Part shown: positions 1 to 64,000 of the stretch, piece after piece
How positions within the stretch are numbered: position 1 is the first letter of the stretch
How the letters are laid out: every line of letters starts with the position of its first letter
Assembly: GCF_007747215.1 (NCBI RefSeq)
Contig: NZ_CP036273.1
Span: 5,502,322 to 5,566,321, forward strand
Direction of reading: 5' to 3'
Length of the DNA stretch: 64,000 bases
Source: Urbifossiella limnaea
GTDB lineage: Bacteria; Planctomycetota; Planctomycetia; Gemmatales; Gemmataceae
Translations under genes and position numbers: made by a program
Notes under the pieces: generated by a model
What the model saw: only the letters and a program-made list of their open reading frames with translations
What the model was told of the DNA's origin: nothing
Databases searched by the model: none

Positions 1-161
1 ACGTCCTCGCCGGCGGCGCCGACCTGCGGAGTGTTCAGGAGATGCTCGGGCACGCCTCCATCAGCACCACCCAGCACTACACCCACGTCGACCGCGACCG
101 GCTCAAGGCCATCCACAAGCAGTTCCACCCACGCGGCAAGCCTGCCGACGGGGCCGCCTGA
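1..161 (+). CDS. Tyrosine recombinase (XerC/XerD-like), C-terminal fragment
   Basis: The window opens inside this gene, so only about 52 C-terminal residues are visible, read from base 3 to the TGA at 159-161. The segment [15 protein letters not shown] is the hallmark end of the tyrosine recombinase catalytic domain: the LGH histidine and, nine residues later, the nucleophilic tyrosine in HYTHV. Family members cut and rejoin DNA through a 3'-phosphotyrosine, either as XerC/XerD chromosome-dimer resolvases or as integrases of mobile elements. The short basic tail after the tyrosine ([12 protein letters not shown]) resembles XerC/XerD. The DNA that follows (162-396) is much less GC-rich than the rest, which could mark an element border, but no attachment repeat is visible. 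Confidence 0.88.
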
Positions 162-288
162 CCTGCCCGACGCTCACTGACTACTGCCGACACTCACCCC
201 GTGTCGCGAGCAGCTCCGAGTCAACAATGAGAACGATAGTCAGAGCAAAATCCGCCCCGTACTTTTCACCGATCTCTATTTTGCAAAA

Positions 289-302
289 CGAGTTACGACT
301 CG
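289..302. promoter_or_regulatory. Inverted repeat, possible operator of the GntR-type gene
   Basis: CGAGT and ACTCG face each other across four bases (TACG). The site lies nine bases upstream of the predicted -35 box of the regulator gene, where an autoregulatory operator would be expected. The arms are short, so the site could be chance. Confidence 0.3.
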
Positions 303-310
303 CTTCGTGA

Positions 311-339
311 TTGGCCACAATTTTCGCGTTCGCTATTAT
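311..339 (+). promoter_or_regulatory. Sigma70-type promoter of the GntR/LacI-type regulator
   Basis: A -35 box TTGGCC (311-316), a 17-bp spacer and a -10 box TATTAT (334-339) lie in an AT-rich stretch. Transcription would start near 346. This places the open frame's upstream GTG at 307 outside the message and supports the TTG at 397 as the start. Confidence 0.55.
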
Positions 340-396
340 GCCATCTTGCCACTTGTGAAGCACAGGAACGCACTCGCCTGCGTCGGAGCTGCCCCC

Positions 397-1500
397 TTGA
401 CCGTTCCCGCATCCACTGCCGCGACGCCGAAGTATCTTGACGTGTCCGAATCGCTCGAGGCCGAGGTGCAAACCGGGCGGTGGGACGGCGGCAAGATGCC
501 GAGCGTCCGCTGGGTTGCTCGGCACTACCGCGTCTCGGCGGTCACCGCGTCGCGGGCGCTGCAGGTGCTCCGCGACAAGGGACTCGTCCGCACCGTCGAG
601 CGGTCCGGGTCGTTCCGCCAGCCGCCCGCGTCGGCCGACCGGTGGGCGCTCGTGCTCCGCACGACGGCGGGGCCGTGGCAGGCTGATACGCGCACCCTCG
701 CCCGCGCCGGGTTCGAGGCGGTGGCCCGCCGCCGGCCGATGCACCTGGAGCCGGACCTGTTCCCCGCCGGCTTCGCCGCCGACGACGTGCCGGCGCTGAC
801 ACGGCAGGCGAAGGAGCGCGGCGTGAGGGGCGTGTTCCTCCTGCCCTCGCGTGCCTGCGCGGCCGAAATGGCGACCGACGAGGCGCTACTGGCCGCGTGC
901 CAGGCCGAAGGGCTGGCCGTGGTGCTGCTCGAACGCAACCTCCGCGGCGACGACCGGGTGCTGTCCGCCGACCTGGTCGCGGTGGACGACGTGGCCGGGG
1001 CCGCGTGCGCGACACGGCACTTGCTGGAAGGTGGGCGGACGCGGGTGGCGGTGGTGGTGGCGTCGCCGACGAGCAGCCATTACGACCGGGTGGCCGGCTA
1101 CCTGGTGGCACTGCACGCGGCCGGGCCGGGGTTCGAGCCGGTGGTGATTCGCCAGCCGGACGGGCTGGCGCCGGAGGAAGCCGCGTTGAAGTTGGCCGAC
1201 GAGGTGACGGCGCGGGGCCTCGACGGCGTGGTCTGCTACGCCGACTACGCCGCGGCGGGGTTGATCGCCGAGCTGACGGCGCGGGGCCGGGCGGTGCCCC
1301 GGGACGTGGCGGTGGTGGGGTTCGATGACCTGCCAGCGGGTTCGGGCGCGGTGGGGGTCACGAGCTACGCATACCCGGCGGAGGCGATGGCCGAGCAGGC
1401 GGTCCGGCTGATGGCGGAGCGGCTGGCGAACCCAGGACGGCCGGCGGTCAAGGTGCAGGTGCCGGGGCGGCTGGTGGTGCGGGGGAGCAGCGCGAGTTGA
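397..1500 (+). CDS. GntR-type DNA-binding domain fused to LacI-type sensor (AraR-like regulator)
   Basis: This 367-residue transcription factor begins with a GntR-type winged helix (roughly residues 15-75: LEAEVQTGRW, MPSVRWVARHYRVS, TASRALQVLRDKGLV). A periplasmic-binding-protein-like effector domain of the LacI/GalR kind follows (roughly 85-360), with segments such as GVVCYADYAAAGLIAEL and VAVVGFDDLP. The combination is that of AraR-type repressors, which usually sense a sugar or sugar phosphate. No sugar genes are adjacent, so the ligand is unknown. The frame is open back to a GTG at 307, but that lies inside the predicted promoter. The TTG at 397 has a GGAG (385-388) eight bases upstream and is preferred. 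Confidence 0.82.
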   Translation: MTVPASTAATPKYLDVSESLEAEVQTGRWDGGKMPSVRWVARHYRVSAVTASRALQVLRDKGLVRTVERSGSFRQPPASADRWALVLRTTAGPWQADTRTLARAGFEAVARRRPMHLEPDLFPAGFAADDVPALTRQAKERGVRGVFLLPSRACAAEMATDEALLAACQAEGLAVVLLERNLRGDDRVLSADLVAVDDVAGAACATRHLLEGGRTRVAVVVASPTSSHYDRVAGYLVALHAAGPGFEPVVIRQPDGLAPEEAALKLADEVTARGLDGVVCYADYAAAGLIAELTARGRAVPRDVAVVGFDDLPAGSGAVGVTSYAYPAEAMAEQAVRLMAERLANPGRPAVKVQVPGRLVVRGSSAS

Positions 1501-1508
1501 TTCACCGG

Positions 1509-1572
1509 GCCGGCCCCGTCAGGGGTCGGAGGCCTGCCGCGCGGCAGGCCTCCGACCCCTGACGGGGCCGGC
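1509..1572. terminator. Perfect 64-bp palindrome, bidirectional terminator
   Basis: Two perfectly complementary 32-bp arms (starting GCCGGCCCCGTC) meet with no loop between the ends of the convergent genes at 1500 and 1585. The GC-rich hairpin would form in RNA from either strand. No strong U-run follows, so the terminator role is inferred from position. Confidence 0.6.
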
Positions 1573-1584
1573 TCCGAGGGCACC

Positions 1585-2139
1585 TTACTTCTTCTCGCCC
1601 TTCACCGCCGCCAGCACCGACCGTACGTCCGTCTCGTTCACCGACACGAACGCGAACGACTTCGCCACCTTCCCCTTGTCGGCCACCACCACCGTGACGT
1701 GCGCGTCGGCGTTGAGCCCCCACCCGTTCGGGCCGGACTTCTCGCCCTCGTGCGCGGCGTAGGCCGTGTTCTCCAGCTTCAGCGACATCTGCACCCGCGG
1801 CAGGTAGTCCTTGTTCTTCGTGAACGCCTCCTTGTCGCCGATCCACACCGCCACCACGCCGGCCTTCTCGTTCGCCGTCTTCAGCTTCTCGTCGAGCACC
1901 TTGATGAACCGCGCCATCGGCCGGCCGAAGTGCTCGGACTGCACGAACAGGTAAACCGTGGGGTCGTTCTTCCGCTCGGCGGCGAAGTCGGCCTCCTTCC
2001 CCTCCACAGTGCCGACCACGCCGTAGGCCTTTAGTACCGTCACCTTCTCGCCCGCCTTCGGCCCGGAGTCGATATCCTGGGCCGAGCCGGTCGCCAGCAC
2101 CACCAGGGCCGCCAGTGCGGCCGCGCCGAACTTCGTCAT
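1585..2139 (-). CDS. Secreted protein of unknown function, possible thioredoxin-like fold
   Basis: This 184-residue product starts with a signal peptide (MTKFGAAALAALVVLATGSAQ, cleavage probably near residue 21). The mature part alternates strands and helices, for example VYLFVQSEHFGRPMARFI, AGVVAVWIGD and VTVVVADKGKVAKSFAFVSV, a pattern that recalls thioredoxin-like proteins. There is no CxxC, and I do not recognise the family. The start is the ATG at 2137-2139, which has GGAGGA just upstream and overlaps the stop of the preceding gene as TGATG, so the two genes are probably translated together. Extending the frame upstream would read through that preceding gene. Confidence 0.7.
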   Translation of the reverse strand: MTKFGAAALAALVVLATGSAQDIDSGPKAGEKVTVLKAYGVVGTVEGKEADFAAERKNDPTVYLFVQSEHFGRPMARFIKVLDEKLKTANEKAGVVAVWIGDKEAFTKNKDYLPRVQMSLKLENTAYAAHEGEKSGPNGWGLNADAHVTVVVADKGKVAKSFAFVSVNETDVRSVLAAVKGEKK

Positions 2140-2492
2140 CAGTCGTCCTCCGGGGTCACGGTCAGCGGGTACTCGGGGATCGCCAGCCCCAAGGTCGGGA
2201 TGGCTTGCAGGCGGCGCCACCCGCGCGTGACGCGCCGCTCCTCGTCGTTAACATACGCCGGGTCGAGTGCCACCTTGTCGAACGGGCCGGGGCAGGCCAC
2301 GGGCTCGAATCCGGGGTCGGCGATGAACTGCGCCAGCGCCGGGTTGCAGCGCAGGTGCCGTTCCGGCTGCGTGTGGAGCACGTCCAGCGGCACCTCGCCG
2401 AGGACGAAGCGGAGGTACAAGTCCGAGTCGGTGACGGCCTCGACGTCGCGGCCGCACACCTCGCACCGATACCCCTCGTCGCACCGGGCCAC
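2139..2492 (-). CDS. Hypothetical protein with N-terminal zinc-ribbon-like cysteines
   Basis: This 117-residue protein has cysteines near the start spaced C-x6-C-x2-C (CDEGYRCEVCG), followed by TDSDLYLRFVLGEV and a later RCNPALAQFI. The cysteine spacing suggests a small metal-binding knuckle; the family is unknown to me. The GTG start is chosen because AAGGAGG lies five bases upstream and a -35/-10 pair (2513-2541) would give a leader of about 14 bases. The open frame itself runs back to 2564. Its TGA overlaps the ATG of the secreted-protein gene at 2139, which points to a two-gene operon. Confidence 0.65.
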   Translation of the reverse strand: MARCDEGYRCEVCGRDVEAVTDSDLYLRFVLGEVPLDVLHTQPERHLRCNPALAQFIADPGFEPVACPGPFDKVALDPAYVNDEERRVTRGWRRLQAIPTLGLAIPEYPLTVTPEDD

Positions 2493-2512
2493 ACCGCCCT
2501 CCTTGCTTCCCG

Positions 2513-2541
2513 AGCATATGATAAACGGATACCGCCCCCAA
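2513..2541 (-). promoter_or_regulatory. Sigma70-type promoter of the 2492-1585 operon
   Basis: Reading the minus strand, TTGGGG (2541-2536), a 17-bp spacer and TATGCT (2518-2513) sit about 20 bases before the GTG at 2492. Confidence 0.4.
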
Positions 2542-2554
2542 ACCGGGGGCAGGG

Positions 2555-2661
2555 TTGGCCGCAAAAAGGCACAAAAGTCACAAAAATCGGCATTGTTCAG
2601 ATCAATAATGCTGGTCTGTTCCTGGTTCTATTTTGTGCCTTTTGTGCTTTTTTGCGGCCAA
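2555..2661. repeat. Palindromic A-tract element, copy 1
   Basis: An imperfect inverted repeat of about 107 bp. Both ends read TTGGCCGCAAAAA inward and continue as CAC-plus-A-run words spaced about 10 bp apart. The central 40 bases are not complementary. The element fills the divergent gap between the gene starting at 2492 and der. Related copies lie at 4204-4311 and 51237-51347. Confidence 0.75.
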
Positions 2662-2686
2662 TTGATTCTCTGCTCCGAGGCTTCCC

Positions 2687-4189
2687 GTGCCGCTCCCGAT
2701 CGTCGCCATCGTCGGCCGCCCGAACGTCGGCAAGTCGTCGCTGTTCAACTGGCTGGCCGGCCGGCGGATCAGCATCGTGGACCCGACCGCCGGCGTCACC
2801 CGCGACCGCGTCTCGACCGTCATCGAGGTCGGCGACCGGTTCTGCGAGCTGATGGACACCGGCGGCATGGGGATCCAGGACAAGGACGACCTGACCGCGG
2901 ACGTGGAGAACCAGATCCGCGTGGCCATCGAGCAGGCCGCGGTCGTGCTCTACCTCGTGGACATCCGGGACGGTGTGGTGCCGCTCGACGAGGAGGTCGC
3001 CCGCCGGCTGCGGACGGTCGGCAAGCCGGTCGTGTTCGTGGCCAACAAGGCCGACACGGACCGGATCGGCACCCTCGGCGGCGAGTTCAACCGGCTCGGC
3101 TTCGGCGACCCGATCCGCGTCAGCGCCGAGCAGAAGCTCGGCCGGCAGGAATTGCTCGAAGCCGTGCTCCCGGTGCTCCCCCCGGACACCGGCGAACTGC
3201 CGCCGACCGACCCGACGCTGAAGCTGGCGATCGTCGGGCGGCGGAACGTGGGCAAGAGCACGTTCATCAACAGCCTCGCGGAGGCGGACCGGGTGATCGT
3301 GTCGGAGGTGCCCGGCACCACGCGCGACAGCATCGACGTGCGGTTCGAGCGCGACGGCAAGGCGTTCCTGGCGATCGACACGGCCGGCGTGCAGAAGCGG
3401 ACGAGCATCGCCGACAGCATCGAGTTCTACAGCGCCCACCGGGCCGAGCGCTCCGTGCGGCGGGCCGACGTGGTGGTGCAGTTCTTCGACGCCCGCCACC
3501 GCGTCGGCCGCGTGGACAAGCAACTGGCCGGCTACATCCTGGAGCACCACAAGCCGGCGATCTTCGTCGTGAACAAGTGGGACCTGGTGAAGGAGTCGAT
3601 GACGACGGAGAAGATGGGGACGTACATGCGGGCCATGTTCCCGATGCTGGAGCACGTGCCGATCGCGTTCATCACGGCGAAGGTCGGCAAGAACGTGCTG
3701 CGGCTGCTGCAACTCGCGGTGCAGCTCCACAAGCAGGCCGGCGCGCGGGTGACGACCGGCGACCTGAACCGCGTGATCCGTCACGCCGTCGAGATGAGCC
3801 CGCCGCCGATGAGCGGCAACCGGGCGCCGAAAATCTTCTACGCGACGCAGGTGGGGACGTACCCGCCGACCATCGTGCTGTTCACGAACGGCCCCGAGCA
3901 CTTCGAGGACACGTACGTCCGCTACCTGACGAAGGCGCTGCGGGAGAACTTCCCGTTCTCGGAGGTGGCGCTGAAGGTGGTGCTGCGGGCGCGCGGCGAA
4001 GGCCCGGTGCGGTCGGCCGACGTGCGGGCCGAGGAGGAGGCGGGCGAGGAGCCGGCGGACGAGGTGCCGGTGTTGCGAGCGCCGCCGCGGCGGGCACAGC
4101 CCGAGGCGGACGCGAAGCCGCCGGCCCTGCCGCCGCGGCGGCCGCGGAAGAAGAAGCAGCAGAAGGAACCCGGGACGTGGGAGCTGTGA
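2687..4189 (+). CDS. der: Ribosome-assembly GTPase Der (EngA)
   Basis: Der binds GTP and acts in late assembly of the 50S ribosomal subunit. The 500-residue product has the diagnostic two Era-like GTPase domains in tandem. The first has P-loop GRPNVGKS (10-17), DTGG and NKAD; the second has P-loop GRRNVGKS (184-191), DTAG and NKWD. A KH-like C-terminal domain follows (about 370-455). A further Pro/Ala-rich and lysine-rich tail (ending RKKKQQKEPG) makes it somewhat longer than the usual 440-490 residues. The start is a GTG at 2687, preceded by a GAGG. Copy 1 of the palindromic element ends 25 bp before the start codon. Confidence 0.96.
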   Translation: MPLPIVAIVGRPNVGKSSLFNWLAGRRISIVDPTAGVTRDRVSTVIEVGDRFCELMDTGGMGIQDKDDLTADVENQIRVAIEQAAVVLYLVDIRDGVVPLDEEVARRLRTVGKPVVFVANKADTDRIGTLGGEFNRLGFGDPIRVSAEQKLGRQELLEAVLPVLPPDTGELPPTDPTLKLAIVGRRNVGKSTFINSLAEADRVIVSEVPGTTRDSIDVRFERDGKAFLAIDTAGVQKRTSIADSIEFYSAHRAERSVRRADVVVQFFDARHRVGRVDKQLAGYILEHHKPAIFVVNKWDLVKESMTTEKMGTYMRAMFPMLEHVPIAFITAKVGKNVLRLLQLAVQLHKQAGARVTTGDLNRVIRHAVEMSPPPMSGNRAPKIFYATQVGTYPPTIVLFTNGPEHFEDTYVRYLTKALRENFPFSEVALKVVLRARGEGPVRSADVRAEEEAGEEPADEVPVLRAPPRRAQPEADAKPPALPPRRPRKKKQQKEPGTWEL

Positions 4190-4203
4190 TCGGCGCTGAC
4201 AGC

Positions 4204-4311
4204 TTGGCCACAAAACGACACGAAGAGACACAAAACGGCAGACCGGGCAAAGCCTGAGTTTAGATTTGACTTTGTCTTCCTTTTGTGTCTTTTCGTGCCT
4301 TTTGTGGCCAA
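4204..4311. repeat. Palindromic A-tract element, copy 2
   Basis: A 108-bp inverted repeat between der and the AAA+ gene. Both ends read TTGGCCACAAAA and continue with 10-bp words of the form nnCACrAAAA. The loop sequence differs from copies 1 and 3. Confidence 0.75.
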
Positions 4312-4401
4312 CCTGTCCTGGCTTCGCTCCTGCCCCTTCCGCGAACCCGCGGCTACAATTCCCTGTCGTACCCTCATTCTTGCCGCCCGCCCCCGGACGC
4401 C

Positions 4402-5574
4402 ATGCCCACGCCGCTCGACCTGTACACGGCCGACCACAAGACGCTGCTCGCCGCCACCGCGGCCGCCGCCGGCATCGATGACCCCGTCGCCGTGCAACTC
4501 GACGCCTACTTCCACCCGGTGCTGACGAAGGCCACCCGCGGGCCGATCGTTCCGGTGAACGGCGTCCTCGTCCGCGACTGGGACCGCGACCACACGAAGA
4601 CGTGGCCGGGCATCAAGTTCGGCGCCCGCGTCTACACCCTCGGCGGCGTCCGCTTCGCCCGCTGCTGCTGCACCTTCCACTCCGACCTGTACGACTACGC
4701 CTACGACTTCGTGGCCGTGGACCGCAAGGACTACCTCAAGCTGTTCCGCCTCGCGGTGCAGGCGAAGCGCGAGGCGGCCAAGCCGGGGCTGCCGCCGGTG
4801 CTGCCGCCGGATCACCTTGAAACGCTCCGGCAGAACACCCTCGGCTACCTGGACCGCACGAACCTCCGACGCATCAAGGAACTCGGCGGCCGGGCCAAGC
4901 GCGGCCTGCTTCTGACCGGCCCGCCGGGCAACGGGAAAACGAGCGCCTGCCGCTGGCTGTGGCAGGAGTGCGTGCGGCTGCGCTACGAGTACAAGATGGT
5001 GACGCCCGACGCCTACCGCGCCGCCCGCAGTTCGAGCAACCCGGTGCAGGCGGTGAAGGAACTGTTCACCGTGGACCGCCGCGGGCTGGTGTTCTTCGAC
5101 GACATGGACATCGCCCTGCGCGACCGCAACACCGTCCACGAGACGGACGACCAGGCGGTGTTCCTGAGCGCGCTCGACGGCATCGAGGTGAACGAGGGCG
5201 TGGCCTACGTGTTCACCACGAACTGCTCGCTCGACCTGATCGACCCGGCGTTCAAGCGGCCAGGGCGGATCGACCTGGTGCTCCACTTCCACGCCCCGGA
5301 CCCGGGCCTGCGGCGGGCGCTCATCGCCCGCTGGCACGCCGACGTACTGGCCGGCATTGACGTGGACGCGGCGGTGCGCGAGACGGCCGGGTACAGCTTC
5401 GCCGAGGTGGAGGAGCTCAAGAACCTTCTCATCCTGAACTTCATCGAGGGGAACGGGTGGGACTGGGCGTGGGCGACGCAGCAGTTCGCCCTCAACCGCC
5501 AGGAATTGGCCAACCGGGCGTCGTCGCGGCACGTCGGGTTCGGCGTCGCGGAGGCGGCCCGGAACGGATTCTGA
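4402..5574 (+). CDS. AAA+ ATPase (CDC48/FtsH-like single ATPase module)
   Basis: This 390-residue cytosolic ATPase has Walker A GPPGNGKT at 173-180, Walker B VFFDDMD (acidic pair at 233-234), a sensor segment FTTNCSLDLIDPAF and a GRID box after it, followed by a small helical lid domain. The first 140 residues are a family-specific N-terminal domain, probably for substrate recognition. No peptidase, second ATPase ring or transmembrane segment is present. Its client is unknown. The ATG at 4402 is used; the frame extends upstream into the repeat element, which is unlikely to be coding. Confidence 0.85.
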   Translation: MPTPLDLYTADHKTLLAATAAAAGIDDPVAVQLDAYFHPVLTKATRGPIVPVNGVLVRDWDRDHTKTWPGIKFGARVYTLGGVRFARCCCTFHSDLYDYAYDFVAVDRKDYLKLFRLAVQAKREAAKPGLPPVLPPDHLETLRQNTLGYLDRTNLRRIKELGGRAKRGLLLTGPPGNGKTSACRWLWQECVRLRYEYKMVTPDAYRAARSSSNPVQAVKELFTVDRRGLVFFDDMDIALRDRNTVHETDDQAVFLSALDGIEVNEGVAYVFTTNCSLDLIDPAFKRPGRIDLVLHFHAPDPGLRRALIARWHADVLAGIDVDAAVRETAGYSFAEVEELKNLLILNFIEGNGWDWAWATQQFALNRQELANRASSRHVGFGVAEAARNGF

Positions 5575-5682
5575 CGGCGGCCCGGCCCCCATCTGTCACG
5601 GTTTATTCACGCCGCCGCCGGCCCCCCGGGCTATCCTAACTGCTGTCCCCGGCGCGGCGCCGGGCTCCGGGGTTTCCCGCTT

Positions 5683-6534
5683 ATGTCCTCGCCGTTCAAC
5701 GGCTTCCTCGCGCGCCTCCGGCCGCGGCACTACGGCCGCCGGCCGCCGCTCGTCCTGCTCAACGGCCTCGCCGAGCAGGCCGAGTCGTGGTACCGCAACC
5801 GCGAGTTCTGGAGCCGCTACTTCGAGGTGCTCGCCCCCAACATCCTGGCCTACGAGGGCGACACCCTCCACCACCGCATCCGGACCCGGGAACCCATCAC
5901 CGTCGAGTACCTCGTCTGCGAGCTGCACACGTACCTGACGCGGTTCGTCGAGACGCCGCCGTACCACCTCGTGGCCAGCAGCCTCGGCGGCAAGGTGGCC
6001 GTCGAGTTCGCCGTGAGGTACCCGGATCTCGTGGACCGCATCGTACTCCTGTGCCCGTCCGGGATGGGCGACGAGGAGAAGCTCCCCATCATGGAAGGCC
6101 TCGGCGGCCGCGGCGCCGACGCCATGGTGAAGAGCGTCTTCTACAACCCCCGGAAGTGCGCCGACTACGACGTGCTGGAGTACTACCAGGCCAAGTTCGA
6201 CTCCCGCCGGTGGAAGCTCGGGTTCGTCAAGGCCGTCCGCGGCACCCTGGAGCACACCGTCCGCGACAAGCTGAAGGACGTGGCCGCGCCGACACTGCTG
6301 GTGACCGGCGAGGAGGACAAGGTGTGCGACCCGGCGGTGGCGCGGGACGCGGCGAAGGAGTTGCCCAGCGGGCTGTTCCTGGCGCTGCCGAAGTGCGGCC
6401 ACGCCCCGCAGATCGAGAAGGCGTGGAAGGTGAACCGCCTCGTCGCCCACTTCCTCACCAGCGCCGACCCGACGACCACGCCGTCGTGGTCGACGCTGTT
6501 CCTGACCAAGCCCCCCCGCCCGCGAGCGAAGTGA
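5683..6534 (+). CDS. Alpha/beta-hydrolase, first gene of the GH3 operon
   Basis: A 283-residue alpha/beta-hydrolase fold protein. The nucleophile elbow is HLVASSLGGK (Ser100 is the likely nucleophile). The acid is in VTGEEDKVCDP and the histidine in KCGHAPQIEK. A cap-like insertion lies at about 130-210. Substrates of this large family are mostly esters or thioesters and cannot be read from the motifs. The stop overlaps the next start as TGATG (6532-6536), which implies translational coupling to the methyltransferase and makes a shared lipid or small-molecule pathway likely. Confidence 0.85.
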   Translation: MSSPFNGFLARLRPRHYGRRPPLVLLNGLAEQAESWYRNREFWSRYFEVLAPNILAYEGDTLHHRIRTREPITVEYLVCELHTYLTRFVETPPYHLVASSLGGKVAVEFAVRYPDLVDRIVLLCPSGMGDEEKLPIMEGLGGRGADAMVKSVFYNPRKCADYDVLEYYQAKFDSRRWKLGFVKAVRGTLEHTVRDKLKDVAAPTLLVTGEEDKVCDPAVARDAAKELPSGLFLALPKCGHAPQIEKAWKVNRLVAHFLTSADPTTTPSWSTLFLTKPPRPRAK

Positions 6535-7136
6535 TGCCCCCGACCGACGCCCCCGCCGGCCCGGACTGGTGGCTGATGCTCCGCGCCTTCTGGCGGCGCG
6601 GCCGGCAGGTGGCGTCGTTCGCCCCCAGCTCCCGCGCCATGGCCCGCGCTATGCTCCGCGGCATCGACTTCGAGAGCACCCGGTGCGTCGTCGAGCTCGG
6701 CGCCGGCACCGGCCCCGTCACCGCGGAGGTGGCCGCGCGGTTGCGGCCGGGGACGACGTTCGTGGCGGTCGAGCTCGACCCGGTGCTGTGCGCCCGGCTG
6801 AAGGCCCGCTTCCCGCACCTGGACGTGGTTCAGGCCGACGCGGCCCGCCTCGACGAGTTGCTCGCCGGGCGCGGCGTCCGGCAGGTCGATCACGTACTCA
6901 GCGGCCTGCCGCTCCCGTCGTTCCCCGCGGCGGAACGCGATTCTCTGCTGGCGGCGGCGGCGCGGGTGCTGAGCCCGGCCGGTACGTTCCGCCAACTCAC
7001 CGTGATGCCGTGGGTCTATTACCCACTCTACCGCCGCTCGTTCGACGACGTGCGGTTCCACTTCGTGGCCGCGAACCTGCCGCCCGGCGGGGTGTACGTG
7101 TGCCGCGGCTACCGCGGGGGCGCCGGAAGTACTTGA
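6534..7136 (+). CDS. PmtA/OlsG-like SAM-dependent N-methyltransferase
   Basis: A 200-residue class I methyltransferase of the phospholipid N-methyltransferase type. It shows the family opening FWRRGRQVASFAPSSRAMAR, motif I VELGAGTGPVT, an acidic post-I residue in VAVELDP, and LSGLPLPSFP, the PmtA signature region. Such enzymes methylate the amine of phosphatidylethanolamine or, in the planctomycete OlsG case, of ornithine lipids. Which head group is used here cannot be told. The ATG at 6534 is preferred; the frame is open far upstream only because it runs antisense-free through the hydrolase gene. It is fused to its neighbours by TGATG overlaps on both sides. Confidence 0.82.
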   Translation: MPPTDAPAGPDWWLMLRAFWRRGRQVASFAPSSRAMARAMLRGIDFESTRCVVELGAGTGPVTAEVAARLRPGTTFVAVELDPVLCARLKARFPHLDVVQADAARLDELLAGRGVRQVDHVLSGLPLPSFPAAERDSLLAAAARVLSPAGTFRQLTVMPWVYYPLYRRSFDDVRFHFVAANLPPGGVYVCRGYRGGAGST

Positions 7137-8707
7137 TGCCGCGCACGTCGTTCCTGGCCCCGCTCGCCGACAGCCGCCTCGTCCGCCGCGCCGCCGACGC
7201 CGGATTCGTCCGCTACGCGCACGCGCGCGCCGCGTACCTCGACCGGGTCGACGCCGGCCGGCTCCAGCGCGCCACGCTGATGAGCCTCGTCCGCCGCGCC
7301 CGCGACACCCGCTTCGGCCGCGACCACGACTTCGGCCGCATCACGTCCGTCGCCGACTTCCAGGCCCGCGTCCCCGTCCGCGGCTACGAGTTCTTCTGGG
7401 ACACGTACTGGAAGCCCACCTTCCCCCGGCTCGACGACGTGACGTGGCCGGGCCGGCTGCCCTACTACGCACTGTCCAGCGGCACCACGAGCGGCGCCAC
7501 GAAGTACGTGCCGGTGTCGCGCGAGATGCTGGCCAGCAACCGCAAGGCGGCGCGCACGACCGCCGCGCTGTTCCGACACTCGCGCCCCGAGGCGCGGACG
7601 CTGACGGGGAAGATTTTCTTCCTCGGCGGCACCACCGACCTGCGCCCGCTGAGCGACGGCAGCCGGGCCGGCGACCTGAGCGGCATCGCCTTCCGCGAGG
7701 TCACCGACGTGGTGCGCCCCTACGTGTTCCCGCCGCCGCCGCTCGCCGCCCTCACCGACTGGGACGAGAAGCTCACCCGCGCCGCGGCGTTGTCCGTCCG
7801 CGAGCGGATCACCACGGTCAGCGGCGTGCCGGCGTGGCTGCTGACGCTCTTCGACCGGGTGAAGGAGGCGACCGGCGCCAGCACCGTCGCGGAGGCGTGG
7901 CCGGCCCTGCGGCTCGTCGTCCACGGCGGCACGAGTTTCGACCCGTACCGCGCCCTGTTCCGCCGCGAGATCGGCGACGACCGCGTAAGCTTCTGCGAGG
8001 TTTACGCCTGCTCGGAGGGCTTCGTCGCCGCCGAGGACCCGCGCCACGGCCTGCTGCGGGTCGTGCCCGATCACGACGTGTTCTTCGAGTTCGTGCCGGT
8101 GGACCAGCTCGCGCAGCCGTACCCGGAGCGGCACACGCTGGCGACGGTGGAGCCCGGCGTGCCGTACGCGGTGGTGCTGACGACGTGCGCCGGCCTGTGG
8201 GCGTACCTGCTCGGCGACACGGTGGCGTTCGAGAGCCGCAACCCGCCCCTGCTCCGCTTCACGGGGCGCACCAAGTTCTTCCTGTCGGCGTTCGGCGAGC
8301 ACCTGATCCAGGAGGAGGTGGAGCGGGCGGTCGCGGCGGCGGCGCGGGCGGCGGCGGCGGACGTGCCGGAGTACCACGTCGGCCCCGAGTTCCCGCCCGA
8401 CCCGCGGACGCCCGGCCGGCACCTGTACCTGGTCGAGTTCGCCGGCGCGGCGGCCGACGCGGCCCGGTTCGCGGCCGACATCGACGCCGAACTGTCCAGG
8501 CTGAACGAGGACTACGCGGCGCACCGGGCCGGCGACCTGACGATGCGGGTGCCGCGGGTGGCGGCCGTGCGGCGCGGCGGGTTCGCGGCGTGGATGAAGT
8601 CCCGCGGCGCGTTCGGCGGCCAGCACAAGGTGCCGCGGATGGACAACACCGGGGCGCGGACCGCGGAGCTGGCGGAGTGGTTCGCGCGGGAGGGGTGGCT
8701 CCTCTGA
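7136..8707 (+). CDS. GH3-family acyl-adenylate amide synthetase
   Basis: This 523-residue protein belongs to the GH3 family of the ANL-like adenylating enzymes. Plant members activate a carboxylate with ATP and join it to an amino acid. Visible motifs are the P-loop SSGTTSGATKY (114-124), HGGTSFDPY, YACSEGFVA (motif 2, with the ATP-contacting SEG), LLGDTV and the C-terminal lysine-rich GGQHKVPRM. Bacterial GH3 proteins are largely uncharacterised. The gene is the last of three coupled genes with a hydrolase and a lipid-type methyltransferase. That context suggests an acyl-amide product whose amine is methylated, but no substrate is proven. Confidence 0.85.
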   Translation: MPRTSFLAPLADSRLVRRAADAGFVRYAHARAAYLDRVDAGRLQRATLMSLVRRARDTRFGRDHDFGRITSVADFQARVPVRGYEFFWDTYWKPTFPRLDDVTWPGRLPYYALSSGTTSGATKYVPVSREMLASNRKAARTTAALFRHSRPEARTLTGKIFFLGGTTDLRPLSDGSRAGDLSGIAFREVTDVVRPYVFPPPPLAALTDWDEKLTRAAALSVRERITTVSGVPAWLLTLFDRVKEATGASTVAEAWPALRLVVHGGTSFDPYRALFRREIGDDRVSFCEVYACSEGFVAAEDPRHGLLRVVPDHDVFFEFVPVDQLAQPYPERHTLATVEPGVPYAVVLTTCAGLWAYLLGDTVAFESRNPPLLRFTGRTKFFLSAFGEHLIQEEVERAVAAAARAAAADVPEYHVGPEFPPDPRTPGRHLYLVEFAGAAADAARFAADIDAELSRLNEDYAAHRAGDLTMRVPRVAAVRRGGFAAWMKSRGAFGGQHKVPRMDNTGARTAELAEWFAREGWLL

Positions 8708-8731
8708 CGCCACACGCGGCGCGGGAAGCGG

Positions 8732-8760
8732 TTGCAATCCGACGCCGGATCCGCTCCAAT
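8732..8760 (+). promoter_or_regulatory. Possible sigma70 promoter of the DUF1501 gene
   Basis: TTGCAA (8732-8737), a 17-bp spacer and TCCAAT (8755-8760) lie 33 bases before the ATG at 8793. The -10 box is a poor match. Confidence 0.35.
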
Positions 8761-8792
8761 ACCAACACCCACCCCGAGCCCTCTCCCGCCTC

Positions 8793-10142
8793 ATGCTCAC
8801 CCTACTCACCCCCGACCGCGACCCGCTATCCCGCCGCGCCTGGCTCCGCGCCGGCGCCGTCGGCCTCGGCGGCCTCGCGCTCCCGCAGTTGGCCGCCGCC
8901 CGCCCCGCCGGCCGCGCCAAGTCCGTCATCGTGTTCGGCCTCCTCGGCGGCCCGTCGCAGCACGACACTTGGGACCCAAAGCCCGACGCCCCCGCCGAGG
9001 TCCGCGGGCCGTTCGGCAGCATCGCCACCCGCACGCCCGGCCTTCGCGTCGGCGAGTTGATGCCGCTCACGGCACAGCTCACCGACAAGCTCGCCGTGCT
9101 GCGGGCCGTGGCCACCGACGACAACGCCCACTCGTCGAGCGGCTACCAGATGCTGACCGGCGTGCCGCACCAGCCGCCGAGCCAGGAGAACGCCACCCCG
9201 CGGGCGCCGAACAACGCCCCGAGCCTCGGCAGCATCGTCCGCTACCTGCGGCCGGCGCCGGGCAAGCTCCCCGCGGCGGTCACGCTGCCGGAACACATGT
9301 GGAACGACGGCGGCTTCACGTGGCCCGGCCAGGACGCCGGGCTGCTCGGCCGGAAGCACGACCCGTGGCTTGTGCCGTGTGACCCGAGCAACGCCCGCTT
9401 CAAGATCGACTCGCTGGCCGCGCCGGACGAAGTGCCCGCGGCCCGGTTGCGCGACCGCCGCGGACTACTCGGCGGTCTCGACCGCTTCCCGACCGGGGCG
9501 GAGTCCGAGTCGTACGACGCGGGCGTGCGGAAGGCGTTCGAATTGGTGGCGAGCGGGGCGGCGCGCGAGGCGTTCGATCTGAACCGCGAGCCGGCGAAGC
9601 TCCGCGAGCGGTACGGGAACTCGCGGTTTGCCCAGAGCTGCCTGCTGGCCCGGCGGCTGGTCGAGGCCGGCGTGTCGCTGGTGCAGGTGAACTGGACGCG
9701 GATCGCCAACCTGCCGAACCAGGGCGGCTGGGACACGCACGCGAAGCACAACGACGCCGCGAAGGACTTCCTGATGCCGATGATGGACCGCGCCTTCTCG
9801 GCGCTCGTGTCCGACCTGGAGGTGCGCGGCCTGCTCGACGAGACGCTGGTCGTGTGGTTCGGGGAGTTCGGCCGGACGCCGCGGTTCAACGGCAACGCCG
9901 GCCGCGACCACTGGGGGCACGTGTTCTCGCTGGCGCTGGCCGGCGGCGGCGTCCGCGGCGGCGTGGTGTACGGCGCGAGCGACAAGCACGGCGCCCGCCC
10001 GGCCGACGGCCGCGTGGCGCCGCGCGACCTGATCGCCACCGTGCTTCACCTGCTGGGGCTCCCGCCCGAAGCGGAGCTGCGCGACACCGAGGGGCGGCCG
10101 TTCCCGGCGAGCCGCGGCGAGGTGATCCGCGCCGTCGTCTAA
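8793..10142 (+). CDS. DUF1501 protein with Tat leader (sulfatase-like fold)
   Basis: A 449-residue exported protein. The leader has a twin-arginine motif SRRAWLRAG (13-21) and a hydrophobic stretch, followed by a DUF1501 domain with VFGLLGGPSQHDTWDPK, MLTGVPHQPPS, GGWDTHAKH and VVWFGEFGRTPRFN. DUF1501 resembles alkaline phosphatase/sulfatase folds and is greatly expanded in planctomycetes, usually beside a DUF1549/1553 or DUF1592-type partner. No such partner is next to this copy. Its TAA overlaps the TAG of the convergent metalloprotease gene by three bases. Confidence 0.88.
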   Translation: MLTLLTPDRDPLSRRAWLRAGAVGLGGLALPQLAAARPAGRAKSVIVFGLLGGPSQHDTWDPKPDAPAEVRGPFGSIATRTPGLRVGELMPLTAQLTDKLAVLRAVATDDNAHSSSGYQMLTGVPHQPPSQENATPRAPNNAPSLGSIVRYLRPAPGKLPAAVTLPEHMWNDGGFTWPGQDAGLLGRKHDPWLVPCDPSNARFKIDSLAAPDEVPAARLRDRRGLLGGLDRFPTGAESESYDAGVRKAFELVASGAAREAFDLNREPAKLRERYGNSRFAQSCLLARRLVEAGVSLVQVNWTRIANLPNQGGWDTHAKHNDAAKDFLMPMMDRAFSALVSDLEVRGLLDETLVVWFGEFGRTPRFNGNAGRDHWGHVFSLALAGGGVRGGVVYGASDKHGARPADGRVAPRDLIATVLHLLGLPPEAELRDTEGRPFPASRGEVIRAVV

Positions 10143-12052
10143 AAGCCGTAGTACCACGGCGGGGGCGCCGGCGCCTCGAAGGTGAGCGACTCGTCGCCCG
10201 CCGGCCGCACCGGGGCCGGCTCCGCCGGCGGCAGCGGCTCGCCGACCGCGCCGGTCGCGTTGCCGTCGTCCGGTGGCGGTTGCTCCGGGTAGGTCGTGGA
10301 CGTACCCGGGTCGTAGGGCCCGGCCGGGTCGCTCACCTCGCGCACGCCGGCCCAGTAATTCGTGGCCCCGGGCGAGGCGCTGATCGTCACCGTATACACC
10401 CCCGGGGCCAGGTACACGGCCCTGTTCGTCGCCCCCTCACGGTCCCGCACCAGCGTCAGCACCACCTTCCCCGCCGCGTCTCGGACGGTCAGCGTCGCCC
10501 CGCCGGTCGCCGCGCCGTCGGCCGCGGTCGACACCAGAACGAACTCGAACAGCCGGGCGTTGTTCACGGTCAGCCCGGTCGCCGCGGCCGGCGCGGCGGT
10601 GGTGAGTCGGCCCGCCGCCAGCCGCGAGTAGCGGACCTCGACCGGCGGATGGAAGTCGGCGGTCAGGCGGTAGCGGCCGGTGGCGTCCGCGCCGGCCGGG
10701 TTCGACACGCGGACGTAGAACGCCCCGCCGCGGGGCACCTGCGTCACCTGAATCGTCAGCACGCCGCCCGAACTGGCGAGGACCTGGAACGGCACCGATC
10801 GGCCGGCGGCGTCGAGTACGGCCAGTTCCGGGTGCGCCTTCCCGTCGAGGTTCGTGACCGAGACCACCATCGCCCGCGGGGCCGCGTTCGTGGTCGGCGG
10901 CACGCGGACGGTGTAGACGTCCACGTCGGCCGATGAATCCACGTTGGCGTCGGCCGCGAACCCGTCCGCCCCGGCGCCCCGGCCGTCCAGGGCGGCGGCG
11001 CCCCGCGGCGTGTTGTCGATCAGCCTCTCGGCCACCTGCGGGGGCAGCGTCAGTCCGCTCGTGCGGGCCACACTCACCTCGTAGCCGCCGACGGCGAACA
11101 CGTCTCCGGTGGCGCCGGTCACCGTCACAAAGCAGCCGAGTTTGACGAGCGACTGCGGCACGTCCAGAGTCACGTCCTGCCCGGGGCCGGTGGCGGTGCC
11201 GGCCGCCACGAGCCGACCCCAGCGGTCGGTGATTTCCACCCGCGCCGCCAGCAGGCTGACGCCGGAGGTCCTCACCCGCACCTCCAGTTGCCCGAGCTGC
11301 GACGCGTTCAGGAGCGAGTACACGTCGGTGTCGCCGGGACCGATGTCGGCGGTGAGGCGGTCGGAGCCGAGCACGGCGTCCACCGGCGTGGCCGTGAGGC
11401 GGCTACCGTTCCCGCCGACGCGCTCGTGGGCGTCCGGCTGCCGCGCCCCGTAGTACGAGCGGACGGCGTCGATGTCGGCGGCGCTCAGGCCGGTTTTGGG
11501 GCCGGTGTAGTTTTCCGACATGGCCGAGGTCGGGTCGTTCGAGTGCTCCATCCCGAAGACGTGGCCGGCCTCGTGCAGTGCCACCGTGAAGACGTCGGCG
11601 GCGGTAGGCGTGGCGACCGCGGCGAAGCGGGCGCGGGTGTTGAACAGCACGTCGCCGGACCACGTGCCGATGCTCCAGTCGAAGGCCGAGGCGTTGGCCA
11701 GCGAGTCGTCGGACAGCGGCACGGCGCCGACCCGCACATCCCCGAAGCGGAAGTCGCCCTGGGCCGGGCCGGGGGTGCCGAACGCCTGCCCGCCGTCGGC
11801 GACGAGGGCGACGTTGGCGGGGATTTGCACGGCCCACGTCTGGAAGGCGCGGAGCACCTCGCGCTGCCAGACGGCGGCGGGGACGCCGGCGAACGCGGTG
11901 GCGGTGTCGGACGCGGCTTCGCCGACGCGGGTCCCGTCGGCGGCGAAGCTGAGGGTGAGGGTTCCCGGGTCCGGCCACGGCGAGCCGAGGGCGGCCGGCG
12001 CCGTGCGGTCCTCCAGGGCTTCGATCCGGAGCGGCATCGGGGGAATCCTCAC
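10139..12052 (-). CDS. Secreted matrixin-type metzincin metalloprotease
   Basis: The 637-residue product opens with RIEALEDRTAPAALG, the LExR-type N-terminus of planctomycete extracellular proteins, and lacks a classical signal peptide. The catalytic domain (about 25-200) has the zinc site HEAGHVFGMEH (H160, E161, H164, H170) and a Met-turn at SAMSENY (M178), then LSAADIDAVRSYYG typical of matrixins. The remainder is beta-rich: two or three bacterial pre-peptidase-like or Ig-like domains (DTDVYSL, ADVDVYTV, VSVTNLDGK), suited to binding wall or matrix polymers. It starts six bases after the stop of the kinase gene, so the two are probably one transcript. Confidence 0.85.
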   Translation of the reverse strand: MRIPPMPLRIEALEDRTAPAALGSPWPDPGTLTLSFAADGTRVGEAASDTATAFAGVPAAVWQREVLRAFQTWAVQIPANVALVADGGQAFGTPGPAQGDFRFGDVRVGAVPLSDDSLANASAFDWSIGTWSGDVLFNTRARFAAVATPTAADVFTVALHEAGHVFGMEHSNDPTSAMSENYTGPKTGLSAADIDAVRSYYGARQPDAHERVGGNGSRLTATPVDAVLGSDRLTADIGPGDTDVYSLLNASQLGQLEVRVRTSGVSLLAARVEITDRWGRLVAAGTATGPGQDVTLDVPQSLVKLGCFVTVTGATGDVFAVGGYEVSVARTSGLTLPPQVAERLIDNTPRGAAALDGRGAGADGFAADANVDSSADVDVYTVRVPPTTNAAPRAMVVSVTNLDGKAHPELAVLDAAGRSVPFQVLASSGGVLTIQVTQVPRGGAFYVRVSNPAGADATGRYRLTADFHPPVEVRYSRLAAGRLTTAAPAAATGLTVNNARLFEFVLVSTAADGAATGGATLTVRDAAGKVVLTLVRDREGATNRAVYLAPGVYTVTISASPGATNYWAGVREVSDPAGPYDPGTSTTYPEQPPPDDGNATGAVGEPLPPAEPAPVRPAGDESLTFEAPAPPPWYYGF

Positions 12053-12058
12053 GCGGGG

Positions 12059-14881
12059 TCAGGGGCGCGGCGCCGGCCGCGGCCCCGTCGTCGTCGCCAG
12101 CAGCCGCTGGAACTCGGCGTCGCCGCGGAGCGCAGCCAGGTCGGGGTCCGCCTCGACGTACTGCTGGCCGAACCCGGCCCGCAGCGCCGCCGCCAGCAGC
12201 CGCAGCGCCTCGGGCTTGTCCGCAGGGTGTGTCGCGGTCGTCAGGGCGTACACGCACGCCACCTGGTAGAGGTTCGGGCCGCGGGTGTCGAGCAGGAGTG
12301 CCGCCTTCGCGTCCTGCACCGCCGCGTCGCGCCTCCCGCCGCGGGCCAGCAGCACGGCCCGGCCGGCCCGCGCCCGCACGTAGTCGGGGTGGAAGCCGAC
12401 CGCCCGGTCCATCACCACGAGGGCGTCGGCCGGGCGGTTCAGGTGCTCGGCGAGCAGGTGCGCCTTCAACTGCAGCGCCGGCGCCGAGGTCGGGTTCAGC
12501 TTCAGCGCCGCGTCGGCGTCGGTCAGGGCGCCGGCCGCGTCACGGGCCTTCCGCACCTCGCCGCGGGCCACCCAGCTCAGTTCGTCAGCGGGCGTCAACG
12601 TCAGGCCGGCGGCGCGGTCGGCGGCGGCGCCGGCCGTGTCGCCGAGCCGGTCGCGCACGGCCGCGCGGAGGAAGTGGACGCGGACCGGGCTCACGCCCGC
12701 GGCCAGCGCCGCGGTCAGGTCGTCGTGTGCGCCCTTCAGGTCGCCGGCGGCGTCGCGGAGGCCGGCGCGGAGAACGTACACCTCGCCGCGGGTCGGGGCG
12801 AGATCCAGGGCCCGGTCGTAGTCGGCGCGGGCGGCGGGGAACTGGCGGACGCGGGCAAGCGCCACGCCGCGGTTCTGCCACGCCGGGGCGAAGTCGGGCC
12901 GCAGGGCCACGCACGCCGCGAAGCACACCGCGGCCAGCTCGTTCTGCTCCAGCGCCAGGTGCGCGGTGCCGCGGACGAACCACGCCGACAGGTTCGACGG
13001 GTCCTGCCGGGTCGCCTCGGTGAGGTGCGGGATCGCGTCCCGGTGCCGGCCGCCGCGGGCCAGCTGCGCCCCGAACAAGAAGCGGTCGCGGGCCGAACCC
13101 GGTTCCGGGGGCGCCTCGACTGGAAGGGGGCTGCCGCGGAGAGCGAGGAGGGCCGCGCGTTGCTCGCGGACCGCGCGCGGCAGCCGGTCACCGGCGAACC
13201 GCTCGGCCCGCTCGTTCCACGCGGCCGCGCGGTCGAGTTCGAGCCCGCGCTCGGTCGCGTCCGCCACCGCGCCTGCCTTCAGCAGCGCCACCTGGGCCAT
13301 GAGGTAGAACGTTTCGCCTACGTCCTGCCGGAGACGCTCGCCGTCGGCGGCGGGAAGCGACCTCACCGCCGGCGATGACAACCAGTTGTCATCGCCGGCG
13401 GCGTCGTACCGGTCGAGCACGCCGCGGAGGCGGCTCAGCCCGTCGTCCAGCGCCGGCCACGAGCGCTGCCGGTCGTCGAGGAACAGCTGCGCATCGCGGA
13501 AGGCGATGTCGTGCTCGGCCAGCCGGCCGCGGGCCTCCAGCGCGCGGCTTCGGTCGCGCGCCACGCCGGCCGCCGCGAGCCCGCCGCCGAGTAGCAGGAG
13601 TGCCACGCCCGCGACGGCCCCGGCCGAGGCGAGTCGCGGCCAGCGGCGGGCGAACTTTCGCACCCGCTCGCCGGCCGACGGGTTCGCCGCGTGCCGCAGC
13701 GGGCGGTGGGCCAGGTGCCGGCGGATGTCGTCACCCAGGTCCGCGGCCGTCTGGTAGCGGTCGGCCGGCTCCGGGGCCAGGCACGTCCGCACCAGCGACT
13801 CCACGGCCGGCGACACGGCCGGGTTGAACGGCCGCAGCGCCGGCGCCGGCCCGCGGCGGTCGGCGGCGCTTTCCAGCAACACGTCGGCGGAATCGCCGAG
13901 GCGCATGGGGAACGGGTGGCGACCGGTCAGGAGCTCGTAGAGGATCACGCCGAGGGAATAAATGTCGCAGCGGGCGTCGAGGTTGAGCCGGCCGAGGCGG
14001 TAGTCGTCGATGTGCTCGGGGGCCATGTACGGTACGGTGCCGCCGACGACCGGCGCGACGCCGAGGCCGCGCCGCTTGGTGTCCTCGGCCAGGCCGAAGT
14101 CGAGGAGCATGGCCCGGCCGTCGTCGGACAGCAGCACGTTCGCCGGCTTCAGGTCGCGGTGGAGGATGCCGCGGGCGTGGGCGTGGGCCAGGCCGTCGGC
14201 CAGCTCGCCGGCCAGTATCAGCACGGCGTCGGGATACGGCAGCTCGCTCACCCGCTCCCAGCCGAGCGTCGGCTCCGGCGTGCCGACCCCGGAAGGGGGT
14301 GCCGTTGCGACTTCCAGAGCCGTGCCGCCGCGGCGGGCGACCGTCGATTGCAGCTCCCTCCCGGACCGCGGCAACGACGCCCGGTTGCGCACCGTGCGGA
14401 CGACCTCGACCAGGGTGGTGCGACCGAGGTACGGCATGCACACCGCCTGGAACGGCCCGGCCTGGTGGAACGAATAAATCGGCACGATGTTCTGGTGCTG
14501 CAACTGCGCCAGCGCCCGCGTCTCGCCGGCGGCGTCGAGCGTCACCTTGAGCGCGACCTGGCGGCCCGCCAGGTCCGCCTGCCGGGCCAGGTACACGCGG
14601 CCGTAGCCGCCGCGGCCGATTTCTTCTTCCAGCTGGAAGCCGAGGAACTCGCCGCCCGCGCGGAGGAGTGCCGCAGCGGTATCGGCGAGTTGGGCCGTGG
14701 CGCGGTCGAACGCGTCGAGCCGGCCGGCGCCGGCGAGAAGTACCGCGGGGATGGCGACCGACGACGGCGCGACCGGCAGCGGCGTGTCGATGAGGTTGGT
14801 GTCGGGCAGGTCGTCGTGGTCGGACGCACGGCGTTTGGCGCGCCGATCGGCCGACGGGGGCGGCGGTTGGGTCGTGCTCAT
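12059..14881 (-). CDS. Membrane Ser/Thr protein kinase with extracytoplasmic TPR-like repeats
   Basis: This 940-residue PknB-like kinase has a glycine loop GRGGYGRVY (89-97), ATP-binding lysine K112 in VALKV, catalytic loop HRDLKPAN (D243), DFGLA (D261) and APEHIDD. An insert of about 45 residues separates the lobes (165-210). A single transmembrane helix spans about 417-440. The outer part (about 560-930) consists of TPR-like helical pairs (GAQLARGGRHRDAIPHL, FVRGTAHLALEQNELA). The ATG at 14881 begins the conserved part; the frame is open a further 138 codons upstream with low-complexity, shadow-like sequence. Downstream in the same operon is the secreted metalloprotease. Confidence 0.88.
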   Translation of the reverse strand: MSTTQPPPPSADRRAKRRASDHDDLPDTNLIDTPLPVAPSSVAIPAVLLAGAGRLDAFDRATAQLADTAAALLRAGGEFLGFQLEEEIGRGGYGRVYLARQADLAGRQVALKVTLDAAGETRALAQLQHQNIVPIYSFHQAGPFQAVCMPYLGRTTLVEVVRTVRNRASLPRSGRELQSTVARRGGTALEVATAPPSGVGTPEPTLGWERVSELPYPDAVLILAGELADGLAHAHARGILHRDLKPANVLLSDDGRAMLLDFGLAEDTKRRGLGVAPVVGGTVPYMAPEHIDDYRLGRLNLDARCDIYSLGVILYELLTGRHPFPMRLGDSADVLLESAADRRGPAPALRPFNPAVSPAVESLVRTCLAPEPADRYQTAADLGDDIRRHLAHRPLRHAANPSAGERVRKFARRWPRLASAGAVAGVALLLLGGGLAAAGVARDRSRALEARGRLAEHDIAFRDAQLFLDDRQRSWPALDDGLSRLRGVLDRYDAAGDDNWLSSPAVRSLPAADGERLRQDVGETFYLMAQVALLKAGAVADATERGLELDRAAAWNERAERFAGDRLPRAVREQRAALLALRGSPLPVEAPPEPGSARDRFLFGAQLARGGRHRDAIPHLTEATRQDPSNLSAWFVRGTAHLALEQNELAAVCFAACVALRPDFAPAWQNRGVALARVRQFPAARADYDRALDLAPTRGEVYVLRAGLRDAAGDLKGAHDDLTAALAAGVSPVRVHFLRAAVRDRLGDTAGAAADRAAGLTLTPADELSWVARGEVRKARDAAGALTDADAALKLNPTSAPALQLKAHLLAEHLNRPADALVVMDRAVGFHPDYVRARAGRAVLLARGGRRDAAVQDAKAALLLDTRGPNLYQVACVYALTTATHPADKPEALRLLAAALRAGFGQQYVEADPDLAALRGDAEFQRLLATTTGPRPAPRP

Positions 14882-15218
14882 GTACGCGCCGGCGGGCGGA
14901 TGAGGGGTCACGCCGACGGGTTGCGGGGGCGAAGTGAGAGGGCGACGACCGGCGGGCGAGGCGGTCCGACTCGTCTGAACCCTACAACACGAATGCGGGC
15001 TGTGCCGGTTGTAGGAGGAAATTCGGGGATCGGTGTTCGCCGGGACGCCCGAACGACGGTGCGGACCGCTTCTGACGGGTGACAGGGGCTCTCGGGCGGC
15101 GCTGCTGCACCCGAAAACGTTGTAGGATAACGGGTTCTGTCCAGTTCTTGGATTCAACCCGCCGTCGCACTGACGGTGTGACAGGTTCCCGCGACTGGTG
15201 TGTGGCGCGGCGGGAGAA
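14882..15218. other. Non-coding gap upstream of the kinase gene
   Basis: 337 bases between the esterase stop and the kinase start, both on the minus strand. It holds an inverted repeat (14981-15015) and a further GTTGTAGG at 15119-15126. No convincing -35/-10 pair with standard spacing was found, although the kinase promoter should be here. Confidence 0.5.
14981..15015. promoter_or_regulatory. CCTACAAC/GTTGTAGG inverted repeat, possible operator
   Basis: Perfect 8-bp arms at 14981-14988 and 15008-15015 with a 19-bp spacer, about 100 bases upstream of the kinase start codon. A third GTTGTAGG occurs at 15119. Three copies of an 8-mer in 150 bases suggests a binding site for a regulator. Confidence 0.35.
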
Positions 15219-16235
15219 TCATTTCCGCTCCCGCAGCGCCACCGCCGCCTCGCCGAGGGCCCGCCCGATGCCCAGCATCGTCCGTGGGCTGCCAAGGTAG
15301 TGGTAGGGGTAGTCGCTGCCGACGCGGTTCCACGCCTCCAGGTTCTCGCGCCAGCCCCTGCGGTAAATCGCGTCGGCTTCCGCGTCCCAGTGCGCGTCCG
15401 TCTTCACCAGGACGGCGTTGCCGCGGAACTCGTCCTTGGCAATCCCCGCCTGCTGGGCCGCCTTGAAGCGCTTGACGCCGTCGTTGGCCTTGTCGCCGTC
15501 CACGCCCATCTCGCCGACCACGACCGGCAGCTTTGGCGCACCCAAATCCTTCCGCACGTCGCGGATCAGGTGACCGAGGTTCGTCGCGTACTCGGCCGTC
15601 GCCTCCGCCGAGATCATGTCGTTCCACCCCTGGAACCAGATGAAACCCGCCAGCTCCGTCTTCTTGCCCGCCAGCTGCGGGAAGTGGGCGGCCACGTCCT
15701 TCACCGTGCTGCGGTACTCGTCCAGCATCGCCCGGTAGCTCGCGCCGAACGGCGCCGTCACGTCCGCCTCGGTGGCGTCGGCCTTGCGCTTCTTCAGGTC
15801 GGCGAGCATCTTGTCGAGCGCCTCGCGCGGCGGCATTCCGGCCGACGGGGGGCGGAAGTCGCGGTACAGGCTCTTGCCGCCCCACGCCGCCTTGATGAGG
15901 AGCACCGGCTGCGGGTAGCGGTCGCCGAGCACCTGGCCGAAGCCCAGCTCCGGGCCGATGCACTTCGGGGCGCCGTAGCCCGCCGTCAGCTTCCCCTTCC
16001 GCATCAGGAACTTCACGAGCACGTCGTCGCGCTCGGCCCAGGCCGAGCCGTGGCGGAACGGCGCCCACAAGTCGCGAGTGGCCGGCTGTGCGGCCTGGAA
16101 GTCCATCACGCTCACCTTCGCGTGCCCCTCCATGTTCGACTGACCGGCCAGGAGGAACACGAGCACAGGCGGTTCCTGCGCCCGCGCGGCGGCGGGCGCG
16201 GCAAGGAGGGCAAGCACGGCAAAGAAGCGCGGCAT
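15219..16235 (-). CDS. Secreted SASA-type carbohydrate esterase (sialate O-acetylesterase-like)
   Basis: A 338-residue secreted SGNH-type esterase. It has a signal peptide (residues 1-20, ending AAARAQ), the nucleophile block LLAGQSNMEGH (Ser33), IKAAWGGKSL, IWFQGWND (block III) and DAHWDAEAD with the catalytic Asp/His near the C-terminus. Such enzymes remove acetyl groups from acetylated sugars, here probably outside the cytoplasm. It has its own promoter (16268-16296), divergent from that of the secretin gene, with a 14-bp motif between them that recurs near 34117. Confidence 0.87.
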   Translation of the reverse strand: MPRFFAVLALLAAPAAARAQEPPVLVFLLAGQSNMEGHAKVSVMDFQAAQPATRDLWAPFRHGSAWAERDDVLVKFLMRKGKLTAGYGAPKCIGPELGFGQVLGDRYPQPVLLIKAAWGGKSLYRDFRPPSAGMPPREALDKMLADLKKRKADATEADVTAPFGASYRAMLDEYRSTVKDVAAHFPQLAGKKTELAGFIWFQGWNDMISAEATAEYATNLGHLIRDVRKDLGAPKLPVVVGEMGVDGDKANDGVKRFKAAQQAGIAKDEFRGNAVLVKTDAHWDAEADAIYRRGWRENLEAWNRVGSDYPYHYLGSPRTMLGIGRALGEAAVALRERK

Positions 16236-16267
16236 GGCGGACTCGTGGGCGGGGGGAAGACGCGCTC

Positions 16268-16296
16268 ACTGTCGGGGACCGGGGAAGGCCCGTCAA
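16268..16296 (-). promoter_or_regulatory. Sigma70-type promoter of the esterase gene
   Basis: On the minus strand, TTGACG (16296-16291), 17 bp and GACAGT (16273-16268). The ATG at 16235 follows about 33 bases later. Confidence 0.5.
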
Positions 16297-16300
16297 GCGC

Positions 16301-16314
16301 CGAATCGGCCCGAA
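16301..16314. promoter_or_regulatory. CGAATCGGCCCGAA motif between divergent promoters
   Basis: It lies four bases upstream of the esterase -35 box and 16 bases upstream of the secretin -35 box. The same 13 bases, in the same relation to a minus-strand promoter, occur at 34117. Confidence 0.45.
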
Positions 16315-16330
16315 CTTCAGTCGTTTTCGC

Positions 16331-16359
16331 TTGACCAGCCGAAATCCTGCGGCTATGGC
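16331..16359 (+). promoter_or_regulatory. Sigma70-type promoter of the secretin gene
   Basis: TTGACC (16331-16336), a 17-bp spacer and TATGGC (16354-16359). It would give a leader of about 130 bases before the ATG at 16499. Confidence 0.5.
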
Positions 16360-16498
16360 CGGCCCGCTTTCGCACACACTCTCGACGCGGGGACCGATCA
16401 CCCCGTGCCCCCGGCCCACCGGCCGGGGCGGTTCGCGGCCGGCGTCGGGGGACGCCGGCCGGGCCGCGACGGGGTTCCTCGGGGAGGGGAAGGAGGCC

Positions 16499-19400
16499 AT
16501 GGTGTTCCAGGCTACGAAGACGGGCTGGAGGCGGTTCGCGGCCCGGCTGCTACTAGTCCCGGCGCTGGCCGGGGGCGCCGCCGCACTGGCCACCGCCCAG
16601 CCGCCCCGCCCCGGCGCACAAATGCCGGCCGCCGGGGGCGACCCGAAGTCCATGCTCAAGGACGCCCGCAAGGCGCTGTCCGAGGGCCGGTTCAACGACG
16701 CCCGCGACCTCGCCCAGCGGGCCGAGGCCAGCAACCCGACCGGCAAGTGGGGCCTGTTCGACGACACGCCCAACTCGCTGCGCCGCGACATCGAGAGCGC
16801 CCAGGCCAAGGCCAAGTCGGCCGAGGTCGAGAACCTGACGAAGCAGGCCAAGGCGGTGGCCACCCGGCCGGCCGCCAACGACGGCGAGAAGGCCCGCAAC
16901 CTCGACCAGGCGCTCCAGCTGGCCCGCCGCGCCGACCAACTCCACGGCCCGAGCTACGGGGTCCTGGAGTTTGGCGACCGGCCCGACCGCATGGTGAAGG
17001 AGTTCGAGTCGGCCCGCGCCAAGCTCGGCCCGGTGACCACCCTGCCGGCGATGGCCACGAACAAGGCCGCGCCGACGAGCCCGACGGCGATGGCCACGAA
17101 CAAGGCCGCGTCGCCGAACCCGACGGCGATGGCCACGAACAAGGCCGCGCCGCCGAGCCCGACGGCGATGGCCACGAACAAGGCCGCGCCGACGAGCCCG
17201 GTCCGGCCGGCCGTCGGCACGAACACGCCCGGCGCGCCGAGTGGCGTGATGCCGGCCGCCGGCACCGGTCGACCCGTCGCCCCGGTCATGCCGACCGCGG
17301 TGAACCCGCCGCCGACGCCGAAGGCACCTGCCATGCCCGTCGCCGGGCCGCTCAGCCCGATGAGCCCGGCGGCCCCGGTGGCCGCCGCGCCGGCCGCCGA
17401 CGCCAAGAAGGCCACCGCCCAGCGGCTGATGACCGAGGGCAAGCGGCTCGCCGACGGCGGCGACTTCGGCGGCGCCCACGCCAAGTACGTCGAGGCCGTC
17501 CGCGTCGGGGCCGAGTTCGCCGCCAGCGAGCCGAACCCCGGCCTGGCGCTGCAAGACCTGAACGTCCGCGGCGCGGCCGCCATCGACCGCCTCGTCCGCG
17601 AGGCGGCCGCCAAGACCGCCGCCCGCGACTTCCCGCGCGCCGAGGCCGCCCTCGACGCGGCCGGCGAGATCGCGTCGGCCCTGAGCCTGTTCGCCCGCCC
17701 GATCGACGAGGCCCGCACCGCGCTGCGGACGGCGTCGAACGGTTCGTCCGGCAACCCGACGCCGGGTGTCGTCACCCCGGCCGGCGGCCCCGAGACGCTG
17801 GTCAAGGCGCCGGAGCCGACCACCGGTTCCGTCACCGGCCGCCAGCTGATCGACCAGGCCACGCTGGCGTTCCGGCAGGGCGACTTCGAGGCCGCCCGCC
17901 GCATCGCGCTGCAGGCGCACAACGTCGGCGGCGTCCAGGCCGAGGCCCGCGGGCTGCTCAACCAGATCGACACGGAGGTGTTCGCCGCCAAGCAGCGGAC
18001 CGCCGCCCGGTCGCTGGAGGCCGCCGCCGGCGCCGCCAACAACAAGGACCACGGCCACGCCCTCGGCGTGCTCGTGCTCATCGACCCGAACCTCCTCCCG
18101 GCCGACGGCAAGGCCCGCCGCCAGGAGCTGATCGACAACTGCAAGGCGGCGCTGGAGAAGACCGGCGGCGTCGTGACCGTCGGCGGTCAGACGGGCGACA
18201 TGCCGCCGGTGGCGCCGCCGAGCACGACCCCGCCGACGGGTAGCGCCCCCGGCGTGGCGCGGATCGGGCCGGACGCCACGAAGGGCGGCGACCTCGTCAA
18301 CCAGGCCGACGCCATGCGGAAGGTGGCGGCGGACAAGCTGCGGTCCGAAGGGCTGAAGGTGCAGACCGACGCGCAGGCCGCGTTCGGCCGCGGCGAGACC
18401 GACCTCGCCATCCAGATGCTGACCGACTACGCGAACCGCGTCCGGGGGGAGAACCTCGACGCCGGTCGCACCGCGCTGCTGCTGCGGCCGGTGGACGCCC
18501 GGCTGGAGATGTTCCGCGTCATGCGGGGGCAGACGGAAGCCCTCGCCCGGGAGAACAACACCCGCCGCGAGGCCCGCGAACTGGTGACCGGCCGCGGCGC
18601 CGCCGAGGAGCAGCGGAAGGCCGAGGTGCAGCGGCTCGTGCGGCAGTACCACACCCTCGTGCAGCGGAGCGACTTCGCCGCCGCCGAGCGCGTCGCCCTG
18701 CAGGCCAAGCAGCTGGAGCCGGACGACCCCGGCGTCGCCGCCCTGGCCCACATGGCGAAGATGACCCGCCGCGTGCGGGAGGCCGAGGAGATCAAGAGCA
18801 ACAAGGAGGCGTTCGTCCTCAACGGGCTGAACGCGGCCGAGAAGCAGGGGCCGCTGGTGGACGTGGACAACCCCGTCTCCGTGCGGATCGACTCGGTGCT
18901 GAAGTCGCGGAAGCGCGGCACGCTGGACGAGTCGTACCTGCGGACGCGCTCGCCGGCCGAGTACGAGATCGAGACGAAGCTCGAGCGGCAGGTGTCGATC
19001 GACTTCGTGCAGACGCCGCTGTCGGAGGCGGTGGAGGGCGTGCGGGCGCTGACCGGGCTGCCGGTGTCGTGGGACACCGACTCGATCAGCAAGGCGGGCA
19101 TCAGCCTGGCCGTCCCGGTGAGCCAGTCGGTGGCCTCGATCTCGGCGAAGAACGCGCTGAGCATCATCCTCGACGGGGCCAAGCTGGCGTACGTCATCGA
19201 GTACGACACGGTCCGCATCACCACCGCCGACAAGGTGAAGGGCCGGCTGTACACGAAGGTGTACGCGGTGGCCGACCTGGTCACCCCGATCCCGAACTTC
19301 GCCCTGCCGGACTACGCCGACTTCGGCAAGATGCTGAACAAGAACCCGTTCAACTCGGGGAACGTGGTCATGCCGGGGCTGAACGCCCCGCAGGGCCCGG

Positions 19401-20767
19401 CGAACGTCCGCGGCGGGCTCCAGGGCGGCAACCCGGTCAGCGGGTCGCAGGCCACCATGCCCGGCATCGCCGGCGGCCAGGTGATCGGGAACGAGCGCGG
19501 CACCCTGCAGAACGAGTCGCTCGGCTCGGCCGGGTACGCCGCCACCGGGACCACCCGCGAGGAGCAGCTGATCAAGCTCCTCCGGTCGCTCGTCCGCCCC
19601 GGCAGCTGGGACGGCCCGACCGGCGGCAACGGCAAGGTCGAGTACTTCGACATCGGGCACGCGCTGGTCGTGAACCAGACGGCCGACGTGATCCGCGAGA
19701 TCGACGACCTGCTGCGGTCGCTGCGGCAGCTGCAAGACCTCGCGGTGGCGGTCGAGATCCGGATCATCTCGCTGTCGGAGACGTGGTTCGAGCGGATGGG
19801 CGTGGACTTCTCCATGAACGTGAAGACCCACAACACCCGGTTCGAGCCGTCGCTGACGACGAACCAGTTCCGGCCGGAGCCGTTCATCAACGACATCAAC
19901 AGCCGCGGGGCGACCGTGGGGCTGACCCCGGCCGGGAGCTTCACCCCCGACCTGGACGTGCCGCTGCGGGCGACCAGCTTCAACTACGCCATCCCCGGGT
20001 TCGGGAACTACCCGAACAACCCCGGGGCGAACGGCGGCGTGAGCCTGGGGCTGGCGTTCCTGAACGACATCCAGGTGTACATGTTCATGGAGGCCGCCCA
20101 GGGCGACCGCCGGGTGAACGTGATGCAGGCCCCGAAGATCACGCTGTTCAACGGGCAGACGGCGAACCTGGCCGTGCAGGACACGCAGTTCGTGGTGACG
20201 AACGTGGCCGTCTACTCCGTCAACGGCCAGATCGTGTTCGTGCCGCAGAACAACATCCTGCCGGCGAACCCGGTGCAGGACCCGACCGGGCAGATCGGCC
20301 TGGCGAACGTGGCCATCTCGGTGCAGGCGGTGGTGTCGGCGGACCGCCGGTTCGTCCGGCTGAACCTGCCGATCACCATGGTCGCGCAGTCCGGGGCGAC
20401 CATCCCGCTGTTCCCGTTCACGACGTTCGTGACCCCGATCTTCGAGGGCGGCAGCCAGGGCCAGCCGATCCCGTTCACGCAGTTCCTGCAGCAGCCGGCG
20501 TTCACCACCCTGGCCGTGCAGACGACGGTGGTGTGCCCGGACGGCGGCACGGTGCTGCTCGGCGGGCTGAAGACGCTGGGCGAGAGCCGGAACGAGTTCG
20601 GCCCGCCGTTCCTGAGCAAGATCCCGTACCTGAACCGGCTGTTCAAGAACGTCGGCATCGGGCGTGAGACGCGGCACATCATGATCATGGTGACGCCGCG
20701 GATCATCATCAACGCCGAGGAGGAGTACAACCAGACCGAGGGCGGCGGCCCGCTGGGCAACCGCTAA
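16499..20767 (+). CDS. Giant secretin-family outer-membrane protein with TPR-like N-terminal half
   Basis: A 1422-residue protein. Residues 10-35 form a signal or anchor segment (LLLVPALAGGAAALATA). There follow helical TPR-like blocks (40-110, 300-480, 600-760) interrupted by a Pro/Ala linker with a 13-residue repeat (185-234). An STN/N0-like domain lies near 820-920 (VSIDFVQTPLSEAVEGV), then N1-like segments and the secretin core, ending in VLLGGLKTLGES (near 1350) and FLSKIPYLNRLFKNVG. Secretins form gated channels for type II secretion or type IV pili. The usual gsp/pil partners are not nearby, as is common in planctomycetes. The start follows GGGGAGGGGA; a GTG at 16502 is also possible. 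Confidence 0.9.
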   Translation: MVFQATKTGWRRFAARLLLVPALAGGAAALATAQPPRPGAQMPAAGGDPKSMLKDARKALSEGRFNDARDLAQRAEASNPTGKWGLFDDTPNSLRRDIESAQAKAKSAEVENLTKQAKAVATRPAANDGEKARNLDQALQLARRADQLHGPSYGVLEFGDRPDRMVKEFESARAKLGPVTTLPAMATNKAAPTSPTAMATNKAASPNPTAMATNKAAPPSPTAMATNKAAPTSPVRPAVGTNTPGAPSGVMPAAGTGRPVAPVMPTAVNPPPTPKAPAMPVAGPLSPMSPAAPVAAAPAADAKKATAQRLMTEGKRLADGGDFGGAHAKYVEAVRVGAEFAASEPNPGLALQDLNVRGAAAIDRLVREAAAKTAARDFPRAEAALDAAGEIASALSLFARPIDEARTALRTASNGSSGNPTPGVVTPAGGPETLVKAPEPTTGSVTGRQLIDQATLAFRQGDFEAARRIALQAHNVGGVQAEARGLLNQIDTEVFAAKQRTAARSLEAAAGAANNKDHGHALGVLVLIDPNLLPADGKARRQELIDNCKAALEKTGGVVTVGGQTGDMPPVAPPSTTPPTGSAPGVARIGPDATKGGDLVNQADAMRKVAADKLRSEGLKVQTDAQAAFGRGETDLAIQMLTDYANRVRGENLDAGRTALLLRPVDARLEMFRVMRGQTEALARENNTRREARELVTGRGAAEEQRKAEVQRLVRQYHTLVQRSDFAAAERVALQAKQLEPDDPGVAALAHMAKMTRRVREAEEIKSNKEAFVLNGLNAAEKQGPLVDVDNPVSVRIDSVLKSRKRGTLDESYLRTRSPAEYEIETKLERQVSIDFVQTPLSEAVEGVRALTGLPVSWDTDSISKAGISLAVPVSQSVASISAKNALSIILDGAKLAYVIEYDTVRITTADKVKGRLYTKVYAVADLVTPIPNFALPDYADFGKMLNKNPFNSGNVVMPGLNAPQGPANVRGGLQGGNPVSGSQATMPGIAGGQVIGNERGTLQNESLGSAGYAATGTTREEQLIKLLRSLVRPGSWDGPTGGNGKVEYFDIGHALVVNQTADVIREIDDLLRSLRQLQDLAVAVEIRIISLSETWFERMGVDFSMNVKTHNTRFEPSLTTNQFRPEPFINDINSRGATVGLTPAGSFTPDLDVPLRATSFNYAIPGFGNYPNNPGANGGVSLGLAFLNDIQVYMFMEAAQGDRRVNVMQAPKITLFNGQTANLAVQDTQFVVTNVAVYSVNGQIVFVPQNNILPANPVQDPTGQIGLANVAISVQAVVSADRRFVRLNLPITMVAQSGATIPLFPFTTFVTPIFEGGSQGQPIPFTQFLQQPAFTTLAVQTTVVCPDGGTVLLGGLKTLGESRNEFGPPFLSKIPYLNRLFKNVGIGRETRHIMIMVTPRIIINAEEEYNQTEGGGPLGNR
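17051..17200 (+). repeat. 39-bp coding tandem repeat (about 3.8 copies) inside the secretin gene
   Basis: Units start at 17051, 17090, 17129 and 17168 and encode 13 residues each, beginning MATNKAAP. Copies differ by only a few bases, so the array is recent or kept uniform by recombination, and unit number could vary between strains. Confidence 0.9.
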
Positions 20768-20778
20768 CGGATGGTTGA

Positions 20779-20826
20779 GCGAAACGCGGACGCCCGGGGT
20801 GAACCCCCGGGCGTTTTGCGTTTCGC
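20779..20826 (+). terminator. Intrinsic terminator of the secretin gene
   Basis: A stem CGCCCGGGG/CCCCGGGCG (20791-20799 and 20805-20813) is followed by TTTT. An outer GCGAAACGC/GCGTTTCGC pair extends it to a symmetric structure that could also serve the opposite strand. Confidence 0.75.
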
Positions 20827-20874
20827 CGAATGACGATAGTCGAGCAGCGGCAACGAGGACGGCAGAGAAGTCCG

Positions 20875-20896
20875 TCACTCGTCATTCGTCATTCGT
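20875..20896. repeat. Heptamer repeat (TCATTCG) overlapping the peroxiredoxin stop
   Basis: Three 7-bp words (TCACTCG, TCATTCG, TCATTCG) run into the TAA of the peroxiredoxin gene. A matching CGAATGACGA on the opposite side (20828-20837) makes a loose inverted repeat. Confidence 0.55.
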
Positions 20897-21486
20897 TATT
20901 TCGCCGCCGCCTTCTCGAAGTACGCCTTCGACTCCTTCACCCCCGGCTTGATGGTCGCCGCGCCCGGCTTCCAGTCGGCCGGGCACACCTCGCCGTTCTT
21001 CTCGAAGAACTGCAGCGCGTCGAGCACCCGGATCGCCTCGTCCACGCTCCGGCCGAGCGGCAGGTCGTGGATCGTCGCCGCGCGGACGACCCCCTGCTTG
21101 TCGATGAGGAAGGTGCCGCGGAGGGCGATGCCGCCGTCGAGCAGCACGCCGTAGTCGGCGGCGATCTTCTTCGTCAGGTCGGCGACGAGCGGGTACTTCA
21201 GCCCGCCGAGCCCGCCGGTGGCGCGGGGCGTCTGGATCCACGCGAGGTGGCTGAACTGGCTGTCGATGGAGCAGCCGAGCACCTCGGCCCCGCGGTCGTG
21301 GAACTCCTTGATCCGGTCCGAGAACGCCACGATCTCGGTGGGGCACACGAAGGTGAAGTCCAGCGGGTAGAAGAACAGCACCACGTACTTGCCGCGGTAG
21401 TCGGACAACTTGACCTGCTTGAACTCCTCGTTCACCACCGCGGTCGCGGTGAAGTCGGGGGCTTCCTTCTGGACCTGGGCCGGCAT
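20896..21486 (-). CDS. 2-Cys peroxiredoxin (AhpC/Prx1 type)
   Basis: This 196-residue thiol peroxidase reduces hydrogen peroxide and organic peroxides in the cytosol. The peroxidatic cysteine is Cys48 in DFTFVCPTE, and the resolving cysteine is Cys168 in [12 protein letters not shown]. The pattern [26 protein letters not shown] and [12 protein letters not shown] is typical of the AhpC/Prx1 subgroup. The start ATG at 21486 has AGGAGA upstream. It appears to be transcribed alone. Its reductase (thioredoxin or AhpF) is not in the window. Confidence 0.95.
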
Positions 21487-21581
21487 CGGTTTGTCTCCTG
21501 TGGTGGGCCAACGGTGAATGATTAGGGACGGGGGGCCGGGTTTCCACCGCCGGCGGGAAGGCACGGCATCGGCCCGGCCGA

Positions 21582-22040
21582 TCAATACTCCTGCACCAGC
21601 AGCTCGCCGCCCGCCGCGAACCAGCCCTGCCCGTCGATCTGGTACACGCCGTCGGTCCGCGCCGCGAGCAGTCGGCAGGTCGCGGTCAGCAGCCTCTCCA
21701 GCGCCACCTCGTCGACCGCGTCCACCGGCTTGCGAACGACCACCAGCTGCTTCGTGAGCGCGACGCGCTCCACGAGCCCGGCGGCGTGCGGGCTGTAGTC
21801 GCACGTCTCCAGCTCAGCCGCGTGGGCGTTCAACTCGGCGCGGATGTCGTCCTCCGCGGTCAGGTAGCGGTCGAGCGAAACGGGCGTGTTCAGGCCCGGG
21901 AGGCGGAGCTCGCCGCCGGTCCAGCCGAGCTCGTCGCCACGGAAGTGCGGCTCGACCGGCAGCCCGGCCGCGTGCAGTTCCGCCGCCAGTTCCGAGGGCG
22001 CAACCTGCACGTCGCTCCGCCCGAAGACCCGATACCACAT
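21582..22040 (-). CDS. Hypothetical protein, 152 residues
   Basis: I do not recognise the family. The product begins [10 protein letters not shown] and continues with short strands and helices ([32 protein letters not shown]), a helix-rich middle and the end [18 protein letters not shown]. There is no signal peptide or membrane segment, so it is cytosolic. Codon use and GC match the neighbours, and the frame is closed neatly between two other genes, which supports coding. Confidence 0.65.
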
Positions 22041-22171
22041 GCCGTTCCGCCCCCGGTTGAAACCCGGAGGTCATGGTACGAAGTACAGATGACGGCCGAC
22101 CGGCCTGTTCCCGGGTCGGTCGGTGAGGCTAAGATCACACCATCCCACTCGCACCCGCCGCTGGAGCCGCG

Positions 22172-23431
22172 ATGACGCCGACCGTGAACGGGGAACTCGT
22201 CAACCGCGTGCAGCAGCTCCGCCTCGACGGCCAGCTCGGCACCGACACCGGCTCCGGCCGCGGCGGGTCGTGGGTGCCGTGGCTTCTGTGCGGCCTCCTC
22301 GCCCTCAGCTGGGTCGGCGTCGGCGTCCGCTACTACCGCCAGCCGAGCGCGGCACGCACCGCCGACGGCGTCGAACCTGCCGCGAAGGCGGCCCCGACCA
22401 CCGCCGCGCCCGCCGCGTCCGGGCCGGCCGCGGCGCCGGGCGAGGTGCTGCTGCCGCTGAAGGGGAATCTGATTCCGTACCTCCAGATCGCGGTCAGCCC
22501 GCGAGACGTGGCCGGGGAAATTACCAGCATCACCTTCTGGGAAGGGAAGCGGGTGAAGCAGGGCGAGACGCTCGCCACGCTGCTGAACTCGCAGTACGCG
22601 AACCGGTTCAAGACGGACGAGGCGTCGGTGCGGTCGGCCGAGGCGCAGGTGTCGAAGGCCGAGGCGGGCGAGGTGGCGGCGGCGGTGCGGGTGGCGAAGG
22701 CGAAGTCGGCGCTGGCCGCGGCCGAGGCCCGGGTGACGCGGGCGCTGGCCGTGCAGGACCGCACGACGAAGGACTTCGAGCAGGCCCGCCAGCAGCGGCA
22801 GGCCGGCGGCATCTCGGCGCAGGAGTACCAGAAGTTCGACGCCGACAAGCTGGTTGCCGACGCCGACACCGTCGCCGCCCGCGCGGACGTGGAGACGGCC
22901 ACCCGCGAGGTGGAGGCGACCGAGGCCGAGCGGACCACGAGCAAGGCCAACACCCGGGCGGCGAAGGCCGAGGTGTCGGCCGCCGAGTCCCGCCGCGACG
23001 AGGCGAAGCGGCTGCTGGACAACTGCACGATCGTCGCCCCGATCGACGGCACCGTATTGACGAAGAAGGCCGACCGCGGCAGCCTGGTGAGCCCGGCGGC
23101 GTTCAACGTGTCGGCGAGCCTGTGCGAGATCGCCGACCTGGCGAAGCTGGAGGTGGAGTTGGACGTGCCGGAGCGGCAGATCACGCGCATCCGCCCCGGT
23201 CTGGAGTGCCAGCTGATGGCCGACGCCGACCCGGCGCGCGTCTACCGCGGCGTGCTCCACCGGGTGATGCCGATCGCCGACGACAGCAAGAACGTCATCA
23301 AGGTGCGGATCCGGGTGTTCCTGCCGCGCGACGAGGAGGCGGGGTCGTTCCTGAAGCCGAGGATGAGCGTCACCGCGATGGTCATCAACCGCCCGTTCAC
23401 GCCGACGCCCGGCGACCAGACGTGGGAGTGA
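22172..23431 (+). CDS. HlyD/MFP-type periplasmic adaptor
   Basis: The 419-residue protein has a cytoplasmic start, one transmembrane helix (about 33-52, PWLLCGLLALSWVGVGV), a lipoyl-like half motif, a long alpha-helical hairpin rich in Ala/Glu/Lys (about 150-280), the second lipoyl half (CTIVAPIDGTVLTKKADRG) and beta-barrel domains (VELDVPERQITRIRPG, VKVRIRVFLP). This is the architecture of membrane-fusion proteins that link an inner-membrane ABC or RND pump to an outer-membrane channel. An ABC ATPase follows after 99 bases, but no permease gene is adjacent. Confidence 0.88.
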   Translation: MTPTVNGELVNRVQQLRLDGQLGTDTGSGRGGSWVPWLLCGLLALSWVGVGVRYYRQPSAARTADGVEPAAKAAPTTAAPAASGPAAAPGEVLLPLKGNLIPYLQIAVSPRDVAGEITSITFWEGKRVKQGETLATLLNSQYANRFKTDEASVRSAEAQVSKAEAGEVAAAVRVAKAKSALAAAEARVTRALAVQDRTTKDFEQARQQRQAGGISAQEYQKFDADKLVADADTVAARADVETATREVEATEAERTTSKANTRAAKAEVSAAESRRDEAKRLLDNCTIVAPIDGTVLTKKADRGSLVSPAAFNVSASLCEIADLAKLEVELDVPERQITRIRPGLECQLMADADPARVYRGVLHRVMPIADDSKNVIKVRIRVFLPRDEEAGSFLKPRMSVTAMVINRPFTPTPGDQTWE

Positions 23432-23439
23432 CCCCGGTA

Positions 23440-23523
23440 GAAGGGGTGAGCGGGTGAAGGGGTGAACGATCCCCGCTTCACCCGCTCACCCCTTCACCCC
23501 TTCACACCTTCACACCTTCACGG
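23440..23523. repeat. Octamer-array palindrome (CTTCACCC) before the ABC ATPase gene
   Basis: Perfect 20-bp arms at 23440-23459 and 23476-23495. The right arm continues as six tandem 8-bp words, CTTCACCC-like, from 23476 to 23523, eight bases before the ATG. It lies inside the probable adaptor-ATPase transcript and could affect read-through or translation of the ATPase. Confidence 0.75.
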
Positions 23524-23530
23524 ATAGCTC

Positions 23531-24220
23531 ATGCCCGCGATCGTCGAAGTCCGCGACCTGCACAAGTCGTTCACCCGCGGCACCGAAACCATCGAGGTGT
23601 TGCAGGGCCTCACGCTGGACGTTGGCGAGGGTGAATTCCTGGCACTGATGGGGCCGTCCGGCTCCGGCAAGACGACGCTTCTGAACCTCATCGCCGGCCT
23701 CGACCGGCCGACGGCCGGGAGCATCACCGTCGGCCCGAACGCCATCTCGGCCATGTCCGAGAGCGAACTCGCCCGCTGGCGGACGCGGCACGTCGGCTTC
23801 GTGTTCCAGTTCTACTACCTGCTGCCGGTCCTCACCGCGTACGAGAACGTCGAGCTGCCCCTGCTGCTGCTGCCGCTGTCGAAGGCGCAGCGGCGGAAGC
23901 AGGTGGAGAACGCGCTGGACCTGGTCGGCCTGTCGGACCGGATGACGCACCGGCCCGGGCAGCTGTCGGGCGGCCAGCAGCAGCGCGTCGGCATCGCCCG
24001 GGCGCTGGTGACCGACCCGACGCTGATCGTGGCCGACGAGCCGACCGGCGACCTGGACACGAAGAGCGCCGACGCCATCCTGACGCTGCTGGACGTGGTA
24101 CGCGGCCAGCTGAACAAGACGATCATCATGGTGACGCACGACCCGAAGGCGGCCGCGCGGGCGCAGCGGACGCTGCACCTGGAGAAGGGGCAACTGGTGC
24201 TCGACACGGCGGCCGTCTAA
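23531..24220 (+). CDS. ABC transporter ATP-binding protein (LolD/MacB type)
   Basis: This 229-residue nucleotide-binding subunit has Walker A GPSGSGKTT (41-49), Q-loop VFQFYYLLP, signature LSGGQQQR, Walker B LIVADEPTGDLD and H-loop VTHD. The FQFYYLLP segment and GDLD after the Walker B place it in the LolD/MacB/FtsE group that energises FtsX-type mechanotransmission permeases. The preceding gene encodes a matching adaptor. The expected FtsX-like permease is missing here and must be elsewhere if the system is functional. Confidence 0.93.
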   Translation: MPAIVEVRDLHKSFTRGTETIEVLQGLTLDVGEGEFLALMGPSGSGKTTLLNLIAGLDRPTAGSITVGPNAISAMSESELARWRTRHVGFVFQFYYLLPVLTAYENVELPLLLLPLSKAQRRKQVENALDLVGLSDRMTHRPGQLSGGQQQRVGIARALVTDPTLIVADEPTGDLDTKSADAILTLLDVVRGQLNKTIIMVTHDPKAAARAQRTLHLEKGQLVLDTAAV

Positions 24221-24259
24221 TCTTCGCCGCTCGCGGCAAGGCACCTCACCAACTTGCGG

Positions 24260-24289
24260 TTGCACCCCCCTCCCCCGTTCGGGCACAAT
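24260..24289 (+). promoter_or_regulatory. Sigma70-type promoter of the glycosyltransferase gene
   Basis: TTGCAC (24260-24265), an 18-bp spacer and CACAAT (24284-24289), 30 bases before the ATG at 24320. Confidence 0.5.
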
Positions 24290-24319
24290 CGGCGGCCCAC
24301 CCGGGGGAAGGATTCCGCC

Positions 24320-25612
24320 ATGCGCCCGCTCCGCGTCGCCGTGCTCGACGAAGAACTGCCGTACCCGCTCACCTCCGGGAAGCGCATCCGCACGTTCAAC
24401 CTCCTCGCCCGCCTCGCCGACCGGCACCGCGTGACAGTCCTGTGTCACAAGAATCCCGACCGCGACGAGGCCGCCGCCGCGGAGGCCGCGTTCAAGGGCA
24501 TCGGCGTCGAGGCGGTCGTGGTCGAGCGGACGGTACCGTCGAAGTCCGGCCCCGGGTTCTACGCCCGCCTCGCGGGGAACCTCCTGTCGCCGCTGCCGTA
24601 CTCGGTCGCCACGCACGCCAGCCCGGCGCTCGCGGCCGCGGCGAAGCAGCTGGCCGCGGCCGGCCGCGTGGACCTGTGGCACTGCGAGTGGACGCCGTAC
24701 GCCCAGGTGCTGCGCGACGCCCTCGGCGACGCCGGCCTCGCCGCCGCCCGGTGGGTGGTGATGGCGCACAACGTCGAGTCGCTGATCTGGCGGCGCTACG
24801 TGGAGGCGGAGCAGAACCCGGTGAAGCGGTGGTACGTCCGCAAGCAGTGGCACAAGTTCGAGCGGTTCGAGCGGTGGGCGATGGCCGCCGCCACCACCAC
24901 CGTCGCCGTCAGCCCCGACGACGCCGCCCTGATGCGCGAGCGGTTCGGCGTGCGTAACTCGACCGTGGTCGAGAACGGCGTCGACACCGCGTACTTCCGC
25001 CCGCAGCGCGACGTGGAGCGCGACCCGGCGCGGGTCCTGTTCCTCGGCAGCCTCGACTGGCGGCCCAACCTCGACGGCGTGAACCTGCTGCTCAACAGCA
25101 TCTTCCCCGCCGTCCGCGCCCAGGTGCCGAACGCGACGCTGGCGCTGGTCGGCCGGCACCCCCCGGAGTGGTTGCGCGCCCGCGCCGCCGCGACGCCGGG
25201 CGTCGAACTGTACGCCGACGTGCCGGACGTGCGGCCATTCCTGGGCACGTGTGGGATGCTGGCCGTGCCGCTGCGGATCGGCGGCGGCTCGCGCCTCAAG
25301 ATACTCGAAGCGCTCGCCACAGCCACGCCCGTGGTCAGCACCCGGGTCGGCGCCGAGGGGCTGACCCTGACGCCCGGCCGCGACCTGGTCGTGACGCCCG
25401 ACCACGAGGGGATGGCCGACGCGATCGTGGCCGGGATTCGCCGGCCGGACGAGCTCGCCGAGCAGGCCGAGCGCGGCCGCGACGAGGTGCTCGAACTCTA
25501 CGACTGGGGGCCGCTCGCGGACCGGCTCGACGCGGTGTGGCGGCGCGCGGTCGGTCACGAACTCGTAACAACCCGCCAACGCGGGAGAGGCGCCGCCGTT
25601 CGGCCCGGGTAG
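24320..25612 (+). CDS. Glycosyltransferase, GT4-like (GT-B fold)
   Basis: A 430-residue cytosolic sugar transferase. The N-terminal Rossmann domain includes LDEELPYPLTSGKRIRTFNL; the C-terminal donor-binding domain has LFLGSLDWRPNLDGVN, ALVGRHPPEWL and the family motif GGGSRLKILEALA with its catalytic-site glutamate, then TRVGAEGL. Similar enzymes build polysaccharides or glycolipids by transfer from nucleotide sugars. Donor and acceptor are unknown. The start at 24320 follows GGGGGAAGGA. It stands alone with its own promoter. Confidence 0.88.
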   Translation: MRPLRVAVLDEELPYPLTSGKRIRTFNLLARLADRHRVTVLCHKNPDRDEAAAAEAAFKGIGVEAVVVERTVPSKSGPGFYARLAGNLLSPLPYSVATHASPALAAAAKQLAAAGRVDLWHCEWTPYAQVLRDALGDAGLAAARWVVMAHNVESLIWRRYVEAEQNPVKRWYVRKQWHKFERFERWAMAAATTTVAVSPDDAALMRERFGVRNSTVVENGVDTAYFRPQRDVERDPARVLFLGSLDWRPNLDGVNLLLNSIFPAVRAQVPNATLALVGRHPPEWLRARAAATPGVELYADVPDVRPFLGTCGMLAVPLRIGGGSRLKILEALATATPVVSTRVGAEGLTLTPGRDLVVTPDHEGMADAIVAGIRRPDELAEQAERGRDEVLELYDWGPLADRLDAVWRRAVGHELVTTRQRGRGAAVRPG

Positions 25613-25661
25613 AGTGTCGCCGCGGCGCGGTCGGCGCCGCCACACTCCCCGAGGGTCCGCC

Positions 25662-27998
25662 ATGCTGCGCCGCAAGCTCGTCTGGTCCGTCCCCCTGGCC
25701 GGCGCGATCGGGGCCGGCGTCGCCGCCGACCGGTGGCTCGCCGCCACCGCACTCGCCGACGGCAAGCAAGACCTCCGCCCCGCGGTCACCCTGCCGGTCA
25801 CCCGCGTCGTCATGTTCAACAGCGGCGTCGGCTACTTCTCCCGCAGCGGCGAGGTGGACGGCGACGCCCGCGTCGACCTGGCGTTCCAGGAACTCGACAT
25901 CAACGACTTGATCAAGTCGATGGTCCTGGAAGACTTCGGCGGCGGCCGCGTCGCGGCGGTGAGCTACGACAGCCGCGAGCCGATCGAGCGGACACTCGCC
26001 AGCTTCTCGATCAACCTGAACGGCGACCCCAGCCTCGCCGGCGTGCTCCAGCAGGCCCGCGGCGAGCGGATCGAAGTTACCACCAACCCCACGGCGCAGA
26101 ACCAGCCGGGCAAGTTGACCGGCTCCATCGTCGGCATCGAGCTGCAGGCCGTGCCCGTGGGCCAGACGCAGATGCCGGTGCAGGTGCTGAACATGTGGTG
26201 CGCCGAGGGGCTGCGCAGCGTGCGGCTCCAGGAGGTGCAGCAGCTGCGGTTCTTGAACCCGGTGCTGGAGTCGGAGTTCCGCCGGGCGCTGGAGGTGCTG
26301 GCCCGCAACCACGACGCCCAGAAGAAGGCCGTGAGCGTCCACTTCGCCGGCGACGGCAAGCGGCGCGTGCAGGTCGGGTACGTGATCGAGTCGCCGATCT
26401 GGAAGACAAGCTACCGCCTCGTCCTCGACGCCCAGGGCAAGGGCGGCAAGCCGTACCTCCAGGGCTGGGCAGTCGTCGAGAACACGACCGATGAGGACTG
26501 GGCAAACGTCCGGATGGCGCTCATCAGCGGCCGCCCCATCTCGTTCAAGATGGACCTGTACGACCCGCTGTTCGTGCCGCGGCCGACCGTGGAGCCGGAG
26601 CTGTTCGCGTCGCTGCGGCCGCCGACGTATGACGGCGGGTTCGCCCAGCGCGGCGTCCGCCCCGACCCGGTGGCGATGAACCCGGCGACGCAGAACTCCG
26701 CGATCTTCAACCCGATGTTCGCCAACCCGAACTTCAACGGCCAGGGGCTGGTCGGGAACAACTTCGCGTTCCAGAACGGGTTCGTCAACGGCGGCGGCGG
26801 GTTCGGCGGCGGCGGGTTCGGCGGCAACCTCGGCGGCGGCCTCGCCAACAACTACGCTGCCCCGCAAATGGCGGTCGCCAACACGCCGCAGCTCCAGCAG
26901 CAGCTCGCGCAGAACCGGATGCAGCTGGCCCGGCTCGCCGACGCGAAGGCCGAGAAGCAGAACGCCGCCAACCTCGGCGCGCAACTGGCCGAGCGACTGA
27001 GCACCGGGGCCGTGACCGACGCCGCCACCGCCGGCAAGCTCGGCGACTACTTCCAGTACGCCATCGACCACCCGGTGTCGCTGGCCCGCCAGAAGAGCGC
27101 CCTGCTGCCGATCGTCGGCAAGGACATCGAGGCCACGCGCGTCAGCATCTACAACCCGGCCGTGCAGGCGAAGCACCCGCTGCTGGGCCTGCGCTTCAAG
27201 AACACGTCGGGCGTGCACCTCAGCCAGGGGCCGATCACGGTGTTCGAGGGGAGCACGTACGCCGGCGACACGCGCGTCCTGGACGTGCAGCCGGGCGAAG
27301 AGCGGCTCGTGTCCTACGCCATCGACCTGGGCACCGAGGTCGATCCTCAGAACGGGCCGGGGAGCGGCCGCATCACGAGCGTGAAGGCGAACAAGGGGCA
27401 CGTCACGACCGTGCGGAAGGTGCGCGAGGAGAAGAAGTACCGCATCGCCAACCGCAGTCAGACCGACCGCACGCTGGTCATCGAGCACCCGAACCGCACG
27501 AACCAGCAGTTCAAGCTCGTGGAGACGGACCGGCCCATCGAGGACACGGCCGGCGTGTACCGCTTCCAGGTGGCGGTGAAGGCCGGCGAGGAGAAGACGT
27601 TCGTGGTGAACGAGGAGCGCGACGTGGCCACGACGGTGCAGCTGTCGAACAACCCGGACCAGCAGATCCGCTTCGTGCTGAGCCTGACCGAGGCGCCGCC
27701 GGCGCTGAAGCAGAAGCTGACCGAGGCGCTGAAGATGAAGGCCGCGTGGGACGGCCAGCAGCGCGACCTGACGCAGGTGAAGGCCGACCTGGCGCGGGTG
27801 GCCACCGACCAGGACCGCATCCGCAAGAACCTGGCCGCGACGCCGCGCGAGGCCGAGGTTTACCAGACCTACCTGACGCGGCTGGCCACGCAGGAGCGCG
27901 AGATCGACGCGCTCACGGCCCGCGAGAAGGCGCTGATGGCGAGCGAGTTCACCGCCCGGAAGGCGTTCGAAGACTTCCTGGCGAACCTGACGGATTGA
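25662..27998 (+). CDS. DUF4139 domain protein, exported
   Basis: A 778-residue protein with a signal or anchor near the N-terminus (VWSVPLAGAIGAGVAADRWLAATALA). The body matches the DUF4139 pattern: VVMFNSGVGYFSRSGEV at the start, a central VGYVIESPIWKTSYRLVLD, GWAVVENTTDEDWANV and later VFEGSTYAGDTRV, with a C-terminal coiled coil (REAEVYQTYLTRLATQERE). A low-complexity Gly/Phe/Asn loop occupies about residues 345-400. Family members (MuiA-like) are envelope proteins without a defined reaction. The start at 25662 is chosen because the signal begins there. Confidence 0.82.
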   Translation: MLRRKLVWSVPLAGAIGAGVAADRWLAATALADGKQDLRPAVTLPVTRVVMFNSGVGYFSRSGEVDGDARVDLAFQELDINDLIKSMVLEDFGGGRVAAVSYDSREPIERTLASFSINLNGDPSLAGVLQQARGERIEVTTNPTAQNQPGKLTGSIVGIELQAVPVGQTQMPVQVLNMWCAEGLRSVRLQEVQQLRFLNPVLESEFRRALEVLARNHDAQKKAVSVHFAGDGKRRVQVGYVIESPIWKTSYRLVLDAQGKGGKPYLQGWAVVENTTDEDWANVRMALISGRPISFKMDLYDPLFVPRPTVEPELFASLRPPTYDGGFAQRGVRPDPVAMNPATQNSAIFNPMFANPNFNGQGLVGNNFAFQNGFVNGGGGFGGGGFGGNLGGGLANNYAAPQMAVANTPQLQQQLAQNRMQLARLADAKAEKQNAANLGAQLAERLSTGAVTDAATAGKLGDYFQYAIDHPVSLARQKSALLPIVGKDIEATRVSIYNPAVQAKHPLLGLRFKNTSGVHLSQGPITVFEGSTYAGDTRVLDVQPGEERLVSYAIDLGTEVDPQNGPGSGRITSVKANKGHVTTVRKVREEKKYRIANRSQTDRTLVIEHPNRTNQQFKLVETDRPIEDTAGVYRFQVAVKAGEEKTFVVNEERDVATTVQLSNNPDQQIRFVLSLTEAPPALKQKLTEALKMKAAWDGQQRDLTQVKADLARVATDQDRIRKNLAATPREAEVYQTYLTRLATQEREIDALTAREKALMASEFTARKAFEDFLANLTD

Positions 27999-28009
27999 GT
28001 GTGTCGGTT

Positions 28010-28058
28010 CGCCGCTTGCGGCGTAGCGGGGCACGCCCCCGCTACGCCGCAAGCGGCG
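28010..28058. terminator. Bidirectional hairpin, GCCGCTTGCGGCGTAGC family
   Basis: Perfect 22-bp arms (28010-28031 and 28037-28058) and a 5-base loop lie between convergent gene ends at 27998 and 28063. Close relatives occur at 54996 and 58833. Confidence 0.65.
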
Positions 28059-28062
28059 TCAC

Positions 28063-29244
28063 TCACGCCACGCGTGCGCCGCCGACGTACACCTGCCGCA
28101 CGTCGAGTTCCGAATCCAGCACTACCACGTCCGCCCGCTTCCCCACCGTGAGGCTCCCCACGTCGGCGTCGATGCCGAGAATCCGCGCCGGCGTCAGGCT
28201 CGCCATTCGCACCGCCTCCGGCAGCGACACGCCGGCCGCGCGGTGCATCGTCCGCACGCAGTGATCCATGCCCATCACCGCCGACGCCAGCGCCGTCTCG
28301 TCGAGCGTCACGCCCACGCCGTCGCGCTTCACGATCCGCTCGCCGCTGCCCACGGCCCCGAACCAGTACTCGCCGTCGGGCATGTCCACGGCCCGCATCG
28401 AGTCCGTCACCAGCGCCAGCCGGTCCGGCCCCTTCAGCTTGTAGGCCAGCCGCAGCAGCTCAGGGCTGAGGTGCTTCCCGTCGGCAATCACCTCCGTGGT
28501 CAAGTCGTCGAAGTAGAGCGTCGCCTCCATCACTCCGGCGCGCATGGGGAAGGTCTGCGTCTGCCGCAGCCGGGCCCGGTCGGACATGGCGCAGAACAGG
28601 TGATCGACGTGCCGCACGCCCCAGCCCACCGCGGCCTCCACCTGCGGGAACGTGGCGTGCGAGTGCCCCGCGTTGAAGCGCACCCCGCGCGCGGAGTAGG
28701 TGCGGACGAGCCACTCGGCGTTCGGAATCTCCGGGGCGACGGTCACGACTAGTGGCATCGTCGCGGCCAGCTTCGTGAAGGCGTCGGCGTTCGGCTCGTC
28801 GGGCGTCAGAAACTCTTGATCCGGGTGGCAGCCCCGGGCCGGGCGGGCGAAGTACGGGCCGTAGAAGTGGCACCCGACGATCCGGGCGCCGCCGGGCACG
28901 TCGCCGGCCAGCTCGCCGCACAGTTCGAGGAAGCGGAGGTACTGATCCATCTTCGCCACGGTGCTGGTCGGCGTCAGCGACGTGGTGCCGTGGCGGGCGT
29001 GGCAGCGACACACAGCACGGAAGGCCTCCGCGGTGCCGTCCATGAAGTCGGCGCCGTCGCCGCCGTGGACGTGCAGGTCCACGAAGCCCGGCGCCAGGTA
29101 CGCGCCCCCGAGATCGATCCCGCCGGCCGTCGGCGCCTCGCTCACGGCGACGATGCGGCCGTTCTCGAAGGCGAGTGAGCCGTTCGGCACGAGGCGGTCG
29201 GGGAGGACGAGCGTCGCGTTCGTGAGAACCGTCACAGCCATCAC
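28063..29244 (-). CDS. NagA-like amidohydrolase with an altered metal site
   Basis: The 393-residue protein resembles N-acetylglucosamine-6-phosphate deacetylase, which removes acetate from GlcNAc-6-P in amino-sugar use. Seen are HVHGGDGADF (H58, H60), NAGHSHAT, HVDHLFCAM (H215) and VTDSMRAVDMPDG (D281). The usual metal-binding glutamate of the HxEGP motif is replaced: the text here is CHFYGPYF, with Tyr128 at that place. The enzyme may use a different metal arrangement or substrate, or belong to a planctomycete subfamily. The kinase or deaminase partners of amino-sugar catabolism are not adjacent. Confidence 0.75.
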   Translation of the reverse strand: MMAVTVLTNATLVLPDRLVPNGSLAFENGRIVAVSEAPTAGGIDLGGAYLAPGFVDLHVHGGDGADFMDGTAEAFRAVCRCHARHGTTSLTPTSTVAKMDQYLRFLELCGELAGDVPGGARIVGCHFYGPYFARPARGCHPDQEFLTPDEPNADAFTKLAATMPLVVTVAPEIPNAEWLVRTYSARGVRFNAGHSHATFPQVEAAVGWGVRHVDHLFCAMSDRARLRQTQTFPMRAGVMEATLYFDDLTTEVIADGKHLSPELLRLAYKLKGPDRLALVTDSMRAVDMPDGEYWFGAVGSGERIVKRDGVGVTLDETALASAVMGMDHCVRTMHRAAGVSLPEAVRMASLTPARILGIDADVGSLTVGKRADVVVLDSELDVRQVYVGGARVA

Positions 29245-29342
29245 GACCCCCCGGGTTTGCCGGCCCGCCGCCGCCCGCCGGCGCAGCGGCCGCGGCCGCC
29301 CGCCGCTACAAAGAACAGGGTACGAACCGCGAGGGTAGAGCG

Positions 29343-30188
29343 ATGCCGCGTCGGAACCTGGCCGGGCTGCGGGTGCTGGTCACGGGGGCGTCCCAGGGGA
29401 TCGGCCGGGCGCTGTGCGTCGTCGCCGCCAAGAAGGGCTGCAAGGTGCTCGCCGCCGCCCGCTCGCAGCCGCTCCTCGGCGAGCTGGCCGCGGAAGTTCG
29501 CGCCGCCGGCGGCACCATCGAAACGGTCGTCGCCGACGTGACCGTGCCGGCCGACCGCGAGGCGATGGCGGCCGCGGCGCGGTCCGCGTTCGGCGGCCTC
29601 GACGTGCTCGTGAACAACGCCGGCATCGGCGCCACCGGGCACTTCATGGACTCCGACCCGCAGGTGCTCCGCACCATCTTCGAGACGAACTTCTTCGGCC
29701 TGATCGAGACGACGCGGGCGTGCCTGCCGCTGCTGCGCGAGGGCGTGACGCCGGCGATCGTGAACATCTCGTCGGTGGTCGGGCGGCGGGCGCTGCCGGC
29801 GCGGTCGCTGTACTCGGCGAGCAAGTTCGCGGTGGCCGGGTTCAGCGAGGCGATCCGCGCCGAGCTGGCGAAGGACGGCATCCAGGTCGTGGTGGTGAGC
29901 CCGGGCCTGACGCAGACGAACTTCTCGAAGAACATGCTGGAGCAGAAGGCGCGGATGCAGATGGACCACATGCGCGGCATGACCAGCGAGGAGGTCGCCG
30001 AGGCGACGCTGAAGGCGATCGCGGCCGGCAAGACCGAGGTGACGCTGACGCTGAAGGGGAAGCTGCTGGTGCTGGTGAACCGGTTCGCGCCGTGGGTCGT
30101 GGACCTCTTCGCCCGCAAGAAGGTCCGCGAGCTGTTCGCCGAGGAGATCGCCGCCCGCGAGAAGCGCCGGGCGGCCGCCGCGTCGTGA
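29343..30188 (+). CDS. Short-chain dehydrogenase/reductase (classical SDR)
   Basis: A 281-residue Rossmann oxidoreductase with cofactor motif VTGASQGIGRA, structural NNAG (in DVLVNNAGIG), catalytic serine in VNISSVVG and the active pair YSASK, followed by PGLTQTNF. The basic residue in AAARSQ after strand 2 suggests NADP(H). The C-terminal 40 residues include a hydrophobic amphipathic stretch (LLVLVNRFAPWVVDLF) that may touch the membrane, as in lipid-modifying SDRs. The substrate is not evident. The gene is divergent from the NagA-like gene with about 100 bases between. Confidence 0.88.
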   Translation: MPRRNLAGLRVLVTGASQGIGRALCVVAAKKGCKVLAAARSQPLLGELAAEVRAAGGTIETVVADVTVPADREAMAAAARSAFGGLDVLVNNAGIGATGHFMDSDPQVLRTIFETNFFGLIETTRACLPLLREGVTPAIVNISSVVGRRALPARSLYSASKFAVAGFSEAIRAELAKDGIQVVVVSPGLTQTNFSKNMLEQKARMQMDHMRGMTSEEVAEATLKAIAAGKTEVTLTLKGKLLVLVNRFAPWVVDLFARKKVRELFAEEIAAREKRRAAAAS

Positions 30189-30213
30189 CAGACGCGGCTT
30201 CCGGCCCCGCGCG

Positions 30214-30849
30214 TCAGCCGTTCTCGTCGCTAAACACGCGGTCGAAGTCGCCGACGCCGACGCGCAGGCACAGCTGCCGGAAGGCGTCGGCGTGGTCGTC
30301 CGTCGTGTGGTGCAGGTGCTCGGCCTCGCTGATCAGCGGCAGCACCTTCCGCTTCCGCACGCCCAGGTCGCGCAGCGCCCGCCGGAACGGCTTCAGGTCC
30401 GGGGCGTACACGTGGAGCAGCTTGTGCTCGTCGAACTGCACCTCGACCGGCCGGCCGTCGGCGATCACCGCCACGCCGGTGCAGCCGTCCTGCGTCAGCA
30501 GGTCCTCGAACTCGCAGAAGTGGCTCAGCAGCACCGGCAGATCGATGTCCCCGCGGCGGAAGTCGCGGTGCTCGTCGGCCCCGACGCCGTGGCTGCTTTC
30601 GAGCACGACGTGCACCACCTCGCCGACCGGCTCCAGCAGCGCGAAGAAGGCGTCGAACAGTAACTCCGCGGAGACCGCGGCCGAGAGCATCGGCAGTTTC
30701 AGCCGGGCGGCGCGGTCGCGGTACACGTCGGTGCGGTAGCCGGAGCGTGGGCGGACGGGCACGCCCGGCCCGGGGCGGACCGCGTCCGTGAGCGTGAAGT
30801 CGCCGTACTGCTTGATCAGCAAGTGTTCCGCCAGCCGTTCGGGGTTCAC
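30214..30849 (-). CDS. Hypothetical protein, about 211 residues
   Basis: I do not recognise the family. The product is a soluble alpha/beta protein (RPGPGVPVRPRSGYRTDVYRD near the start; VVHVVLESSHGVGADEH; VAVIADGRPVEVQFDEHKLL; LRVGVGDFDRVFSDENG at the end). The GTG start at 30849 is preferred because GAGG lies seven bases upstream; an in-frame ATG at 30867 is the alternative. The frame continues far upstream only as antisense to the transglutaminase gene. It converges with the SDR gene, with 25 bases between. Confidence 0.62.
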   Translation of the reverse strand: MNPERLAEHLLIKQYGDFTLTDAVRPGPGVPVRPRSGYRTDVYRDRAARLKLPMLSAAVSAELLFDAFFALLEPVGEVVHVVLESSHGVGADEHRDFRRGDIDLPVLLSHFCEFEDLLTQDGCTGVAVIADGRPVEVQFDEHKLLHVYAPDLKPFRRALRDLGVRKRKVLPLISEAEHLHHTTDDHADAFRQLCLRVGVGDFDRVFSDENG

Positions 30850-31194
30850 GAATCGACCTCGCGACATCGAGAAGGAACCGGCCCGGGGGAGAATCCGGTG
30901 GTGTCGCGTCGTGGCGGGTGCGTCAGGAGGGTTCGGGCACCTAACCATAGTGCGTGTTCCCGACGGCGGCGTCCGTGCCGCCCGCATTCTAGGCCGCCCG
31001 GGTGTCCGGATGGTGCGAACCTGCCGCCCCGCCGGGGGTTTCCGGTCGGGACGGTGGCGCCGCGCCGCCGGCGCGGCCGGCGGCGCGCGCGGGCCGGCGA
31101 ACGCGGCCGGTTGGGCTGGAGCGGCGGCGGCCCGCGTCCGACAATGAGCGGAGGCGCCTGCCGACCCGCGGCGCCGCACCCGGAGGGCGACCCC
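30850..31194. other. Non-coding divergent gap
   Basis: 345 bases between divergent starts at 30849 and 31195. The right half is extremely GC-rich and Pro/Arg/Gly-like in every frame. I found no clear promoter pair or repeat. The last 15 bases hold the GGAGG that serves the GTG at 31195. Confidence 0.5.
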
Positions 31195-32883
31195 GTGCGG
31201 ACCTGGCTTCCCCTCATTCTGGCCGTCGCGGCCGCCCCCGGACTCGTCGCCCAGCCGCCGCGGCCGAGCGGCCCCATCGTCATCTCCCCGAAGCGGCCCG
31301 ACGCCGACCCGCCCGGGTTCATCGTCATCCGCCCCGGCGGGAAGGTGGCCCCGGCAGCGGCGCAGACGCCGACGCTCGTCACGCCCACGGCCGCGCAGAA
31401 CCCGGCGCCGGCCCCGAACCCCGACGGCAACTTCGACTACTGGTTCGCCGCCGCCGTCGAGGGCGAGCGGATCGGCTACCTGCAATGGACCGCGAAGTCC
31501 GTCGAGATGAACGGCAAGAAGTACCGCCACGGCACCAAGCACCAGCAGTTCACCGTGGACCGCTTCGGCCAGGTCGTCGTGCAGTTCGGCGAGGAGAGCA
31601 CCGTCGAGACGCCCGAGGGCGAGGTGCTGCTGACCACGGCCCGGCAGGGGCTCGGCAAGGACCAGATGCTCGTCCTCACCGGCGTCGTCGAGGGGCGCAC
31701 CCTGAAGGTGAAGGGCGAGGGCGTCGCCGCCACCGCCGCCGACTCGGTGGCGTGGCCGATGGGCGTCGTCGGCGTGGCCGGCGAGGCCAAGCTGTTCGCC
31801 GGCAAGAAACTCGCCCCGGGCGCCAGCTTCGACTACCTCACGTACTTCGCCCAGGGGAACCGCGTCCTCAAGGTCACCGTGACGTACGACGCCACCGAGG
31901 ACACCGTGCTCTGGCAGGGCGTGCCGGCCCGACGGCTCGCCCGCTACACGTCGCGGATGGAGCCGCTCGGATCCCTGAAGCTGCCGGCCGCCACCACCTG
32001 GGCCGACCCCGACACCGGCGAGCCGTTCCGCACCGAATTCGACTTCCCCGGCCTCGGCGGCAGGGTGACGTTTCTCCGCACCACGGAGGCCGCCGCCAAG
32101 GCGCCGATCGCCAAGCCGTTGCAGCTGTTCAACGCCCAGTCCATCCGCCTCGACCGCGAGATCGCCGACGTCCACGGTCGCACGTCCGCCGTGTACAAGG
32201 TGACGGCCGCGCGCGACGACGAGCCCGGCACGCTGTTCCCGACCGACGCCCGCCAGGAGGTGAAGAACCTCGACGCGAAGGCGAAGACGTTCGAGCTGCA
32301 CGTGCAGGCGGTGCGCGGCCCCGGCATGAAGGCGGTGCCGGCGCCGGCCCCCGGCCCCGAATTCCTCGGCAGCAGCTTCTTCGTGAACTGGGACAACGCC
32401 GCGGTGAAGGGCCACGCGGCGCGGGCCGTCGCCGGGCTGCCGCCCACCGCCGGCGCCTGGGACAAGGCGAAGGCCGTGGAGCGGTGGGTGAACCAGAACA
32501 TGAAGGCCGCCGAGTTCTCGCAGTCGATGGCGACGGCGGACAACGTGGCCCGCACGCTCAGCGGCGACTGCACCGAGTACGCGATGCTCGGCGCGGCGAT
32601 GTGCCGGGCGGTGGGGGTGCCGTCGCGGACGGTGCTGGGACTCGTGTACGCCCCGGGGCCGGGCGGCCGGCCGTTCCTGGCGTACCACATGTGGTTCGAG
32701 GCGTTCGCCGCCGGCCAGTGGCTACCGCTCGACCCGACGCTCGGCCTCGGTGGTGTGGGGCCGGGTCACATCAAGATCGCGGACCACTCGTGGCACGAGG
32801 AGCGGAGCTTCGCCCCGCTGTTCCCCGTACTGCGGGTGCTGAATGCGAAGCCGTCCGTGGAAGTGCTGCGGGCCACGCCCTGA
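31195..32883 (+). CDS. Secreted transglutaminase-like protein
   Basis: This 562-residue protein has a signal peptide (VRTWLPLILAVAAAPGLVAQ). A beta-rich N-terminal half is followed by a transglutaminase/protease core with the complete triad: Cys459 in LSGDCTEYA, His498 in YHMWFEAF and Asp513 in PLDPT. Bacterial members are usually papain-like peptidases or amidases rather than crosslinkers. The GTG start at 31195 is supported by GGAGG at 31182-31186, eight bases away. Convergent with the Pro-rich protein gene downstream. Confidence 0.86.
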   Translation: MRTWLPLILAVAAAPGLVAQPPRPSGPIVISPKRPDADPPGFIVIRPGGKVAPAAAQTPTLVTPTAAQNPAPAPNPDGNFDYWFAAAVEGERIGYLQWTAKSVEMNGKKYRHGTKHQQFTVDRFGQVVVQFGEESTVETPEGEVLLTTARQGLGKDQMLVLTGVVEGRTLKVKGEGVAATAADSVAWPMGVVGVAGEAKLFAGKKLAPGASFDYLTYFAQGNRVLKVTVTYDATEDTVLWQGVPARRLARYTSRMEPLGSLKLPAATTWADPDTGEPFRTEFDFPGLGGRVTFLRTTEAAAKAPIAKPLQLFNAQSIRLDREIADVHGRTSAVYKVTAARDDEPGTLFPTDARQEVKNLDAKAKTFELHVQAVRGPGMKAVPAPAPGPEFLGSSFFVNWDNAAVKGHAARAVAGLPPTAGAWDKAKAVERWVNQNMKAAEFSQSMATADNVARTLSGDCTEYAMLGAAMCRAVGVPSRTVLGLVYAPGPGGRPFLAYHMWFEAFAAGQWLPLDPTLGLGGVGPGHIKIADHSWHEERSFAPLFPVLRVLNAKPSVEVLRATP

Positions 32884-32983
32884 CGACGGCGTGCTCCGTC
32901 AACCGTAGTAATCGGGTCGCCCGCCGGATCGGCGGGGTTGGAGTGGGACCGGGCTCCGATCGGTTCACATTCCCGGAAGCCGT

Positions 32984-33005
32984 CTCACCGTCAGTAAGCG
33001 GTGAG
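32984..33005. terminator. Small hairpin between convergent genes
   Basis: CTCACCG/CGGTGAG with an 8-base loop. A second hairpin, TCCGCCG/CGGCGGA (33043-33060), follows. Together they lie between gene ends at 32883 and 33080; neither has a U-run. Confidence 0.35.
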
Positions 33006-33079
33006 GTTCATCGGGTAGGCCACGCAGCGGCGGCGGACTCGGTCCGCCGCGAGCGGCGGAACGAGGGGGGTCGTCGCGC

Positions 33080-33994
33080 TCACTCGCCGCGGATCAGCAC
33101 GTCCACGCCGGCGGCGTCCGCCGGCACCGTCTCGCGGCGCTCGGGGCCGCCCACCTCCGACCAGCGGAACACCGGCGGCAGTTGGGCGTGCAGGTAGTTC
33201 TTCGCCGGCAGCACCACCGGCCGGCCCTCGATCACCAACCGCACCGGCCGGTCGGAGTGGTTGAAGAAGCCGACCTTCCGCAGCGCCCCCGCCGAAGCGC
33301 CCGCCGCCGGGAACACCTCCACCCGCGGCAGCGACGCCAGCGGGCTCGACCGCGCCGTCGTCGGGATCACACCGCTCGTGCCCGTCGGCACGTCGGGCGG
33401 CAGCACTAGCGGGGGGATCGAATCGCGCTTCGGGTCGGCTTCCGGAGCCGGGGCCGGCGACGGCACCGCCGACGGCAGCGGCGGCAGCACCAGCGGCGAC
33501 GACGCCTTCGGCGCGTCGGGTGGCACCAGCGAGGGCACCTTCGGCGCGGCCTTCGGCTCCTCCGGCAGCACCAGCGGCGGCACGTCGGACGGCGGCGTCT
33601 TCACCTCCGGCGCTTTCGGCGTCAGCATCGGCGTCGGCTCGGGCGGCTTCGGCAGCGGCAACTTCACTTCCGGCGCCTTCGGCACCGGCACTGGCATCGG
33701 CGTCGGGGCGGGCGTGACGTTCGTTGCGGGCCGGACGGGCTCGGGGGCCGGGGCGGGCGTCGGCGTGGCGAGGGCCGGCGGGCGCGTCGCGGCGGCCGGC
33801 ACCCGCTGAATGGTCGGCGGCGGCAGCGGCACCTCGTACACGGGCACGGGCGCCGGGATCAGGTAGAACTGTGGTGGGTAGGCCGGCACCGGGGCGCACG
33901 GCGGGGGCGGCGCCCAGCACGGGTGGTACGCCGTCGCCCAGTCGGGTACTGCGGCCACCCCGAACACGGCCAGGCAGCACAGGTAGCGCGTCAT
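33080..33994 (-). CDS. Secreted proline-rich protein of unknown function
   Basis: A 304-residue protein with a short signal peptide (MTRYLCCLAVFGVAAVPDWATA). The central 150 residues are Pro/Ala/Val/Lys-rich with repeated words such as KAPEVK and PPLVLP, like a wall-spanning linker. The last 90 residues form a compact domain (KVGFFNHSDRPVRLVIEGR and VVLPAKNYLHAQLPP), which looks like a small beta-sandwich. No catalytic motif is visible. Its promoter (34083-34112) carries an upstream palindrome shared with the esterase promoter. Confidence 0.72.
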   Translation of the reverse strand: MTRYLCCLAVFGVAAVPDWATAYHPCWAPPPPCAPVPAYPPQFYLIPAPVPVYEVPLPPPTIQRVPAAATRPPALATPTPAPAPEPVRPATNVTPAPTPMPVPVPKAPEVKLPLPKPPEPTPMLTPKAPEVKTPPSDVPPLVLPEEPKAAPKVPSLVPPDAPKASSPLVLPPLPSAVPSPAPAPEADPKRDSIPPLVLPPDVPTGTSGVIPTTARSSPLASLPRVEVFPAAGASAGALRKVGFFNHSDRPVRLVIEGRPVVLPAKNYLHAQLPPVFRWSEVGGPERRETVPADAAGVDVLIRGE

Positions 33995-34082
33995 TGCGGA
34001 GTCCCTTCACGGCCGGCCCGCGCCACCGTTCCCCCCGGCGACGCGTTCCCCACAGTTCCGACTCGGTCGGGCCGACACCGAT

Positions 34083-34112
34083 GTTGTACTCCGGACGGGA
34101 TCGCCGCCACAA
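34083..34112 (-). promoter_or_regulatory. Sigma70-type promoter of the Pro-rich protein gene
   Basis: On the minus strand, TTGTGG (34112-34107), 18 bp and TACAAC (34088-34083), about 90 bases before the ATG at 33994. Confidence 0.45.
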
Positions 34113-34116
34113 GCCC

Positions 34117-34133
34117 CGAATCGGCCCGATTCG
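34117..34133. promoter_or_regulatory. 17-bp palindrome CGAATCGGCCCGATTCG
   Basis: Perfect 8-bp arms around a single C, beginning five bases upstream of the -35 box of the Pro-rich protein gene. The first 13 bases recur at 16301 in the same position relative to the esterase promoter. Probably a regulator-binding site. Confidence 0.5.
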
Positions 34134-34706
34134 CATCGTCTCAAAACGCGCACCCGCCTGCTGCGAAACCGATCAACGGCGCCTTTCCCGACAATCTCAT
34201 GACTGCAGCCGGGTTCCTCATCGTCTTTTCCACTTTTGCCGAACTCGCTTTCCGGAAAGGGATTGCTGCGATCCGTCGGCGGAATCGGATGGCGACTTTT
34301 CGAATTGGCACCGAGCCTGCTTTTGAACTCTTTCGTGGGCGGTTGCGAGTCCCGCCCACAACGGAACTGATTAACCGTCAGCGCCGAACACCCCCTTCGA
34401 AACAAGGGCGCGGGACTAGCCGGGTCTGCGAGTCCCCGGCCGAATCCCGCGCCCCACTTCTTTTTCCCCTTCCCTCTCCCGCCCCGAAGTCGCGCCCGCG
34501 CCACAATCCAACTGCCCACCGTCGCCGTCGAATCCCATAGGACGGGCAAAGCTTGCCTCCCGACGGACCCGCCCGCGCCCGGCGTGCGCGTTGTTCCGAC
34601 GGCCCCACCCCGCGGTTTCGCCGGACACACCCCCGCCGATGGCGTCCGGCCAAAACAGTGGGTAGAGTCTCCATTCAGGAACCCTCGCCCCGCGAGCCGC
34701 GACGCC

Positions 34707-37367
34707 ATGGACTGCACGACCCGCCTCCGGCCCCGCCTGAGCGTCCAGCCGCTCGAAGACCGCTGCGTCCCGGCGCTGCTGCTCAGCGACGTCGGCTACT
34801 CCGGCGTGTTCTTCAACTCGCCCACCGAGCAGTTCTTCGAGCTCCGCGGCGACCCCGGCGCCACCATCGCCGGCCGCACGTACCTCGTGACCGTCAACGG
34901 CGACCCCGGCACCGCGGCCGGCGTCATCAACTCGGTGTTCGACCTCGGCGGCGTGCAGCTCGGGTCGTCCGGCTACCTCGCCGTGGTGCAGGCCAACAGC
35001 CCGTACACCGTCGACTCGCGGTCGGCCGTGCTCCGCGGCACCACCACCGGGTTCGGCGGCCTCGGCGGCACCGCACCGGACCGGTTCTCCGACAGCAGCG
35101 CCCTGTCCAACGAGTTCGAGTTCATCTTCGGCAGCAACACGTTCCTGCTGGTCACGGCCAACACCGCGCCCGTGCCCGGTGCCGACGTGGACGTGAACGA
35201 CGACGGCCTGCTCGACAGCGCGGCCAGCACGTGGACCGTGCTGGATTCGGTCGGCGTGCTCGGGCCGACGCTCGGGGCCAACGCCAACGAGACGAGCTAC
35301 GGCAAGATCACCGTGTCGCAGGGCGGCGTCGGTCGGGCGCTGTACAGCTCGGTGACGATCAACGCCACCGCCCACGGCCACGTCGCCCGGGTCGGCGAGT
35401 CGACCGGGTACACCGCCGCCGACTGGGTGGCCGGGCGGCCCGACGACTCGGGGAACGCCCCCGGCCAGTACCGCTATGAGAACGGCATCTTTGGCCGCCC
35501 GACCGACCCGAACCGGTTCACTGCCGGGCTCCGCGTCGACCAGCTCGGCGGGGCAAACTTCGTGTCGGCGGCGTACGGCCGGGTGTACACCGACGCGAAC
35601 GGCAACAACACCTTCGACGCCGGCGACGCCCCCGTCGCCGGGCAGACGGTGTGGGCCGACCAGAACGCCAACGGCGTACTCGACAGTTACGAGACGACCT
35701 TCTCAATCGCGGCGTCCGGCCTGCCCGTGAACGCCGACCTGACCAACGCCATCCCCGGCGCCACCCTCACGTTGATTAACACCGGGGTGAACCAGGTCGG
35801 CCGGTCGATCCAGGTGTCGGACACGGTGTTCAACACCAGCCAGCGGATCGGGTCGAACAACGTCGGTTTCTTTGCGAGCTTCCACCAGCTGCGGGTGGAC
35901 CTCTACCGGCCGTCGAGCTCGGTCAGCCTCGACTACTTCGACGACGTGCCGGGCACCGGCGCGGGCGGCACCGGGCGGATGGAGGCGTACGCGGCCAACG
36001 GCACCCTGCTCGACGTCGTGCTGGTGTCCGTCCAGCGCGGCACCACCGGCGGCACGATGATCATCAACCGGCCGCAGGCCGACATCGCCTACGTCATCGC
36101 CTACACCGACCCGAGCACGACGGCGAACGCCTACTTCGACAACCTGCGGTTCACCACCCCGGAGTCGTCGGCCACGACCGCGGCCGACGGGTCGTACAAG
36201 GTCGGCGGGCTGCTCGACGGCGACTACTCGATCCGCACCATCGGCGGGGCGCAGCTGCCGGCGTCGATCACCAACCTGGTGCCGGTCCGCGGGCTGGACT
36301 TCGGCACCGGCGGCGGCCTGGGCGGGGGCGGCGGCAGCATCGGCGGCCGCGGGCGTACCGTCGCCGTCGGCGGCGGCCCCGGCGCGGTGAGCGTGTACGG
36401 CTCCGTCAACGGCCAGCTCAGCCAGGCCAGCGTCATCAACTTCCCCGTCCTGTTCCCGGACGCCCCGTTCGACGGCACCTACCGCACCGCCACCGGCGAC
36501 GTGAACGGCGACGGCGTCGAGGACGTGGCGGTGGTCACCGGGCCGGGCACGTCGGTGCGGTGGGCCGTGATCGACGGCCGCACCGGCAACACGCTGCTGG
36601 TGCCGCTGACGACGGCGTTCGCCGGCAGCGACAGCTTCACCGGCGGCGGGTTCGTGTCGATCGGCGACCTGGACGGCGACGGCCGCGGCGAGGTGGTGCT
36701 GACGCCCGACCAGGGCGGCGGCGCGCGGGTCACCATCTTCACCGTCTACAACGTCGGCGCCCGGGTGCGGGCCAACTACCTCGGCATCAACGACCCGAAC
36801 TTCCGCGGCGGCGCCCGCACGGCCCTGGGCGACGTGAACGGCGACGGGCGGGCCGACCTGCTCGTGGCGGCCGGCTTCCAGGGCGGCCCGCGGGTGGCGC
36901 TCTACGACGGCAAGCAGGTGTTCACCGCCGGCCTCGTTCCGATCACGAGCGACTTCTTCGCCTTCGACCAGGGCCTCCGCAACGGCGTGTTCGCGAGCAT
37001 CGGCGACGTGGACGGCGACGGCTTCGGCGACCTGGTGCTCGGCGCCGGCTCCGGCGGCGCGCCGGCGGTGCGGGTGCTGAGCGGGCGGACCCTCGTGTTC
37101 GGCGGCGGCCCCGGGGCGGCGCTGGCGACCCCGATCTCCGACTTCTTCGTCAACGGCGACTCCGACTCGCGGACCGGCGTGCGGGTGACGGCGAAGAACG
37201 TGGACGGCGACCAGTTCGCCGACATCGTCACCGGCTCGGGCGAGAACCAGCCGTCGTTCATGCGGGTGTACGCCGGCTCGTCGGCCCGGGGCCGGGCCGA
37301 GCCGGCGGTGATCCAGGACGTGGACCCGTTCGGCGTGGCGCTCACCGAGGGCGTGTTTGTGGGGTGA
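34707..37367 (+). CDS. Extracellular protein with LEDR leader, SdrD-like and FG-GAP repeats
   Basis: An 886-residue protein. The N-terminus SVQPLEDRCVPALLL is the planctomycete extracellular motif. Next comes a lamin-tail-like domain (about 25-190, TEQFFELRGDPGATIAGRTY) and an SdrD-B-like calcium-binding segment (about 290-330, DANGNNTFDAGDAPVAGQ). A linker follows, then FG-GAP/VCBS repeats (about 590-886) with GDVNGDGVEDVAV, GDLDGDGRGEVVL and GDVDGDGFGDLVLG. These blades probably form a calcium-stabilised propeller used for adhesion. The last 250 residues closely resemble those of the next gene. The ATG at 34707 is the only start just before the leader motif. Confidence 0.85.
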   Translation: MDCTTRLRPRLSVQPLEDRCVPALLLSDVGYSGVFFNSPTEQFFELRGDPGATIAGRTYLVTVNGDPGTAAGVINSVFDLGGVQLGSSGYLAVVQANSPYTVDSRSAVLRGTTTGFGGLGGTAPDRFSDSSALSNEFEFIFGSNTFLLVTANTAPVPGADVDVNDDGLLDSAASTWTVLDSVGVLGPTLGANANETSYGKITVSQGGVGRALYSSVTINATAHGHVARVGESTGYTAADWVAGRPDDSGNAPGQYRYENGIFGRPTDPNRFTAGLRVDQLGGANFVSAAYGRVYTDANGNNTFDAGDAPVAGQTVWADQNANGVLDSYETTFSIAASGLPVNADLTNAIPGATLTLINTGVNQVGRSIQVSDTVFNTSQRIGSNNVGFFASFHQLRVDLYRPSSSVSLDYFDDVPGTGAGGTGRMEAYAANGTLLDVVLVSVQRGTTGGTMIINRPQADIAYVIAYTDPSTTANAYFDNLRFTTPESSATTAADGSYKVGGLLDGDYSIRTIGGAQLPASITNLVPVRGLDFGTGGGLGGGGGSIGGRGRTVAVGGGPGAVSVYGSVNGQLSQASVINFPVLFPDAPFDGTYRTATGDVNGDGVEDVAVVTGPGTSVRWAVIDGRTGNTLLVPLTTAFAGSDSFTGGGFVSIGDLDGDGRGEVVLTPDQGGGARVTIFTVYNVGARVRANYLGINDPNFRGGARTALGDVNGDGRADLLVAAGFQGGPRVALYDGKQVFTAGLVPITSDFFAFDQGLRNGVFASIGDVDGDGFGDLVLGAGSGGAPAVRVLSGRTLVFGGGPGAALATPISDFFVNGDSDSRTGVRVTAKNVDGDQFADIVTGSGENQPSFMRVYAGSSARGRAEPAVIQDVDPFGVALTEGVFVG

Positions 37368-37391
37368 GTGGCCGGTCGTTGAAGTCGAACG

Positions 37392-37419
37392 CGCCCGGGG
37401 GTGTTCTCCCGGGCGTTTT
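37392..37419 (+). terminator. Intrinsic terminator
   Basis: CGCCCGGG/CCCGGGCG stem (37392-37399 and 37408-37415) followed by TTTT, 25 bases after the FG-GAP gene. Confidence 0.75.
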
Positions 37420-37568
37420 CGTTATCTCGCCCCGCTCCTGTCGCTCTGGCGAATCTGGGCAAGAAAAACAGTTTGCGAGGTCCATTTTGTGGGCCCGGCG
37501 GCGCGGCATGTGCCGATTCTGCGGGGGGCGTTTTTAGTGCCCACTTGCACCAACCACAGGACCCGCAC

Positions 37569-39464
37569 ATGGCTCGCTTCGCTCGTAACCTCCTCTCCCC
37601 CGAGCAGTTAGAAGCCCGCGAGGTTCCGGCAACCGCGTTCGCGCTCGGCTCCGGAGCGTTCGCCGACACGCTGTTCCGCTTCGACACAGCCACCCCGGCC
37701 ACCCTGAGCGTCGGCATCCCGGTCACCGGGCTGGACGCCGGGTACAGCCTCGTCGGCACAGACTTCCGCCCGGCCGACGGCGTGCTGTACGGCCTGGCCA
37801 CGAACGCCGACAACGCCCAGCTGTACACCATCGACCCGAACACCGGCGCGGCCACGCCCGTCGCCGCGGCGTTCGCCGTCACCGGCATCAGCACCGCGAC
37901 CAAGTTCGGCGTCGACTTCAACCCGACGGCCGACCGGCTGCGGGTGGTCACCAACCTGGCCAGCGACGGGGTCGGCGGCACCACCAACAACTTCCGCGTC
38001 AACCCGAACGACGGCACCCTGGTCGCCATCGACGCCGACCTGGACTACACCGGCCTGGCCGGCGGCTTCGCCGACGGGCCGGAGGTGGCCGTCGCCTACA
38101 CCAACAACGACACCGACACCGCCACCGGCACCGCCCTGTTCGGCCTTATCAGCGGCACCAACGCCCTGGTGTCGAACACGCTGAACGCCCCGTCGTTCAA
38201 CACCCTCACGTCGATCGGCGCCCTCGGCTTCGACACCGACGCCAACACCGGGTTCGACATCTACGGCACCGCCAACACGGCCGTGGCCATCCTCAACACG
38301 GCCGGCGTGTCGAGCCTGTACACCGTGAACCTCACGACCGGGGCGGCCACGGTGGTCGGGCTGGTCGGCCTCGGCGCCATCACCTTCCAGGACGTGTCGG
38401 TGGCCCCGCCCGCGGTCCCGACGCTGGCCAGCGGCCAGACCACCGGGTCGGTCACCCTGTTGAACCCGACGCAATACGGCACCGACGCCGGGCAGCTGAC
38501 CGTCGGCAGCTCCGTCCCCGGCCCGACCGCCGGCGCCACCGCGAACACGCGCACGGCCACCGGCGACGTGAACGGCGACGGCGTCGCCGACTACATCCTC
38601 GTGACCGGGCCGGGCACGCCGATCCGCGTGTCGGTGACCAGCGGCGTGGACGGCACGACGCAGCTGGTGGCGCCGTTCGACCCGTTCGGCGGCAACTTCA
38701 CCGGCGGCGGGTACGTGTCGGCCGTCGACTTCGACGGCCCGGTCGGGACGACCGGGGCCGACGGCAAGGCCGAGTTCGTCGTGACGCCGGACCAGGGCGG
38801 CGGCCCGCGGGTGAGCATCTTCACCTTCGCCGGCATCGGCGCCGCCCCGACCGTGCGGGCCAACTTCTTCGGCATCGACGACCCGAACTTCCGCGGCGGC
38901 GCCCGCTCGGCGGTGGCCTACCTGAACGCCGACGCGATCCCCGAACTGGTCGTGGTGGCCGGGTTCGGCGGCGGCCCGCGCACGGCGATCTTCGACGGCA
39001 CCAGCCTGTTCGGCACACCGACCCGGTTGGTGAACGACTTCTTCGCCTTCCCCGGCACCGACGCCACGACGCTGCGGAACGGCGTGTTCGTGGCCGCCAG
39101 CGACATCAACGGCGACGGGACCGACGACCTGGTGTTCGGCGGCGGCCCGGGCGGCGCCCCGCGGGTGTTCATCCTGGACGGCGCGCAGGTGGCGGCCGGG
39201 AACGTGGCCGCCACGCAGGCCGCGCCGATCGCCAACTTCTTCGTGGGCGGTAACACGACCGACCGCGGCGGCGTGCGGCTGGCCTACGCCAACCTCGACG
39301 CCGACAGCAAGGGCGACCTGGTGGTCGGCAGCGGCGAGGGTTCGCCGGCGAAGGTGAGGGCGTACCTGGGCAAGAACTTCACCAGCACTGCCGAGCCGAC
39401 GACGTTCCAGGACATCGACCTGTTCGGCGGCGGCGCTCTGGCCGGCGGCGTGTTCGTGGGCTGA
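37569..39464 (+). CDS. Extracellular DUF4394 plus FG-GAP protein, paralogue of the previous gene
   Basis: This 631-residue protein also begins with the LExR-type leader (SPEQLEAREVPATAFAL). Residues of about 25-275 form a DUF4394 domain (GTDFRPADGVLYGLATN, FGVDFNPTADRLRVVTN), a beta-propeller-like module. From about 330 the protein carries FG-GAP repeats (GDVNGDGVADYIL, DINGDGTDDLVFGGGPGGAP). The C-terminal half aligns well with that of the upstream protein, including NFRGGAR and the final GVFVG. The two genes therefore share a tail and differ in their N-terminal module. Likely surface or matrix protein. Confidence 0.85.
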   Translation: MARFARNLLSPEQLEAREVPATAFALGSGAFADTLFRFDTATPATLSVGIPVTGLDAGYSLVGTDFRPADGVLYGLATNADNAQLYTIDPNTGAATPVAAAFAVTGISTATKFGVDFNPTADRLRVVTNLASDGVGGTTNNFRVNPNDGTLVAIDADLDYTGLAGGFADGPEVAVAYTNNDTDTATGTALFGLISGTNALVSNTLNAPSFNTLTSIGALGFDTDANTGFDIYGTANTAVAILNTAGVSSLYTVNLTTGAATVVGLVGLGAITFQDVSVAPPAVPTLASGQTTGSVTLLNPTQYGTDAGQLTVGSSVPGPTAGATANTRTATGDVNGDGVADYILVTGPGTPIRVSVTSGVDGTTQLVAPFDPFGGNFTGGGYVSAVDFDGPVGTTGADGKAEFVVTPDQGGGPRVSIFTFAGIGAAPTVRANFFGIDDPNFRGGARSAVAYLNADAIPELVVVAGFGGGPRTAIFDGTSLFGTPTRLVNDFFAFPGTDATTLRNGVFVAASDINGDGTDDLVFGGGPGGAPRVFILDGAQVAAGNVAATQAAPIANFFVGGNTTDRGGVRLAYANLDADSKGDLVVGSGEGSPAKVRAYLGKNFTSTAEPTTFQDIDLFGGGALAGGVFVG

Positions 39465-39478
39465 TCCGTAACGGCGAG

Positions 39479-39545
39479 CCGGGGGCGTCAGCCCCCGGAG
39501 TTCCACTCGTCAGCCCGGGGTTCGCGCCCCGGGCTGACGGCTTTT
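39479..39545. terminator. Double hairpin between convergent genes
   Basis: CCGGGGG/CCCCCGG (39479-39498) and then perfect 13-bp arms CGTCAGCCCGGGG/CCCCGGGCTGACG (39508-39539), followed by a short T-run on the plus strand. It separates the gene ends at 39464 and 39545. Confidence 0.7.
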
Positions 39546-41998
39546 CAGCGCCGCCGCGGCGGCGCCCGCAGCGAGTCGATCCACGCCTGCTCCAGCGCGT
39601 CGAGCGACTCGAACCCGTACACCTCCTTCGCCGCCGTCGCCCACGACGCGGCCGAGTTCTCCCCCATCCCCAGCGCCAGGAACGCCATCAGTGCCGGCTC
39701 CTTGTCCCCGCGGGCGAACCGGGGCGTGTCCGCCCGCACGCCGGTCGCCCCGCGCTCCAGCAGGAACCGACACACCGAGTGCCCCTGCGCGAACGTCACG
39801 ATCTGGTCGCGCGGGTAGTCGGTCATGCGAAACAGGGTGTCGAGCCGGATGGCGCGGCCCGCGTTGAGCAACTCACGGGCTCGGATCTCGTGGTTGAACT
39901 GCTCCGCGTCCGCCTCGGCGAGCACGGCGATGCCCTCGTCGGCCCAGCGCGGCAGCGGCCGGCCGAAGTGCGTCGCCAGCACGACGTGCGTGACCTCGTG
40001 CGGCAGCACCGACTTCAGCACCGCGTCGAGCGGGCCGTGCAGTTCCATCGACGCCGTCTTCACGCCCGGCGGCCGCTTGCCGTCGGCCTCGCCGAACGTG
40101 AACGTGGTGGCCCCACCCGAGCCGCCGGCGGTGATCGTCACCCGAATCGTGACAGAGTCGGCCGCGTCCGGCAGTTCGGCGCCGAACCAACGCTTCGCCA
40201 GCTCGCGCCGGTGCTTCTCGGCCGCGATGCCTACCGCGTGTGCGACATCGGTCGATGGTGCGATGACGTTGAAGCTCGGGAGGATGCCGAAGTGCCGGAA
40301 GTGGGTCCGGTCGCGGCGTGCGTCCGGCGGCGGGATGCGGTCGGGGTCGGCGCGTTCTGGTTCTCCCTTGGGCGGTGCGTTCCGCCGATGCCAGTCGAGC
40401 CATGCGACTTCCATCCGGTCCACCGAGTCGAACCCGTACACGTCCCTCGCGGCCGCGTCCCAGCCCGCGGCGGTGTTCGCCTCCGCCCCCGCGGCGACGA
40501 ACGCGACCACCCGGCCACGTTGCGGTTCGGGGGCGCCGTCGAGCAGGCGTGCCAGCCGTGAGCCCGGGGCGGGATTGGCCTTCGACACGCCCACGTGGGC
40601 GAGGAGGAACTTGACGACCGCGTGACCCTGGGCCTCGTACACGTCCCAGTCGGACTTCTCCCCGCGGCCGACGAACAGAGTCGAGAGGCGCAGGGAACGG
40701 CCGTCGTACAGGTGGTTGAAGCTGCGGGCGAAGGCGGCGTCGGGGTCCGCCGAGTAGCCCGCCTCGATCGCGCTATCGACCCACCGCGGCAGGCGACGCC
40801 CCAACCGCGTCGTCAGGACGAGCCGGGCGGCCGTCCGGGGCGCCTCGACGCCGAGGAGGGCGTCGAGGCCGCCGTGGACCGTGGCGTCGTACGGAACGCC
40901 CGTCACACCCCGGAAGCGAACCTCGCCCGTGTACCAGCCGGCCGTCCGGTGCGCCTTCACTCCCACTAAGACTGGCTCCTTCCACGCCGGTAGGTCCTTG
41001 CCGAGCCACTCGACGGCGACCGCCTTCCGCTGTCGCTCGAACTCCTCGCCGAGGGCGCGGGCGACGGCCGCGGTCGGCGCCGTCACTTCAAAGTTCGCCG
41101 TCTTGTGGACGAACGGCGCGGCCGGTGCCGCGGGTTCCTTCGCGGGGTGCGCCTTCGCACCCGGCGCGGGGATGCGCTCGGGCTCCGGCTGCGGCGCGGC
41201 GTCGTTCGCCCAGCCGACGCCGAGGCCGGCCAGCACCGCGACGCACAGCGCGGCCGCTGCCGCGGAACGGGTCGTCGTCATAGCTGCGAGCACTCCGTGG
41301 GCCAGGGCCGCGGCGGGCAGGTCCGCCCCGCCGCCGGCCAGGAAGAGGGTCGCGCCGTCCGTCACCTTCCCCACCAGAGACGCCGGAACCGCTTCGGCGG
41401 TGGCCGCCAGCGCGGCGAGCGCCGCGGCGGGGGTGATGCCGCGCCGTTCGAGGCGCGACCGCAGCAGTTCCTTTGCCTCGTCGAGCCGGCGGCGGACGGT
41501 GCGGCTGCTCCACCCGAGCGCGGCCGCGGCCTGGTCCTGGGTGCGGCCGTCGAGCAGGCACGCGACCGCCGCCGCCCGCAGCTTGTCCGGCAGGCGCGTG
41601 AACTCGTCGGCGAGAACCGCCCCGAGTTCGGCAGACAGGAGGCCGGAGTCGGGAGGCAGGTGACACGCCGGTTCCGCGTTAGCTGATTCCGGTCGCCGGT
41701 CGCGCTGCCGCATCCGCCGGCCGACACGGCCGGCGACGCCGACGAGCCAGCTGCCGACCGACGCCGCCTTGCGGACCGACCCGGCCCGCGCCGCTAGCAC
41801 CAGAAACGTGGCCTGGAACGCGTCGTCCGCGGCGGACCGGCCGACGAGCCGGCGGCAGGTGCCGAGCACGGCGGGTCCGTGGCGACGAACGAGTTCGGCG
41901 AAGGCGTCGGCGTCGCGGCCGGCGACGAACCGCGCCAGCAGGTCGGCGTCGGGCTCGGCCGGGGCGGCGGCCGCGAGGAGGTGAAGCAGGCCGGGCAT
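39545..41998 (-). CDS. ECF sigma factor fused to a membrane helix and two MA-like peptidase domains
   Basis: An 817-residue fusion. Residues 20-95 are sigma region 2 (DADAFAELVRRHGPAVLGTC) and 130-185 region 4 (LDGRTQDQAAAALGWSSRTV). A transmembrane helix follows at 245-264, then two similar gluzincin-like domains. The second is intact: LPHEVTHVVLATHFGRPLPR with H667, E668, H671 and the third ligand E688 in WADEG. The first (about 385-415) aligns with it but has PRTAAR and WVDSA, so all zinc ligands are lost. The layout suggests a membrane-tethered sigma factor with an outer sensor or protease part. The start has a GAGGG upstream. Confidence 0.87.
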   Translation of the reverse strand: MPGLLHLLAAAAPAEPDADLLARFVAGRDADAFAELVRRHGPAVLGTCRRLVGRSAADDAFQATFLVLAARAGSVRKAASVGSWLVGVAGRVGRRMRQRDRRPESANAEPACHLPPDSGLLSAELGAVLADEFTRLPDKLRAAAVACLLDGRTQDQAAAALGWSSRTVRRRLDEAKELLRSRLERRGITPAAALAALAATAEAVPASLVGKVTDGATLFLAGGGADLPAAALAHGVLAAMTTTRSAAAAALCVAVLAGLGVGWANDAAPQPEPERIPAPGAKAHPAKEPAAPAAPFVHKTANFEVTAPTAAVARALGEEFERQRKAVAVEWLGKDLPAWKEPVLVGVKAHRTAGWYTGEVRFRGVTGVPYDATVHGGLDALLGVEAPRTAARLVLTTRLGRRLPRWVDSAIEAGYSADPDAAFARSFNHLYDGRSLRLSTLFVGRGEKSDWDVYEAQGHAVVKFLLAHVGVSKANPAPGSRLARLLDGAPEPQRGRVVAFVAAGAEANTAAGWDAAARDVYGFDSVDRMEVAWLDWHRRNAPPKGEPERADPDRIPPPDARRDRTHFRHFGILPSFNVIAPSTDVAHAVGIAAEKHRRELAKRWFGAELPDAADSVTIRVTITAGGSGGATTFTFGEADGKRPPGVKTASMELHGPLDAVLKSVLPHEVTHVVLATHFGRPLPRWADEGIAVLAEADAEQFNHEIRARELLNAGRAIRLDTLFRMTDYPRDQIVTFAQGHSVCRFLLERGATGVRADTPRFARGDKEPALMAFLALGMGENSAASWATAAKEVYGFESLDALEQAWIDSLRAPPRRR

Positions 41999-42063
41999 CC
42001 GTGACCCTCAGGGTGACACCCGGGTAGTGCGGCTCGGGCGCCGAGGGCGGACAGGAAAATGGC

Positions 42064-42798
42064 CTACGGGTGCGCCAGCGCCCACCGCACGGCCGACGGC
42101 ACCAGTTGCTTCAGGCCGTCGGTCTGCTCCGGGTGCGGGCTGACGCCGAGCACCCACCCCTTGCCGTGCCGCGCCGCCACCACCGCCGGCGTGTTGATCA
42201 TCACCCCCGGGATGCCGTTCTTCGGCACCAGTTCCTCGCGGAAGTGCGCCAGCGGGATCAGCTTCGCCCCCGGCAGCGGCTCCAGGATCGGGCCGTTCGC
42301 GTACCGGCACGCGGCGAACGGCTCCGACACCTTCAGCCAGTCCTTCGCGTCGGCGGTGAACTCGACTTTCACTTTGCCGGTGCCGCGGAGCCAGTGCGCC
42401 CGGTCGATCACCTTCGCCGGCAGCAGGTCCAGCGACCAGTCGTAGCCGGTGCTCGCCAGGTAGCAGCCGGCGCAGATGCCGACGTAGCAGCCGCCGTCCT
42501 TCACGAACTGCTTGACGGCGTCGCGGCCGGCGGGCTCCAGCGCCTTGGCCTGCCCGCTGCCGCTGCCGCCGGGCATCACCAGCACGCGGTAGTTCTTCAA
42601 CTTGCCGGCGCGGATGTCGGCGGCCGTGACGCGCGTCACCTTCAGATCGGGCGACGCCTTGGCGGTCGCCTCGAACATGTCCGGCCCCTTCCCGCTGACG
42701 CCGCCGTCCACGTACAGCGCGACCGGAACGACGGCGGGCGACTGCGCGGCGGCGGGAACTACGACCAGGCCGAGGGCGAAGAACGCGAGGGGTCGCAT
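42064..42798 (-). CDS. Secreted BPL_N-type class I amidotransferase-like protein
   Basis: A 244-residue protein with a signal peptide (ALGLVVVPAAAQS). The rest is a glutamine-amidotransferase-like domain of the biotin-protein-ligase N-terminal type: VLVMPGGSGSGQ, the nucleophile elbow YVGICAGCYLAS (Cys109) and VIDRAHWLRGTG; HPEQT near the end supplies the histidine/glutamate pair. Its substrate outside the cytoplasm is unknown. Its promoter (42835-42863) overlaps the end of the preceding RNase HII-like gene. Confidence 0.82.
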   Translation of the reverse strand: MRPLAFFALGLVVVPAAAQSPAVVPVALYVDGGVSGKGPDMFEATAKASPDLKVTRVTAADIRAGKLKNYRVLVMPGGSGSGQAKALEPAGRDAVKQFVKDGGCYVGICAGCYLASTGYDWSLDLLPAKVIDRAHWLRGTGKVKVEFTADAKDWLKVSEPFAACRYANGPILEPLPGAKLIPLAHFREELVPKNGIPGVMINTPAVVAARHGKGWVLGVSPHPEQTDGLKQLVPSAVRWALAHP

Positions 42799-42834
42799 GG
42801 TGGGGGCCGGACGAGGGTGGGTGAGAGGAGTGAA

Positions 42835-42863
42835 ATTGTACCGCGGCCGCGGCGCGGCGTCAC
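42835..42863 (-). promoter_or_regulatory. Sigma70-type promoter of the BPL_N gene
   Basis: On the minus strand, GTGACG (42863-42858), 17 bp and TACAAT (42840-42835), 37 bases before the ATG. The -35 box overlaps the stop codon of the upstream gene. Confidence 0.5.
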
Positions 42864-43825
42864 CGCTTGCGCCACACCTGGTCGGGTGCGAGGCCAAGCT
42901 TCTGCATCGCGGGGCGGATGGCGTCGTAGTACCGCTTCGCGTCGTTGGGGTAGCCGGCGGTGGGGGCCAGGCCGGGGACGTGCGTCGCCCAGAAGCGGTT
43001 GAACTGGAGCATGCACACCTCGCGGAGGTACTTCGCCAGCATCGACGCCAGCGCGACCGCGACGCTGTCGCCGTCGGCCCGCGGGCGGAAGCTGATGCTG
43101 ACCGGGCGGTCCAGCCCCTCGACGCGGTAGCGGCTCTCGGCGGCGCCCTCCTTCTCGACCACCACCCACCCGTCGGGAAACGCCTGCTGCACGATCGAGG
43201 CGTAGAAGTTCCGCCCGCCGAGCTTGTCGCAGAGGAACAGAACCGGGGCATCGGGGTAGCAATAGACGCCGCGCCGGCCGATGGTGAGGTGGAACGGCAT
43301 GAGCGAAACCAGCCCGTGAGCCAGCGCGGCCGCCTTCGACCCGGCGGCGTCCACCACGCGGTTGAACCGGGTGGCCGGGGTGAGGATCGCCTGCCCGCAC
43401 CACGTGTTCGTCTGGAGCACATCCATCGATCTCAACCACGTCGCGGCGCTCGCCTCCAACTCCCCGGCTTCCAACAACGCAGGGAGCGACTGTGCCGGGT
43501 CGAACCACGGCTCCGCCCGGAGATCGTCCGCCACGTCGGTGGGCACCGTGTGGTCGAGGAACCGCCCGAGCACATTCGGGATACACCCGAAGACGGGATA
43601 CACCCCGCGCTCCAGCGCCGCGAGGCCGCCGGCGGTGTAGACCTTCTTCGAGTCGTCGATCAGCAGCCGGCCGTCGGCGGGCTCGTGAGCGCGGCGCACG
43701 ACGGCTTTTAGCGCGTCCCACCCGGCGGGGTCGTCGTCGGGGAGGTGCAGCGCGACCGCGGCCTGGACCAGCGGCCCCAGGTTCGGGCCGTACCCGGCCT
43801 CGTCGATTCCCACCACCCAGGGCAT
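42860..43825 (-). CDS. RNase HII-like protein, long planctomycete form
   Basis: The 321-residue protein starts with [14 protein letters not shown], the RNase HII/HIII signature (catalytic D8 and E9). It continues with IDDSKKV, the third acid in FLCDKLGG (D200) and the fourth in [16 protein letters not shown] (D253). RNase HII nicks RNA-DNA hybrids at misincorporated ribonucleotides. Bacterial RNase HII is usually 190-260 residues; here about 100 extra residues lie between DSKK and the third acid (about 65-180). All four acidic residues are present, so activity is likely, although the family could be a dedicated paralogue. Confidence 0.75.
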
Positions 43826-43843
43826 CGTAGATCCTCGGAATAC

Positions 43844-43858
43844 GGGGTATCATACCCC
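43844..43858. promoter_or_regulatory. GGGGTATCATACCCC palindrome in a divergent promoter region
   Basis: Perfect 7-bp arms around one C. It contains TATCAT on one strand and TATGAT on the other, so it could be overlapping -10 boxes or an operator shared by the RNase HII-like and HIT genes. Confidence 0.4.
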
Positions 43859-43888
43859 CTCAACCGCCGCCCGCCCGGGAGCCGCCCC

Positions 43889-44239
43889 ATGCCGATGCTC
43901 GCCGACAACATCTTCCTCAAGATCATCGACAAGAGCATCCCCGCCAAGATCGTCCACGAGGACGACCTGTGCCTGGCGTTCCACGACATCGGCCCGAAGG
44001 CGCCGGTCCACGTGCTCCTTATCCCCAAGAAGGTGATCCGCACGCACGCCGACATCACGCCCGACGACGCGGTGCTGCTCGGCCACTTGCACGTGGTAGC
44101 GGCCCGGCTGGCGGCGCAGCTCGGCCTCGCCGACGGCTACCGGCTCGTGGTCAACTGCGGCGACCGCGGCGGGCAGACGGTACCGCACCTGCACATGCAC
44201 CTGCTCGGCGGCCGCGATTTCGGCTGGCCGCCGGGGTAA
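43889..44239 (+). CDS. HIT-family nucleotide hydrolase (HINT-like)
   Basis: A 116-residue histidine-triad protein that hydrolyses nucleoside phosphoramidates or related AMP conjugates. The motif is HLHMHLLGG (H100, H102, H104), preceded by [18 protein letters not shown] and [14 protein letters not shown]. It stands ten bases before a PLP-binding protein gene, then panB, in one likely operon. Confidence 0.94.
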
Positions 44240-44248
44240 GATGCGGGC

Positions 44249-44950
44249 ATGACCGACGTTCGTTCCCTCCTCGCCGAGCGCCTCGCCGCGGTCCGCGGCC
44301 GCATCGCGGGCGCCGCCCGCCGCGCCGGCCGCGACCCCGCCGCCGTCACCCTCGTCGCCGTCACCAAGACTGTGACGCCGGCCGTCGCCGCGGTCGTGTT
44401 CGAGCTCGGCGCCGCCGACCTGGGCGAAGGCCGGCCGCAGGAGTTGTGGAAGAAGGCCGCCGCGCTCCCCGCCGCGCGCTGGCACCTCGTCGGCCACCTC
44501 CAGCGCAACAAGCTCGACCGCACCGTGCCGCTCGCGGCGCTGATTCACTCCGTCGATTCGGAACGGCTGCTCGCCGCGCTCGACGACTTCGGCCGCAAGC
44601 GCGGCACGCCGGTGCCCGTGCTGCTCGAAGTGAATTGCAGCCGCGAGGCGGCGAAGGGCGGGCTCCGCCCCGAGGACCTGCCGGCGCTCGCGGACACGCT
44701 GCCGGCGCGCAGCGGCGTCGAGGTGCGCGGCCTGATGACGATGGCCGCGTACGCCGACGACCCCGAAGCCGCCCGGCCGACGTTCGCCGAACTGCGGCAG
44801 CTGCGCGACCGCCTCCGGGGCGTCACCGGGCTGCCGCTGCCGGAGCTTTCCATGGGGATGAGCGGCGACTTCGAGGTGGGCGTGGAAGAGGGCGCCACGC
44901 TGGTCCGCGTCGGCACCACCTTATTCGAGGGGCTGCCGGCGTTAGAATAG
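44249..44950 (+). CDS. PLP homeostasis protein (YggS/PLPBP family)
   Basis: The 233-residue protein has the single TIM-barrel fold of YggS: PLP lysine K40 in VAVTKTV, WHLVGHLQRNK, LLEVNCSREAAKGG, LSMGMSGDFEVGVEEG and VRVGTTLF. These proteins bind pyridoxal phosphate without known catalysis and keep vitamin B6 and amino acid pools balanced. Residues expected in the canonical FIGxLQxNK and MSMGMSxD motifs are present. The gene lies between HIT and panB in the same direction. Confidence 0.93.
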   Translation: MTDVRSLLAERLAAVRGRIAGAARRAGRDPAAVTLVAVTKTVTPAVAAVVFELGAADLGEGRPQELWKKAAALPAARWHLVGHLQRNKLDRTVPLAALIHSVDSERLLAALDDFGRKRGTPVPVLLEVNCSREAAKGGLRPEDLPALADTLPARSGVEVRGLMTMAAYADDPEAARPTFAELRQLRDRLRGVTGLPLPELSMGMSGDFEVGVEEGATLVRVGTTLFEGLPALE

Positions 44951-44977
44951 CCGCGTCGTTCCGCCCGAGGTCGCCGT

Positions 44978-45781
44978 ATGTCCGTATCCGCAGAGCCCCG
45001 CCCGGTCACCGCCCCCGCCTTCCGGGCGGCGAAGGGGCGCAGCAGGCTCGCCGTCGTCACCGCCTACGACTACACCTCCGCGCGCCTCGCCGACGAGGCC
45101 GGCGTGGACGCCATCCTCGTCGGCGACTCGCTCGGCATGGTGATCCAGGGGCACGCCACGTCGCTGCCGGTGACGCTGCGCGACGTGATCTACCACACGC
45201 AGTGCGTGGTCCGCGGGGTGAAGCGCGCCCTGGTGATCGCCGACCTGCCGTTCCTGACGTACCAGGTGAGCCCGCGGCAGGCCGTCCGCAGCGCCGGCAA
45301 GCTGATGAAGTTCGGCGGCGCGCACGCGGTGAAGCTGGAGGGCGGCGAGCGCGTCGCCGACGCGGTGCGGGCGGTGGTGGCGGCCGGCATCCCGGTGATG
45401 GCGCACGTCGGGCTGACGCCGCAGTCGGTCCACCAGTTCGGCGGGTTCAAGGTGCAGCGCGACGCCGAGCAGCTGCTCGCCGACGCGGCCGCGGTCGTGG
45501 CGGCCGGGGCGTTCGCGGTGGTGGTGGAGAGCGTGCCGGCGGACGTGGGGGCGAAGCTCACGGCGGCTCTGCCGGTGCCGACGGTCGGCATCGGCGCCGG
45601 CCCCGGGTGCGACGCGCAGGTGCTGGTGTTCCACGACCTGCTCGGCCTGTTCGCCGACTTCACGCCGAAGTTCGTGAAGCGCTACGCCGACCTCGGCACC
45701 GCGGCGCGGGACGCGATCGGCGCCTTCGCCCGGGAGGTGCGCGACGGCACGTTCCCGGGGCCGGAGCACTCGTTCCGCTAG
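44978..45781 (+). CDS. panB: Ketopantoate hydroxymethyltransferase PanB
   Basis: PanB transfers a hydroxymethyl group from methylene-THF to alpha-ketoisovalerate, the first committed step to pantothenate and CoA. The 267-residue sequence has the family motifs VTAYDYTSARLADEAG, ILVGDSLGMVIQGH, VIADLPFLTYQ, AVKLEGG, MAHVGLTPQSVHQFGG and IGIGAGPGCDAQVLVFHDL-type text (VGIGAGPGCDAQVL). The length is normal. PanE, the next enzyme, is encoded separately at 61251-62228. Confidence 0.96.
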   Translation: MSVSAEPRPVTAPAFRAAKGRSRLAVVTAYDYTSARLADEAGVDAILVGDSLGMVIQGHATSLPVTLRDVIYHTQCVVRGVKRALVIADLPFLTYQVSPRQAVRSAGKLMKFGGAHAVKLEGGERVADAVRAVVAAGIPVMAHVGLTPQSVHQFGGFKVQRDAEQLLADAAAVVAAGAFAVVVESVPADVGAKLTAALPVPTVGIGAGPGCDAQVLVFHDLLGLFADFTPKFVKRYADLGTAARDAIGAFAREVRDGTFPGPEHSFR

Positions 45782-45823
45782 CGCGGCGTTCGTCGTGTCG
45801 GTCCTGGTGCGTTGGATCAGCCT

Positions 45824-45888
45824 GTTAGGCCGGGGCGCGAGCCCCGTCGGGGGTCAGACGCCCGACGGGGCTCGCGCCCCGGCCTAAC
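45824..45888. terminator. 65-bp hairpin after panB
   Basis: Perfect 28-bp arms (GTTAGGCCGGGGCG...) with a 9-base loop, 43 bases after the panB stop. The construction is like the palindrome at 1509-1572. Confidence 0.65.
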
Positions 45889-45968
45889 GGCTCGGTACAC
45901 TCCCATCGAGCGGAGACTAGAATCGCCCGCGGCTGCCGGCGCCCGGCGGCCACAACCCGGAGGCGAAG

Positions 45969-46364
45969 ATGCGAACGGCCCTCGTGGCGGCGCTGGCGGC
46001 GGTCGGGGTGTGCGGCGTGGCGGGTGCGCGGGACGAGAAGGCCGACCCGGTGGGGACGTGGGCGTGTGAGTACAAGATCGGCGACCAGAAGCGGACGTCG
46101 TCGCTGACGATCACGAAGGACGGCGACAAGCTGGCCGGCACGATGACGTGGCCGGACCAGAAGGGGGCGAAGCTGACGGACGTGAAGATGAAGGACGGCG
46201 CGCTGACGTTCTCGGCCGTGCGCGAGTTCATGGACAACAAGATTCCGATCGACTACACGCTGAAGGTGACCGGCGACAAGCTGACGGGCAAGGGCAAGTC
46301 CGACTTCGGCGGCAAGGCGACCGAGTTCGACATCGAGGGGACGCGCGAGAAGAAGGCGAAGTGA
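45969..46364 (+). CDS. Small secreted beta-rich protein of unknown function
   Basis: A 131-residue product with a signal peptide (MRTALVAALAAVGVCGVAGA). The mature part has alternating short beta strands: VGTWACEYKIGDQK, SLTITKDGDKLAGTM, ALTFSAVREFMDN and LTGKGKSDFGGKATEFDIEG. This reads like a small lipocalin or avidin-like barrel of a type common in planctomycetes. GGAGG lies close upstream of the ATG. No partner is evident. Confidence 0.75.
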   Translation: MRTALVAALAAVGVCGVAGARDEKADPVGTWACEYKIGDQKRTSSLTITKDGDKLAGTMTWPDQKGAKLTDVKMKDGALTFSAVREFMDNKIPIDYTLKVTGDKLTGKGKSDFGGKATEFDIEGTREKKAK

Positions 46365-46423
46365 CGCGGGCGGGCCGCCCCGCCGCTCGCGGCGTGACAC
46401 CGCGGCGGCGCCGCGTGCGGCGG

Positions 46424-47434
46424 TCAGAACCGGAGCCCGGCGGCCAGCCCGACGAACGGCCCCGGGTCGACGTTCACCTCGTCCCGCAGCGCCCCCCACT
46501 GGGACCGCCCCTCGCCGTAGCGCCGGCCGAACGAGTACCCGCCGGTCACGTCCACCGTCCCGGCCCGCCCGACCTGCCGCCGGAGCCCGCCGACCACCCG
46601 CTGCTCGAGTACGAAGAACCGGTCGCGGTTGTCCGGCCGGTCGGCGAGCAGGTACGACTCGTTGAGATACTCGTACCCGCCGAACGCCCACCACCCCGGC
46701 GCCAGCCGGTACGTCAGCCGGGCGTTCACGTTCAGCAGCGGGACGTACGACGCGGTCAACTGCAGGTCGTCCGTCGGCCGCCAGTCGAGGGACAGCGGCA
46801 GGCCGAGGTTCATGCGGAACGTGTCGGTCGGGTTCCAGGCGTAGGACGCCAGCGGGAGCGGGAAGTTGATCGCCCCGCCGGGCATGTACATCAGCATGAA
46901 CTGCCAGGCGTCTCGCCCGTCCCGCACCGGCACCCGGAGCATCGCCCCGACGCTCGGGTTCACCTCGTGGACGGAGTGGAACGGCTTGTCGCTCGGCGAC
47001 CCGACGCCGGTCATGAGCATCCCGGTCCACCCGTTCTCGAACCGGTGCATGTAGCTCAGGCCGAGGTTCAGGTTCCACAGCTGCTCGGGGAACGGCCGGC
47101 CGGTGTCCGGCAGGACCGCGTCGGTGAAGAACAGGGTGTGGCGCACCCCGACGGTGGTGAGGACCATGTCCCCGTCCGACTTCCACACCGGGAAGCCGGC
47201 GTTCAACCCCTGGCGGACGAACCCGAGGTCGGCGGGTTGCCCGCCGACGGGCTGATTCGGGTACCAGGTGGCGTTGTAGCCGGGCGGCCCGCCCGCGCCG
47301 GGCATCCCGCCCGGCCGGTCGCCGAGGGGCACCCGGGGTGGCGGTGGCGGGTCGGGCGGCGCGTCGTCGTCGGCCCGCGCCAGCGCGGCGGACGCGAGTA
47401 CGACCCCGATCACGGCCAGGGCGCGGGAAGGCAT
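46424..47434 (-). CDS. Outer-membrane beta-barrel protein (DUF6268-like)
   Basis: A 336-residue protein with a signal peptide (VIGVVLASAALARADD), a Pro/Gly-rich stretch and then regularly alternating amphipathic strands: WNLNLGLSYMHRFENGWTG, WQFMLMYMPGGAINFPLPL, LQLTASYVPLLNVNARLTY and WWAFGGYEYLNESY. It ends in the aromatic GLAAGLRF, the C-terminal signature for BAM-assembled barrels. The match to the DUF6268 barrel family is from memory of its pattern and is not certain. Substrate unknown. Confidence 0.75.
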   Translation of the reverse strand: MPSRALAVIGVVLASAALARADDDAPPDPPPPPRVPLGDRPGGMPGAGGPPGYNATWYPNQPVGGQPADLGFVRQGLNAGFPVWKSDGDMVLTTVGVRHTLFFTDAVLPDTGRPFPEQLWNLNLGLSYMHRFENGWTGMLMTGVGSPSDKPFHSVHEVNPSVGAMLRVPVRDGRDAWQFMLMYMPGGAINFPLPLASYAWNPTDTFRMNLGLPLSLDWRPTDDLQLTASYVPLLNVNARLTYRLAPGWWAFGGYEYLNESYLLADRPDNRDRFFVLEQRVVGGLRRQVGRAGTVDVTGGYSFGRRYGEGRSQWGALRDEVNVDPGPFVGLAAGLRF

Positions 47435-47560
47435 GTCGGCTCGAACGGCGAGGGTGTTCCGCTTCGCTCTATGGCGTGCGGCCGCGACCGGGTCAACGCG
47501 ATTTCGGGCTCAGTCCGGCGCGCCACTCCGGTCGCTCACGCTCCCGGCTCGCCGGCTCCC

Positions 47561-47589
47561 ACCCTCTCCCCCGCTTCGGGGGAGAGGGT
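47561..47589. terminator. Hairpin ACCCTCTCCCCC/GGGGGAGAGGGT
   Basis: Perfect 12-bp arms with a 5-base loop, in the gap after the small gene ending at 47653 (minus strand). Confidence 0.55.
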
Positions 47590-47652
47590 CGCGGCGAAGC
47601 ACGCGGGGTGAGGGGGCGGACCACAATTGATGAGGACCGGCCAAGGTCGGCG

Positions 47653-47877
47653 TCACGGCCGCGTCCGCCCGAGCACCCACAGCGCCGGGGCGCGGACCAG
47701 GGCGATGTTCTCGCTTACCTCGACCCAGGCTTCCAGCTCGGCCTTCTCGTACGGCGACAGCTGGCCGTTGGTGTTGCGGTCCATCAGCGCCCGCACCCGG
47801 GCGTCGCCCCGCGGCGGCAATCGCAATGCCGCGACGCTCTCGATCAGGTCGATCGGCGCTTCCACGACGCTCGACAT
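47653..47877 (-). CDS. Small helical protein, 74 residues
   Basis: The product begins MSSVVEAPIDL and contains RVRALMDRNTNGQLSPYEK, AELEAWVEVSENIALVRA and a final LWVLGRTRP. The charged helical pair with a short turn resembles small planctomycete and cyanobacterial proteins found upstream of nuclease-like genes, but no such partner follows here, so it is either an orphan or self-sufficient. The ATG at 47877 is chosen because the promoter at 47902-47930 would be inside a longer version. Confidence 0.65.
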   Translation of the reverse strand: MSSVVEAPIDLIESVAALRLPPRGDARVRALMDRNTNGQLSPYEKAELEAWVEVSENIALVRAPALWVLGRTRP

Positions 47878-47901
47878 GGGTGGCCCTCGCGGCTCAGTAG
47901 C

Positions 47902-47930
47902 ATTATCCTTCTGGCGGGAGACAACCACAA
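47902..47930 (-). promoter_or_regulatory. Sigma70-type promoter of the 74-residue gene
   Basis: On the minus strand, TTGTGG (47930-47925), 17 bp and GATAAT (47907-47902), 25 bases before the ATG. Good match to consensus in a lower-GC patch. Confidence 0.55.
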
Positions 47931-47998
47931 GACCGCCGGTCGCAAGCGGGCGACATCCACGATCCTGGCGCGCCCGAGTCAGAACAACTTGCCGCTAC

Positions 47999-48016
47999 GG
48001 CGAACCACGGTTCGCC
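47999..48016. promoter_or_regulatory. GGCGAACC/GGTTCGCC inverted repeat
   Basis: Perfect 8-bp arms with a 2-bp centre, 24 bases before the ATG of the next gene. Position and symmetry suggest an operator. Confidence 0.4.
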
Positions 48017-48039
48017 TACAGGGGTGTAGGTGGGTGGGA

Positions 48040-48375
48040 ATGGAAGCCGAGCGACAACGGGCCTACCTGATGATACTCTCAGCCGCGTTACAACACGTAA
48101 AATGGGATCTCGCCTGTTGGTATGGCAGGTTCGCCTGGCTGAGACCGTGGCGCTCGCGTCATCAGGTGCGGGGCGCCCGCCGTGCGGCGTTCCGCTCGGC
48201 TGCGTTCCACAACTTGGCCACATTTGCCCTGCATGACTTCACGGGCTTCTCGGAGGCGCAATTCTGGGAAGATATTGAGCGGTTCGAGACGAACTTTCCC
48301 GACGGCCGGTGGATGGACTACCGGGCGGAGTTCGAGCGCTGCCTCCGCGGCGAGGCGGTACGTACCATCAACTAA
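48040..48375 (+). CDS. Hypothetical protein, 111 residues, atypical base composition
   Basis: I do not recognise it. The sequence is rich in aromatic residues (LQHVKWDLACWYGRFAWLRP, FALHDFTGFSEAQFWEDIE) and looks like a real folded protein rather than a shadow frame. Its DNA is visibly less GC-rich than neighbouring genes, with codons such as ATA and TTA that are rare here. That hints at recent transfer or low expression. The ribosome site is weak; the ATG at 48040 is the first after an inverted repeat. Confidence 0.6.
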   Translation: MEAERQRAYLMILSAALQHVKWDLACWYGRFAWLRPWRSRHQVRGARRAAFRSAAFHNLATFALHDFTGFSEAQFWEDIERFETNFPDGRWMDYRAEFERCLRGEAVRTIN

Positions 48376-48427
48376 GTGGCGGTGTTGCTCCTTCGGGGTG
48401 AACGCCACCCCCTCCCCGAGTCCATCC

Positions 48428-49129
48428 GTGCCCGACGACCTCGCGCTGCTCCACGACGACATTTATCTCCTCGCCGTCAACAAGCCGGCGCCGCTGCTCA
48501 CCCAGGCGCCGCCGGCGGTGCCCAGCCTCGAAGCCCGCGTCAAGGCGTACCTCAAGGCCAAGCACAACAAGCCCGGCAACGTCTACCTCGGCATCCCCCA
48601 CCGCCTCGACCGGCCCGTGTCCGGCGTCGTCGTGTTCGCCCGCAACACCAAGGCCGCCCAGCGCATCCACAAGCAGTTCCAGGAACACACCACCCGCAAG
48701 GTGTACTGGGCGATCGTGGAAGGCGACATCACCCCCGACAGCGGCGTGTGGGAAGACTGGGTCCGCAAGATCGCGGACGAGGCGCGGACGGTGAAGGCCG
48801 CGGAGGGCGAGCCCGGCGCGAAGCTGGCGATGCTCGAGTACCGCGTCCTGCGCCGGTTCGACGGCAAGACGCTGGTCGAACTGGAGCCGCTGACGGGGCG
48901 GATGCACCAGCTCCGCGTCCAGTCCGCGTGGCGCGGCCACCCCGTCCTCGGCGACACCACCTACGGCTCCACAGTAGCGTTCGGACCACCGGCCGACCTT
49001 CCCCGCGATAAGGTGATCGCCCTGCACGCCCGCCGACTGACCATTTCCCACCCGTCCACGAAGCAACCCCTGACGCTGGAAGCGCCCCTGCCGGCGTACT
49101 GGGAGCCGGTGATCGGCCCAACCTCCTGA
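48428..49129 (+). CDS. RluA-family pseudouridine synthase
   Basis: A 233-residue enzyme that isomerises uridine to pseudouridine in RNA. The catalytic aspartate is Asp61 in GIPHRLDRPVSGVVVFA, with ARNTKAAQRIHKQF after it, then LELEPLTGRMHQLRVQ-like text (LVELEPLTGRMHQLRVQ), PVLGDTTYG and ALHARRL. There is no S4 RNA-binding domain, as in RluA or TruC-type short forms. The usual HRLDRxTSG serine-threonine is PVSG here. The start is a GTG. Confidence 0.9.
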   Translation: MPDDLALLHDDIYLLAVNKPAPLLTQAPPAVPSLEARVKAYLKAKHNKPGNVYLGIPHRLDRPVSGVVVFARNTKAAQRIHKQFQEHTTRKVYWAIVEGDITPDSGVWEDWVRKIADEARTVKAAEGEPGAKLAMLEYRVLRRFDGKTLVELEPLTGRMHQLRVQSAWRGHPVLGDTTYGSTVAFGPPADLPRDKVIALHARRLTISHPSTKQPLTLEAPLPAYWEPVIGPTS

Positions 49130-49201
49130 CGCAGCACGACTTCGGGCATATCGATCGTCCCACAGCTCGCCCGTGCGAACTTTTTTATGAGTCGGTGACA
49201 T

Positions 49202-49234
49202 GTTTCCGGGAATCGACCCCCCTCGGCCGGAAAC
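49202..49234. promoter_or_regulatory. GTTTCCGG/CCGGAAAC inverted repeat
   Basis: Perfect 8-bp arms with a 17-bp spacer, about 100 bases upstream of the next gene. Could be an operator. Confidence 0.3.
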
Positions 49235-49334
49235 AATGATCCCGGCCTGAGTAACACACCACACCTTGCATTCATCCCGCGGCGGCGTTCCGGTCGATAA
49301 CCGAGGAAGCCACTTTGTGTCACGGAGGACACCG

Positions 49335-51224
49335 ATGCGGACGTCGCGGATCACCATGCGCGTGCTCGCCGCCCTGGCCCTGTGGGCCGGGTTCGGCGTC
49401 GTCGCCGCCCAGCCCCCGACCGTCGAGAAGGTGCTGGAGGTGAAGCCCCGCCAGCCGGGCGTGAACGTCACCACGCCGGCCCCCGACCAGGTCGCCCGCT
49501 ACCGGCTCGACCCGATTCCGAACCCCAAGACGCCCGGCCAGAACATGGGCTACGTCGTCCGCGACGGCGACGGCCGGCCGGTGCGGCAGCTCGTGAGCCA
49601 CGACGGCAAGGGGTACAACGTCGTCGCCTTCTACCTGAACGGCCAGGAGGCGTACCGCGAGTTCTACCCGCCGAGCCCGAGCGAGCCGTACCAGTTCCGC
49701 TGGCTCGGCGCCAACGGCGGCAAGTGGGGCGTGGACCGCGACCGCGACGGCAAGATCGACGAGTGGCTCGTCATCTCGCCGGAGGAGGTGAGCCAGGAGC
49801 TGCTCGCCGCGGTGCTCACCGGCGACGCCAAGCGCCTCGACGCGCTGCTGGCGACGGAGGAGAGCCTGAAGGGCCACGGCCTCCAGCCGGCGGAGCTGGC
49901 CCGCATCAAGGAGAAGACCGCCGGCGCCGCCAAGCGGCTGGCCGACGCGGCGCAGAAGCTCCAGCTGTCGCCCGAGGCGCGCTGGGTGCACCTGGAACTG
50001 GGCGTGCCGAACACCACGCCGCAGGACGCCTTCGGCGGCAAGGACGACCTGGTGGTCCACCGCAACGGCACGGTGCTGATCGAGGACAAGGGGAAGACGC
50101 ACTTCCTGCAGACGGGCGAGCTGGTCCAGGTCGGCCGGTCGTGGAAGGTGGTCGAAGGCCCGTCCGTCGGCCCGGGCGTGGTCAGCGCCGACGGCGGCCC
50201 GTCGAACGGCGCCGGGCCGGTCGTCACCGACGGCATCCGCGAACTGGTGAACCAGCTCGACCAGATCGATAAGAGCGCCCCGAACCCGCCGGTGCAGCCG
50301 GCGCTGGGCGAGTACTACGGCCGCCGGGCCGCGGTGCTGGAGCAGATCGTGCAGAAGCTCGACCCCACCCAGCAGGCCGATTGGACGCGGCTGCTGATCG
50401 ACAGCCTGTCCGCGGCGACCGAGGGCGGCGCGGCCGAGAGCGCGTCGCACAAGCGGTTCCAGCAGTGGAACCACCAGCTGTCGAAGCTCGGGCCGCAGAA
50501 CCCGCTGTTCGCGTACTCGTCGTTCCGCCTGCTGGTCGCCGAGAACGGCATGGCCCTGGCCGGCGCCAAGACCGGGCCGGAACTCCAGAAGGTGCAGGAC
50601 GCCTGGCGGCTGAACCTGGAGAACTTCGTGAAGGCCCACCCGACCGCGGACGACGCCGGCGAGGCGGTGCTGCGGCTCGGCATGGCAAACGAGTTCCTCG
50701 GCAAGGACGGCGAGCCGAAGGCGAAGGAGTGGTACACCACGCTGACCACGACGTACAAGAGCCACCCGCACGCGGCGAAGGCCGCGGGCGCCGTGCGCCG
50801 CCTCGACAGCGAGGGGAAGGCGCTGGAGCTGAGTGGCACGACACTCCAGGGCCAGCCGTTCTCGGCGGCGTCACTCGGCGGCAAGGCCGTGGCCGTGTAC
50901 TACTGGGCGAGCTGGAGCACGACGCTGGCCGACGACGCCCGCAAGCTCCGCGACCTGGAGAAGACGTTCGGCCCGAAGGGGCTAGCGGTCGTGACCGTGT
51001 GCCTGGACGACGACGCGAAGGCGGCGGTGCAGGCGGTCCAGAGCGCGCAGCTGCCGGGCGTGGTGCTGCACGCCCCGGGCGGCCTGGACCGCAGCCCGCT
51101 GGCGGCCGGGTACGGCATCATGGTGGTGCCGCACATCCTGCTGACGGGCAAGGACGGTAAGGTGACCAACCGCAACGCCCAGATCGCCACGCTGGAGGAC
51201 GAACTGCGCCGGCTGCTGCCGTAA
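49335..51224 (+). CDS. Secreted protein with a cysteine-less thioredoxin-like C-terminal domain
   Basis: A 629-residue protein with a signal peptide (RVLAALALWAGFGVVAAQ). Residues 30-480 are a helical, TPR-like or alpha-solenoid region with an acidic patch (VDRDRDGKIDEW). The C-terminus (about 495-629) has a TlpA/AhpC-type thioredoxin fold: LSGTTLQGQPFSAASLGGKA, AVYYWASWSTTL, DLEKTFGPKGLAVVTVCLDD and VVPHILLTGKDG. Where thioredoxins have WCxxC, this protein reads WASWSTT (524-530), so it cannot do disulfide exchange. RBS CGGAGGA fits the ATG at 49335. Confidence 0.82.
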   Translation: MRTSRITMRVLAALALWAGFGVVAAQPPTVEKVLEVKPRQPGVNVTTPAPDQVARYRLDPIPNPKTPGQNMGYVVRDGDGRPVRQLVSHDGKGYNVVAFYLNGQEAYREFYPPSPSEPYQFRWLGANGGKWGVDRDRDGKIDEWLVISPEEVSQELLAAVLTGDAKRLDALLATEESLKGHGLQPAELARIKEKTAGAAKRLADAAQKLQLSPEARWVHLELGVPNTTPQDAFGGKDDLVVHRNGTVLIEDKGKTHFLQTGELVQVGRSWKVVEGPSVGPGVVSADGGPSNGAGPVVTDGIRELVNQLDQIDKSAPNPPVQPALGEYYGRRAAVLEQIVQKLDPTQQADWTRLLIDSLSAATEGGAAESASHKRFQQWNHQLSKLGPQNPLFAYSSFRLLVAENGMALAGAKTGPELQKVQDAWRLNLENFVKAHPTADDAGEAVLRLGMANEFLGKDGEPKAKEWYTTLTTTYKSHPHAAKAAGAVRRLDSEGKALELSGTTLQGQPFSAASLGGKAVAVYYWASWSTTLADDARKLRDLEKTFGPKGLAVVTVCLDDDAKAAVQAVQSAQLPGVVLHAPGGLDRSPLAAGYGIMVVPHILLTGKDGKVTNRNAQIATLEDELRRLLP

Positions 51225-51236
51225 GGCAGCCGGAGG

Positions 51237-51347
51237 ATGGCCACAAAAAGGCACGAAAAGACACAAAAAGTAAGACCAAGACAGGATTCGAACGGTCCTT
51301 TGTCTTGGGCTTACTTTTTGTGACTTTTCGTGCCTTTTTGTGGCCAA
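51237..51347. repeat. Palindromic A-tract element, copy 3 (best preserved)
   Basis: Arms of about 46 bp, nearly perfect, built from 10-bp words CCACAAAAAG, GCACGAAAAG and ACACAAAAAG. It lies between convergent gene ends at 51224 and 51360. Related to 2555-2661 and 4204-4311. Confidence 0.8.
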
Positions 51348-51359
51348 TCTGCTTTGTGC

Positions 51360-52709
51360 TTATCGCCTGATCGCCGCGTGCCACTCGGCCTCGAACGCCG
51401 GCAACGGTTGGCCCACCAAGTCCTCGAACGCCCGCCGCGGGTCGCCGCCGGTGTTCACCGCGACGAGGTACGCCCGGAACCGCTCGGAGCCGACCGCGCG
51501 CCGCTCGAACGTCAGGTAGTGGGCCAGCGCCCAGCACGTCAGGTACGCGCGATCGGCGTCGGCCTTGCCGCCGGCGTGGTGGGCCAGGAACGCCCCCGGC
51601 CCCGCGGCGAGCAGCTCGGTCAGCGGCATCAGCCCGGCGCCCTTCGCGCCGACTGCTTCCTTCGCCCGCGCCAGCCGCTTCTGGTCCGGCGCGTCGGCGC
51701 GGACCTCGCCGGCCTCCACAACGGCGCGCTCGAACACTTGGGCCAGCCCCTCGTTGAGCCAGCGCGGTAGCTCGCCGGTCCCCTCGCCGGCCTTCACCCG
51801 GTCGGCCGGCAGCTGTGGGTACGCGAACGACGCCGCGTAGGCGTGGAACGACTCGTGGTACAGCACCGCGAACAGCCGCCCGGTGTGCGCGTCGAGCTTG
51901 GCCATGTTGGCGCGGTCGGCGGCGAACACGCGCCGCCGCTCGGCGCTCACCGCCGTCAGGTAGCGCTCCAGCTCCGGGCGGCGGTACAGCTTCCGCACGC
52001 CCTCCTCGTACCGGTCCAGCGCCGCGAGCTGCTGCGCGTGGTGGAGCTTCGCCGCGGCCAGCTCGTCGCCGAAGCGGTCGAGGTCGGTGCCGCACAGAAT
52101 GCGGTTCCCGGCCGGGTCGAACACCGCCGGATTGAGCAGGTCCGCCCGGCCGAGCGGGGCCAACAGCTGACGGTACTCGTCGGGCGTCGGCGCGAGGAAG
52201 ACGGTGGTAGGGCGCGCGGTCGGCACCGCGGGGGGGAGGAAGCGAGTAAACGCGGTGTAGAGGTGTTCGAGCCGCACGGCGGCGCGGCGGGTCACTTCCT
52301 CGGGGGCGTCCGAGATCAGGGTGAAAAACTCGCTGTCGTAGCGGCGGGCGGCGTCGCGTTTGCCGAGCCAGTCGGCGGCGGCGAACTCGACGCCCTCCAT
52401 CCGCTTCCGCTCGCCGGAGCCGTCGGGGTCGAGCTCGGCGATCCGCTCGCGGAGATACTCGCGGTCCTTCTCGGCGAGCCGTTTGACCTTGGCAATCTCG
52501 CCGCGGGTGAAGCGCGTGGTGAGCGTGAACGTCGGCTTGCCGGGCGGCCGGCGGACGCCCTGGAAGGTAATGTCCGCGGGCGTCTCGCTCAGGATGAGCC
52601 CCTGGAAGACGGCACCGTTCTTGAGGGTGAGTTCGTCGAACGGCCAGGGCGTGAGGCCGGGCGGCGCCGGCGGCTGGGCGACGGCCAGAAGGACGGCGGC
52701 GGCGTACAT
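51360..52709 (-). CDS. DUF1570 gluzincin-like peptidase
   Basis: A 449-residue protein with a short hydrophobic leader (MYAAAVLLAVAQ). The DUF1570 core (about 270-420) has VLYHESFHAYAASF (H285, E286, H289) and the third zinc ligand E320 in LPRWLNEGLAQ, all present. The N-terminal part carries a small domain (LTLKNGAVFQGLILSE) and a helical region. DUF1570 is almost limited to planctomycetes and no substrate is known. The peptidase part of the ECF fusion at 39545 is of the same general type. Confidence 0.82.
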   Translation of the reverse strand: MYAAAVLLAVAQPPAPPGLTPWPFDELTLKNGAVFQGLILSETPADITFQGVRRPPGKPTFTLTTRFTRGEIAKVKRLAEKDREYLRERIAELDPDGSGERKRMEGVEFAAADWLGKRDAARRYDSEFFTLISDAPEEVTRRAAVRLEHLYTAFTRFLPPAVPTARPTTVFLAPTPDEYRQLLAPLGRADLLNPAVFDPAGNRILCGTDLDRFGDELAAAKLHHAQQLAALDRYEEGVRKLYRRPELERYLTAVSAERRRVFAADRANMAKLDAHTGRLFAVLYHESFHAYAASFAYPQLPADRVKAGEGTGELPRWLNEGLAQVFERAVVEAGEVRADAPDQKRLARAKEAVGAKGAGLMPLTELLAAGPGAFLAHHAGGKADADRAYLTCWALAHYLTFERRAVGSERFRAYLVAVNTGGDPRRAFEDLVGQPLPAFEAEWHAAIRR

Positions 52710-52736
52710 GGCGGCCCCGTGTGCGGGCGGAAGTAT

Positions 52737-52823
52737 TGGACAGGATAACAGGATGAACGGGATCACCGAACCAAAACCGGGTGCCCCGGCTTGGTGAGCC
52801 CGTTCATCCTGTTATCCTGTCCA
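52737..52823. repeat. ACAGGATAACAGGATGAACGGG palindrome
   Basis: Inverted repeat of about 87 bp with arms of about 30 bp made of 8-9 bp ACAGGAT-like words. It lies between the anti-sigma and DUF1570 genes on the same strand. Confidence 0.7.
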
Positions 52824-52840
52824 TTTCCCGGCGGTGTAGC

Positions 52841-53083
52841 TCACGCCTCGGCCGGCTCGTCCGCCATCTTCTTCGCCACGCCCGCGCGGAGCCGCTCCTC
52901 CAACCCCGCCGGCATCGGCCGCGGCAGCCGGCGAGTCAGCTTCACCGTGAAGGTGAAGCTCTCCAGGAAGACCTCGCAGTGGGCGCAGCCGACGCGGTGC
53001 GACTCGAACTTCGTGCGGACCTCGGCCACCAGTTCGTTGCCGTGGTGGTCGGTGAGAAGGGCGCGGAATTCGGTACAGGTCAT
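52841..53083 (-). CDS. Zinc-binding anti-sigma factor
   Basis: An 80-residue protein with the ZAS motif H-x3-C-x2-C in ESHRVGCAHCE (H29, C33, C36), preceded by MTCTEFRALLTDHH. It should bind and hold the ECF sigma encoded immediately upstream, releasing it on a redox or other signal. There is no transmembrane helix, so it is a soluble regulator. Its ATG overlaps the sigma gene's TGA (TGATG). Confidence 0.85.
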   Translation of the reverse strand: MTCTEFRALLTDHHGNELVAEVRTKFESHRVGCAHCEVFLESFTFTVKLTRRLPRPMPAGLEERLRAGVAKKMADEPAEA

Positions 53084-53679
53084 CACGGCGCCAACCCCCC
53101 CTCGAAGTGCGGCGCCAGCGCGTCCCGCATCCGCAGCCTGGCGCGGTGGAGCCGGCTCTTCACCGCCGGGATGCTCAGCCCGAGCAGGTCGGCGATCTCC
53201 TGGTTCGGCAGCCCCTCCACGTCGGCCAGCACGTACACGTCGCGGAACGGACTCGGCAGGTGGCTGATGGCGTCCTCGATGACCGCCGTCTGCTCGGCCG
53301 CCAGCACCGGTTCGTCCGGCCCCACAGTCCACCGCGACACCGGGCCGTCACTCACCTCGAGCGTGTCGGTGTCGGCGTCGTGCGTCTCGTGCTTCTGGCG
53401 GTTGGCCCGCTTCTGGCGGTACGCCAGCGCCGCGTTCACCGTCACCCGGTGGAGCCACGTCGAGAGCTGTGCGTCGCCGCGGAACGTGTCCAGCTTGCGG
53501 ATCACCTGGACGAGCACGTCCTGCGTGACGTCCTCGGCGTCGGCGTCGTTGCCGAGCATCCGCCGGGCGATGTGGTAGATGCGCGGCGCGTACTCGCGGA
53601 ACACCAGTTCCGGCGTGATGGCGGGCGCGCCCCCGGGTTCGGGGCCGGGCGTGTCGGGCAGCATGGGGGCTTGCGTCAT
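53083..53679 (-). CDS. ECF sigma factor
   Basis: The 198-residue sigma factor has region 2 (LVFREYAPRIYHIARRMLGN; DAEDVTQDVLVQVIRKLDTF) and region 4 (ISHLPSPFRDVYVLADVEG; EIADLLGLSIPAVKSRLHRA). Between them is an acidic linker. It forms a co-translated pair with the zinc anti-sigma. ATG 53679 is selected; the frame is open upstream into the divergent gap. The target promoters are unknown. Confidence 0.93.
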   Translation of the reverse strand: MTQAPMLPDTPGPEPGGAPAITPELVFREYAPRIYHIARRMLGNDADAEDVTQDVLVQVIRKLDTFRGDAQLSTWLHRVTVNAALAYRQKRANRQKHETHDADTDTLEVSDGPVSRWTVGPDEPVLAAEQTAVIEDAISHLPSPFRDVYVLADVEGLPNQEIADLLGLSIPAVKSRLHRARLRMRDALAPHFEGGLAP

Positions 53680-53762
53680 GGCGGCTCGCGGGGCGACCCG
53701 GTTTGTACGATAACCCGGCGAAAGAGGGGCGCGAACCCCACCCGGCACCGAAAGCGAACCTC

Positions 53763-54407
53763 ATGCCGTTCACCGCCGCGCTCTTCGACTTCGACGGCAC
53801 CCTGGCCGACAGCTTCGCCGCGATCACCGCCAGCACGAATTTCACGCGCCACCACTACGGCCTGCCCGCACTTCCGGAAGCCGTGGTCCGCGAGTACGTC
53901 GGCTACGGCCTGCCGAACCTGATGCAGGAACTGGTGCCGACTGCCAATCCGGCAGCGGCCGTGGCCGTCTACCGCGAGCACCACGCCGGCATCGCGCGGG
54001 CCGAAACGAAGCTCATCCCTGGCGTCGCGGAGACGATCCCCGAGCTGGCCCGCCGCGGCCTGCGGCTGGCGGTGTGCAGCAACAAGAGCGTGACATTCAC
54101 CCGCGACCTGATCGCGGCGCTGGGGTTGGCCGCGTACTTTGACGCGGTACTCGGACCGGAAGACGTGGGCGGCCGGGCCAAGCCGGACCCCGCGATGCTG
54201 CACGAAGGCATGATCCTCACCGGCGGCACTGTCGGCACCACCGTCTACGTCGGCGACATGGCCATCGACGTTCACGTGGCGCGGGCGGCGGGGCTGCCGG
54301 TGTGGCTCGTTCCGGGCGGCGCGGCGGGGAAGGAGTCGCCCGCGGCCGCGGGGCCGGACCGCGTGCTCACCGGCTTCGCGGAGTTGCTGGACCTGCTACG
54401 CGGATGA
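53763..54407 (+). CDS. HAD-family phosphatase (phosphoglycolate phosphatase-like)
   Basis: A 214-residue HAD hydrolase with motif I FDFDGTLADS (D9, D11), motif II LAVCSNKS, motif III lysine in GRAKPDP and motif IV VYVGDMAIDV. The cap is C1-type helical (residues 20-90). The overall pattern fits the Gph/PGP subfamily, which removes phosphate from 2-phosphoglycolate and similar small phosphates. It is divergent from the ECF sigma gene. Confidence 0.88.
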   Translation: MPFTAALFDFDGTLADSFAAITASTNFTRHHYGLPALPEAVVREYVGYGLPNLMQELVPTANPAAAVAVYREHHAGIARAETKLIPGVAETIPELARRGLRLAVCSNKSVTFTRDLIAALGLAAYFDAVLGPEDVGGRAKPDPAMLHEGMILTGGTVGTTVYVGDMAIDVHVARAAGLPVWLVPGGAAGKESPAAAGPDRVLTGFAELLDLLRG

Positions 54408-54500
54408 CACATCGGCCCCGCCGATGACTTACCGCCGGACCCGCCGCAAGGCCGGGTGAGCGTGTCGGTATTCCCCTCCACACCCGCACCGGAGCCCGCC

Positions 54501-54989
54501 ATGCCGCCGCGCCTGTTCCCGACCCGCCACGACCTGCCGGCCGACAACCGCCGCGACCTCATCGCTCTACTGAACGCCCACGTCGCCGACCTGACCGACC
54601 TGCGGAGCCAGACGAAGCACGCCCACTGGAACGTGAAGGGGCCGACGTTCATCGCCCTGCACAAGCTGTTCGACGAGCTGACCGACACGCTCGACGAGCT
54701 GACCGACACCACGGCCGAGCGGGCGACGGCGCTCGGCGGCGTCGCCGACGGGACGATCCGCGCCGCCGCGGCGCAGAGTCGGCTGCCGGAGTTCCCGAGC
54801 CAGACGTTCGCGGGGCTGTCGGTGGTGGAGGCGCTGGCGGTGCGGTATGCCGACCTGGCCAAGAGCACCCGCGAGGCGATCGACGCCGCCGACACCCTCG
54901 GCGACGCCGCGACGGCGGACCTGTTCACGGCCGCGTCGCGGGAGCTGGACAAGGCGCTCTGGTTTCTGGAGTCACACTTGCAGGGGTGA
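54501..54989 (+). CDS. dps: Dps-like ferritin-family protein
   Basis: A 162-residue four-helix protein. The segment KHAHWNVKGPTFIALHKLFD is the Dps ferroxidase signature (histidines, then Asp/Glu in FDELTD). Helices continue with TERATALGG-like text (TTAERATALGG). Dps dodecamers oxidise Fe(II) with peroxide, store iron and may bind DNA. The ATG at 54501 has GGAG six bases upstream; a GTG at 54456 in frame would add a Pro-rich tail without merit. Confidence 0.85.
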   Translation: MPPRLFPTRHDLPADNRRDLIALLNAHVADLTDLRSQTKHAHWNVKGPTFIALHKLFDELTDTLDELTDTTAERATALGGVADGTIRAAAAQSRLPEFPSQTFAGLSVVEALAVRYADLAKSTREAIDAADTLGDAATADLFTAASRELDKALWFLESHLQG

Positions 54990-54995
54990 CCGAAG

Positions 54996-55045
54996 TTGCC
55001 GCTTGCGGCGTAGCGGCGTCGACGCCGCTACGCCGCAAGCGGCAA
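54996..55045. terminator. Perfect 50-bp palindrome, GCCGCTTGCGGCGTAGC family
   Basis: 25-bp arms with no loop, exactly between convergent gene ends at 54989 and 55048. Same repeat family as 28010-28058. Confidence 0.7.
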
Positions 55046-55047
55046 AG

Positions 55048-57429
55048 TCATCGAGGCTGATACAGGAACGGCCGCCGGAACATGCCGCCGAAGTGGTGCG
55101 GGTTGTGTACCCGCACCGCGAACCTGTTCGACCCCGGCCGCATGTGTGCCGTCACGTCCACGTCCCACTCGAACTTGTAGTCGCTCAGCCACCACGGCTC
55201 GCGGTACTCGCGGTGCGCTACCAGGTGGCCGTTCACGTACAGCCACGCCTCGTTGAACAGTCCGGGGAAGCGAATCTGCGCCTTCGCCGCCGCGGGTACG
55301 TCGGCGTCGGTGCGGTACCAGGCGTAGCCGGTGTAGCTGTGGTAGTCCGGGCTCACCACGCCCTGCGCCTGCATGTACACGTCCGTCCGCAGCATCCCCC
55401 AGTGGCCCGGGTTCTCGCGGTGGCTGTCCACGCTGCCGGCGTCCTTGCGGCCCTTCCACCACGTCAGGTCGACCGGCCGGTACGCCCAGCCGCTCACGAC
55501 GCCGGTGTCGTGCGGGTCGCGGCGGAAGGCCCACTCCGTCGGCAGCTTCGTCAGCAGTTTCCCCTTCGTGCCGTCGGTCGCGGCCAGTAGGTCGCGGTAC
55601 TGCTGCACCTCGCCGGGGAACCACGCCGGGCCGGCGTCCTTCCCCTCGGGCGCGACGCCGACGACGCGGGTGGTGAACGTCGGGTTCATCTTCGCCAGCT
55701 CCAGCCGGGCCGCGAGCCCCTTCTCGCCGGCGGCCACCGCCGCGCCGTAGTCCACGTCCGCCGCCGCGGCCTTTACCATCGCCGTGTAGTGGTCCAGCAC
55801 GTTGAAGCCGAGCCGGGCGAAGCGGACACGCTCGGAGTAGAGCTTCTCATTGCGGCCCGCGTGACCCGCGAGCGGCGCGACTGCCTTCTCCGCCTCGACC
55901 AGATGGCCGCGCAGCTGCGTCACGAGCGCCGGCGTGTACACCGCGGGGATCACGAAGTGCTCGTGCTCGGTGACGACGGTGTCGTCCCACGCCTTGAGGA
56001 TGGCGCCCCAGTACGCCGCCATCGGCTTCGCGGCGGGGCCGTAGAAGCGCTCGTAGACCTCGCCGAGCAGCGCATCAACGTCGGCGTCGGGGTTCCAGTA
56101 CAACTGCCCGCGGACGTGCAGGTTCAGGAACGTCGTGGCGATGGCGTTGCGGCTCTCGGTGCTGACGCCGAGGATGCCGGCCTTCTTGTAGTGCTTCACG
56201 TCCTGGCGGATCGCGCCGATCGACGGGTTCGGCAGGTCGCGCCACACCAGCATTCCCTGGTCGTAGTCGTAGACCACGACGCGGCCCTGCATCACCTCGG
56301 CCCAGCGGTACATCATGTCGCGATACTCCTGCCGCGGCGGGCTCTTCGGGTCGTCCATGCCGTGGATGGGGTCCACGTCGATCGCGGCGAGGTACGCGAC
56401 CAGCGGCTTCGCCGCGAGCATCTTCCGCTGAGGCGGGATGGTGAGGTTGCCGTAGGCGAGGAAGCCGATCTTCGATTTGCTGTCGGGGTGCGCCTTCAAG
56501 AGCTTGTCGGCGACCTTGTTGTAGAGCGTCAGGAACGGGTCCGTCAGCGACGCGGCCAGGAAGTACTTGTCCTTCAGCCCGGCCTGCAATTCCTTGTCGA
56601 TCTTCGACTCCGAGCGGTAGACGCCGTCCTCCATGCCGAGCGAGAAGAACTCGCCCTTGGCGAACTTCGGCGCCACCTTCTTCACGACGTGGTCGGCGGT
56701 GGCGTCGTCGGCGATGGGGATGTCGAACACCGACTTTCCCTTGGGAATGAGCTCTTGGACGTACTCGCCGATGGCGTGGCCGTTCGGGACGCCGACGCCG
56801 CTGTTCAGGTAGTTGCGGCGCATGAACTCGTCCTGCCCGTCGTTGGCGCCGTTCCACGACACCCAGTAGTTGCGCACCTCGAACGGCGGGGCGTAGGCGT
56901 AGTCCAGGTCGCCGACCGTGAGCGTCTTCGTCTCGGGGATGCACTCGCCGATGGCGGTGGGGAGGTACCACCGGCAGCCCCAGCGGCGGAGCAGCTCGGC
57001 CGCGGCGTAGTAGTGGCTGTCGTCGTTCGTGCCGACCACGAAGATGCGGTCGCCCTGGCGACGGAGGGCGATGGCGTCGGCGCGCAGGACGGGTTCCTTC
57101 TTCGCCACCTTCGCGAGCGCCGCGGCGAGCGACGGATCGACCTTCAGCGCCGCGCCGCCGACGACGATGACGCGGCCGCCGCCCTTGATGGCGGCGTCCA
57201 CGGCCTCCGCGGTGTCGGCGAGCTTCGGCTCGGTGCCAGTCATGAGGCCGACGCAGCGGACGACCTCGGCGGCGGCCTTCTTCTCCCAGGGGCCGGCCGT
57301 GGGGGAGACGACCACGACGGCGGGGGCTTTGCCGCCGCCGGCGACGACCAGCGGCGCGGGGGGTTGAGCGGCCGCGGGGAGAACGCAGGCGAGGGCGACG
57401 AGGGGCACGGCGAGCCGGAGCGGGCGCAT
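55048..57429 (-). CDS. DUF4838 secreted glycoside-hydrolase-like protein
   Basis: The 793-residue protein has a signal peptide (AVPLVALACVLPAAAQ), an alpha-glucuronidase-like N-terminal domain (about 30-150, AAAEVVRCVGLMTGTEPKL), a DUF4838 TIM-barrel-like core (about 170-520; LAYGNLTIPPQRK, YDQGMLVWRD) and a C-terminal galactose-binding-like beta-sandwich (about 640-780; EAWLYVNGHLVAHREY). Candidate acids are present but the catalytic pair cannot be assigned. It probably acts on plant or algal polysaccharides. It lies downstream of the DUF1501 and CxxCH genes on the same strand. Confidence 0.82.
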   Translation of the reverse strand: MRPLRLAVPLVALACVLPAAAQPPAPLVVAGGGKAPAVVVVSPTAGPWEKKAAAEVVRCVGLMTGTEPKLADTAEAVDAAIKGGGRVIVVGGAALKVDPSLAAALAKVAKKEPVLRADAIALRRQGDRIFVVGTNDDSHYYAAAELLRRWGCRWYLPTAIGECIPETKTLTVGDLDYAYAPPFEVRNYWVSWNGANDGQDEFMRRNYLNSGVGVPNGHAIGEYVQELIPKGKSVFDIPIADDATADHVVKKVAPKFAKGEFFSLGMEDGVYRSESKIDKELQAGLKDKYFLAASLTDPFLTLYNKVADKLLKAHPDSKSKIGFLAYGNLTIPPQRKMLAAKPLVAYLAAIDVDPIHGMDDPKSPPRQEYRDMMYRWAEVMQGRVVVYDYDQGMLVWRDLPNPSIGAIRQDVKHYKKAGILGVSTESRNAIATTFLNLHVRGQLYWNPDADVDALLGEVYERFYGPAAKPMAAYWGAILKAWDDTVVTEHEHFVIPAVYTPALVTQLRGHLVEAEKAVAPLAGHAGRNEKLYSERVRFARLGFNVLDHYTAMVKAAAADVDYGAAVAAGEKGLAARLELAKMNPTFTTRVVGVAPEGKDAGPAWFPGEVQQYRDLLAATDGTKGKLLTKLPTEWAFRRDPHDTGVVSGWAYRPVDLTWWKGRKDAGSVDSHRENPGHWGMLRTDVYMQAQGVVSPDYHSYTGYAWYRTDADVPAAAKAQIRFPGLFNEAWLYVNGHLVAHREYREPWWLSDYKFEWDVDVTAHMRPGSNRFAVRVHNPHHFGGMFRRPFLYQPR

Positions 57430-57478
57430 GTCGATCCCGAGAGGAGGGATTAATCGGTGGGTGCGGGCATCTTGATTT

Positions 57479-57534
57479 GGTGGGGCCGGCGTCCCGCCGG
57501 TCTGGGCTCCGACCGGCGGGACGCCGGCCCCACC
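57479..57534. terminator. Hairpin between DUF4838 and DUF1501 genes
   Basis: Perfect 24-bp arms (GGTGGGGCCGGCGTCC...) with an 8-base loop. It could attenuate read-through from DUF1501 into DUF4838. Confidence 0.6.
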
Positions 57535-57540
57535 CAACCA

Positions 57541-58815
57541 TTACCCCCACAGCCCGGCAAGCCGGTCCTTGTCGGCGACGCCGAGCGGGAAGCGTTTACT
57601 CAGCGGGTGGTCGGCGATCCCCGCCAGCTCGCGCAGCGCCAGGTGGACGTGCTCCGGCCGCACCCGGATGCCGCCGTCGCGCTTCACGGCCAGCGTCGCG
57701 GGGTCGAGCGGCACCGCGAACTGGCCGGCGTCGGTGGCGCCGACCACGCGGTTGCCTTTAATCCCCTTCCCGAAGAACCACGCCGAGCCGACGGACCAGT
57801 GGTCCTTGCCGTTGCCGGCGTTGTACGTCGGCGTGCGGCCCATCTCGCTCTGCACCACCACGACCAGCTTGTCGCGGAGGCCGAGGTCGCTGGCGCGCCG
57901 CACGAGGTACGCGATGCCGGCGAGGAACTCGGGGAGCAGCCGCAGCTGGTCGGGGTCGTTGTTGGCGTGGCTGTCGAACTGGCCGATGCTGAGGTTCGCG
58001 CTCACGCACACGCCCGCCTTGAACGACGCCAGCGCGATCTCGGCCTGCTGCGACAGCCGCTCCCGCGGCACGTTCTGCGGGATGTACTGCGTCACGCGCT
58101 CGAGCGCCTTCGAGTTGGCCTGCGCGGCGTAGAGCATACTCTCGCCGCGCTCCGCCCGCGGCAGCCGGGGTTGTGCGGCGCGGGCGGCGTTGGTGTCACG
58201 CAGCGCTTCCTCGATGCGGTCGAGGGCGAAGCGGTCGTGGTAGGGGGCGCGTTCGTTGCCGCCGACGGCGTCGGCGTTGGCGATGGTGCGGAGCGACGGC
58301 AGGTACGGCACCCGCGACATGGCGACGAGGTTGCCGGTGTTCGAGTAGTTCCCGAACGTGAGGAACGCCAGCGGGCACGTCGAGCCGCGGCAGGCGGCGA
58401 CGAGCGCCGCGAACGTGGGGTAGGCGAGGCTGTCGAGCTTGCCGGTCGCCATGTAGCGGGCGCCGGGCGAGTGGTTGTTCACCGAGTAGTCGAGGCCGTT
58501 GAACGTCAGCAGGTCGTTGCCGAACTCGGCGTAAAAGTCCTCGTTGGCGAGCCCGGCGGTGACGTGCTTTTTGAGCGGCGCGAACTTGTGGGCGCCGCGG
58601 GTGAGGATGTCGCCCTCGCGGTACAGGCGGTTGATGTTGTTGACGCCCTTCGGGTCCATGAGATATGTCGTGTCCCACCCGCCGGAGGCGTTGAACACGA
58701 CGTAGAACGGCCCGTCGTAGGGGGCGTCCTTGGGCGGTTGCGCGACGGCGCGGAAGATCGGCGCCGCGACGCCGAGCCCGGCGAGCCCGCACAGCTTCAG
58801 GAAGTCGCGGCGCAT
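57541..58815 (-). CDS. DUF1501 protein with Tat leader, partner of the CxxCH protein
   Basis: A 424-residue exported protein with leader RRDFLKLCGLAGLGV, a textbook Tat motif. The DUF1501 body has FNASGGWDTTYLMDPKG, FNGLDYSVNNHSPG, SIGQFDSHANND, VVVQSEMGRTPTYN and DHWSVGSAWFF. It follows the CxxCH-protein gene by 69 bases on the same strand, the usual planctomycete pairing. The role of the pair is unknown, although sulfated-polysaccharide use has been proposed for the class. Confidence 0.88.
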   Translation of the reverse strand: MRRDFLKLCGLAGLGVAAPIFRAVAQPPKDAPYDGPFYVVFNASGGWDTTYLMDPKGVNNINRLYREGDILTRGAHKFAPLKKHVTAGLANEDFYAEFGNDLLTFNGLDYSVNNHSPGARYMATGKLDSLAYPTFAALVAACRGSTCPLAFLTFGNYSNTGNLVAMSRVPYLPSLRTIANADAVGGNERAPYHDRFALDRIEEALRDTNAARAAQPRLPRAERGESMLYAAQANSKALERVTQYIPQNVPRERLSQQAEIALASFKAGVCVSANLSIGQFDSHANNDPDQLRLLPEFLAGIAYLVRRASDLGLRDKLVVVVQSEMGRTPTYNAGNGKDHWSVGSAWFFGKGIKGNRVVGATDAGQFAVPLDPATLAVKRDGGIRVRPEHVHLALRELAGIADHPLSKRFPLGVADKDRLAGLWG

Positions 58816-58832
58816 GGAGGAAGCCTTTTGGA

Positions 58833-58879
58833 CCCGCCGCTCGCGGGGTGGCGCCGCGGCGCTACGCCGCAAGCGGCGG
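58833..58879. terminator. Imperfect hairpin of the GCCGCTTGCGGCGTAGC family
   Basis: Arms CCGCCGCTCGCGG.../...CCGCAAGCGGCGG, between the CxxCH-protein stop (58885) and the DUF1501 start (58815). A half copy lies near 61240-61270. Confidence 0.5.
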
Positions 58880-58884
58880 AAGAA

Positions 58885-61200
58885 CTACTCGTACAGGAAC
58901 TCGGGCCGCCGCAGCAGGTACGTCACCACCGCGCGCCAGGCGCGAATCGTGTAGTGCGGGTCGGCCGGGATCGTCGCGTCCTCGCGGCGGCAGTGGTACG
59001 TCTCGCGGCCCTCGATCCCCTTCTTACCCGCCGCGTCCGCCACCACTCCCGCGAACAGCTTCACCGTGCGGTCCACGTCGGCCGCGTCGGCGCGGCCCAG
59101 GATGCGCTCGTGCAGGTAGACCACCTGCTTGCGGATCGCCGCGTCCGACGCCGCCGACGTGCCCGGCTTCGTCTGCGGGTCCACGAACGGGAACAGCTTC
59201 CGCTCGTTCGCCGGCCGCGAGAAGTCCTTCGGGACGTGCCGGCACGCCACGTCGTTCGACAGGATTCGCTGGATCGCCCCCATCGCCCCGCTCGGGTCGG
59301 TCGCCCGCTCCGTCACCTCCTGCGAGTCGATGCCGCCGTACAGCATCGCCGTCTGCTCCGTCAGCCGGCCCCACCGCTCGCCGAACACCGCGAACACTTT
59401 GCGCTCCGTCTGCTCCGGCGACAGCATCCGCACCAGCCCCACGTCGTCCAGCTCCGCCCGCCGCGCCGGGTCGGCGGTCGCCGTTTGCAGCCCGTCGGCG
59501 CGGTAGAACGGCGACTGCGCCCACTCCTTGAAGGCCACCTTCAGGTTGAAGCCGTGGCCGACCATCGCCGCCGAGATGCGCTCGACCTCGCGTCGCTGCT
59601 CGGCGTAGGCGCGGCGCTTCGCCGGGTAGAGCGGGTCGTCCAAATCCTTCGGCGGCAGTAGCGACTTGCGGCCGGTCAGGATGAAGTAGGCGTGCTCGGT
59701 CATGGCGACGGCGAAGCGCGGGTCCTTCGCCGTTCGATCGCCGAGCCACTGGAGCGCCCGCCAGCGCTCGGCCGCGGGCAGATCCTCGCCCTCAAACCCG
59801 GCCGGGAACATGTCGGTGAACCACCCGCCCTTCCGCTTGCCGTACACGCCGCGGTCGGCGAACCGCCAGTAGTCCTGGAACAGCCCCGCCACCGGGTCGA
59901 GCGTCTTGTGGCACACCACACACTCGGCCGCCTGCATCGTCGGCACCGCGTACTTGGCCTGCGCCGCCGCGGCGTCGGACACGCGGGCGGCCAGCTCCAG
60001 CACGTCCACCCCGAGGAAGTGCTGGTAATACATTCGCGCCCGCAGCCGGTTGCGGTTCGTTTCCGTGGTCGGGTAGCGCGTCAGGTACTGGAAGCTGCCC
60101 AGCACCCCGGCGTGCGGGTAGAAGCCGGTCGCCGAGTCCTGGTTCTGCGACTTGTCCCGCTCGCGGCCGACCAGCGCCTTGAGCTTCACCGGCGTGAACT
60201 CGAACGGGTCGTCGGCGTTCTTGAATCGCCCCTTCACCTCGTCGAAGGTACCGTAGCCGCGGGCGGTGTACGGCGACTGCATGACGTAGTCCGCGGTCAC
60301 CACCTCGGTGAACGGCTTGTCGGTGCGGACGATGTGCTCGACGAGCCGCAGCGGTTCCTCGAGGAGCGACTTGCGGTAGTCGGCGGCGAGCTTGTAGCGG
60401 GCCTGCGTCTGCGCCTTCTCGTCGCCGGCCTTGGTCAGGTCGTGCTTCTGGTACCAGTGGCGGTTCGGGAAGTGGTCGTAGGACAGGACCGTCTGGTCGG
60501 CGTTCCCGTCCACGCCGAGCGTCAGGAAGATGTCGTTGAAGCCTTCCCGGAGGCGCAGGTAGAAGGCGTCTTCGGTCATCAGCTTGTCCATCAGGCCCGG
60601 CAGCGCCTTGAGGCCGTCCTTGCCCACGGCGGCGCGCTCGGCGTCGGTCGGCAGCCGGCCGGCCAGCGACAGCGTGACGCGGCGCAGCAGCCGGGCGTCG
60701 TCGAGCATCACGACGCCGGCGAAGAACGGCGGCGCCTTGGGGTCGATCTTCGTCAGGTCGCCGGGCGCGACGGGCGTGTTGACGCGCTTCACGAACGTCT
60801 GCAGCACGCGGTACCCGGCGGAGTCGGCGGGGAGCACGTCCTCGCCGCCGTGGTCGAGCTCGCCGACGACCTTGAGCAGCAGACGCGACTGGTCCTTGTG
60901 CTTCGCGGCGGCCATTTTGGCGAAGGCGGCGCGGTTGTGCCGCATGGCGTCGTCGCGGGCCGGGCCTTGCAGCTTCCGCGGGTCGCGGAGGACGAGCTTG
61001 CTCTCCTCGGCGTCGCCGCCGGCCGAGTGGCACGTCAGGCACTTCGGCAGCGCCACCTTCGCCCACACCTCGTCGGCGAAGAACGAATCGACGGCTGCGG
61101 CGCAGTCGTAGACCTGCTTCGGGGGCGCGGATTTGTCCTGGCCACGGGCGCCGACGACGGCGGTGACCGCGACGAGGATGAAGGGGAGAAGGCGGAGCAT
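58885..61200 (-). CDS. Secreted CxxCH (cytochrome c-like) protein of the DUF1588/DUF1592 type
   Basis: The 771-residue protein has a signal peptide (LRLLPFILVAVTAVVGARG) and two heme-type motifs: CLTCH at 54-58 in a short N-terminal c-type domain and CVVCH near residue 427. The second sits in AAECVVCHKTLDPVAGLFQD, typical of DUF1588. Between and after them are the large helical DUF1592-like regions (LRRVTLSLAGRLPTDAER, RARMYYQHFLGVDVLELA). Such proteins may carry electrons or bind heme outside the cytoplasm. The product is probably periplasmic and works with the DUF1501 protein encoded next. The frame is open beyond 61200 but that part is antisense to other genes. Confidence 0.85.
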   Translation of the reverse strand: MLRLLPFILVAVTAVVGARGQDKSAPPKQVYDCAAAVDSFFADEVWAKVALPKCLTCHSAGGDAEESKLVLRDPRKLQGPARDDAMRHNRAAFAKMAAAKHKDQSRLLLKVVGELDHGGEDVLPADSAGYRVLQTFVKRVNTPVAPGDLTKIDPKAPPFFAGVVMLDDARLLRRVTLSLAGRLPTDAERAAVGKDGLKALPGLMDKLMTEDAFYLRLREGFNDIFLTLGVDGNADQTVLSYDHFPNRHWYQKHDLTKAGDEKAQTQARYKLAADYRKSLLEEPLRLVEHIVRTDKPFTEVVTADYVMQSPYTARGYGTFDEVKGRFKNADDPFEFTPVKLKALVGRERDKSQNQDSATGFYPHAGVLGSFQYLTRYPTTETNRNRLRARMYYQHFLGVDVLELAARVSDAAAAQAKYAVPTMQAAECVVCHKTLDPVAGLFQDYWRFADRGVYGKRKGGWFTDMFPAGFEGEDLPAAERWRALQWLGDRTAKDPRFAVAMTEHAYFILTGRKSLLPPKDLDDPLYPAKRRAYAEQRREVERISAAMVGHGFNLKVAFKEWAQSPFYRADGLQTATADPARRAELDDVGLVRMLSPEQTERKVFAVFGERWGRLTEQTAMLYGGIDSQEVTERATDPSGAMGAIQRILSNDVACRHVPKDFSRPANERKLFPFVDPQTKPGTSAASDAAIRKQVVYLHERILGRADAADVDRTVKLFAGVVADAAGKKGIEGRETYHCRREDATIPADPHYTIRAWRAVVTYLLRRPEFLYE

Positions 61201-61250
61201 GGGGGTATTCTCGCCCGCGGCGGCGTGGGGTGCAAGGTTGTGGCGCCGTG

Positions 61251-62228
61251 CTACGCCGCGAGCGGCGAAGCCCCGAGCCCCGACAATCGATCGATTCCGG
61301 GTGCCGCCCGTGCCGCCGTCATGCCACTCACCAGGTCGTACACCTCGCGGTTCAACGGCGCCGGCTCCCCCGTGGCGTCGGCGAGCCACAGCAGGTGGCC
61401 GGTGTAGTTGTCGAGCTCGGTCCGCCCCTTGGCGATCTCGCCGGCCATCGAACAGTACGTGCCGCGCAGCGACGGCTCGAACCGCCTCGCCATCAGCCCC
61501 GCGAGCCACTTCCGCCGCAGGATCCACGCCACCGTCCGCGGCGCGAACGGCCCCACCTTGCCGAGCGGCACGCCGGCCGCGCTCAGGATGCGGTAGTTCT
61601 CCTGGAGCAGCGCGAAGAACAGCCGCCGCGCCGCCGGCACCGACAGGAGCTGGCCGTTGTCGATCCCCGCGGCCGCGGCCAGCGGCGAGATTGCGGCGTT
61701 GTACATCAGCTTCGCGTACTTGAACGGCGCGATCTGGTTCACGCGCACGACGCGGAACAGGCCGGCGCCCGAAAGCTCGGCGGGGGTCGCCCCCGTGCCC
61801 CCGTCGCGCCCCCCGAGGTGGAGCTCGCCGGGGCGCGTGACGCGCGTGTGCGGCCGGTCGGCGGCGCACTCGGACACGAACGACGCGATCCCCTCCCGCG
61901 CGTGCCCGTGCGCCGCGAGCTGCGGGTCGAAGCCGTTCTGGATGGGAATCAGGTTCACGTCCGCTGGCAGTTTGGCGAGCACGGCGGCGTTGTCGTAACA
62001 CTTCGTGCACAGCAGCACGGTCGAGCGCGGCTGCGGCGCCCACTCGGCGAACGGCACGAACTCCGCGGCCAGCGGCGGGCGGTCGTCCACGCGGACGCCG
62101 TCGCGGCGGCCGGCGGCGACCTTCGCGGGGTTCGCTTCCACGAATCGCACGGCCGTACCGCCGGCCCGCAGGGCGTAGCCGACGGCGCACCCGATGCCGC
62201 CCGCGCCGACGATGGTCACCGGTTCCAT
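61251..62228 (-). CDS. panE: Ketopantoate reductase PanE (ApbA)
   Basis: PanE reduces ketopantoate to pantoate with NADPH, the second step of pantothenate synthesis after PanB (44978-45781). The 325-residue sequence has the Rossmann motif VGAGGIGCAVG (7-17), LCTKCYDN, IQNGFDP, catalytic lysine in FKYAKLMYNAAISPL and the late GRTELDNYTGHLL, equivalent to the substrate-binding region. The promoter (62235-62264) is so near the ATG that the message is probably leaderless. Confidence 0.92.
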   Translation of the reverse strand: MEPVTIVGAGGIGCAVGYALRAGGTAVRFVEANPAKVAAGRRDGVRVDDRPPLAAEFVPFAEWAPQPRSTVLLCTKCYDNAAVLAKLPADVNLIPIQNGFDPQLAAHGHAREGIASFVSECAADRPHTRVTRPGELHLGGRDGGTGATPAELSGAGLFRVVRVNQIAPFKYAKLMYNAAISPLAAAAGIDNGQLLSVPAARRLFFALLQENYRILSAAGVPLGKVGPFAPRTVAWILRRKWLAGLMARRFEPSLRGTYCSMAGEIAKGRTELDNYTGHLLWLADATGEPAPLNREVYDLVSGMTAARAAPGIDRLSGLGASPLAA

Positions 62229-62234
62229 GCCCGC

Positions 62235-62264
62235 AGGCTACCCCGCGGCGCCGCGGCGGGTCAA
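62235..62264 (-). promoter_or_regulatory. Sigma70-type promoter of panE, probably leaderless
   Basis: On the minus strand, TTGACC (62264-62259), 18 bp and TAGCCT (62240-62235). The predicted start of transcription coincides with the ATG at 62228. Confidence 0.5.
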
Positions 62265-62273
62265 TCGCGACGC

Positions 62274-62302
62274 TTGAATCGCCCCGCCGGTCCGGGTACG
62301 GT
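62274..62302 (+). promoter_or_regulatory. Sigma70-type promoter of the HAD-like gene
   Basis: TTGAAT (62274-62279), 17 bp and TACGGT (62297-62302), 41 bases before the ATG at 62344. It is back to back with the panE promoter. Confidence 0.45.
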
Positions 62303-62343
62303 ACAGGTCGGCCGCACCCGCCGCGCCGCCTCTCGGGACACTC

Positions 62344-63291
62344 ATGCCGATCTCGCTCGACCAGTACATCGAGGACCTCGACGGGCGGAAAGACCTCCCC
62401 TGGCCGGTCGCCCCGAAACTCGACCCGCCCAAGGCCAAGCCGCACATCACCCGGCTGCCGGTGAAGGCCGTCCTGTGGACGGTCTACGGCACGCTCGTCG
62501 CCGTCCCGCACGGCGAGCTGGTGTACGAGCCGCCGCCCGGCCCGCTCGGCGACTTCGTCTTCGAGAACGCCCTGGAGAAGACGATCAAGGAGTTCAAGAT
62601 GTGGAACTCCATGAGCCGCAAGCCGGGGAAGCCGTCCGAGTACATGGCGTCGCTCCACAAGAACGCCCTCGCCACGCTCCGCCTCACGCACGGCGGCGAG
62701 GCGCCCGCCGAGAAGGTGTGGGAGGACATCGTCCGCAAGCTGCAGCAGAAGGAGTACACCTACGACGCCGGGCTGTACGGCAGCGTCGAGGAGTACTGCC
62801 GCAAGATCGCCTACTTCTTCCACGCCAGCCTGCAAGGGGCCGGCGCCTACCCCGGGGCCGCCGACGCACTGCGGATGGTGGCTGAGGCCGGCCGCGCACA
62901 AGGGCTCCTGGACAACGGCCAGAGTTTCACCTTCGGCCAGCTGCGGCGCTGTCTACGCAAGGACGACCCCGGCTACGAGCCGAACCTGTTCGTGCGGCCG
63001 GAACTGCGCATTTTGTCAGCCGAGGTGAAGGCGCGGAAGCCGGCCGACGGCATCTGGAAGGCCGCGACGGCGGCGCTGGCGGCGAAGGGAATTCGGCCCG
63101 CGGAGACGCTGCACGTGGGGTCGAGCCTGCCGCGCGACATCGGGCCGGCGAAGAAGCACGGGTTCCGGACGGCCCTGTTCGCCGGCGACAAGAACTCGCT
63201 CGTCGCTGGCGGCGACCAACTCAAAGACCCGGCCCTTCGGCCGGACGTGCTGTTGACCGAGTTGACGCAGGTGATAGAAGTATTCGCCTGA
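62344..63291 (+). CDS. HAD-fold protein lacking catalytic aspartates
   Basis: A 315-residue protein with a HAD layout, C1-type cap and C-terminal Rossmann part. Motif I should read DxDGT or DxYGT but here is LWTVYGTLV (42-52): the nucleophile aspartate is Thr46. Motif II is LLDNGQS; motif III includes KARKPADGIW. Motif IV reads HVGSSLPRDIGPAKKHG, where the first aspartate is serine (260). The overall fold is kept but phosphatase chemistry is doubtful. It precedes a FabZ-like gene and trmB, 27 bases apart. Confidence 0.78.
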   Translation: MPISLDQYIEDLDGRKDLPWPVAPKLDPPKAKPHITRLPVKAVLWTVYGTLVAVPHGELVYEPPPGPLGDFVFENALEKTIKEFKMWNSMSRKPGKPSEYMASLHKNALATLRLTHGGEAPAEKVWEDIVRKLQQKEYTYDAGLYGSVEEYCRKIAYFFHASLQGAGAYPGAADALRMVAEAGRAQGLLDNGQSFTFGQLRRCLRKDDPGYEPNLFVRPELRILSAEVKARKPADGIWKAATAALAAKGIRPAETLHVGSSLPRDIGPAKKHGFRTALFAGDKNSLVAGGDQLKDPALRPDVLLTELTQVIEVFA

Positions 63292-63318
63292 GTCCAGCGG
63301 CCCGCCGGGAGGGGGCGC

Positions 63319-63822
63319 ATGAGCGCCGACGAGTTCGACGTTACCAGCCTCGACCTGTCGCACCCGATCGCCGGGATCGACGACATCCGAGCGGTCAACC
63401 CGCACCGGTTCGAGTTCGAGATGATATCGGCCGTGGTCCTGATCGACCGCGGCCGGCACCTCGTCGTAGGGTACAAGGATTTTGGCCCGAACGAGTTCTG
63501 GGCGCGCGGCCACATGCCCGGTTACCCGCTCCTGCCGGGCGTCCTGATGGTCGAGGCCGCGGCGCAGCTGTGCTGCTACTACACCGTCACGCAGCTGGTC
63601 AGCGCGCCGGGCTCACTGATGGGCCTCGGCGGCATCGAGGACACGAAGTTCCACCGCCCCGTCCGCCCCGGCGACCGACTGGTGCTCGTGGGCTGCGGGC
63701 TGAAGGTCCACCGCCGGCTGACGCGGTTCCGCGTGATCGGGTACGTGGGGGCCGAGAAGGCGTTCGAGACGACCGTGGTCGGCGTGCCGATCGGCAAGCG
63801 GGAGGAGCTCACGGGTGCGTAA
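63319..63822 (+). CDS. FabZ-like beta-hydroxyacyl-ACP dehydratase
   Basis: The 167-residue hot-dog protein has the FabZ signature WARGHMPGYPLLPGVLMVEA (His65, Glu79), the catalytic pair of the dehydratase that removes water from beta-hydroxyacyl-ACP in fatty-acid synthesis. Upstream text (YKDFGPNEFW) and downstream GIEDTKFHRPVRPGDRLVL are also typical. It could be the housekeeping FabZ or a paralogue. Its stop overlaps the following trmB start by eight bases. Confidence 0.9.
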   Translation: MSADEFDVTSLDLSHPIAGIDDIRAVNPHRFEFEMISAVVLIDRGRHLVVGYKDFGPNEFWARGHMPGYPLLPGVLMVEAAAQLCCYYTVTQLVSAPGSLMGLGGIEDTKFHRPVRPGDRLVLVGCGLKVHRRLTRFRVIGYVGAEKAFETTVVGVPIGKREELTGA

Positions 63823-64000
63823 GCCGCGGCGGTTGACCCCCGACGAGCTCGCACCGTTCGAGTGGCACCCGCCGCGCCGCTTCGGCCGCTGGGGCGTCGG
63901 CGAAGTGCGGTTAGAAGACGCGGTTCCGACTCCGCTCGCCGCACTCGACTGGCCCGCCCTGTTCGGCAACCCGAACCCCGTCGAGGTCGAGGTCGGCATG
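63815..64000 (+). CDS. trmB: tRNA (guanine-N7)-methyltransferase TrmB, N-terminal part
   Basis: Only 62 residues lie in the window. They end in WPALFGNPNPVEVEVGM, the lead-in to the SAM-binding motif of TrmB, which makes m7G46 in tRNA. The GTG at 63815 has GGAGGAG seven bases upstream and overlaps the end of the FabZ-like gene. Confidence 0.75.
   Translation, partial: MRKPRRLTPDELAPFEWHPPRRFGRWGVGEVRLEDAVPTPLAALDWPALFGNPNPVEVEVGM

Follow-up and report, generated by a model that had tools for sequence, protein, structure and literature searches.

In Singulisphaera acidiphila, trimethylornithine lipid is synthesized by the products of an operon, Sinac_1601-1600-1599, that encodes OlsI, OlsG and OlsH, and both biochemical and genetic proof of this synthesis has been published (PMC12493201, J Biol Chem 2025). 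The GH3-like enzyme OlsH, which depends on ATP and Mg2+, produces N-acyl-ornithine and accepts lysine and arginine as minor substrates, OlsI is an O-acyltransferase with an alpha/beta-hydrolase fold, and together OlsH and OlsI form ornithine lipid in vitro (PMC12493201). The target of the methyltransferase OlsG, which was first described in 2015 (J Biol Chem 2015, 290:15102), is the delta-nitrogen of ornithine lipid (PMC12493201). Trimethylornithine lipid was lost in an olsH mutant of S. acidiphila, and replacement of S115 of OlsH with alanine abolished activity (PMC12493201). The same study reported that OlsH and OlsI are always encoded in one common operon in planctomycetes, included Gemmata palustris and Fimbriiglobus ruber in its tree, presented a structural model of OlsH, and raised the possibility of other amino-acid substrates for non-planctomycete OlsH homologues. 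Trimethylornithine lipid has also been chemically identified in Gemmataceae that include Limnoglobus roseus (PMC7828035).

The DNA analyzed here, referred to as the window, is a stretch of 64,000 nt that belongs to the 7.8 Mb single-contig genome of Urbifossiella limnaea. A first-pass annotation of the window described a set of three genes that it took to be previously undescribed. The set is OlsI-OlsG-OlsH; the operon in the window is a copy of the system already described in S. acidiphila and is not new.

Results

Arrangement of the ols operon in the window

The operon consists of three genes on the plus strand. The first, olsI (P0001, positions 5683..6534), encodes a 283-aa protein with an alpha/beta-hydrolase fold that is predicted to be an O-acyltransferase adding the second fatty acid to lyso-ornithine lipid. 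The second, olsG (P0002, 6534..7136), encodes a putative ornithine-lipid N-methyltransferase of 200 aa, which is OlsG-like as judged by tree and context. The third, olsH (P0003, 7136..8707), encodes a 523-aa GH3-family protein that is predicted to act as an ATP-dependent N-acyl-ornithine (lyso-ornithine lipid) synthetase. A TGATG stop/start overlap is present on the plus strand at the olsI-olsG junction (6532..6536) and at the olsG-olsH junction (7134..7138), and in both the A of the ATG start codon is also the last base of the preceding stop codon. Coordinates and junctions were as the first-pass annotation had given them. Pfam domains identified were an alpha/beta-hydrolase domain in P0001, a generic methyltransferase domain in P0002 and a GH3 domain in P0003. 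Because all three have strong family matches, P0001, P0002 and P0003 are regarded as genes and not as chance open reading frames. Upstream of the operon lies a gene for an AAA ATPase (window positions 4285-5574) and downstream lies a gene for a DUF1501 protein (8793-10142), each without a family match pointing to a lipid role.

Conservation of gene order and spacing

Of the 102 Gemmatales genomes searched, 49 had OlsG matches scoring 200 bits or more, and gene arrangements in these 49 were tallied by hand. The hydrolase, methyltransferase and GH3 genes were contiguous on one strand in 40 of the 49. Six genomes (G045, G046, G047, G048, G060 and G094) carried an OlsI-OlsG pair on one contig and OlsH on another, and inspection of the OlsH regions of G060 and G094 revealed that OlsI and OlsG were absent beside OlsH. 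These six genomes indicate that the operon can split. In a further three (G018, G021 and G030) the genes were located at contig ends. All 30 Isosphaeraceae loci fetched had all three genes on one strand. The gene order, on which the first-pass annotation had staked its reading, is conserved in both Gemmatales and Isosphaeraceae. The locus of L. roseus (L073) has the same I-G-H order as the window and a methyltransferase of the P0002 type. In seven Gemmatales genomes (G039, G040, G095, G096, G098, G100 and G101), OlsI adjoins OlsH without a strong OlsG match, and an unmethylated ornithine lipid is predicted in these seven for that reason.

Spacing between the genes was not conserved. Among the loci inspected, TGATG was found at both junctions only in this genome, and in same-genus relatives the methyltransferase and GH3 genes are separated by 73-321 nt. 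The TGATG at the first junction recurs in some same-genus relatives (L007, L008 and L024), and elsewhere spacing varies widely. Since the TGATG overlaps are not a conserved feature of relatives, the fixed stoichiometry of the three products that had been read from them does not generalize and was dropped.

The methyltransferase P0002 is OlsG-like

Family names were taken from the June 2026 release of NCBIfam. The top match of P0002 was OlsG (NF041658) at 209 bits, compared to 77 bits for PmtA and 31 bits for KsgA, and the OlsG score falls below the curated cut-off of 350 bits. None of the 102 Gemmatales genomes, L. roseus among them, passed this cut-off, and 18 of 149 genomes passed it in a class-wide sample. 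OlsG scores fell into three bands: Isosphaeraceae scored 297-372 bits, operon copies from Gemmatales lay almost all at 208-257 bits, and nearly everything else reached 185 bits or less. The cut-off divides even the Isosphaeraceae. The NF041658 model seems to have been built around part of the Isosphaeraceae, and its 350-bit cut-off looks too strict.

P0002 is 47% identical to Sinac_1600, compared to 29-34% for PmtA-like proteins. A maximum-likelihood tree of 34 methyltransferase rows placed P0002 among the operon methyltransferases of the Gemmataceae, beside the Isosphaeraceae OlsG group, whereas the RsmA of this genome and the PmtA-like proteins lay apart. A starred group (96/87) comprised six of the seven PmtA-like rows, the branch uniting all Gemmataceae rows was weak (78/17), and row L028 was not firmly placed. 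An identity as an rRNA dimethylase (RsmA/KsgA), the grouping that would have counted against the first-pass annotation, was rejected both by score (31 bits against a cut-off of 171) and by the tree, which places P0002 with OlsG instead. The real RsmA of this genome is encoded elsewhere (C1:1443540-1444355, 228 bits). Score and tree also ruled out PmtA as the identity of P0002. A separate gene for a PmtA-like methyltransferase is present at G000:C1:153159-153719 and scores 73 bits against the PmtA model, for which the cut-off is 250. P0002 is thus designated OlsG-like by phylogeny and context and is not claimed as a formal member of the NCBIfam family.

We consider it very improbable that the low OlsG score represents a real change in specificity, with a head group or methylation state in the Gemmataceae that differs from that of S. 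acidiphila (e.g., a lipid with methylated lysine, or a head group that is incompletely methylated). It is likewise very improbable that the pathway is the same but that a divergent Gemmataceae methyltransferase performs only one or two methylations, or also acts on phosphatidylethanolamine, so that the end product is not trimethylornithine lipid. Such divergence would fit the score of P0002 below the OlsG cut-off, the altered specificity that 47% identity to OlsG allows, and the weak support (78/17) for the fork joining the Gemmataceae rows. However, trimethylornithine lipid is produced by Gemmataceae that have the same gene, such as L. roseus, and the genome encodes its PmtA-like methyltransferase at a distinct locus.

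P0003 matches OlsH

P0003 scored 697.7 bits against the OlsH model (NF052613), above the curated equivalog cut-off of 620, and is 51% identical to its counterpart at the S. acidiphila locus (L089). The P0003 motif SSGTTSGATK (residues 114-123) has T114SGTTQGATK123 as its aligned counterpart in S. acidiphila OlsH. Within alignment A1, S115 of P0003 is invariant in 16 homologues, and S293 is likewise invariant. Further nucleotide-binding motifs of P0003 are VYACSE (289-294), which contains S293, and motif III, GLWAYLLGD (353-361). The best solved match of P0003 is JAR1.

The specificity of this putative synthetase for ornithine is assumed on the basis of homology. That P0003 instead uses a different amino acid, leading to a methylated lysine lipid or a similar product, is more doubtful still than a divergent methyltransferase. 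Non-planctomycete homologues may accept different amino acids, and the minor lysine and arginine activity of S. acidiphila OlsH points in the same direction (PMC12493201), but P0003 scores at the level of an OlsH equivalog, its operon partners match those of S. acidiphila, and ornithine lipids are known in the same family.

P0001 matches OlsI

P0001 scored 420.7 bits against the OlsI model (NF052614), above the curated cut-off of 385, and is 46% identical to S. acidiphila OlsI over 253 aa. Membership of the OlsI family also entails that OlsI and OlsH are encoded in one operon, which is true in the window and in most relatives. The candidate triad of P0001, S100/D212/H240, was invariant in 55 of 55 homologues, and this conserved Ser-Asp-His triad supports a putative serine acyl-enzyme mechanism for OlsI. 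The first-pass annotation had suggested a pathway for a small-molecule conjugate, with release or editing of the product as the task of the hydrolase, a role compatible with the hydrolase fold and intact triad of P0001 but one to which we give almost no weight, given that P0001 is a specific OlsI match above the cut-off and that its S. acidiphila counterpart has O-acyltransferase activity.

Other GH3 gene pairs

A second GH3 gene in this genome (C1:7417043-7418731) lies downstream of another alpha/beta-hydrolase gene on the same strand, and the pair spans G000:C1:7415926-7418734 (L001:318-3126). The second GH3 protein was rejected as an OlsH (123 bits against the cut-off of 620), and its best solved match is JAR1. 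Of 119 genomes sampled from the class Planctomycetia, 90 have a relative of the second GH3. In 13 of the 14 relatives sampled, the GH3 gene is preceded on its own strand by a hydrolase gene, either immediately or at a distance of up to about 860 nt, and the 13 that keep the pair include G050 and G099, which lack OlsH.

Outside the planctomycetes, 51 OlsH-like GH3 loci from Alphaproteobacteria and others were examined (L091-L142 except L104). No olsG match and no same-strand OlsI beside the GH3 gene were found at these 51 loci, and the only hydrolase matches were two weak ones on the opposite strand. A gene of the penicillin-amidase family, an assignment for which PF01804 was tested on one member, was present on the GH3 strand in 39 of the 51 loci and just upstream in nearly all of these (e.g., L118:2479-6497). 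It is possible that the GH3 enzyme and the penicillin amidase are a make-and-cleave pair for N-acyl amino acids. A limited search found no literature on this pairing, which may still have been reported. Both this pair and the second GH3/alpha-beta-hydrolase pair look like fresher leads than the ols operon.

Discussion

We put at about 0.93 the probability that the operon in the window makes an ornithine lipid with a methylated nitrogen, trimethylornithine lipid being the likeliest product. The core of the first-pass annotation, in which an OlsG-type methyltransferase and an amide-forming GH3 enzyme serve the synthesis of a methylated acyl-amino-acid lipid from one operon, agrees with the family matches and with the published pathway. 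We infer the product in U. limnaea by analogy with S. acidiphila, in which each step has been experimentally shown. In the proposed pathway, OlsH would use ATP and Mg2+ to adenylate a free fatty acid and would then link this acid to ornithine at the alpha-amino group, yielding N-acyl-ornithine (lyso-ornithine lipid). OlsI, with its intact Ser-Asp-His triad, would attach a second acyl group to the first fatty acid at its hydroxyl, and OlsG would carry out up to three SAM-dependent methylations of the terminal (delta) nitrogen.

No match to the OlsB-type N-acyltransferase (PF13444) was found in this genome, so the classical OlsB route appears to be absent and was rejected on that ground. OlsH-OlsI is probably the sole ornithine-lipid route of this genome. 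The membrane lipid of this pathway is phosphorus-free, and the olsI-olsG-olsH order is spread widely across Gemmatales and Isosphaeraceae. Sequence alone was enough to confirm in the window a pathway that was published in 2025. The pathway carries a prediction: OlsI-OlsH lineages without OlsG should make unmethylated ornithine lipid.

The OlsBA and OlsF pathways share their end product with OlsI-OlsG-OlsH, yet their enzymes are unrelated in sequence (PMC12493201). OlsH resembles the plant GH3 acyl-acid amido synthetases such as JAR1 in fold and adenylation chemistry. In contrast, sequence similarity between them is low, and the plant enzymes act on hormones whereas OlsH acts on fatty acids and ornithine. 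PmtA and P0002 are related (77 bits), and both are SAM-dependent lipid N-methyltransferases, although they fall on opposite sides of the tree and the substrate of PmtA is phosphatidylethanolamine. The closest system is the S. acidiphila operon. The window differs from it in its Gemmataceae sequences, in the stop/start overlaps at both junctions, and in a methyltransferase that scores under the curated OlsG cut-off. The three families, their order and their strand are all the same, identities are 46% for OlsI, 47% for OlsG and about 51% for OlsH, and the OlsH of the window retains the essential serine and the nucleotide motifs of its S. acidiphila counterpart.
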